Below are positions 1 through 34,123 of a stretch of DNA of 34,123 nt, one piece after another. Each line of letters starts with the position of its first letter. Position 1 is the first letter of the stretch. The stretch spans positions 3,652-37,774 of the forward strand of contig LT642191.1 of the NCBI GenBank assembly GCA_900128585.1. Direction: 5' to 3'. This stretch comes from Stramenopiles sp. TOSAG23-3. Taxonomy: Eukaryota > Sar. The position numbers and the translations under genes are program-made. The notes under the pieces are model-generated. The model ran no database searches, was not told the DNA's origin, and worked only from the letters and a program-made list of their open reading frames with translations.

Positions 1-111
1 TCTTTCTTCTTCTTCTTCTTCTTCTTCTTCTTTCTTCTTTCTTCTTCTTCTTCTTCTTCTTCTTCTTCTTCTTCTTCTTTCTTCTTTCTTCTTCTTCTTC
101 TTCTTCTTCTT
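1..111. repeat. (TTC)n microsatellite
   Basis: An almost pure pyrimidine tract of CTT/TTC triplets with occasional CTTT units fills the left edge. The complementary strand is a (GAA)n purine tract. It is cut by the window edge, so its full length is unknown. It lies in the spacer upstream of the CWF19-like gene. Confidence 0.95.
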
Positions 112-692
112 GGGTGAATTAATCAATATTTAAGTATTCTTAGTCATTCATCAGTTAGGCGTACCAATGTTATATACTACCAACATTACTTTCTTCCTTT
201 TTTAAGAATTATTAATATTTAGAAGAATATGGTCCTTAATAAATAGTATTATCTATTATTGGAATTATACTAAATATAACCCCTTCTCCTCCCTCCCTCC
301 CTCCTTCCCTCCTCTCCTCCATCGATTTGATGCTTCTTTGATGCACAGATATAAAATATGATCCAAAACAATCAAACGAATGACGACACCGACAACACCA
401 TCCACATTTTTTTTTTTAATTATTTTTTATTATTTTTTATATTTTAAAATAATAGACCTACTAATACATTTTGTTTTTTGTAATAATCATCTTTTTCATT
501 TGTGCCCATATGTATGCATGAATCGCCACATACAGTTTATTATTGACGAACGAGGAAGAACACCCATTCAACAAACCAACCCATCTACAAAGATCGCAAC
601 GTGCCCTGGTCCCTTGCAGTTTTCTTACGGTTTCGGCAGTAGTACGGTAGGGAGGCATATACAGAGCAGTCCGCGCGTTGAACGGTAGAGAA
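112..692. other. AT-rich spacer and promoter region of the CWF19-like gene
   Basis: This stretch is AT-rich DNA with a (CCCT)-type pyrimidine patch at about 281-321 and T-runs around 409-440. No convincing gene is visible. An open frame at 380-688 (+) is mostly Phe/Ile/Tyr codons from T-runs and looks spurious. The region should carry the promoter and 5' leader of the gene starting at 693. I see no clear TATA box. Confidence 0.5.
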
Positions 693-2309
693 ATGAAAGT
701 GTTGATTGCGGGCGACGTTCGTGGAAATTTGCATTTGTTGAAAAAGAAAGTAGAGGCACTGCACAGTTCAAAACATGGTCCGTTTGATTTAGTATTTTGT
801 GTTGGTACATTTTTTAGTCGTGAGGTACCTGACCTTGCAGATTACATGGAAGGCAAGTCTGCTTTTCCCGTCCCGTGCTATGTCGTGGCGGGGCAAGAGG
901 ACTTTGTCGGTTCGCTAGGGGAGATATTGGTGGACAGCGCGGACGCGAAGGTGGAGATATGCCACAACATAGAGTACCTAGGCAGCTGTGGATTGAAGGA
1001 TGTGGGGCACGAAAAGTTAAGGGTGGCGTACGTCTCGGCCGATGCCACGAAGCCGGCCATTGAGCGGTTGTCCCAGCAGACCAAGAACGAAGACGTCGAT
1101 TTTTTGCTCACGTACTCGTGGGGCGCGGCCCTCCAGCCGTTTTTCTCTTCCATTGATTCAAGCGTCGAAAAGGGGGCTGGCGATTTCTCCAACCTTGTAG
1201 ATATAGCAGTGTCGTCTGGGGTTACCGCGCGGTACCACTTTGCGGGCGCAAATGGGTTGTACTTCAAACTTCCGCCCTACAAGTCTGTGACCCGCCCGTA
1301 CGTGACACGCTTTGTCGGCCTCGGGCAAGTCCAGGCAACGAAAGACAAAGCGAAGAAGTGGCTGCACGCCTTGACCATCCGCCCGGCGTCGGCTTTATCG
1401 ATTGAGGATTTGAGCAAGACGTTCGAGGGAACAATTAGCAATCCATATGCACATGTGAATAGTGACCGCAAGCGCCCGCACGAGGGCAACGGGAACGGGG
1501 CCGGGCTGTCCGCATCCGACGCCCAACGTTTGGAGCAGGCTGGGGCCAACAAGGACCAGTACTTTTTCAAAACCCGGGCGAACAGCGGAGGGCTCTGCCC
1601 GCCCAAACGGCAAAAACGGATGAAGACAAAGTACAACGTCCCCGCCCGGAAAGATTGTTGGTTTTGTCTGGCGAGCCCGACGTGCGAAAAACATTTGATC
1701 GTTAGCGTTGCCAGGGAAACCTACTTGTGCTTGCCAAAGGGTGGAATTTCTGCCGGGCATTTGTTGATCGTTCCGATCGCACACCACGATTCCATGTCCG
1801 TTGCGCCGGACTCAATCGTGGAAGAATCGGAGCGGTACAAGCGGGCGCTGAAGGAATTTTTTGCATCCCACAACGAAAAGACTCTGATTGTCGAACGGTG
1901 CGTGACTACCCAGGGCCCGCAGCATCATACGTACATTGAGGTCATACCAATGCCTAGCGATCGGATGGGCATGGTTGGCAAAGCCTTCGAGAACGAATCC
2001 GAGCGGTGTGGCATTAAGTTTGAAGCGGTGCGGGAGGGCGATGCCCTGTCCGCAGTTGCACCGGAGGATCACCAGTACATTCATGTCGAGCTTTGCGATG
2101 GGAGAAAATTCATACACAAAGTTCATGCCGCCCAACGTGAGGCAGGAAAGGTCCCGTTGCAGTTTGGTCGGCTTTTGGCGGCGAAGGCCCTGGAGTGTCC
2201 AGAACGCACGCATTGGAAGAGCTGTGTCGTGCCAAAAGACCAGGAGGCCCAATTGACGGAATCGTTCAAACGAGTTTTTAAACCGTTTGATTGGACGCTC
2301 CAAGGATAA
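693..2309 (+). CDS. CWF19L1: CWF19-like protein 1 (Drn1 family)
   Basis: This 538-residue protein matches the CWF19L1/Drn1 family, which associates with late spliceosomes and the lariat-debranching machinery in the nucleus. The N-terminus (residues 1-230) is the metallophosphatase-like half, beginning MKVLIAGDVRGNL. A charged linker follows (about 255-310). The CwfJ C-terminal domain 1 is HIT-like: CWFC at 322-325, a GHLLIVP strand near 355-361, and QHHTYIEVIP where family members have the H-x-H box. Domain 2 closes the protein with PLQFGR and a WK..C tail, ending in KPFDWTL as in animal homologues. I chose the ATG at 693. The frame stays open only to a TTG at 678, and the protein starts exactly at the conserved beta-strand. 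The first His of the usual H-x-H is shifted, so catalysis is doubtful. AATAAA lies 34 bp after the stop. Length fits the family (about 540 residues). Confidence 0.93.
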   Translation: MKVLIAGDVRGNLHLLKKKVEALHSSKHGPFDLVFCVGTFFSREVPDLADYMEGKSAFPVPCYVVAGQEDFVGSLGEILVDSADAKVEICHNIEYLGSCGLKDVGHEKLRVAYVSADATKPAIERLSQQTKNEDVDFLLTYSWGAALQPFFSSIDSSVEKGAGDFSNLVDIAVSSGVTARYHFAGANGLYFKLPPYKSVTRPYVTRFVGLGQVQATKDKAKKWLHALTIRPASALSIEDLSKTFEGTISNPYAHVNSDRKRPHEGNGNGAGLSASDAQRLEQAGANKDQYFFKTRANSGGLCPPKRQKRMKTKYNVPARKDCWFCLASPTCEKHLIVSVARETYLCLPKGGISAGHLLIVPIAHHDSMSVAPDSIVEESERYKRALKEFFASHNEKTLIVERCVTTQGPQHHTYIEVIPMPSDRMGMVGKAFENESERCGIKFEAVREGDALSAVAPEDHQYIHVELCDGRKFIHKVHAAQREAGKVPLQFGRLLAAKALECPERTHWKSCVVPKDQEAQLTESFKRVFKPFDWTLQG

Positions 2310-2342
2310 TTGATAAGATCCTCCTCTAACGTATTTTTGGAG

Positions 2343-2348
2343 AATAAA
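2343..2348 (+). terminator. Polyadenylation signal AATAAA, CWF19-like gene
   Basis: Canonical AATAAA lies 34 bp beyond the stop codon at 2309, in GGAGAATAAAAAG. Position and orientation fit 3'-end formation of the upstream gene. No experimental support is visible. Confidence 0.5.
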
Positions 2349-2570
2349 AAGTTGTTCTAGGTACTTATTCTTATATTGGTAGTCTAGTTTGATGTTTTAC
2401 TGAATGTAAGCACCGTCCCGTTTCAACTAAAAGAAAGAAAAGGTATTAATTAAGTCCCCGGAAAATTCTTACGTTTTTTTTGTATTTCTTACTTCTTGTT
2501 TAAAACACACACACAAGGTTTAAAAGATAACCCTTTCTCCGGTTCGTGGCTGGCGTTTTCCCAATGCTTC

Positions 2571-3014
2571 CTACGCCTTGGTGTAGTTGAAGAAAATATC
2601 AAGGCAGTAGTATGGGGCATGCTCAAAGTCTTTTCCCATGAAACTAGCTTGAAATTTACCGCTTCCACGGCTTGGAGGCATCAGCAACGGCGCTTTCAGC
2701 TCGAAGGTGGTGTTGCGGTTATCGGTGAAACGAAGGATCTTTAACAGGTCCCCCGTTTGAGTGCTGACTGGGTGGCTGAATCCGAGTTCATAGATTTCAA
2801 TGCTATACGATCCACCCTGGAGCGGGCCGTGAAGGCTGCAGGCACCTGTCGCATCTACCGTTGCATCCACCCCTTTGTGCCATTCTGGGGACCCAGTAAG
2901 GGACAATTCTTTCGTAACTAACCGATCCGTCGCCGTTCCACAAGAGTCCCAACTCGACGGTGCCGCGCCTTCGGCGCAGGCGGCAAGAAGAAATGCAACA
3001 AGAAACAATTTCAT
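2571..3014 (-). CDS. Secreted ML-domain (NPC2/GM2A-type) lipid-binding protein
   Basis: A 147-residue protein with a clear signal peptide (MKLFLVAFLLAACAEGA, cleavage about residue 17), followed by a single ML (MD-2-related lipid-recognition) domain. The C-terminal pattern is typical: a GSGKFQASFMGKD strand, then YYCLDIFFNYT. Family members bind sterols, phospholipids or glycolipids in a beta-sandwich cavity, in lysosomes or outside the cell. Only three cysteines remain in the mature chain (25, 59, 137), fewer than NPC2's six, so the disulfide pattern is reduced. N-glycosylation sequons occur at NTT and NYT. The ATG at 3014 is chosen because the only in-frame extension starts at a TTG (3029) and lies outside the signal peptide. 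The gene converges on the CWF19-like gene (261 bp between stops) and diverges from PPT1. The lipid ligand cannot be told from sequence. Confidence 0.85.
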   Translation of the reverse strand: MKLFLVAFLLAACAEGAAPSSWDSCGTATDRLVTKELSLTGSPEWHKGVDATVDATGACSLHGPLQGGSYSIEIYELGFSHPVSTQTGDLLKILRFTDNRNTTFELKAPLLMPPSRGSGKFQASFMGKDFEHAPYYCLDIFFNYTKA

Positions 3015-3200
3015 GGTAGTAAAATACAATAAGAACTATATCTGGCTATAAAAATTAAAGAAAGAAATTCGCAAGTGCACTTACATAACAAAATGTAGCA
3101 CTTATCATAGTTTGGTAAATGTTTCGATTTATGCATACAACCTCGTAGGGATACATATAAAACTCTTCTTCGTCTATCTGGGCGACTTTTCAAAGACACC

Positions 3201-3363
3201 AAGAAGAAGCAAGAAGAAGAAGAAGAAGAAGAAGAAGAAGAAGAAGAAGAAGAAGAAGAAGAAGAAAGAAGAAGAAGAAGAAGAAGAAGAAGAAGAAGAA
3301 GAAGAAGAAAAAGAAAGAAGAAGAAGAAGAAAGAAGAAGAAGAAGAAAGAAGAAAGAAGAAGA
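3201..3363. repeat. (AAG)n purine microsatellite
   Basis: About 160 bp of AAG triplets with interspersed AAAG and AAAAAG units form a pure purine strand. It sits in the 852-bp divergent spacer between the ML gene and PPT1, about 190 bp upstream of the ML start. Frames through it encode only poly-Lys/Glu or poly-Leu/Phe/Ser and are not genes. A related short (AAAG)n tract follows at 3441-3460. Confidence 0.95.
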
Positions 3364-3866
3364 TGTGGTGTGTTGTATATTATTTACCACCACAAAAAAA
3401 AAAAAGTGGGTCAACAAGAAAGAAGAAGAAATTCAAGCAAAGAAAGAAAGAAAGAAAGAAATGATGGGCTTAATAAAAATAATATATAAATAGCATTGAA
3501 ATTAAAATAAGATTTTTAATAAAAAATAATTTTCACTTTTTAACAGGACTACAGTATTACAATATATTTTGAGCCATAAATATAATTTTTTATTTCAATG
3601 TTTCCTGCTAATAGACTAATAAAATAATAAGGCTCCATCATCATCTCATCGTCCCTCCGTTTTTGTTGTTGTCGTCCATCATCACACATCTTATTTATAA
3701 TTAGACCAACTATAACAAATAACTAAGAAATCAAAACAAAATGAAAAAAGAGAAAACATTCAATAATAGTTTGACTTTATTTACGTTAGGCAATAAAATC
3801 TTCACGCACAAGAGTAGAAAGAACATAAAATACACAGTAAAACAACGAAAGTATTCGATCGACCCG
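3364..3866. other. Divergent promoter spacer, PPT1 side
   Basis: AT-rich DNA between the microsatellite and the PPT1 start. It contains the (AAAG)n run at 3441-3460, A/T-rich blocks, and a pyrimidine-rich patch near 3631-3680. The frame into PPT1 is open from an ATG at 3741, but 3741-3866 would encode a Lys/Asn-rich stretch ahead of the signal peptide, so I read it as 5' leader. Confidence 0.5.
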
Positions 3867-5054
3867 ATGATGAAATTGTTCGTAGTTCTTCTTCTTGGGC
3901 TGCTCGCCGTCGGTTCCTCCGCGTCGTGCCTGGACACCCTGAACACGGCATGCAATGAAGACGTGTGCACGGTTGGTGACCTTGGATGCACAGTGGGGTG
4001 CTTCGTCAAGCACAACGCCATGCTGAAAAAAGCAGGCTGCGGCTTCCCCGAAGAAACGCTGACTCTCCTTACCCTGGCCGTCGAGGAGCCGCGCGAATTC
4101 GCAAAAGCCTTGCAAGCGTCGCCGCTTGCCGCCATAATTGACAAAAAAAAGAACTCTTTGGGACTTTTCTCCGACTTGGAAGCTGTCCTCCCTCGCGGAG
4201 GCGGGAGCGCATTGCCCACAGTCATGGGCCACGGCATGGGCGACAGCTGTTTCAACGAGGGCATGAAGGAAATCACTGCGGATGTTGGCAAACACATTGG
4301 CTCCTACTCGGTCTGCGTGCCAACGGGCGACAACTGGCTCCAAGACACTCTAAATGGGTTCCTGCTCAACATGGACAAAAGCGTGACGGTGTTTGCCAAC
4401 AAGATCAAAGCCGACGACAATTTGAAGAATGGGTTCAATGCCATTGGATTTTCTCAAGGCAACAGCTTGATCCGCGGCTATTACCAAAAGTACAACGGCG
4501 TCAATGGGTACCCACCGCTTCACATGGCAATGCACGTCCATGGAACCGTTAGTGGCGTTGCGGGCATCCCTCAGTGCGACCCTTCCTCCGGGTTCTGCAA
4601 AACCTTGGCGCACTTGTGCGGGGAGTTGTCCCCGAACTCGCTTGTTCAAGGCATTCTGTTCCAAGCGGACTACTTTCGCGACCCAACCAAGGTGAACGAA
4701 ACCGCCTACAAGACATACTCTCAACTTGCACAAATGAACAATGAAGGCAACACCGTGGACAAAACCATTAATGAAAACTTTGGAAAAGTCGAAAAGTTCG
4801 TCATGGTCAAAGCGCTCGGCGATACGATGGTATACCCGAACGCGGGGGAATGGTGGGGACATTTCAAAGATGGTGCGGACGATTACAAAACGGTCGTGCC
4901 CTTGAACCAGACAAATTGGTACAAAGAAGATCTGTTTGGGCTGAAAACGGCGTTCGATGCGGGGAAAATGCATTTTGAAACGACTCCAGGCAACCACTTG
5001 CAATTTACGGAGAAGGAACTCTTTGGCTGGATTGATAAGTATTTTCAAAAATGA
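3867..5054 (+). CDS. PPT1: Palmitoyl-protein thioesterase 1
   Basis: A 395-residue secreted or lysosomal alpha/beta hydrolase that removes fatty acyl groups from cysteines of S-acylated proteins during lysosomal degradation. A signal peptide (MMKLFVVLLLGLLAVGSSA) is followed by a Cys-rich segment with six cysteines between residues 21 and 58, then the PPT domain from about residue 116. Family landmarks include HGMGDSC near 122-128, GFNAIGFSQGN with nucleophile Ser196, FQADYFRDP, KFVMVKALGD with Asp319, and PGNHLQF with His377, giving a complete catalytic triad in the right order. Sequons at NET and NQT suggest glycosylation. Start choice: an upstream in-frame ATG at 3741 would add 42 basic residues before the signal peptide, so the ATG pair at 3867/3870 is preferred. 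The N-terminal Cys-rich extension of about 95 residues is absent from animal PPT1. AATAAA at 5133 follows. Confidence 0.94.
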   Translation: MMKLFVVLLLGLLAVGSSASCLDTLNTACNEDVCTVGDLGCTVGCFVKHNAMLKKAGCGFPEETLTLLTLAVEEPREFAKALQASPLAAIIDKKKNSLGLFSDLEAVLPRGGGSALPTVMGHGMGDSCFNEGMKEITADVGKHIGSYSVCVPTGDNWLQDTLNGFLLNMDKSVTVFANKIKADDNLKNGFNAIGFSQGNSLIRGYYQKYNGVNGYPPLHMAMHVHGTVSGVAGIPQCDPSSGFCKTLAHLCGELSPNSLVQGILFQADYFRDPTKVNETAYKTYSQLAQMNNEGNTVDKTINENFGKVEKFVMVKALGDTMVYPNAGEWWGHFKDGADDYKTVVPLNQTNWYKEDLFGLKTAFDAGKMHFETTPGNHLQFTEKELFGWIDKYFQK

Positions 5055-5103
5055 GATAAGTTTATGGTATGGCAGCACGAACGTTAATGAAATATAATAT
5101 GAT

Positions 5104-5132
5104 AAGAAAATTGGCTGTTATTTAAGTAATTA
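5104..5132 (+). repeat. Dispersed GGCTGTTA element, copy A
   Basis: Contains AAGAAAATTGGCTGTTATTT followed by AAGTAATTA. Copies B (18143-18174) and C (24915-24943) share the same core and end in AATTA. This copy lies 49 bp past the PPT1 stop and directly abuts the AATAAA at 5133. Confidence 0.8.
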
Positions 5133-5138
5133 AATAAA
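5133..5138 (+). terminator. Polyadenylation signal AATAAA, PPT1
   Basis: AATAAA 78 bp after the PPT1 stop, immediately downstream of the dispersed element copy A. Orientation and distance fit 3'-end processing of PPT1. Confidence 0.45.
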
Positions 5139-6100
5139 AAGCCGAGCAGACTGCCAGCAGTTTAATTTGCGAAAGACAAAAATGTCCTGCACAATCTCCG
5201 TATTTTCCGTATTTTCTAAGTACTTCGTATGAAAATATTTCCTAGTAATTCTTAGTTCTATTCTCGTTCAAAGTTACCAAATTACTACGAAGGATATCAA
5301 ACTTGTTTTGTTTTTTTCAAACTCGTAGGAACACCCGTCCATGATCTGACAATGAATATTTACCCAACAACTGAGTTCCGGTAAAAAAAGAAATGAACGC
5401 ATTCGTCAATATATAGGGGCAGCCTTTTGTTTTTTTTATAAAATGGGAGCTGCTCTGTTTCAACCTCGACGCGTTTCCCTTGTGGAAGCATAATCAAAAA
5501 TTCAGACTTAAATTTAACCTATCCCCTAGAAACCATAAAGTTTTTTTGCGCTTTAACAAACTGGGTAATATCTTACATATTAATTATATTGGATTATCAT
5601 ATAAAAGGTAATAAAAGTATAATATGATGAATCACTCCCTCTTCTTCTTCTCTTTAAAAAACATTATAATAGAAGTGACCAGGCACCAGCATGGGTTCTC
5701 TCGCCCAAAGGTCAATCAAACCAACAACAAACAACCAACGGGAGGAGGATGGAGGAGAAGATGATTACATTATTATAATAAAAAATTACCAACAATAATT
5801 TTTATTATACCAGGTAATATTATTGAGAGAGAGAGAGATGATTCCAACACTGAAGAGTCTGTATGCATTTTAAAAAACATTGTATTTTGTACTTGTTCGC
5901 CTCGATTTGAATTTCTTTCTTTCGTTGGTTGTTTGGTTGTCTGTGTTTATTTATTTATTCACACAGCTCTTCACATATAATTATCGAAAACACGCGGTGG
6001 CGTCTTCGTTCTTGGTTGGTGTATGTCCTTGGGGCAGAGAACATTTTTTGACGAGGCAGCGAGAGGAACAGTACAAAAATTGCATTGGTCTACCTTGATC
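5139..6100. other. Intergenic region between PPT1 and the ankyrin gene
   Basis: AT-rich spacer with no supported gene. It holds a near-perfect hairpin at 5774-5809 (arms TATAATAAAAA.TTA and TAATTTTTATTATA, loop CCAACAA), a (GA)n run at 5826-5839, a short TCTTCTTCTTCTC patch near 5640, and a TATATA motif at 5410 followed by a 16-codon frame starting at 5443. The part after about 5880 probably includes the promoter and leader of the ankyrin gene. Confidence 0.45.
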
Positions 6101-7957
6101 ATGGAAGAAGACAACACCTTGGTGGAAGTGGATCTGCCGGATTTGCCGGAAGCGTTAGACGTGGCAACCTACACTCGTGAGCGGCACGTGCTGCTTATTG
6201 ACAACAAAGAATTCCAAGGGGCGCGGTTTTTGCGGTACCAGCGGGGTTCCTACCTTCAAGCGGCGCGGCAAGAGGACGTGCAGCCCGAGACGCTGCGAAA
6301 GGCGCTCGTTGGGGGGCTGCAACACGGGGGATGGTTTGTCATGGCGTTTGGGTCGTTGGAAACGAACCTACAGACCGTCTTCTCGGAGGAGATGTTCCCC
6401 AACTTTGAGCAATTAATGGACAGGAGGTCCTTGTACTTGGAAGAAGTGCACACCCCGTTGCTTCGCCCAGACGCGGGGGACCCTACCCCCCAACAATTCG
6501 TCGCACGGGACGAGTTCAAGTTGATATTTGTCACGGACAAGGATCCACCGCAGGAAGGCCTTCAAGCGTGCACCAGGAACTTTCAAGTGATAAAGTTGAA
6601 GAACGCCGATGAAGATGTCGGCGCGGCAGCGTCTGGGGCTGGGGACGGCCAGTTCAAAGCCGACAGCCAGCTGGCGAGCATGTTCGGGGTGAAACTAGTA
6701 AAGCGGAACAGCGCCGACATGGTGGAAGAAGCGTTCGACGGGAACATGGAACAGGTGAAAGAGTGGCTGGAGAAAGGGTACGACCTCGAGAGCGTGGACG
6801 GCCACGAAAACACGTCCCTTGGGGAAGCGGCTGCTCAGGGCCATGACGACTTGGTTGGGTACTTGTTGGATCTGGGGGCGGACCCGAACACCCAGAACGA
6901 TCAGGGGCGAAGCCCTCTCTTTCGTGCCTCGTTCAACGGGCACGACTCGACGGTCATCTTGCTGCTCAACAGCGGGGGGGACCCAGACCTGAAAGCTCAG
7001 GGTGCAGAGGCACCGACACACGTTGCAAAGACCGAGGAGCTGCGGGCCCGGCTGGATGCGTGGGACAGGAACTTGATGGAGGAGTTGAAGGCCGAGCGGT
7101 TGAAAATTATTCGTGCAAAGATGGAGGAACGGCTGTCCACGGCGGCGGAAAAGGAAGCGCTGGCCCGGGACCTCATCCGGAAGTCTTTAGTCAAGTACGC
7201 AAAGACGGGAAACATTGAAGAATTGAAGAGTGAAATCGAGCGGTGTGTCATGGAAGCAGAGCGGGAAGGCGCTCGCACTTGCCGAGGGAGCGTGGCGTGC
7301 CGGGACGACCGAGGCCAGACCTTGCTGATGGTCGCCGCCCAAGAGGGGCAGCTGGAAATGGTAAAGTTTCTGCTACACCACTGGGAAACGATAGAGGACG
7401 ACATTTTTGGCGGGGGGGCCACGATGGAGAAACGGGCGTTTCGCTCGAACGTCAATTGTCGGGACAGCAAGGGGTGGACCCCAGTATCAGTGGCAGCATT
7501 TCATGCAAAGAAGGACGTCCTAAAGGAGTTGCTGGCGGCGGGGGGAAACCCCTTGATCCCAAACGTGTACAAAAAAAATGCATTTCAAGTTGTCGAAACC
7601 CGAACGGATCTGTTGGGGGCAGTGTTGAAAGAAGGGAACGACGAAATTTTGGAAGTGCTGAATTCATGGAGGGCAGAGAAAAAGAAGGAAGACATGGGCT
7701 TTGTAGAGGAATCTGAAACCGCCACGAACAATGCCACTGAGGGGGGAGAAGCTGCGGCCACCCCAGCGGGCCCCAAGCCGGCCGAGAAAGCCTCCGAGGC
7801 GAAGGGGAAGACGAAGGGGGCGAAGAAGGGGGGCAAAAAGGGGGGGAAGAAGAAAGCTGCGGGGGCGACTGGGAAAAAGTCCCCCGCTGGAAGTGGGGCA
7901 AAGGCCGCGCGTGCCCTCAGCAATTCTCCCAATAAGCAGAAAAAGAAAAAAGGGTAA
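6101..7957 (+). CDS. Ankyrin-repeat protein resembling IQANK1, with dynein-like N-terminal region
   Basis: A 618-residue protein. Residues about 10-170 (LPEALDVATYTRERHVLLIDNKEFQGARFLR... through a GGWFVMAFGSLET strand to FKLIFVTDKDPP) resemble the region after AAA4 of dynein heavy chains, where a lid strand reads PLLIDP...A..W. This arrangement is known in the IQANK1 family. Ankyrin repeats follow at about 206-299, with helix-turn patterns such as TSLGEAAAQGHDDLVGYLLDLGADPN. Next comes a charged coiled coil (about 310-360) and a second ankyrin block (404-519). The tail (560-618) is Ala/Gly/Lys-rich and probably disordered. Start: the ATG at 6101 has A at -3 and G at +4. An in-frame ATG at 6023 in a poor context would add 26 residues. 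No cilium targeting can be proven. It converges with Rab21. Confidence 0.8.
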   Translation: MEEDNTLVEVDLPDLPEALDVATYTRERHVLLIDNKEFQGARFLRYQRGSYLQAARQEDVQPETLRKALVGGLQHGGWFVMAFGSLETNLQTVFSEEMFPNFEQLMDRRSLYLEEVHTPLLRPDAGDPTPQQFVARDEFKLIFVTDKDPPQEGLQACTRNFQVIKLKNADEDVGAAASGAGDGQFKADSQLASMFGVKLVKRNSADMVEEAFDGNMEQVKEWLEKGYDLESVDGHENTSLGEAAAQGHDDLVGYLLDLGADPNTQNDQGRSPLFRASFNGHDSTVILLLNSGGDPDLKAQGAEAPTHVAKTEELRARLDAWDRNLMEELKAERLKIIRAKMEERLSTAAEKEALARDLIRKSLVKYAKTGNIEELKSEIERCVMEAEREGARTCRGSVACRDDRGQTLLMVAAQEGQLEMVKFLLHHWETIEDDIFGGGATMEKRAFRSNVNCRDSKGWTPVSVAAFHAKKDVLKELLAAGGNPLIPNVYKKNAFQVVETRTDLLGAVLKEGNDEILEVLNSWRAEKKKEDMGFVEESETATNNATEGGEAAATPAGPKPAEKASEAKGKTKGAKKGGKKGGKKKAAGATGKKSPAGSGAKAARALSNSPNKQKKKKG

Positions 7958-8208
7958 GGGGCACGGCGAACATGGCAACCACAAGAAAAAGGTGTGTGGT
8001 TTGAGCGAGAAGAGGCCGGAAATGCAAAGCAACGTGTTTTTCACGGACGAGCATTTTTTGAAGAAGAAACAAGATCTCATTTACTTTTACTGAGCGAGGT
8101 TGCTTATGTACGCACTGTGAAATTTTAATAACTTGTAACATTACGATATACTTCACCCTCCAGGATTACTCTTAAATATTGTTTCGTTCCAAAATACAAC
8201 TTCGATGC

Positions 8209-8883
8209 TTAGCAGCAGCCTTTCCCCCCACCGCTCTTCCCCCCGGTCGAACTTTCGTCAATGGAATCTTCCCTAATACGAACCGTCTTCGCTGCGCTAC
8301 CGCGCTTTCCACCACGCTTCCTCCCACCGCCGCTTCCAAGGGTCAACGCCCCGCCATCGTTGGCCGATTTCGCTAGTATACCTCTGGCAAGGTGCAAAAA
8401 ACTTTCATTCAAACCACGCCCAAGCTTCGCCGAAGTGTCAAAATGGGTAGCACCGACACTCTTTGCAAAGTCGAGCGCGTCTTGCTTCTTCACCACTCGT
8501 CGTTTTTCCAGATCGCACTTGTTACCCGCTATCGCCATAACAATGTCACTAGACGCGTGGCGCTTCAACTCTTGGACCCACTTGCGCACGCGCCCCAACG
8601 AGTCCCCGTCCGTGATATCGTACACAAGAAGGGCGGCATCTGCGTCCCTGTAATAGATTGGGCCTAATGCATGGAACCGCTCTTGCCCCGCGGTGTCCCA
8701 TATGGACAAGTGGACACTTTGCTGGTCCACGTTTAGTTTTTTGTCCAGGTAGGAAGCCTGCAAGGTAGGCTGCTGCCTGTCGTCAAAGTTGTTTTGGCAA
8801 AAGCGAATAAGAATGGAAGTTTTTCCTACCCGACCTTCACCTAAGAGAACGACTTTGTACTTCTTTGTTCGCGACCGAGGCAT
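8209..8883 (-). CDS. RAB21: Rab21 small GTPase
   Basis: A 224-residue Rab. All G motifs are intact: P-loop GEGRVGKTS (15-23), effector-loop Thr in QQPTLQASYLDKKL, WDTAGQERFHALGPIYYRDAD, GNKCDL and TSAK. The switch regions, particularly TLQAS and HALGPIYYRD, are characteristic of Rab21, a regulator of early endosome traffic and integrin or cargo recycling in animals and amoebae. The C-terminus is an extended Gly/Lys/Arg/Ser-rich hypervariable region ending in CC, suited to double geranylgeranylation. The final ATG is the only plausible start, because the GTPase strand begins within ten residues. Convergent with the ankyrin gene, 251 bp between stops. Confidence 0.94.
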   Translation of the reverse strand: MPRSRTKKYKVVLLGEGRVGKTSILIRFCQNNFDDRQQPTLQASYLDKKLNVDQQSVHLSIWDTAGQERFHALGPIYYRDADAALLVYDITDGDSLGRVRKWVQELKRHASSDIVMAIAGNKCDLEKRRVVKKQDALDFAKSVGATHFDTSAKLGRGLNESFLHLARGILAKSANDGGALTLGSGGGRKRGGKRGSAAKTVRIREDSIDESSTGGKSGGGKGCC

Positions 8884-9269
8884 CCTTCGTCCCGTTTATC
8901 TAACAACTAAATTTAAATACAAATACGAACAGGCACTCTCTCTCTCTGTCGGTCTGGTCTGTGTCTGGAAGGCACTAAACGTTGCTGTAACCTTTGGCGG
9001 CAAGCGCTTACTACAAAGAAAACGAACAAAGACTGGTTTATATATAAACACAACTCAATTCGATTTGAATATTTGTTTCTTCTTCTCTTTTCTATTCCTT
9101 CGATCATTCTTCTTTTTTTCTTTTCTTTGGTTCATGGCATTGAAGTTCGTTAGTTAATAATGTTACCAAATTTGATTATAAAATTAATATATTATTATTA
9201 TTATATTAAATAAAAATAATAATAAAAAAAAATATAAAATAATAAAAAGACTTTTATTTTTTTATTTCG

Positions 9270-9329
9270 TTCTTCTTCCTTCCCTTCCCTCCTTCCTTCT
9301 TCTTTTCTTCTTCTTCTTTTCTCTTCTTC
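9270..9329. repeat. Pyrimidine tract (TTC/TCCC-rich)
   Basis: Sixty bases composed only of C and T: TTCTTCC, then TCCC units, then TTCTTC units. It lies in the Rab21/armadillo divergent promoter region. Analogous tracts occur in the other three divergent spacers of this window. Confidence 0.85.
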
Positions 9330-9733
9330 ATTTTATTATTATTATTTTTATTTTTTATTTGTTTTGTTTTGTTTTGTTGTTCAAATAGTTAGTCTATTTA
9401 TTATTGTATTCCTATGGTATTCAATGTAAATAATTTTTGGAACTTTTTCTTTTTTCTCCGTCTGTCTGGTCTCTCGCTCAGTTGATCCTTATTTCCATAT
9501 AGGCATTACACTACAAATATTAACACTTAAGTACTGAAAGACAAGATAATTCGTCGCTGAAAGTTCTTCAAATAAATATATAGGTAATATTATATAATTA
9601 TGTATATATATATTGTATTAAATTTGTATTATAATAACATTATATAGTCTAGTATATAATTTATGTACTTATAGTTTTAATATTATTTATATGGTTTGTT
9701 ATTTTTACCTATGTTTGTATTTAGAAACTGACC

Positions 9734-9762
9734 TCGATCGAGCTCGAGCTCGAGCTCGAGAG
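9734..9762. repeat. Self-complementary (CGAGCT)n array
   Basis: TCGATCGAGCTCGAGCTCGA and continuing: overlapping GAGCTC units make the whole array its own reverse complement, so it can fold as a perfect hairpin or cruciform. It is a GC island in otherwise very AT-rich DNA. Function unknown. Confidence 0.8.
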
Positions 9763-10162
9763 CGGTTTAAATAGAAAAGATGAAAATGTCAATAGTACTG
9801 TTGCAAGTTTTAATATAATTAATAATTTAAATTAAATAAAAGTAAAGTAAGCCACGCACCCACCCAACAACACCCTTTCTTACAGATCGTTTGTTCGTTT
9901 GTACATATATGAATATAAATTAAACCGTGCGAATCGAGAGCTGTCTGTTGCATGAATGAATGAATTAAACTTTTATTTTATTTTAATTATAGGACTACTT
10001 TTAATAGACGACTATGGAGTGAGTCATCCCAGACTAATTATATTTAATACTATCGTTATTATAAGCAAGGAGAAGACGAAGAAAGAAGCGAGGACGACGG
10101 AAAATAATAAATACAGTTAAAATTATTTTCACTTTCTTAGACTATTAAATATTTATCCAACC

Positions 10163-10235
10163 TTGCCAAGCCAAGCCAAGCCAAGCCTCAAGCCTCAAGC
10201 CAAGCCTCAAGCCAAGCCTCAAGCCTCAAGCCTTG
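10163..10235. repeat. Mixed CCAAG / CCTCAAG minisatellite
   Basis: Starts with four CCAAG pentamers, then alternates CCTCAAG heptamers and CCAAG pentamers. It is bordered by inverted CCTTG words on each side (10161 and about 10231). The interleaving of 5- and 7-base units is unlike the simple triplet microsatellites elsewhere in the window. It sits about 400 bp upstream of the armadillo gene. Confidence 0.85.
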
Positions 10236-10630
10236 CTTTGCTAGACAGACTATCTTGGTATAATATTCGTTAGAGTTTGCAACAAAACAGGAACAAGTAA
10301 CAATAGACTAGTATACACAATGCCGAGTACAATATATATGGACAGAGCATCCAGTTAACATTGTCTCGCTTGAGGTAGGAGGCGTAGGAGGGAAAAGAGA
10401 AGAAAAAAAAGTATTTTTTATTTATTTACTATGATGATGATGATTCAGCTGTATGTAATAAATAAGCAACTCTCAGAAAACGGCACACAAACAAAACGGG
10501 GCAGTTGTGGAATGCAAGCATTGTTCTCGTCTACCCACACAAAAAATAGCGACAGGGAATGCATGTAAGAGAGGACGCCAAGTGGACCAATAACCGCGTT
10601 TGAAGTAGGAAACACACCAGCTGCTAGATC
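10236..10630. other. Upstream region of the armadillo gene
   Basis: No gene is visible. A purine-rich patch at 10375-10410 (GGAGGCGTAGGAGGGAAAAG and onward) and an (ATG)n/(ATT)n patch near 10430-10445 precede a GC-richer leader of about 150 bp running into the ATG at 10631. Confidence 0.45.
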
Positions 10631-13600
10631 ATGAACGGAAAACAGAGCCGGGACCTTTCCGAGCCTTCGAGCTCGTCTGCGGCGTCCAGCTATCGTGGGA
10701 TGTCCAGCAAGATTTCCGTTATCGAAGGCATTCGCCAGAAGGCTAAGCGCGAGGTTGAGTTCCAGCTCCACGCCTTTGAAACAAAAAGTCGATATCGGGG
10801 GCATGACGTGGAAACAGTGAAGCACGTAAGGCGCACGAAGGTCCACCGGATGTCCGCAGACGATGAGAAGGAACTTCGCAAGCAAGTTGCCCACGAACGG
10901 GCCCACCGCATGCACAAACAGCGCTTGCTGAATGGGATAAAGCGGCACCAGCAGCTTGCAGAAGAACGTTTTCCAGAATATAGCATGGATCAGTTCGTAG
11001 ATTCAGCTTCGTCGAAAAGATCCAGCGAGAAGAAAAAATTGCAGAATAGGGCTCTTGCAAAACTGCACAGGCAAGTGGACTTGGAGCACGCCATGAAGGT
11101 TTTGCCGCACTACAACGGCGACCTCTTTGGGACTCACAGGAGTTACCTGGCAGGGGTCATGTACATGTCTCGGATGACGGCTGCGAAAAAGCACAAATCG
11201 CGCAATCCCTGGGACAATGGGAACGAAAACGGTGGTTATGATACCGCCGAAGATAAAAAAGTAATAGAGTTTTTGGAAAACAAACAAAACGTAGCCAAAT
11301 CTTTGTGCAATTTGTCGTGGCACAAATCCAATAGCAGAAAATTAGTCCACGAAGGCGGACTGAAAGTGTTAGTAGAAATGTCAGATTTGGATGACTTCTC
11401 CATAAGGCTGTCTTGTGCCATTGCCCTCCATAATCTTTCCAGGGACCCAGACGTCCAAGCAGACTTGTTTGAAAACTATGTCGTGGAGACTATTGCCCGC
11501 CTTAGCCAGACAACAGGGGAATCCGCGCAGCTGCTGTTGGCACATTGCATCGGGGCATTGTGCGCCTTAAGTGCCGTGCAGGGCTACGAGGCTCAAATGG
11601 TGAGAGAAGGGGCCCTGAAAGCAATTGATGTTGCCCTGGAAAGCCCGCAGACGTTAGAAGTCCAAAAATTGTTAACCTCATGCTTGTTGAATTTGACAAC
11701 GTGCTTCGATGAGGCAACGTCCTACCCAGGCTGGGAGCGGGTGATAAATTCATGCCGGAGCGCCATTTCATCCTACCTTGTCGACACCCGAGCGAAGCAT
11801 CACGTTGCTAGCGCTTTGAGCAATTTGGCCTTGTACGAAAACCATAGGGCAAGAATGATATCGGAAGGAATGGTCAAGGACCTGACCGAGTTTTACGAGA
11901 TGTTTGATTCCAACAACTCAGTGTCCAGCGCGGTGTTCAGTGATGCGGAAGCAGCCATAGCTTCAACAATGAATTATCTGGCCTCATGCCACGGCGAGTT
12001 GAAGTCTGCCGTCGTGCGGCAAAACGGCGTGCAGCTGTTGGTGAGGATATCTCGTTCAAAGAATAATTTAACCCGCCAAAGGTGTATTATGGCCTTAAAT
12101 AGTTTAGCAATGGATACACACGGCGAGGGGCGCGCTGCGGGGCAGGTTATTGGACCGATTGTTCAGCTGTCCGACTCGAGAAACCCAACTACACGTTTCC
12201 GGTGCACGGCTGCGTTCAGGTCCATGTCTAGTCGACAAGGCAGTCGGAAACAAATGATGAAATCGAACGTTGTCTCCGTCTTGTTGCGGATGATTAACAC
12301 AGAAATTAACCTGAGCGAGGATGTGTGGAGTGCCAGCATATGCAACTGCACGATTACATTGTGCAACTTGCTGATTTCTGTTGACACAAGGGCGCGGGCT
12401 ATTGAAGGAAAGGCGTTTGACAGCGTTATCATGCTTTTGCAAAGGCAGCAGAAACTACAGGAGCAACAAATTTGTTGCGATGCCATTTTGACGCTGACCA
12501 ACACCGCGGAAGTAGCAGGGGAGATGCGAAAAGCAAGCACGCTTGGCGTAATTGTAAGGTTGTTAGCCAGCCCAGATCCAGGCATAATCAAGTCGGTTGT
12601 CCTTATTTTGAAAGCTCTTTGCAAAGACAAGAAAACTTGCACCACATTTTGCGCTCTGCGACCCGACTCCTTGCCGTACCTTGTCAACTTGTTAACAACA
12701 CCGGACGAAGAAATTGTTTTGAATGTTTTAATCGTAATTTCGATGGCCATCGGCACAACGAGCATGCGAAAGCGCATGGTCCAGGCTGGCGTGGAGAGCA
12801 TAGTGTACCTATGCGGGGGGGCGAACAAGGAGATCCAAATATGGTGCGCAGCGATTCTTTGCGCGCTTTCCTTCACCCCAGAGTGCCGTGTACCCATAAT
12901 ACAGGCTGGGGCTGCCAAAGGGTTGAGCATAGTTTCGGGAATCAAAGAAGACGTCAACCAACACCGCTGTTCCATAGCCATCTGTAACCTTTCGGCAGAA
13001 TTCGAATGCCGTTTGCGAATGATTGAGGATGGAGTGACCACTAGCTTGATATCGCTTTCAAGCGCGCACCACGAGAGCATCCGTTTTAATTGTTGCAAAG
13101 CACTTTGCAATTTATCTTGTACAGTTGGGAACGAGATGGACCTGGTGCAAGCTGGCACACTCCCAGAGCTCATGCTGACTGCTTTGGTCCGCTCGGAGTA
13201 CCCCATAACAAAACTCGTGTGCATCAAAACGATTGCTAACCTGATCGCCGATGATACCATCGACATTTTATTGGAGCAAGGCATTGCGTGGGCAATGATG
13301 GCTGCCACCACGGCATCGTTTGCAGAAACCGACGACGAGCCTTTAGAAGATGGACTTCAAATTGCGGGCAATGTTTATTGCGTGGTTGCAAAGTACGACG
13401 TAGGGATAGAAAAGTTAATAGACGAGCCAGGAGTTCTACGATCTCTCGCAGTATTGATGCAGTCGGAGAGCACCGATACCCGTGGGTACGCGTGGAAAGT
13501 TCTCAAGCTGGCGTGCCAGCACCCGTGCCAGTCCCGACTGATGCAAGAAAACTTCTTGCAGACGTTGAAGAATATGAACGTAACGTCTAGCTTGCACATT

Positions 13601-15790
13601 GCAAAAAATATTGCTGCGCTTCTCTCCTTTTTGTTCCGCGACAACAAAATACGGCGAAAGATTTCCATAGACGGGATCGGCGTAATGCAGAAAATATACT
13701 CCATGGACGACGACGACACGACGTTGCAATGCAGTGAAGCACTGACAAGATTGAGTTGCGATGACGTGACCACCAAGGCCGTCGTGGAAAACGATGTTTT
13801 AAAGATGTACTTGACTCTAGCACAGAGGAAGGCGGTGGAGACGAGATCGTTGGTCATCCAATCGTTGCTTCATTTGTCTTTCAATGAAAAATACATAGGA
13901 TCGCTTGCGAAGCAAAATGCCCTTGGTGTCGTCAAATCGTTGGTGCAGTTCGAAGACAGTGACCTGGAAAAGCACTCGTTCCTTTTGGGGATATTGCGCT
14001 CCTTTGTACTAGGCGACCAGAGAGCCCTGGTAAAGGGTTACGGGGTGATCGATGTATCCAATATTGAAGTGACAGAAGAAAACAGTTTGCACCACAATCT
14101 TGCGAGGAGCGGGATCATAAAAACGGCAAGCAAGATATGGTCGCGGTTGGACAAGACGAATTACGGCTATTATATTCCAAAGGTTATTCAGAGGGACATT
14201 GCCGTAGTGCTGTCCAAGACAATCTACCACGTAAGAAATCAGTATGCCTCGATGCTAAACGACGGCTTGCTACCCATATTGCTTTTTCTGACCCTTCATG
14301 GGGACGACTTTTCTAGTCGCCAGGCCGTCGTTGCACTCGCCAATTTATCCCACGATGGTTCGATCAGACAGAGACTGATAGACAACGAAGTAGTTGAAAC
14401 CTTGGTTGAACTTTTGAAAACCATCAAAACAGATAATGGAATTCAGCGTGACTGCGTCACTGCTTTTTGCAACCTCTCCTACTGCCTTGAACGTGGGAAG
14501 TTTTTGGTCGACTGCGGTGTTTACGACATGTCTGTGACCATGGGGAACCAATCGGACGAGTACATCCGGTCATGCTGTGGAAAAATTCTCACCAACCTGT
14601 CAGTGCACGCCGACAACACCCATGATGGTTCTGTCGCCGCGTTATTAGAGCTCTGCATGCCCGGAATGTCCACACCATCCAGAGACAAAAAGGCTGAGAT
14701 ACGAAGAAGCACTACTCAAGCGCATTTGGTAAAATCTCAGCGTACCTTGGAAGATTATTCTGAACCAGAAGGAACATGGGCCGATGCCCACGAATATTTT
14801 AGTAGCAATTGCAAGTTTAAGACCAAAGTTGAGGCCACTTTGGAAATTAATTTTGCGAACGATGGCTCCGAAGAAGAGGTAGACACATCATGGGTTAAAG
14901 AAGACGCAGGCTCCGCCAGTGGCCCACCACCATCTTACCCTCCAACGAAAGATGATGAGGAAAAAGTGGCGAATGAACTGCGATCTGAACTCGTAAGCCG
15001 CAAGCAAGTACTGGCCAGCTTAATAGAAGAAGATATAGGGAACAGCACGGACGAAGGGGCGAACTTAGATATCGTCAAGTTTGACAAAGTCCAACCAACC
15101 CTGAGCCAATTGTGGTACGACCCCATCACAGCATTTGAAAAAGTTGGCCGCACTTTTGAAGGGGATAACGACAACGAGGAAGACTTCGATTACGACAAAG
15201 AAAGCGATACTTTTGAGGAGGATGAGACGGAAAATGTGGACAAATCACTTGGAAACCAGAAAAAGGCAGCGTCTTCTGGCCACAGCACTCGCCCCACGAC
15301 ATCCGCCCACGACAGTCGGGACAGTTCCCGTAGGAGTGGGGGTTCCCGCCAGCGCTCTAACAATTCTTCCGATAAAGCACAAAAAAACGATGCTAGTGGG
15401 GGATTTAAAGAACAGGAAGATGGCGAAGTAGATTTTGAAGAAGCGATAGCTAGTGATTATGGATCGCGACAGTCCCGCAGAAGTGTCGAGGAGTTGATGA
15501 CTCTCAACAAAGAATCGGCACAAAAAAACAGAGGCGGGGTTTCGTTTGCATCGGAAGGCTCGGCCGTGTTGGAGGAAAGCGAGGCCACTGCAACCCCTGC
15601 AACACGAGGAGACCAGTCAAACGTGTCATTGCTTGAAGCCGAAGGCAGGCCAACCTCCACCCCAAGCTTGCATTTCGTGGATAATGCCCTCTCAGCGGGT
15701 CTTTGGAATGAGACACCAAAGATTAAATGGGATAAATCGGAAGAGGGTGGAAAGAAAAGAGGTGGACCAGCCCATCGACGGAAGAAGTGA
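10631..15790 (+). CDS. Giant armadillo-repeat protein
   Basis: A 1719-residue intronless protein. Residues 1-210 are basic and probably helical (many Lys/Arg/His; segments such as KREVEFQLHAFETKSRYRG). Residues about 210-1345 form a long alpha-solenoid of armadillo repeats. The recurring signature is a helix ending C.AL.NLS or CNLS (for example AKSLCNLSWHKSNSRKLVHEGGLKVLVEM, CAIALHNLS, CSIAICNLS, CCKALCNLS, AVVALANLSHDGSIRQRLIDNEVVETLVELLK). The last 375 residues are acidic, Ser-rich and low in hydrophobics, hence likely disordered, ending in a basic RRKK. Armadillo solenoids of this size act as protein-binding scaffolds. Cilium-associated ARMC3 and ARMC4 are the nearest kinds of relative I can name, but I cannot assign orthology. 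A 382-codon antisense frame at 12163-13311 is a shadow. Confidence 0.88.
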   Translation: MNGKQSRDLSEPSSSSAASSYRGMSSKISVIEGIRQKAKREVEFQLHAFETKSRYRGHDVETVKHVRRTKVHRMSADDEKELRKQVAHERAHRMHKQRLLNGIKRHQQLAEERFPEYSMDQFVDSASSKRSSEKKKLQNRALAKLHRQVDLEHAMKVLPHYNGDLFGTHRSYLAGVMYMSRMTAAKKHKSRNPWDNGNENGGYDTAEDKKVIEFLENKQNVAKSLCNLSWHKSNSRKLVHEGGLKVLVEMSDLDDFSIRLSCAIALHNLSRDPDVQADLFENYVVETIARLSQTTGESAQLLLAHCIGALCALSAVQGYEAQMVREGALKAIDVALESPQTLEVQKLLTSCLLNLTTCFDEATSYPGWERVINSCRSAISSYLVDTRAKHHVASALSNLALYENHRARMISEGMVKDLTEFYEMFDSNNSVSSAVFSDAEAAIASTMNYLASCHGELKSAVVRQNGVQLLVRISRSKNNLTRQRCIMALNSLAMDTHGEGRAAGQVIGPIVQLSDSRNPTTRFRCTAAFRSMSSRQGSRKQMMKSNVVSVLLRMINTEINLSEDVWSASICNCTITLCNLLISVDTRARAIEGKAFDSVIMLLQRQQKLQEQQICCDAILTLTNTAEVAGEMRKASTLGVIVRLLASPDPGIIKSVVLILKALCKDKKTCTTFCALRPDSLPYLVNLLTTPDEEIVLNVLIVISMAIGTTSMRKRMVQAGVESIVYLCGGANKEIQIWCAAILCALSFTPECRVPIIQAGAAKGLSIVSGIKEDVNQHRCSIAICNLSAEFECRLRMIEDGVTTSLISLSSAHHESIRFNCCKALCNLSCTVGNEMDLVQAGTLPELMLTALVRSEYPITKLVCIKTIANLIADDTIDILLEQGIAWAMMAATTASFAETDDEPLEDGLQIAGNVYCVVAKYDVGIEKLIDEPGVLRSLAVLMQSESTDTRGYAWKVLKLACQHPCQSRLMQENFLQTLKNMNVTSSLHIAKNIAALLSFLFRDNKIRRKISIDGIGVMQKIYSMDDDDTTLQCSEALTRLSCDDVTTKAVVENDVLKMYLTLAQRKAVETRSLVIQSLLHLSFNEKYIGSLAKQNALGVVKSLVQFEDSDLEKHSFLLGILRSFVLGDQRALVKGYGVIDVSNIEVTEENSLHHNLARSGIIKTASKIWSRLDKTNYGYYIPKVIQRDIAVVLSKTIYHVRNQYASMLNDGLLPILLFLTLHGDDFSSRQAVVALANLSHDGSIRQRLIDNEVVETLVELLKTIKTDNGIQRDCVTAFCNLSYCLERGKFLVDCGVYDMSVTMGNQSDEYIRSCCGKILTNLSVHADNTHDGSVAALLELCMPGMSTPSRDKKAEIRRSTTQAHLVKSQRTLEDYSEPEGTWADAHEYFSSNCKFKTKVEATLEINFANDGSEEEVDTSWVKEDAGSASGPPPSYPPTKDDEEKVANELRSELVSRKQVLASLIEEDIGNSTDEGANLDIVKFDKVQPTLSQLWYDPITAFEKVGRTFEGDNDNEEDFDYDKESDTFEEDETENVDKSLGNQKKAASSGHSTRPTTSAHDSRDSSRRSGGSRQRSNNSSDKAQKNDASGGFKEQEDGEVDFEEAIASDYGSRQSRRSVEELMTLNKESAQKNRGGVSFASEGSAVLEESEATATPATRGDQSNVSLLEAEGRPTSTPSLHFVDNALSAGLWNETPKIKWDKSEEGGKKRGGPAHRRKK

Positions 15791-15860
15791 TGAATGAAGT
15801 ATATTATCCTCAGTATATCCGGTTTTCCACTTTGCAATCTGTATTGCAATCCGCGCCAGT

Positions 15861-16007
15861 TGTACTAAGCCCCCAATAATGGCACCTATAAGGCCAAGAT
15901 TTGTGATTTTGGCCTAAGCCGACGCTTCTCCAATGAATTGCACCGTGGTTTGGATTATATGGTAACCAGGTGGTATCGTGCCCCCGGAAAATGTGATAAA
16001 GTAAATT
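15861..16007 (+). pseudogene. Relic of a CMGC-type protein kinase domain
   Basis: In the frame starting at 15869, about 45 codons read as kinase subdomains [23 protein letters not shown] (the DFG magnesium-binding motif) followed after about 13 residues by [10 protein letters not shown]. The motif TRWYRAPE is typical of MAP-kinase-like (CMGC) enzymes; here the conserved Glu is Gly. The frame closes at TAA 16007 just after this. Upstream, 15861-15874 reads C-T-K-P-P in another frame, resembling the end of the catalytic loop (DLKPxN), so a one-base frameshift seems to separate the two. No N-lobe or rest of the C-lobe is found nearby. It starts 70 bp after the armadillo stop. This is a decayed fragment rather than an exon, since stops bound it on both sides. 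Confidence 0.72.
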
Positions 16008-16485
16008 AAGTATTGTTACTATATAAATGTTGCTAGTATGGGAAGGGGTGTATACGAGGAATACTCTAAAGGGAATCTGTTCTTTTATTGAAATTTTAAA
16101 AAACTTTTAGCATCTACATACCGTTGGAGACAATTTGTTTTTAAGGTAATTATACCGAAGCACAGCATTGTACACTAAAAACTGATTTTGGAACATACGC
16201 CTCGTAGACGTCGTCCACATATATAGGGTTATGTTAAGTACATAATTTAGTATTATTTGGTAGTGTTCGATGTTCGATGTACTTCTTTCTTCGCTCGTCG
16301 ATGTTCGAGTATCGAGTACCGGTCACACCTGTAAACATTGAATTTCACGTATATAACAGTATCCCTTTCATGCAGATGTCATATGTAAAACCGCGCATGT
16401 GCGTGCAAAACTAAATAATCGCCCGCTCCATAAAAATCACCTAGGAAAGAAGCACGAAGTGTAAATTTCGTTTTGTTGTTTAAAA
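16008..16485. other. Intergenic region and promoter of the PYROXD2-like gene
   Basis: No gene is seen. Short overlapping GTTCGATGTTCGATGTAC words occur at about 16264-16282 and recur loosely to 16320. A TATATAAC motif at 16350-16357, 136 bp before the ATG, and another TATATAGGG near 16219 are possible core-promoter elements. Confidence 0.4.
16350..16357 (+). promoter_or_regulatory. Possible TATA element, PYROXD2-like gene
   Basis: TATATAAC in a locally mixed-composition stretch 136 bp upstream of the start codon at 16486. Chance occurrence is likely enough in AT-rich DNA that this is only a candidate. Confidence 0.25.
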
Positions 16486-18129
16486 ATGAAACGAGTGTAT
16501 GATGCCATAATTGTGGGAGGCGGTCATAACGGCTTGGTCACCGCGGCATATTTGGCGAAGGCGGGGAAAAAAGTGTGTGTTCTTGAAAGCCGTGCCCTCG
16601 TAGGCGGTGCGGCAGTGACGGAGGAGCTTGTACCAGGGTATAAATTTTCAAGGGGGGCATACTTGGGGGGTCTTTTGCGCCCTGCAGTCATCGAAGAACT
16701 CGAGCTTGAGACAAAGTACGGTTTGCGGTTTTACCCCCGAACCCACTCGTCGTTTACGCCGCTCCAGTCGGGAGAGTCGCTTTTAATGGGACAAAGTCAA
16801 GAGCTAAACCAACGGGAAATTTCCAAGTTTAGCAAAAAGGATGCCGCGGCGTACCCGAAATACGAAGCGCAGTTGAAGCGATTTGCAAATATTTTAGAAG
16901 ATACGCTGGATTCGATCCCACCGGATCCGGCCAGCATGGCGGGGAAAGAGCGGGCGGAGCTGTTTGAGCATGCAAAAACTTTGGGTGTCGGAGGCAGAAA
17001 CATGGCGAAGCTTGGCAAAGAAATGGGGACGTTTTTACAATTTTTGACCGCACCAGCTTCGCAATGGCTTGATATGTGGTTTGAAAGCGAGCCTCTAAAG
17101 GCAACGTTGGCAACCGACGCCATCATTGGAGCCCACGTTGCGGCCAGCTCGCCGGGGACAGGATATGTTTTGCTTCACCACGTCATGGGCGATTGGGCTT
17201 ACGTTGAGGGGGGCATGGGGTCGATACCAAACAGCATTGCCAAGGCGGCGAAAGCGTTCGGGGCGGAGATCGAGACCGAAGCTGTCGTCGAGTCTATAGA
17301 TGTGTGTCCGACCCAAGGGAATGTGCGGGGAGTGACCTTGTCGACCGGGGAAACATTGTCAGGGAAAGTTGTCGTTTCGAATGCAACGCCGGACAAAACA
17401 TTAATGGGGGACGCTAGTTTGTTGAAAGAAAAGGATCGCGCGTCGTTCTTACCGGACATGTATACCAAAAATATGTCTTCCATTAGCTACCAATCGTCCA
17501 CGACGAAAATCAATGTCGCCGTCGACCGTGTTCCCCAGTTCTCTTCCATTGGGAGAGAGGGCAATGTACCTGGGCCGGAACATGAAGGGACAATTCATAT
17601 CGGGTGTGAGTCAATGGAATCGTTGCATGCTGCGTACAGGGACGCAGAGTACAGCAAGGTGCCGAGTATGACGCCCCTTGTCGAAATGACACTGCCTTCT
17701 GTTCTTGATCCCACCTTGGCACCAGAGGGCCACCACGTCGTCAACCTATTCATACAATACACGCCGTACACTCCATCGGACGGGCCTTGGGACCAAGCGA
17801 GCAAACAAGATTTTTCCGAGAGGATCTTTGGTTTGATCGACCAGTACGCCCCGGGATTTAGCGAGTCCATCGTCGGCGAACCCGACATTTTGACTCCCCC
17901 CGACCTTGAGAAGACATTTGGTCTGACGGGTGGGAACATCTTTCATGGAGAGATGACATTGGACCGACTCTTCATTACACGCCCGGCATCGAGCGGGGCT
18001 TCCTACCGCGTGCCTGGGGTCAAAGGCCTATATTTGTGTGGAGCTGGAACCCACCCAGGGGGAGGAGTCATGGGGGCAGCGGGGAGGAATTGTTCGCGAG
18101 CAGTCCTCCGAGACATGAAGAAGGGTTGA
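16486..18129 (+). CDS. PYROXD2: PYROXD2-type FAD-dependent oxidoreductase (phytoene desaturase superfamily)
   Basis: A 547-residue flavoprotein. The N-terminal Rossmann fold binds FAD: YDAIIVGGGHNGLVTAAYLAKAGKKVCVLE, with GxGxxG at residues 11-16 and the acidic Glu at the end of strand 2, then the GG second motif VGGAAVTEELVPGYKFSRGA. The C-terminus has the family signature GLYLCGAGTHPGGGVMGAAGRN, which closes around the flavin. Length and layout match animal and bacterial PYROXD2/carotenoid-desaturase-like proteins (about 540-580 residues). Animal PYROXD2 is mitochondrial with an unsettled reaction; no carotenoid role should be assumed. No clear mitochondrial targeting extension is present before the Rossmann strand. 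It converges with the PG-rich repeat gene, only 133 bp between stops. Confidence 0.88.
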   Translation: MKRVYDAIIVGGGHNGLVTAAYLAKAGKKVCVLESRALVGGAAVTEELVPGYKFSRGAYLGGLLRPAVIEELELETKYGLRFYPRTHSSFTPLQSGESLLMGQSQELNQREISKFSKKDAAAYPKYEAQLKRFANILEDTLDSIPPDPASMAGKERAELFEHAKTLGVGGRNMAKLGKEMGTFLQFLTAPASQWLDMWFESEPLKATLATDAIIGAHVAASSPGTGYVLLHHVMGDWAYVEGGMGSIPNSIAKAAKAFGAEIETEAVVESIDVCPTQGNVRGVTLSTGETLSGKVVVSNATPDKTLMGDASLLKEKDRASFLPDMYTKNMSSISYQSSTTKINVAVDRVPQFSSIGREGNVPGPEHEGTIHIGCESMESLHAAYRDAEYSKVPSMTPLVEMTLPSVLDPTLAPEGHHVVNLFIQYTPYTPSDGPWDQASKQDFSERIFGLIDQYAPGFSESIVGEPDILTPPDLEKTFGLTGGNIFHGEMTLDRLFITRPASSGASYRVPGVKGLYLCGAGTHPGGGVMGAAGRNCSRAVLRDMKKG

Positions 18130-18142
18130 TGATGACAAAAAC

Positions 18143-18174
18143 AAGAAAAATTGGCTGTTATTTTATAGTAATTA
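18143..18174 (+). repeat. Dispersed GGCTGTTA element, copy B
   Basis: AAGAAAAATTGGCTGTTATT then TTTATAGTAATTA, 13 bp after the PYROXD2-like stop and inside the 133-bp convergent spacer. Compared with copies A and C it has one extra A and two extra bases after the core. It shares the preceding AAAAAC with copy C. Confidence 0.8.
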
Positions 18175-18262
18175 CAAAATCAGAAAAAAAATATGTACTT
18201 GTGGTACTTAAACTTACGAATCAGTCTGAACTTACGAAGTCTACACCCACAAAGGGGGCCAA

Positions 18263-19453
18263 TTACACCCACCTCGAACCAGCATTCAGCATAAACGACT
18301 TTCTAGACGTCGTTGACGGTTTGTAAAATGCTGGACCAGGGGGTCGCTTGGACCCACCCAGCTGGGCCTCTATACCACGCTTCGATTTGCTCAGGCCCCA
18401 ACTGGAGGAGACGAGCTTTACCTCTCTGTTTCTAATGCGGTAGTAACTCCCTGGGCCTGGCGGATCATCGTCAATGGTCTTTTTCAAGTACGGTTTCCCA
18501 AAACGATCGTGCCCCGCACCGCCAAACGATTTTCCATTCTTATTTGCGCGCGCGAGCTTTCGACGTTCCGAGAAGCTTAAGACTCGAATTCCACCCACAG
18601 GGACCGGCTCCCCTCTTGCCTTTATTTCCAAGGCGGTCGTTGCTAAGTATGCGCCTGGCCCAGGATTTTCTGACCCCATGGCCAGCATTGCTTCCATTCC
18701 ACGCTTGCTTTTGTCCTTCCCCCATGCCGACTCCCCCTTCACAGCACCGAACTTTTCACGAAAATTCGCCGCGTCACTAACATTGTACTCCCCTGGTGCC
18801 GGCATGCTCATTTGATCGATGGGATCCTTTCTTAGCCGGGAGGAATTGGAGCGAAAGGCGCATCTCGCCGCCGATCCGTTCAAATTCAAAGCCCTGTTTA
18901 ATTTTTCCACCCCATAAGCTCCTGGGCCGGGCATTTTCAGGAGGTCGACAGGTGGATCATCCCTATAGCGGCGCGGCCGAGCAAAGTTCGATGTCACAGG
19001 GGCTTTGTTGAAGTCGTCCCTGGACGCCCAGACCGCCCCAGCGTTGTGCGCGCCGGGCCCGGGCTCTTGGGCCGATTCCAGCTCATTCCGGCTATTAAAC
19101 CTCCTTGTCTTACTCACAAGCCCCCCGTACCCTTTCGTGTTTGCAGTGCCCTTGTTCATCTCGGGATTCCATAGCATACTGCTGGAGTCTGGGTTGTGGT
19201 ATTTGCCTGCACCTGGGTTGGCGTTTCCGTGTGCCCTGAAACGTATCCCTTGCGAGCCGAACCCGTCTGCCTCCCTCGGTCCTTTGTGGAGGACAGTTTC
19301 GTACTTGGATGGAATAGATGGCTTCTCTTTTCGCTTTTTAGCAGCCCTAGCAATGGCGGCCGGCCCATCGTTCTTATCGACGACCCCACGAACCAGACTG
19401 CCTTGCGGCAGACGACCTACTTGCCGGTACGACACTTTTTCATACTCGTCCAT
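18263..19453 (-). CDS. Sperm-tail PG-rich repeat (SHIPPO/STPG) protein
   Basis: A 396-residue basic protein with seven PG-rich motifs: NPGAGKY (79-85), EPGPGAH (130-136), MPGPGAY (174-180), MPAPGEY (217-223), NPGPGAY (263-269), DPPGPGSY (330-337) and RPPGPAFY (370-377). These repeats define the ODF3/STPG/CIMAP group, many of which are microtubule inner or outer-fibre proteins of motile cilia. That suggests a flagellated cell. Two related segments, AWGKDKSKRGMEAMLAMGSE and SWGLSKSKRGIEAQLGGSK, precede PG motifs and indicate an internal repeat unit of about 110 residues. The ATG at 19453 is chosen; the frame continues upstream without another ATG. The exact orthologue is not assignable. Confidence 0.87.
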   Translation of the reverse strand: MDEYEKVSYRQVGRLPQGSLVRGVVDKNDGPAAIARAAKKRKEKPSIPSKYETVLHKGPREADGFGSQGIRFRAHGNANPGAGKYHNPDSSSMLWNPEMNKGTANTKGYGGLVSKTRRFNSRNELESAQEPGPGAHNAGAVWASRDDFNKAPVTSNFARPRRYRDDPPVDLLKMPGPGAYGVEKLNRALNLNGSAARCAFRSNSSRLRKDPIDQMSMPAPGEYNVSDAANFREKFGAVKGESAWGKDKSKRGMEAMLAMGSENPGPGAYLATTALEIKARGEPVPVGGIRVLSFSERRKLARANKNGKSFGGAGHDRFGKPYLKKTIDDDPPGPGSYYRIRNREVKLVSSSWGLSKSKRGIEAQLGGSKRPPGPAFYKPSTTSRKSFMLNAGSRWV

Positions 19454-19556
19454 CGATGCCGTATTGTTGTCTTGATCCGGACAGAAAGAATTACAGTGCA
19501 CGTCTCGTTTGAACCAATCAATGGCCTCAAAAGAAAGAAAATTAGTCTCTACGTTG

Positions 19557-19589
19557 TTGAACAACACATATACAAGGTGTTGTGTTCAA
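19557..19589. promoter_or_regulatory. Imperfect inverted repeat upstream of the PG-rich repeat gene
   Basis: Arms TTGAACAACAC (19557-19567) and GTGTTGTGTTCAA (19577-19589) pair with a two-base bulge around a 9-base loop. It lies about 104 bp upstream of the start codon at 19453, so it could be a leader hairpin or a protein-binding site. A second small palindrome, GTTGTTGAACAAC, overlaps the left arm. Confidence 0.4.
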
Positions 19590-20954
19590 GTACTGTTTCA
19601 AAAAAAGTTTCAATACCAAAAGATCAAAATGTTCGCAGAAAAGGAACAAAACAAAAGACGACCTTTATTTTCTTATATTTATTATTATTATTATTAGAGA
19701 GATAATACCAAGGTACAACAAAACAACAATAAAATTTTTTTATTATTTTATAATAATAATAGTCCTATTATTAATAATACCAAAAAAAAGGTATTATTAT
19801 TTATTAAATTATTACATTCTATCATCAGAGGAGGTTGTGTTTTTTTTTGCATTGGATTAGCATTGTTTGGTTGGGAGATTGAATACTATAATGAAATAAA
19901 ATGTATCGAACAATATTTACATAGAAATAGTATTGAATACCCAAATAAAATTACGAAACAAACGAAGAAACGGCTCTTCGCTCTTCGCCAAAAGATAGAA
20001 ACTAGCTCACTAAATAGTATAAAATGAACTTAGACTACGAACTACAACCGCACAGAGAAGAAAGAAGAAAGAAGAAAGAAGAAAGAAGAAAGAAGAAAGA
20101 GAAAGAGAAAGAGAAAGAGAAAGAGAAAGAGAAAGAAGAAAGAAGAAAGAAGCAAGAAGAAAGAGAAAGAGAAAGAGAAAGAAGAAAGAAGAAAGAAGAA
20201 AGAAGAAAGAGAAAGAAGAAAGAGAAAGAGAAAGAGAAAGAGAAAGAAGAAAGAAGAAAGAAGAAAGAGAAAGAAGAAAGAGAAAGAGAAAGAAGAAGAC
20301 GACGAAGAAGATAGAAGAAGAAGAAAAAAGAAGGAAGAAGAAGAAGAAGAAAAAAAAGAAGGAAGAAGGAAGAAGGAAGAAGGAAGAAGGAAGAAGGAAG
20401 AAGGAAGAAGGAAGAAGGAAGAAGGAAGAAGGAGAAGGAAGAAGGAAAGAGAGAAGAAGAAAGAAAGAAGAAAAAAAAATAATGAGAAGATATGATAAAA
20501 AATAATAATAATAATCATCGTAAAAAATAATAATAATAAAATAATAATAATTTATTTTATTAGAGTCTATTTTTATTATATTGAAGATCATATCATCACA
20601 CGTGTTCATTCAGAAGAGATATAACAAATAGTACAAAAATTTTGCATTGAGATTGTTTCACATACTAGTGTCTGCTTTCTTTCTCTGTTTCTTATTTAGT
20701 CGTCCCTTTGCCTTTCTCTTTTCATTTTCGCGGTGAAAGTTGTTCGTCTCTGTCGGATATATATACACACGCGCGCGCGTATTCGTACCTTTCTTGGTGT
20801 TGAAGACGACCGGCTACCACCATCCCGACGAACTCACTCTGAACGGCAGCCGTGTACCATTAAACTGGCGTGTGTTGGTCGCAGGAGTTGAAGGAAGGTT
20901 TGCTGCGCTCCGTCGGCTGCTTTGTAGTGGTTTTTAATTGTTAGGGAGGGAACG
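19590..20954. other. Divergent spacer between the PG-rich repeat gene and STIMATE
   Basis: AT-rich region, with TAT/AAT trinucleotide runs at 19676-19810, the long purine tract at 20055-20480, (ATA)n runs at 20497-20552, and a GC-richer leader from about 20690. ATATATATAC at 20757-20766 followed by CACACGCGCGCGCG is a possible promoter element for STIMATE, about 190 bp before its ATG. No gene is supported. Confidence 0.5.
20055..20480. repeat. Long compound purine minisatellite
   Basis: About 425 bp of almost pure purine on the + strand, in blocks. GAAAGAA/GAAAGAGAAA units run from 20055 to about 20290. GAAGAA triplets with a few interruptions (one GACGACG patch, one T at 20311) run to about 20360. 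GGAAGAA heptamers run from about 20360 to 20437, then mixed units. Frames through it give poly-Glu/Lys or poly-Leu/Ser/Phe and are not genes. Confidence 0.93.
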
Positions 20955-22064
20955 ATGAGCAGTCTGTCGGAGCGCGTTTGTCGGCCCCGTAGGCACTGGC
21001 GAAGCGTGCTAAGCAATAGCATATTTCGAAGGGCGACAGTCCTGTGCCTTGCGGCAATGGTGTCGGCGGTGTCGGCCCAATACGGGCAGATCCCAAAGTC
21101 CATCAACGAGCGCTACCGGAGAGCAGGGACCCCGCACGTTTACAACGGGGCAAGGCACGTGGCCGAACAAGCACCCCCCTGCAGGGTTCTTGGGGGCACG
21201 TTCGGCTACTTTATCCAGGGTTTGCTCGGGGTGGTTGCCTTGATTGGCCTATTTTTTAAATTTCACATAGAAAAACACGACGAGAAGCACGTACCTCGGC
21301 ACTTCAGAGAGTGGGCGTTTGACGTGTCCAAGCAGGCGATCGGGGCTGCCACCACCCACGTGTTTAACATATTTTTGGCCATGGTCATGGCGCACATAAA
21401 AATTTCGAAGGACCCGAGCGTTCATCCGGACCAGTGCGCGTGGTATTTTATTAATTTTTGCATCGACACATTTTTGGGAATCGCGCTGGTCCTTTTTTTT
21501 GTTAAGACTTTGGAAAGCATATCGCGCGACTGCGGGTGGAAGAGCCTTGCGGAAAGTGGCAACTATGGGTCCTCTACCAACCCTTCTTGGAAGATATTTT
21601 TCGTCCAGCTAACCGCGTACCTCATAATCACGCTGTTGGTGAAGTTTATCCTCGCCTTGCTCGTTTGGCCGATCAGCAGGCCCCTGAGCCGTCTGGGGAT
21701 CTGGCTGTTCGCCCCGTTGCGACAGTCCCCGGACCTGGAACTGGTCCTGGTCATGGTCATAGGGCCATGCATGATGAACGTCGTCGGATTCTGGATCTTG
21801 GACAACATTCTTAAGAAGAACGAAGTGATAAACGACCCGAGAAAACGGAACGACGACTCGGACAATTTCGACGCCCCTGAATCTCCAGAGTACGACGACT
21901 TGGGCTTCGACGAGCACGCGGGGTTGATTGCCGGCTACGAAGACACGTTTGGAGCTTACGACGAGCCCGGCGATCGGGGGGGAATCTACGACAGGGATCC
22001 CATGAACAGCTCGTACTCGTACGACCGTTCCAGGTCCATAAACTTTTCGCCCCGAGACGTTTAG
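20955..22064 (+). CDS. STIMATE: STIMATE/TMEM110-like ER membrane protein
   Basis: A 369-residue polytopic membrane protein closely matching animal STIMATE (TMEM110), an ER protein that organises ER-plasma membrane junctions and promotes STIM1 activation in store-operated calcium entry. Diagnostic segments: CRVLGGTFGYFIQGLLGVVALIGLFFK (76-102), FDVSKQAIGAATTHVFNIFLA (122-142), YFINFCIDTFLGIALVLFFVK (164-184), the SGNYG tract near 201, and a last segment, PDLELVLVMVIGPCMMNVVGFWILDN (259-284). An N-terminal hydrophobic stretch (26-41, ending VSAVSAQ) may be a signal peptide or extra membrane segment. The cytosolic tail (290-369) is acidic, rich in Asp/Tyr/Ser, and lacks a basic terminus like the animal one. 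The ATG at 20955 follows an in-frame leader. AATAAA at 22199 lies beyond the stop. Confidence 0.85.
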   Translation: MSSLSERVCRPRRHWRSVLSNSIFRRATVLCLAAMVSAVSAQYGQIPKSINERYRRAGTPHVYNGARHVAEQAPPCRVLGGTFGYFIQGLLGVVALIGLFFKFHIEKHDEKHVPRHFREWAFDVSKQAIGAATTHVFNIFLAMVMAHIKISKDPSVHPDQCAWYFINFCIDTFLGIALVLFFVKTLESISRDCGWKSLAESGNYGSSTNPSWKIFFVQLTAYLIITLLVKFILALLVWPISRPLSRLGIWLFAPLRQSPDLELVLVMVIGPCMMNVVGFWILDNILKKNEVINDPRKRNDDSDNFDAPESPEYDDLGFDEHAGLIAGYEDTFGAYDEPGDRGGIYDRDPMNSSYSYDRSRSINFSPRDV

Positions 22065-22198
22065 CTTCAGGGAATTTCTTTTTATCTGGAACGATATTGC
22101 ACTTTCCCTATAGAGGAATGTGACGCCTGGGTTTCGTTCGGGCGGGTCTCTTTAAAAGAGTTTCTAATGTGTGTTGTCACATGGTCATGATTTTTATA

Positions 22199-22204
22199 AA
22201 TAAA
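22199..22204 (+). terminator. Polyadenylation signal AATAAA, STIMATE
   Basis: AATAAA 135 bp after the STIMATE stop, in the 192-bp convergent spacer with the CID gene and only 53 bp from that gene's stop on the other strand. Orientation fits STIMATE. Confidence 0.4.
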
Positions 22205-22256
22205 AATAGTAATTAATAAGAAAATTATTATGATATCAAAAATGAACCGCTTTCTC

Positions 22257-23486
22257 TCAGTGATCTCTCCACGACCCGCCGTCGTCTTTGCGTATGGGAA
22301 CGTACTGTTTTAGTGTACGGTCCCAAACCATAGGAACCGATTTCTGGCTGTCCTCTGCTTCACCAGCTCTGTCCGTGTCCTTGTCGTCGGCACCTTTGTC
22401 GTCGTCTGCGTCCTCATCGTCCCAGTTGATCTTCAAATTCTTTGGAAGGTCCTTGTTCTTCAGCTTCTTTCTCTTTTTCTTCAGAGTAGCGTTTTCTTTA
22501 TCACTGCTGATCGAGCGGATTTCCTCCAGAATTTCTTGAGACTCTTCAACTTGCTCTATTTTCTCTTCTAACGCCTTTAAGGCCTCTTCTTGCTGTGCTA
22601 TTTCTGCTTCCAACCGCGCGACGTAGGCCCGTTTTTGACTTTTTCGCTCGGCAGTATGGTCTTCGCACTGCTTTAACAAGCGAGCTATGTCAACAATCCT
22701 TTCCTTTGCCAGCGCCGGGGTCATCTGCCCAGTTTGAAGTTCGTACGTAATGCTTCCTGGGTTGATTCTCTGTTGGTCAATATTTTGGCAATGCTGCGTT
22801 AACCGTCGTCCAAGCTCATCGTTTGCCACTTCCATCTGTACGTAATCCGCGATGGGAATCACTTCTGCCTCCTTCTTTTTCTTCCCTTCGTTCGTTTCCG
22901 CGTCAAAATTTGGAGAGGGGGTTCCTGCACTTTTGCCATCTGAACCGCCCTCTTCGTCGTAATTCGGAGACGGGGTGGGGGCATTGTCACTATCAGAGTC
23001 TATCACATTTGCTAAGTGAGGAGAGTTTGGAGGGGTACCTTCGTGCTCTTTCTCGCTGGTGTTGAAGGCCCCGTTCATCCATGTGATAGTTTTTCGAGGG
23101 TAGCACTTTCTGTCACCCCATACCTTAACAATCTTTTTCATTTTAGAGACTACCTTTGGGTTCAAGTCTGTCGCAATCCGTAATGCGGGCTTGATTCTGG
23201 TCTCAAAGCTATCGATGTACGCGCTTCCCTTCTTCCTTGACGTTTGTACCACGTCGTTCGCAATGTACAACAGCGGCAAGACCGTTCCTGCCGTGGCATC
23301 GTAGATTGCATCCAACCATAGGCCAGTGACTTGGTTCGCGTGCTGATAGTACGAAAGCAGCAATTTGGATGCCCCCTGAATGGACTCCTGGGTCACTTGA
23401 ATGTTACTATCGTTGAACAGAGCAACAAGTTTCTTAACGTCCTTTTCCGGAAGACCACCCGACCCACCTGCAGCCAACACTGACAT
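22257..23486 (-). CDS. CID-domain RNA polymerase II-binding protein (RPRD1/Rtt103-like)
   Basis: A 409-residue nuclear protein. Residues about 7-132 form a CTD-interacting domain, with helices ending in the signature WLDAIYDATAGTVLPLLYIANDVVQTSRKKG. This domain binds phosphorylated C-terminal heptads of RNA polymerase II and couples transcription to termination and 3'-end processing. A Ser-Pro/Thr-Pro linker follows (145-200) with two TPSPN(Y/F)D words. Then comes a helical and coiled-coil region (about 220-327), as in RPRD1 proteins, and a basic-to-acidic segment. The C-terminus MVWDRTLKQYVPIRKDDGGSWRDH resembles an OCRE-like tail not present in human RPRD1. The ATG at 23486 is the first in the frame; further upstream only a TTG is available. 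Confidence 0.85.
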   Translation of the reverse strand: MSVLAAGGSGGLPEKDVKKLVALFNDSNIQVTQESIQGASKLLLSYYQHANQVTGLWLDAIYDATAGTVLPLLYIANDVVQTSRKKGSAYIDSFETRIKPALRIATDLNPKVVSKMKKIVKVWGDRKCYPRKTITWMNGAFNTSEKEHEGTPPNSPHLANVIDSDSDNAPTPSPNYDEEGGSDGKSAGTPSPNFDAETNEGKKKKEAEVIPIADYVQMEVANDELGRRLTQHCQNIDQQRINPGSITYELQTGQMTPALAKERIVDIARLLKQCEDHTAERKSQKRAYVARLEAEIAQQEEALKALEEKIEQVEESQEILEEIRSISSDKENATLKKKRKKLKNKDLPKNLKINWDDEDADDDKGADDKDTDRAGEAEDSQKSVPMVWDRTLKQYVPIRKDDGGSWRDH

Positions 23487-24102
23487 GATAATTCTATATA
23501 CCTTTGGCAAGCAACGCGCTTAAAAAGAAGGACAAATTCACTATTTTAAAAACCGATAATTATAATTATCTATGCGATAATATCATGTAATAAATGTTTT
23601 ATGTGAGAATTCAACTGATTAAATTCTTCCCACTATTAATTAATTCGTTTTTCAATCTAAATTGAAACAAAATACAAAAATCGTGTAATAATATATTTTA
23701 TAATAATAATATAATAAAATTTTACGAGGAGGAGGAGGAGTCCTCGTATTTAATATTATTAATAGTCGGTCTTCTTCTATTTTTTTAATTATTATATAAT
23801 TTTTGTTTGCTTCAGAGAGGGAGGAGGATGGATAAATACAGCCAATAAATAATTGATAGGAATATTAGTACTTAAAATAATACGATTTATCGTATATAAT
23901 TAATAACTACTAACCGAAAAACTCCTCTAAAAAGTGTTGTTCAGTATCTTTGGCGCGGAATTGAAAAATGGGAAACGACTTTGTGCTAACTATTTCAAAC
24001 GAAGAGATCTTTATGAAAAAAAGATAATTTTTACTATTTTAAAACGTCAAATGTCTTTTTAGATACACAAAACTGTGCGCCGATGACTCGTTTTGCAAGA
24101 CC
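23487..24102. other. AT-rich spacer upstream of the CID gene
   Basis: No gene is seen. It contains TAATAATA runs near 23690-23715, a (GGA)n patch at 23728-23741, another GGGAGGAGGATGG at 23818-23830, and an 8-base TTGGCTGT match (reverse orientation, 23838) to the dispersed element that is probably chance. A 19-codon frame at 23968-24027 is too short to support. Confidence 0.45.
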
Positions 24103-24407
24103 CTAATAAGAAATAAGTGATTGTTTGGGTGGCGCTTGGTACAAATCGTCCATTTCACAAAAAATTGTCCCTTGGAACCGCAATTCCAAGTCAATTGAAG
24201 GCAAACAATTTATAAACATTTGTTGACGGTCGCACATGGAAAGCGGAACGCTTGCATGATCTAAACTTATGCAGTTAGGCATCCCTATTGCTTTAATTTG
24301 TCGTTATCGTTCAAAGTGCTTCCATACTTTGAAATTCGAGTCGGATTTTTATTCGCGCCAAGGGCACTGAACACTTTATTAAACAGGTGAACAGTATGGC
24401 ATTTTAC
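24103..24407 (-). pseudogene. Unrecognised frameshifted coding relic
   Basis: On the minus strand two open stretches abut. The first (24407 down to the TAG at 24285-24287) encodes 40 residues, including HLFNKVFSALGANKNPT and SKYGSTLNDNDKLK. The second, in another frame and overlapping by a few bases, has an ATG at 24282 and runs 59 codons to the TAG at 24103; it contains CISLDHASVPLSMCDRQQMF, LRFQGTIFCEMDDLYQAPPK. Leu is mostly TTG, as in the real genes here, and the composition is balanced and protein-like in otherwise AT-rich DNA. The upstream part begins after a TAA with no ATG. This looks like the end of a gene with a one-base frameshift, or a small gene with an overlooked intron. I do not recognise the family. 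Confidence 0.5.
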
Positions 24408-24466
24408 TTATAGAAAAACAACGACGGTCGTCTTTTCTATTTTTTTTAGAAAATGGGATTTTATTA

Positions 24467-24843
24467 TTTTTTGTTGTAAGTTTGTGTTGAAATATATTTT
24501 ATTCATATTTAATAACGAAGAGAAAAGTTAATTTATTTTAACAAGTGCTGTGTCAATATAAAATACTCATTGTAAAAGCAAAACAAAAAAACAAAAAAAT
24601 TGCAAAAGATCAATTGTTGTTGGTACCGTTTATTGTTTTTTTTAGTGCTGTGTATATCTACTTTACTTTTACCAAAATTTGTTTTTTGTTGTAACTTTGT
24701 GTCGAAATATATTTCCTTCATATTTCATAACGAAGAAGAGAAATGCTAATTTATTTTAATAGATGCTGTGTATATATGTAAAATACTAATTCTAATACAA
24801 AAACAAAAAAACAAACAAAATGCAAAGGAAGAATTGTTGTTGG
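24467..24843. repeat. Diverged tandem duplication (two copies, about 160 bp each)
   Basis: Copy 1 (24467-24623) and copy 2 (24682-24843) align from TTTTTTGTTGTAA through GAAATATATTT, CATATTT.ATAACGAAG, AATTTATTTTAA, GCTGTGT, AAAATACT, AAACAAAAAAACAAA and TGCAAA to AATTGTTGTTGG, with small indels. The 58-bp spacer holds a third AGTGCTGTGTATAT word, suggesting a partial extra copy. No coding capacity. It lies between the relic and the alpha/beta hydrolase gene. Confidence 0.82.
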
Positions 24844-24914
24844 AGGAGGCCTTACCCTCCTAATTTTTTCCTTGATATAGAAAAGTACAGAAAGTATTTT
24901 TAACAATTAAAAAC

Positions 24915-24943
24915 AAGAAAATTGGCTGTTATTTAAAGAATTA
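24915..24943 (+). repeat. Dispersed GGCTGTTA element, copy C
   Basis: AAGAAAATTGGCTGTTATTT followed by AAAGAATTA. It lies 108 bp past the stop of the hydrolase gene but in antisense orientation relative to that gene. The first 20 bases are identical to copy A. Confidence 0.8.
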
Positions 24944-25013
24944 TATCGTTCTATAATTTACTTGAAAATCGAGGAACAACTCGTATCCTGTTTTAACGCT
25001 TATACATAGTCTA

Positions 25014-25019
25014 TTTATT
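25014..25019 (-). terminator. Polyadenylation signal AATAAA, alpha/beta hydrolase gene
   Basis: TTTATT on the + strand, reading AATAAA on the minus strand, 32 bp past the stop codon at 25051. Spacing matches that of the CWF19-like gene. Confidence 0.5.
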
Positions 25020-25050
25020 AATTCATCTCCATATATACATGGAGTGTTAT

Positions 25051-27360
25051 TTATAAATTGCAATTTCCATGCATGGACGCTGACGCATTTGGCAAATACT
25101 CCCATTGATCCCCCCAAAAACCGGCTGCCACAACACCAGCGAGAGATGTTGCCCCCCCCCTCCCCGTTTTATACCCCTTCCCCGCAATAACAAAATCAGG
25201 TAGGCGATGTTGCCAGCTATTCGTTTGAAACATATTGGATCGAAGCAGCTCTACGGCTTTATCGAACCCGCTGAGGGTAGTCCCAGCAACAATTGCTGCG
25301 AGTCCAGGCACTCTGGGCCCAATGCTGACGATGGCAACTCCGGGCTCAGTGAAACTGCAATGTTTACCAATACCAAATCCACCTTCAATTTGACTTTGAA
25401 TGTCTTTCGAACGAATTGAGCGGAATGGAAAAAGAACAGATCTTGATACAGAATTGCTCTGTTTACCACCAAAAAGAATGACATTTTGAGCCAGGACTGT
25501 GTCCAGATGAACGAGTTTTTTGTCACTCACGACTGGGACAGATCCACCAACCACGGTAGCCCAGGAATTTGCAAACTTGATGGCCTCTTGTTTGTAGTGC
25601 CTTGTTACCTTGGCCACGCCCGTTGTGCCATAAACAATAGCAAACGGGGCGGCAAATACTCGTCGAACAGGGCCACTGTTTCTCTCAATATCGTCTGACC
25701 GCCTGCCTTCCTTGCGCAAGTCGTCGGTCCATTCCCTTCCAACTTGTTCCTTTCGAACATAGTCTCCATAATCTCTCTTCTTTGTTTTCAACAATTCAAA
25801 ACTTTGACCATCCAGTACAACTTTTTTGAACGAGCCCATATATTGGTTCAGATTGAGGATACGTAAACGTGCAACATTCACTGTTTGGATATTGATTGTG
25901 AGGAATTCTTTAGAATATGACATCTCAAAGCTGGACATTTGACCAGGGACCTGCTGCGCAAGGACTCGAACGCCCGCGCTGCTTCCACAAGAAACTGGAT
26001 TTGCACAGCTGAAGTAAACGGGTTGTTCGTACTTCCGATCCTTACTCTCCCCTTTGCGAAGGACCCTTTTCCAAAATTTGCGGAGCTGCCCATCGTCGAC
26101 AGCTCCCCCATCGTTGGTGTGCACAGTATCCCACCACCAATGTTCTTTACCCTCTAAAAATACGATCCGTTTTTCAACCCCAGCAATAGCCTTCCACAGC
26201 ACGCCCCTGGGCTTCTTGATCTTGTTTTCCGACCACGTCACCCCAGCGGAAGCAAAAAGGGTGCCCATGTGTTTCGTAGCTCGGGGGTCTATGACTCGGT
26301 CTTGAAGGCCCGTTCTGGCAAAAAATGGGAGGTTGAGTAAATTTTTCACCACCGCATCTCCACGATACTCAGTCACAGAGCTGTCGACGACCTTCCAGAT
26401 CTGTTCCATTTGACCGTGGACCTCTGCTGGCTTCTGCATTTCGGTAGTACCAAGGGTGGCCATCCCAGCCAACGTGGCCACACCCACCGCCATGTCCGGA
26501 TAATGGGCTCCAAAAAACCAGGCACCGAATCCACCGTTGCTGTGCCCCGTGAAAATTACTTTCCACGGCCGGTTTGCTACGGTCACACGGTCGAAAGTCC
26601 ACCTTGCAGCTAACTCTGACAGACTTCGGAGTGCCCTGAGAGCATGCCAGTGTCCGGGTCCTTGCCAGTTAGTAGCATGTGTTCCTCTTCCATGCGGGGC
26701 CAAAACCCACAAATCGGGCTTTGGCCTGTAGCAATCAGCCTGGCGCTGTGCCGTTACATCCATACCATGAGTAGATAATAAAACCGCGCATCCATCTTCA
26801 GGACAGCCGGTCCGATTGCCATACTTTGAAGATACTTTTGGAAATTTTGCTGCAGCAATCTGGGGGGAACCGTCGACGTCAAGGAAGACAAACGTAATTC
26901 GGTCGTGAATGGTGCGGCACAGGAGCTTGTAGTATTTTCCTGTGGCAGCAGTGTCTCCAATATTAACCTCCAGCCGAACCTTGAAAGGACACGCCTCCTG
27001 GGGTATAGCCGTCCCATTTACTTGCCGTAGCGGTGCGTGCAAACTTACCCGCTGTCCAGCTTTCACATCAATTGGCACCTCCGAAACAGTTGGCAAAATA
27101 AAGCGAGACCCTTTCACAGCAAGGCGTACGCCCTTGACGTTCCGCCTACCACGATTTACAACTCTCAAAAAAATAATTCCACCAAAAACTCGCCCTTCGA
27201 CAACGTCGGGAAGTTCATGACCAGTGTTCCAGTCATCGTAGGCAAGAAGTGGAAATATCTCGAGATTCTGCTTTCCCTTACGTTTCCTTCCTCCTGCAGT
27301 CAAAACACAGAGAGCCCAGCAGCAGAGAACAACAATGGACAGAAAACGCGTTGTTACCAT
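25051..27360 (-). CDS. Secreted alpha/beta hydrolase (prolyl-oligopeptidase/esterase-like)
   Basis: A 769-residue secreted protein. The signal peptide MVTTRFLSIVVLCCWALCVLTAG is followed by a beta-rich N-terminal domain (about 30-150), then an alpha/beta hydrolase domain. KVIFTGHSNGGFGAWFF holds the nucleophile Ser274. GLQDRVIDP (Asp354) and LEGKEHWWW (His407) complete a triad in canonical order. A C-terminal region of about 330 residues contains a GPVRRVFAAPFAIVYGT strand and an NVILFGGKQSN motif. It resembles the extra domain of large bacterial and fungal S9-like secreted hydrolases. Substrate cannot be assigned: peptidase, esterase or feruloyl-esterase-like activities are all possible. The ATG at 27360 begins the signal peptide directly; an in-frame GTG upstream is not needed. 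It is divergent from the fusion gene. Confidence 0.82.
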   Translation of the reverse strand: MVTTRFLSIVVLCCWALCVLTAGGRKRKGKQNLEIFPLLAYDDWNTGHELPDVVEGRVFGGIIFLRVVNRGRRNVKGVRLAVKGSRFILPTVSEVPIDVKAGQRVSLHAPLRQVNGTAIPQEACPFKVRLEVNIGDTAATGKYYKLLCRTIHDRITFVFLDVDGSPQIAAAKFPKVSSKYGNRTGCPEDGCAVLLSTHGMDVTAQRQADCYRPKPDLWVLAPHGRGTHATNWQGPGHWHALRALRSLSELAARWTFDRVTVANRPWKVIFTGHSNGGFGAWFFGAHYPDMAVGVATLAGMATLGTTEMQKPAEVHGQMEQIWKVVDSSVTEYRGDAVVKNLLNLPFFARTGLQDRVIDPRATKHMGTLFASAGVTWSENKIKKPRGVLWKAIAGVEKRIVFLEGKEHWWWDTVHTNDGGAVDDGQLRKFWKRVLRKGESKDRKYEQPVYFSCANPVSCGSSAGVRVLAQQVPGQMSSFEMSYSKEFLTINIQTVNVARLRILNLNQYMGSFKKVVLDGQSFELLKTKKRDYGDYVRKEQVGREWTDDLRKEGRRSDDIERNSGPVRRVFAAPFAIVYGTTGVAKVTRHYKQEAIKFANSWATVVGGSVPVVSDKKLVHLDTVLAQNVILFGGKQSNSVSRSVLFPFRSIRSKDIQSQIEGGFGIGKHCSFTEPGVAIVSIGPRVPGLAAIVAGTTLSGFDKAVELLRSNMFQTNSWQHRLPDFVIAGKGYKTGRGGATSLAGVVAAGFWGDQWEYLPNASASMHGNCNL

Positions 27361-27534
27361 GAACAACCGCACCCAAACCACGATACAGAAAATAATGTAT
27401 AATGCAAAAAAGTTTCCTGTTAAAATCAGCGATCATATCTTCCATTTATTGTTGACTCTATATAGTCTTTTCAAATACTAGATGACCATGTGAAAAGAAT
27501 GTAATTTAAAACCATGGCGACACAGATCAATTAT

Positions 27535-27598
27535 GAAGAAAAAAAAAGAAAAAAAAAAAAAAAGAAGGGAAAAATAATAAAAGAGAAGAAAGAGGGGG
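27535..27598. repeat. Purine tract
   Basis: GAAGAAAAAAAAAG followed by A-runs with G interruptions, two T interruptions near 27575-27578, then AAAAGAGAAGAAAGAGGGGG. It is the fourth example of a purine/pyrimidine tract in a divergent spacer of this window. Confidence 0.8.
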
Positions 27599-27999
27599 TT
27601 AAAAGTCGTCTATTATTGTGTATTGTATAGACACAGCATAGTACAAATAATAGATCTTCATAAAAAAAAAGATTCTCGCCGCCCTTCGCTCTCATACCTC
27701 GTATTTGTTGTTTGTTTTGGCTTTTCCTCTGCTCTGCTGTTTAATGTTTAAAATGGATTACATTTCTGCTGTATCTTTGAATTAGTTTCAGTTGTGTGTT
27801 CGTATATTAATAATTGGAATAATCCAAATTATTTATATGGGAGGAGTATTATTATTTTTTTTTAATTATTATTTTATTATATTTTAGATACAAACGACGG
27901 TTCAAAATGTTCTACAATAATAAAGATTAGCCACATGTAAAATCAATTAGTTCGATTAAAACACGGCAGCCTGATATTCGTCTACTGTTTCCCGTAGAG

Positions 28000-28007
28000 T
28001 ATAAAGG
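28000..28007 (+). promoter_or_regulatory. Possible TATA box of the fusion-enzyme gene
   Basis: TATAAAGG, a close match to a canonical TATA box, 88 bp upstream of the ATG at 28095, within mixed-composition sequence (CCCGTAGAG before, TACGGA after). Distance and orientation fit a core promoter. Confidence 0.4.
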
Positions 28008-28094
28008 TACGGATTGCATATCATTCTCATCCATTTTTTGATAATTTGTACTCTACTAACAGGTGGTGCGATACCGGACTGTTTACTCTTAGAG

Positions 28095-31000
28095 ATGGTG
28101 CAGAAGAACAAACAGCGTTCGAAGTCGAAACGGGTGCTCAAAAAGACTGTGCTTTCTGGGGAATCAGTTACAGGGCAACCGTCAGGGGCGAAGCCAGGAT
28201 GGATATTCAAAACAAATAAAATTGCGCTTCTTTACGATTGTCTCCTATTCACAGCATTCTCTTTTTGCTTCATATTCGGCATGTCACTGTACACACTAAT
28301 ACTTGGGTTGACGCTGACCACAGTGAAGTGGGCATTGTCGCCCCCGGATCGAAAAATTAAGAAGGAATTTTACGACACACCAAGGCGTTTTCTATTAACT
28401 GGTTCGGCCAGTGGCATGTCTCAACACTTAACTAAAACGCTTTTATCGCGCGGACATTATGTATGCGCGACAGACATAATGTATACCCAGCTTCTTCAAC
28501 AGTACCCCGGAGAAAACAGACCAACGAATTTATTACTACAGAAGTTAGACGTTACGAATTCAGACAACTGGGACGAGGTAGTTGGTTCGTGTGTTGAGGT
28601 GTGGGGAGGGCTTGATGTTGTCTTCAACATAGCTGGTGTATTATGCCCGCACAAAATCCAAGACGCAACGCTTAAAGAAATTAATTTGCAACTCGATGTA
28701 AACATCAAAGGCGTAGTTTTGGGGACACGCGCGGCGGCCAGGTGCTTTCTTTCTCATCCCCCTGCCTCACCCTCATCACCACGGGGGCACATTGTAAACT
28801 TTTCGTCCATGGGGGGGTTGGCTACAGTGTCAGGGGTCACGTTGTACGCCGCCAGTAAGTTTGCAGTTCGTGGCTTTAGCTCCGCGTCTTCGAAAGACCT
28901 GGCGAACGCTAACATTGCGGTGTCGTGTTTCATGCCCGATGCCGTCCAAACCCCAATGGTCGATTTGCAATTGAACTTCGACGAAGCGTCAATGGCGTTT
29001 TCAGGCGAGATATTGTCATTAGAAGAAGTGGAAGATTGTATAATGAATACCGTATTGATCGAACGGCCAGTGGAGCAATGGCTTTCGTCCCGGGCGAATG
29101 TTGCAAGGTTCGGAGATATTTTTGGTGCCTCGCGTGCCGTAGCTCTTGCCGAATGGTCCATGCGTAGCACTGGCGTCCAACGCCAAAATGCTTTGATGGA
29201 AGAAAAGCACAGCACGAACCAAAGGTCTTTTGGGGCATCGCACCTCCCGGACTTGAGAACTGTCAAGAGAAACGTTTGCGTAAAGTACATCCTACGCGCC
29301 TTCTACTTTCTTTGCTTCCTAGAAATTTATTCAAGATTTCTGGTCAATGTTCGTCTAGAAACAGCGGAGGACATTGCACTCAAAAATGTTAAGAATATTG
29401 TTGGGAAGCGGTTTGTAGTGACTGGTGGGTCAGCAGGAATTGGGCTTGAAACTGCCCGAGTGCTGACCAAATATGGTGGAATGGTTACCATTGCCAGTCG
29501 GTCCCAATACAGGGGGGAGCTGGCAGCCTCTTCTATAAACGGACAGGCCGATAGTGTAAGTGGTGGGCAAGCAACGTTTGAACAGCTTGACTTGTCATCG
29601 TTTGATTCCGTTAACAAATTCGTAGATCGTCAATTGCACGCGCAGCAAAAAACGGACGTTTGGATTTTAAACGCTGGGCGTATATCTCCAAACTTTGAAC
29701 GGACAAGCGACGGTGTAGAGTCGACCTTGCAGGTGAACTTTCTATCTCACCAGCTGCTGATGGATCGTATTTTACGGAAAGAAGGGAAGAACAACAATAC
29801 AGAGAAAGGACCAACGGTGGTCTCGTTATCTAGCTGGGGGCCTGCACGTTACTCTAAACTTGGAAACCTTGTTAATGGGGGTCTTCACCATGTACTGAAG
29901 AGGGACGAGTATCCATTTATCTTGCCCGGGGTCTATGGCATTTCCAAACAGGCCACGGTCCGCTTTGCACGGGAGATATTTAAGCGTTTTGGTGCGCGTT
30001 CGTTCAGCGTTCACCCGGGGCTAGTCTCAACAAAATTGGGAACAACGCGCGGTAATAAACTGGAAGAATACGGAGCTGCATTATGGTGGTACATGGCATC
30101 AAAATTTACAAAAGTAAAATCAGTTCAAGAGGGCGCTGCAACGACAGTCCTGTGCGCCACCGACCGAGCAATTGACGGCAGGGGATTGTTCTACAGCGAC
30201 AACGCGCTCGCAGAATACCCAAAAGACGAAGACAACGACATTTCAAAAATTCACGACCGAGCAAACAGAGATGCAAATGCCTACGATGAAGGCTTAAGAA
30301 TTATCAACGATGCGTTGGCTGGAAAGTACCGGAAGACTGGTACCGGCGCGGACAATACAATTAGCACCGTAGGTGTTTGGTTTAATGTAGACAGTTCTGG
30401 CACAGCCACAACAACCCTGGTTTCCGTAGTGTTGCACGTTATAGTGCATCGTATACTCTTTCTCATTGCCGAGTATCTAGTGCAATCGAAGCTTGGTGAA
30501 AATCAAAAGATATCATCAAAAAATATCCGGCCAGTCATGATAAGTTTGGAACAGCGCCGCTCGACGTATTCTGCGATTATCGACGGAATGTACTGCTCAT
30601 TCCTGTTGAAGTACGGACTAATTGGGAGCGGTTCGTACCTTCTTGGTGGTTTCATTGTCCTGTTTTGGACGGACTTTCATTTTTATGTGACGCACCGTTT
30701 AATGCACATGTCGACGTTTCTGTACAAGAATGTTCATTACATTCATCACCAAAGTCACAACCCAAATGTTTGGAGCTCATTAAGTTTTCACCCAGTAGAA
30801 GCATTTATTTTCTTTTCAGCTTACTTAATTGTTTTAATCGTTCCAATGCCAACAGTGGTTTGGTGGGCCTTCAAGTTTGGGATGGTAATTGGACCGCTCC
30901 ATGCACACATTGGCTACGATTTGGGAGCAATTGTGAAAGGCCCAGCCCATCACTATTTGCATCATGCATTCAAAGATGGCAATTATGGTGGATTTCCAAC

Positions 31001-32759
31001 GGGAATCTGGGATAAGTTGTTCAACACTGAATTGGACAGCAATGGGCACAAAAAGGTGTCCAGCCCCGAGAGTAAATATTCACCGTCTTCCTTTCGAAAA
31101 TGTCTTTTCTTTTTTCTCCTCTCCCAATTTGTATTCGATTACAATATTCCGCTGTGGACCATAGGGGCCGGATCGGTTTTGGTTTGGATTGCGTTGCTCG
31201 ATGGCATGCTTGTTATTTTTCCAGGGGCATTTGAGCGCAAGTGGGACCAAAAAAAGGTTTTCGTTGTTGGTCTAAGTCGTACAGGGACAACATCCATCAC
31301 AGAAGCACTTAACATGCTCGGCATCCGCACTCACCACTTTTGCGGTCCATTGGTGAAACTTGCCTCTGGGCATGGGGGTAGCCATAAAATTGTGGAAGCC
31401 TACGTTGACAATTTGGACGGCCACACAGATATCTCACCGACAATCGTTGCGGAGGAACTTGCTGAAAAATACCCCGAGGCACGCTTTATATACACAACAC
31501 GACCACGCGACGAATGGGCCCATGCGCTCGTGCGTTTTGTCAGTGAAGAGCCGAGAAAAACATTGTTCAAAAACCACCCAACGCCTTTCAATTTTTACAA
31601 TGCGGCGTACGGTGAGGGATGGTCTTCCTACGATGCAGTAGAATGGCAGCACATTCATGATGCCCACGAAAAGCGCATGCAGAATTTAAGAAAGCAAGTA
31701 GGCACCAAACGCTTTTTGAAGATTGATATCACTGCCCTTGGCAAGAAAGGCAAAGACACAACGCTATGGAATATACTGGGGGATTTTCTTGACGTGGATG
31801 TTTCAAATGCCCCTAAGAAATTTCCCCATCGTTATGTGTTTCAGTATTCGGCGATTGATCAACCAAAGCGACAAATTAATTATTTGTTGCAACGCATAGT
31901 GTCAAAAACCTGGGTCCTGTTATTTCTGTTTGCATTGGTGTACGGTGGTCGATTCTTTGATTCGGGTCAATGTACAAGAGCATGCCGTGTCTGGAACGGA
32001 GAATCAAAGATGAAGCACGGAAAACCCATACCAATACTTGCGGGGACGTCCGGAAATTGGTTCGAACCCCCCGATGTTTCCGGGGTTCGTATTGGTTGGC
32101 AGACGTGCCAATGTTTCTCAAGCGAAAGTACAAGAATCTTGAAGGGAAGACGAATCCCCCGGCTTCACTCACCAATTGAAACAAAAGATCAATGGTGGTT
32201 TCGCCCAGAGACAACGGCGGTGTGCAGCGACGAAGGCAAGGAATACGACCATGCGAAAGATGTCCCAACTGGAGACACCACCGTTTCCAATTGCGGTCGT
32301 TGTGGAAAGTGCAATGTTCACGATGCAGATGCGATGCACATCCGCAAAAGCACGTTGACTAAGCGCGCTTCTGTTGGTGCAATACTGTACTTGTTTTTTG
32401 GTCAAGCTGCGCATCGAATCTTTTTTCGATCGGGAATTGTAGGATTTAGTCAAACCTGTGCGGAGTGTTGGCTGGAGGCAACAAGGTGCAACCTTGCAAG
32501 CTGCGCTCAGTACTGCTTGTTTGGCTGGGAGAATCCTCTGTCGGTACAAAGTACAACAGATGGCACGAAACTGAATGCTTGCATGCATTGTGATGAGATC
32601 TATTGCAGTGCTTATTACTTGCAGTCATGCGGTACAAATCGAAGGGCCGCCGGTGTTGTCACAGATATCCTGCGCCCAGAAAAAGATGTTTGCGAGGCTG
32701 CTCTCAGAGGGTATGATGCGAGGGCAAGGAGGCAAGGAGGAGGCAAGAGTTCGCCGTAG
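28095..32759 (+). CDS. Five-part fusion: SDR - SDR - membrane hydroxylase - sulfotransferase - Cys-rich domain
   Basis: A 1554-residue intronless membrane protein. In order: basic start and transmembrane segment (44-82). SDR 1 (97-310): TGSASGMS at 102-109, FNIAG, SS...YAASK at 251-255. Membrane segment (397-416). SDR 2 (438-735), retinol-dehydrogenase/WWOX-like: TGGSAGIG at 443-450, LNAG, YGISK at 614-618. Fatty-acid/sterol hydroxylase domain (about 770-980) with histidine boxes HRLMH 867-871, HYIHH 881-885, HAH 936-938 and HHYLHH 952-957. Membrane hairpin (1001-1043). Sulfotransferase (1054-1250): VGLSRTGTTSI P-loop at 1058-1068 and FIYTTRPRDEW for PAPS. Membrane segment (1269-1287). Cys-rich domain (1290-1535) with NCGRCGKC and many spaced cysteines. 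Expected chemistry is NAD(P)H-dependent oxidoreduction, di-iron hydroxylation and sulfate transfer, probably on an ER lipid or sterol; the substrate is inferred only. The ATG at 28095 is the first in the frame. Confidence 0.9.
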   Translation: MVQKNKQRSKSKRVLKKTVLSGESVTGQPSGAKPGWIFKTNKIALLYDCLLFTAFSFCFIFGMSLYTLILGLTLTTVKWALSPPDRKIKKEFYDTPRRFLLTGSASGMSQHLTKTLLSRGHYVCATDIMYTQLLQQYPGENRPTNLLLQKLDVTNSDNWDEVVGSCVEVWGGLDVVFNIAGVLCPHKIQDATLKEINLQLDVNIKGVVLGTRAAARCFLSHPPASPSSPRGHIVNFSSMGGLATVSGVTLYAASKFAVRGFSSASSKDLANANIAVSCFMPDAVQTPMVDLQLNFDEASMAFSGEILSLEEVEDCIMNTVLIERPVEQWLSSRANVARFGDIFGASRAVALAEWSMRSTGVQRQNALMEEKHSTNQRSFGASHLPDLRTVKRNVCVKYILRAFYFLCFLEIYSRFLVNVRLETAEDIALKNVKNIVGKRFVVTGGSAGIGLETARVLTKYGGMVTIASRSQYRGELAASSINGQADSVSGGQATFEQLDLSSFDSVNKFVDRQLHAQQKTDVWILNAGRISPNFERTSDGVESTLQVNFLSHQLLMDRILRKEGKNNNTEKGPTVVSLSSWGPARYSKLGNLVNGGLHHVLKRDEYPFILPGVYGISKQATVRFAREIFKRFGARSFSVHPGLVSTKLGTTRGNKLEEYGAALWWYMASKFTKVKSVQEGAATTVLCATDRAIDGRGLFYSDNALAEYPKDEDNDISKIHDRANRDANAYDEGLRIINDALAGKYRKTGTGADNTISTVGVWFNVDSSGTATTTLVSVVLHVIVHRILFLIAEYLVQSKLGENQKISSKNIRPVMISLEQRRSTYSAIIDGMYCSFLLKYGLIGSGSYLLGGFIVLFWTDFHFYVTHRLMHMSTFLYKNVHYIHHQSHNPNVWSSLSFHPVEAFIFFSAYLIVLIVPMPTVVWWAFKFGMVIGPLHAHIGYDLGAIVKGPAHHYLHHAFKDGNYGGFPTGIWDKLFNTELDSNGHKKVSSPESKYSPSSFRKCLFFFLLSQFVFDYNIPLWTIGAGSVLVWIALLDGMLVIFPGAFERKWDQKKVFVVGLSRTGTTSITEALNMLGIRTHHFCGPLVKLASGHGGSHKIVEAYVDNLDGHTDISPTIVAEELAEKYPEARFIYTTRPRDEWAHALVRFVSEEPRKTLFKNHPTPFNFYNAAYGEGWSSYDAVEWQHIHDAHEKRMQNLRKQVGTKRFLKIDITALGKKGKDTTLWNILGDFLDVDVSNAPKKFPHRYVFQYSAIDQPKRQINYLLQRIVSKTWVLLFLFALVYGGRFFDSGQCTRACRVWNGESKMKHGKPIPILAGTSGNWFEPPDVSGVRIGWQTCQCFSSESTRILKGRRIPRLHSPIETKDQWWFRPETTAVCSDEGKEYDHAKDVPTGDTTVSNCGRCGKCNVHDADAMHIRKSTLTKRASVGAILYLFFGQAAHRIFFRSGIVGFSQTCAECWLEATRCNLASCAQYCLFGWENPLSVQSTTDGTKLNACMHCDEIYCSAYYLQSCGTNRRAAGVVTDILRPEKDVCEAALRGYDARARRQGGGKSSP

Positions 32760-33526
32760 TCGTCTAGTTATCGGTGGTACGTACCGTGCCTTTTTTCTTT
32801 ATGTCGAGGGAAGGACACGTAATGAGTATGTGAGTGTTAAATTTCAGACACAGCAAGGTTCTGGTTGCGGAAATTCTAGTACTAAAATACGTATACTAAC
32901 TGGTACATTCGAGTACGAACCACCTCGAACATTTAATAAATCCGTTTTTGGATTTTCTAGAATCGACCGTGTGACGTGTGACTCGCTATTTTTTTACCTG
33001 TACGGTGGTACCTGGTATTACCTGCAGACACTGACTTTAATACTATTATTAATTAATACCACCAGTGTTGTACAATGTGTAGTTTGTTAATCAGGTAGGT
33101 ACAGGTACCGGTATTAATATAATATTGAGCGTCGACGACCGTCGTACCTAAAATCTACAACAGTTTTGCTTCTCTTCTGACACTCCTGAAGTTGTATTCC
33201 TGCCTTCAAGTGCCTTCCACATACTAATACAAAAAGTGAAGATCTGTACTTACATGTAACTCAAAAGATTTAGTCACTTTCCACGCCCCATTGGTACCCC
33301 AAACACCACTTTGCCCCAGAACCAAAAACGACTCCCGCGAAGGTGCCCGGAAAACATTGTTTAAAAAGTTGCAAAACGGTATGTAACCACCTATCCAAGA
33401 TAAACCGACGTTCCACTCGTATAAAGACAAAGTTCATCTTTTTTGTTTGTAACGGCTCTACTGATAGATAGGGGAGTTTGAACAAGTTCTCGAAGTGGTT
33501 CGTTCCAAACTAAATCTTTTCATCAC
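32760..33526. other. Intergenic region between the fusion enzyme and the zinc-binding gene
   Basis: No supported gene. GGTACC-rich arms form an imperfect inverted repeat: 33007-33024 (GGTACCTGGTATTACCTG) against 33092-33109 (CAGGTAGGTACAGGTACC), 14 of 18 pairing, around a 67-bp AT-rich interior. A GC-moderate patch at 33224-33485 is stop-poor in three frames (two on the minus strand, one on the plus) without a recognisable protein. Confidence 0.4.
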
Positions 33527-34123
33527 ATGGCGTCTGGCTGGAGACGCAAAGGAGTCCAGCGGACAGTGACAGAGAGCACGCAAGGCAAACGTTTCATAAT
33601 CTCCGAGCCGGATGTGCAAGTGTGGAACGTGGATGGGAGTGCCTCCGACCAACTTTATTCCGGCAGCTGGATCCAAAAGTGGGAGTCTGAGGCTGACCAG
33701 ATTCGTAGCATGTGTGCATATCATGGTTGCGGTCGCAGGTCAGAGCACGGAGGCCATGTCTGGATAAAAAAAAAGGGTGTGTATTTGGTGCAGCTGTGCG
33801 CTCGTTGCAACTCGCCGAAGAATCAGGAGCGACAGCAGAACGCACACGGGGGTCACTCGCATCTGAAATTGGGCACGGTCGCAATTGGACTGGGCCCGCT
33901 CACAGAAGACATGCGTCGCTGCGAGCGGCGGATATCCAGGGAATCATCAGGAAGCGCTCATTGTGGCGGGAGGAGCAGCGCGCCAGTGCGCAAACCACCA
34001 CGCAAAGCGTCCACTGCTGCCGTGCCGCGCGGCGGTCGAGTAGGTTCAGGCGGCGGTAGAAGCTCCGGGGCGAAGAGAAAGCGAGCGAGTCGGTGCTGCA
34101 AGAGCTGTAACGCGGACATCGCT
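33527..34123 (+). CDS. Partial protein with a C-x4-C...GGHVW...C-x2-C putative zinc-binding domain
   Basis: An open frame of 199 codons from the ATG at 33527 continues past the window edge without a stop, so the C-terminus is missing. An in-frame TGA at 33479-33481 precedes it, and this is the first ATG after it. Residues 63-120 hold C-x4-C (63, 68), then HGGHVWI with His74 and His77, then YLVQLCARCN with Cys91 and Cys94, then LKLGTVAIG. The layout matches a small treble-clef/HNH-like zinc domain that I recall in uncharacterised proteins of algae, oomycetes and giant viruses (GAHV...IVPLC..CN). The rest is basic and Gly/Ser/Arg-rich, with a second cluster CCKSC at 190-194 near the edge. DNA or RNA binding is plausible but unproven. 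Coding GC is clearly higher than in the spacer before it. Confidence 0.7.
   Translation, partial: MASGWRRKGVQRTVTESTQGKRFIISEPDVQVWNVDGSASDQLYSGSWIQKWESEADQIRSMCAYHGCGRRSEHGGHVWIKKKGVYLVQLCARCNSPKNQERQQNAHGGHSHLKLGTVAIGLGPLTEDMRRCERRISRESSGSAHCGGRSSAPVRKPPRKASTAAVPRGGRVGSGGGRSSGAKRKRASRCCKSCNADIA

Follow-up and report, generated by a model that had tools for sequence, protein, structure and literature searches.

A long open reading frame in the genome assembly of Stramenopiles sp. TOSAG23-3 (12,883,446 bases in 660 contigs) raises the question of whether a single protein could hydroxylate, redox-adjust, and sulfonate one membrane lipid. We analyzed the surrounding 34,123 nucleotides as a whole (positions 3652-37774 of their contig; hereafter, the window), for which a preliminary description had reported four catalytic modules and a cysteine-rich tail in one frame and had proposed a membrane-bound tailoring enzyme.

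Four catalytic modules and a cysteine-rich tail share one frame

The frame runs without internal stop from an ATG at 28095 to a TAG at 32759 (28095..32759, + strand, like all features of this gene given below) and encodes 1554 amino acids in 1554 codons. A mechanical reading of the frame starts upstream at a TTG (28014), and the ATG at 28095 lines up with the start of a relative, P0003. The modules follow each other in the order SDR1, SDR2, FA_hydroxylase (PF04116), Sulfotransfer_4 (PF17784), and a tail with 18 cysteines. Four catalytic modules in one frame were thus correctly recognized: the suggested Pfam check matched adh_short, FA_hydroxylase, and Sulfotransfer_4, all above their curated cut-offs, and the quoted motifs YAASK, YGISK, HRLMH, HYIHH, HHYLHH, and GLSRTGTTSI start at residues 251, 614, 867, 881, 952, and 1059, respectively. 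The window had no Rfam match at gathering scores.

The fusion is conserved in divergent relatives

Relatives were collected by searches that require shared exact words within a limited candidate set, so that all counts are lower bounds: The whole protein (P0001) found at least 12 proteins at E values up to 0.001 (7988 scored candidates), P0006 (residues 240-1009) found at least 14 (7991 scored) including 6 new ones (P0023-P0028), and the tail found at least 9 (644 scored). P0002 is nearly identical to the query protein. The same architecture, for which a search had been suggested, is present in divergent proteins: P0003 (78% identity) and P0004 (46%) are full-length with all five modules in the same order, as are the modules of P0005 (45%; EukProt g192.t1), which lacks the first ~107 residues and starts inside SDR1. 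Shorter relatives are P0006, P0007, P0008, P0010, and P0011, while in P0009 the modules from SDR2 to the tail precede a tyrosine phosphatase domain (residues 1366-1599), which may be a real fusion or a gene-model join. P0012 and P0013, long proteins that share SDR sequence and none of the other modules, were rejected as relatives of the fusion.

The checked catalytic residues are kept in relatives that reach them. The linker between the two SDR modules aligns in P0003, P0004, P0005, and P0007, and the linker between SDR2 and the hydroxylase is poorly conserved (6/40 identical positions in P0004 and 9/40 in P0005). Many public relatives are partial or differ in their module sets, as would be expected if an assembly or gene-model artifact had joined neighboring genes. 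However, the DNA shows one open frame, and proteins of other clusters, though divergent, keep the module order. The relatives exclude a chance join confined to this assembly, and we regard the artifact explanation as extremely unlikely. The frame may be expressed as a single mRNA. The gene had also been described as single-exon, which holds for the copy studied here, but P0005 and P0007 carry in-frame insertions within conserved stretches that by eye resemble unremoved introns.

SDR1 is missing from some relatives. Among 16 proteins compared, 6 have it (query included), 6 are too partial to judge, and 4 predicted proteins (P0009, P0010, P0011, and P0026) lack it despite starting before SDR2, with P0010, on a 3.7-kb contig, being possibly truncated. 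In an unrooted FastTree phylogeny, SDR1-bearing P0008 and SDR1-less P0010 form a pair with a support of 0.95, which leaves gain and loss of SDR1 unordered.

Two SDR modules with different predicted cofactors

SDR1 spans residues 95-335 (28377..29099) with N203, S237, Y251, and K255, and SDR2 spans residues 418-745 (29346..30329) with N548, S580, Y614, and K618. Across the whole protein, adh_short scored 178.5 bits over two stretches, the best at residues 100-289 and above the curated cut-off. The N-S-Y-K residues of SDR1 are kept in 6 of the 6 proteins that bear this module (query included). Its glycine motif reads TGSASGMS in the query, P0003, P0004, and P0007, with the last glycine replaced by serine, and TGCASGMG with this glycine kept in P0008; P0005 starts too late to show it. 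Because SDR1 of the query deviates in this way from the strict classical TGxxxGxG pattern, we class it by its profile match and N-S-Y-K residues as a member of the SDR superfamily only. SDR2 is a classical SDR with TGxxxGxG motif and N-S-Y-K residues, placed at residues 433-723 by NCBIfam model PRK06196 at a score below the model's cut-off; PRK06197 also matches below cut-off. By the SDR cofactor-type rule, which we take to apply here, Asp127 suggests that SDR1 uses NAD(H) and Arg469 that SDR2 uses NADP(H).

An assignment of SDR2 as protochlorophyllide reductase was rejected (TIGR01289, 49.2 bits against a cut-off of 331.35). The SDR folds have a great many structure matches, with Rv2002 and protochlorophyllide reductases as examples, and such matches are too common for us to name a substrate from the fold.

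One candidate substrate class is nevertheless suggested by SDR1, which matches the 3-ketodihydrosphingosine reductase model NF049977 at 5.1e-24. SDR1 could then be a 3-ketosphinganine reductase and the hydroxylase a C4 hydroxylase like SUR2, itself a member of the FA_hydroxylase family, with sulfation of a long-chain base or ceramide to follow. Yet this match is the thirteenth in the list and scores 85.1 bits where the model's cut-off is 400, and SDR1 is missing from four predicted relatives; we consider a sphingolipid enzyme quite improbable.

A membrane hydroxylase without fused counterparts in the prokaryote loci examined

The FA_hydroxylase-family module covers residues 772-990 (30408..31064) and scored 82.9 bits at residues 854-978 against a curated cut-off of 31. 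Its membership in the family is further documented by three histidine boxes at residues 862-871 (30678..30707), 881-885 (30735..30749), and 952-957 (30948..30965). The assembly has five FA_hydroxylase matches including the fusion, the nearest other one (contig C321) sharing 42% identity over residues 840-984. Structural comparison was less informative: the hydroxylase profile matched no PDB chain at E values up to 10, the single sequence gave one match (E 0.32) that we read as chance, and no hydroxylase was among the 50 Foldseek matches listed for the predicted model. The models themselves are middling, with a mean pLDDT of 67.9 and 65.8 and values below 50 near the third histidine box.

A prokaryote scan patterned on the hydroxylase alone, which fusions lacking this module would escape, matched 114 stretches, of which 100 were confirmed and 80 loci kept; in none of these 80 was the hydroxylase frame fused to another module. 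By phmmer (E 0.001), 75 loci had hydroxylase frames alone, 4 additionally an SDR1-like and 1 an SDR2-like frame, and none (0/80) a sulfotransferase or tail frame. The bacterial PF04116 members share the three histidine boxes with the fusion, and the 80 kept prokaryote loci are 31-40% identical to it, but the bacterial hydroxylase frames examined have no second module, whereas the protist hydroxylase is fused. Three alphaproteobacterial loci (L079, L094, and L097) show two opposite-strand hydroxylase frames with an SDR1-like frame alongside. A viral scan matched 16 stretches and revealed no relative.

A Sulfotransfer_4 module and a conserved tail

The sulfotransferase module (residues 1045-1261; 31227..31877) belongs to Sulfotransfer_4, with 81.3 bits at residues 1054-1246 against a cut-off of 22.8, a P-loop at residues 1059-1068, Asp1112, and Arg1136, and is also recognized by a PDB profile. 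Its predicted fold resembles sulfotransferases, with structure matches that cover this part alone, and the fusion gene is the one Sulfotransfer_4 match in the assembly. P-loop, aspartate position, and predicted fold are shared with the Sulfotransfer_4-type enzymes SgdX2, Cpz8, and schistosome SULT, but the solved chains of these proteins comprise 195-260 residues, whereas the module of the fusion is flanked by a membrane hydroxylase and the cysteine-rich tail.

The tail (residues 1292-1554; 31968..32756) is indeed cysteine-rich, as had been noted, with 18 cysteines in 263 residues. Neither Pfam (matches listed up to E 1) nor NCBIfam (1e-5) recognizes it, and its conservation is evident from homologues: 16 of the 18 positions are cysteine in all chosen relatives reaching them (9 or 10), and the other two in 8/9 and 7/9. 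This pattern fits a disulfide-rich domain. A stand-alone 236-aa ORF on contig C86 (positions 802-1512 of locus L015, +) carries part of the tail cysteine motif without several of its cysteines and has, by eye, a secretion-signal-like start.

Hydropathy peaks lie at residues 43-61, 162-184, 394-417, 774-792, 841-859, 904-922, 1028-1046, and 1264-1285, of which 162-184 is taken as SDR1 core. The N-terminal stretch at residues 40-81 (28212..28337) is a possible membrane anchor, modeled as a helix (42-81) in a region mostly below pLDDT 50, and the segment at residues 1267-1285 (31893..31949) marks the junction of sulfotransferase and tail. These plain peaks leave the topology unfixed. The histidine boxes presumably face the cytosol as in the hydroxylase family. 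Since a single peak separates the third box from the sulfotransferase, both enzymes can share one side only if the predicted model is correct in showing a two-helix hairpin (residues 999-1015 and 1020-1037). If this hairpin is right, the sulfotransferase would lie on the side of the histidine boxes, and segment 1267-1285 would send the tail across the membrane.

Sterol and algal lipid contexts

The preliminary description had related the gene to diatom sterol sulfates and Ochromonas chlorosulfolipids, a link that we could not support. The 12.9-Mb assembly had no match to the light-harvesting profile Chloroa_b-bind (control match in 1/14 genomes) or to the oxidosqualene cyclase profiles SQHop_cyclase_C and SQHop_cyclase_N (2/14 and 1/14), though these absences are weak, as six-frame searches may miss intron-split genes and the assembly may be incomplete. 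The Erg28 profile matched neither the assembly nor the control genomes and is thus uninformative, one ERG4_ERG24 match fell below cut-off, and an APS kinase domain is present. This gene picture, with its weak absences, would suit a heterotrophic host, perhaps one acting on lipids from its diet. A SHIPPO-repeat gene within the window hints at a flagellate host. The genes beside the fusion, by Pfam, show no lipid-modifying pathway except a palmitoyl thioesterase 23 kb off; the adjoining 776-aa frame (25054-27381, -) had no Pfam match at 0.001, and an uninterrupted 1719-aa armadillo-repeat frame, ARMC5-like by Pfam, lies at 10631-15787 (+).

The fusion might also be a single-chain counterpart to the complex for sterol C4-demethylation. 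The hydroxylase would then act as C4-methyl oxidase, and SDR1 and SDR2 as 3beta-hydroxysteroid dehydrogenase/decarboxylase and 3-ketoreductase, respectively, while the sulfotransferase would be an addition for the 3-hydroxyl. Asp127 of SDR1 and Arg469 of SDR2 would agree with these roles by the SDR cofactor-type rule, but the histidine-box surroundings look, by the motifs that we assume for these enzymes, closer to ERG3 than to ERG25, no 3Beta_HSD match to the protein appeared in Pfam up to E 1, and the cyclase domain is unmatched in the assembly. According to the sections of PMC6385002 available to us, the known complex unites enzymes of matching kinds, a sterol methyl oxidase, a 3beta-hydroxysteroid dehydrogenase/decarboxylase, and a ketoreductase (ERG25, ERG26, and ERG27), tethered by ERG28 in the ER and so held together like the modules of the fusion. 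Yet these are separate proteins without a sulfotransferase among the components named there, and SDR1 has no ERG26-type match. We consider this counterpart improbable.

Four sulfotransferases of the diatom Skeletonema marinoi, discussed for sterol sulfates, share the PAPS-dependent sulfonation of lipid hydroxyls that we propose, but they carry Sulfotransfer-1 rather than a fused Sulfotransfer_4 domain, with no fusion mentioned in the sections of PMC5670183 available to us, a further point against the diatom link. An algal chlorosulfolipid reading is weak, with shared chemistry as its only support, and our search of the open-licence literature found no paper joining chlorosulfolipids with a sulfotransferase.

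Proposed function

We favor, at a little better than even confidence, a membrane enzyme that hydroxylates, redox-adjusts, and sulfonates one membrane lipid in sequence, with topology, location, and step order inferred. The module identities and the single frame are supported, as is the proposed membrane-bound tailoring enzyme, by the domains, the relatives, their conserved residues, and the predicted sulfotransferase fold. The multifunctional protein would be membrane-anchored, probably in the ER. Its di-iron hydroxylase module would oxidize a carbon of a membrane-embedded lipid (a sterol, another isoprenoid, or a long-chain lipid); SDR2 (NADP-type) may interconvert ketone and alcohol, in some relatives together with SDR1 (NAD-type), and the two SDR modules could thereby establish a hydroxyl or invert it. 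In a later step, the sulfotransferase would move a sulfonate from PAPS onto a hydroxyl with Asp1112 as base. All catalytic modules would face the cytosol, and the tail beyond the last hydrophobic segment would be lumenal or outside and held by disulfides. Because an unusual arrangement is kept in relatives, the product is probably a hydroxylated, sulfated lipid. Against this reading stand the poor SDR2-hydroxylase linker, the lack of a PDB chain for the hydroxylase, the middling models, the serine in SDR1, the SDR1-less relatives, and a topology that plain hydropathy does not fix.

A bolder version, which we hold to be doubtful, sees an undescribed protist family of membrane-spanning proteins in which oxidation, hydroxylation, and sulfonation of one lipid would proceed on the cytosolic side on one chain and the 18-cysteine lumenal domain would bind or export the product, a partial relative of the tail existing as a putatively secreted protein.

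The catalytic modules come from known families, and their fusion with a conserved tail that Pfam does not name is apparently unreported: a narrow search of the open-licence literature found no description of it. If one sulfated lipid is made, the gene would name a product class to seek by lipidomics and would be a eukaryotic example of tailoring steps carried in series by one membrane protein.
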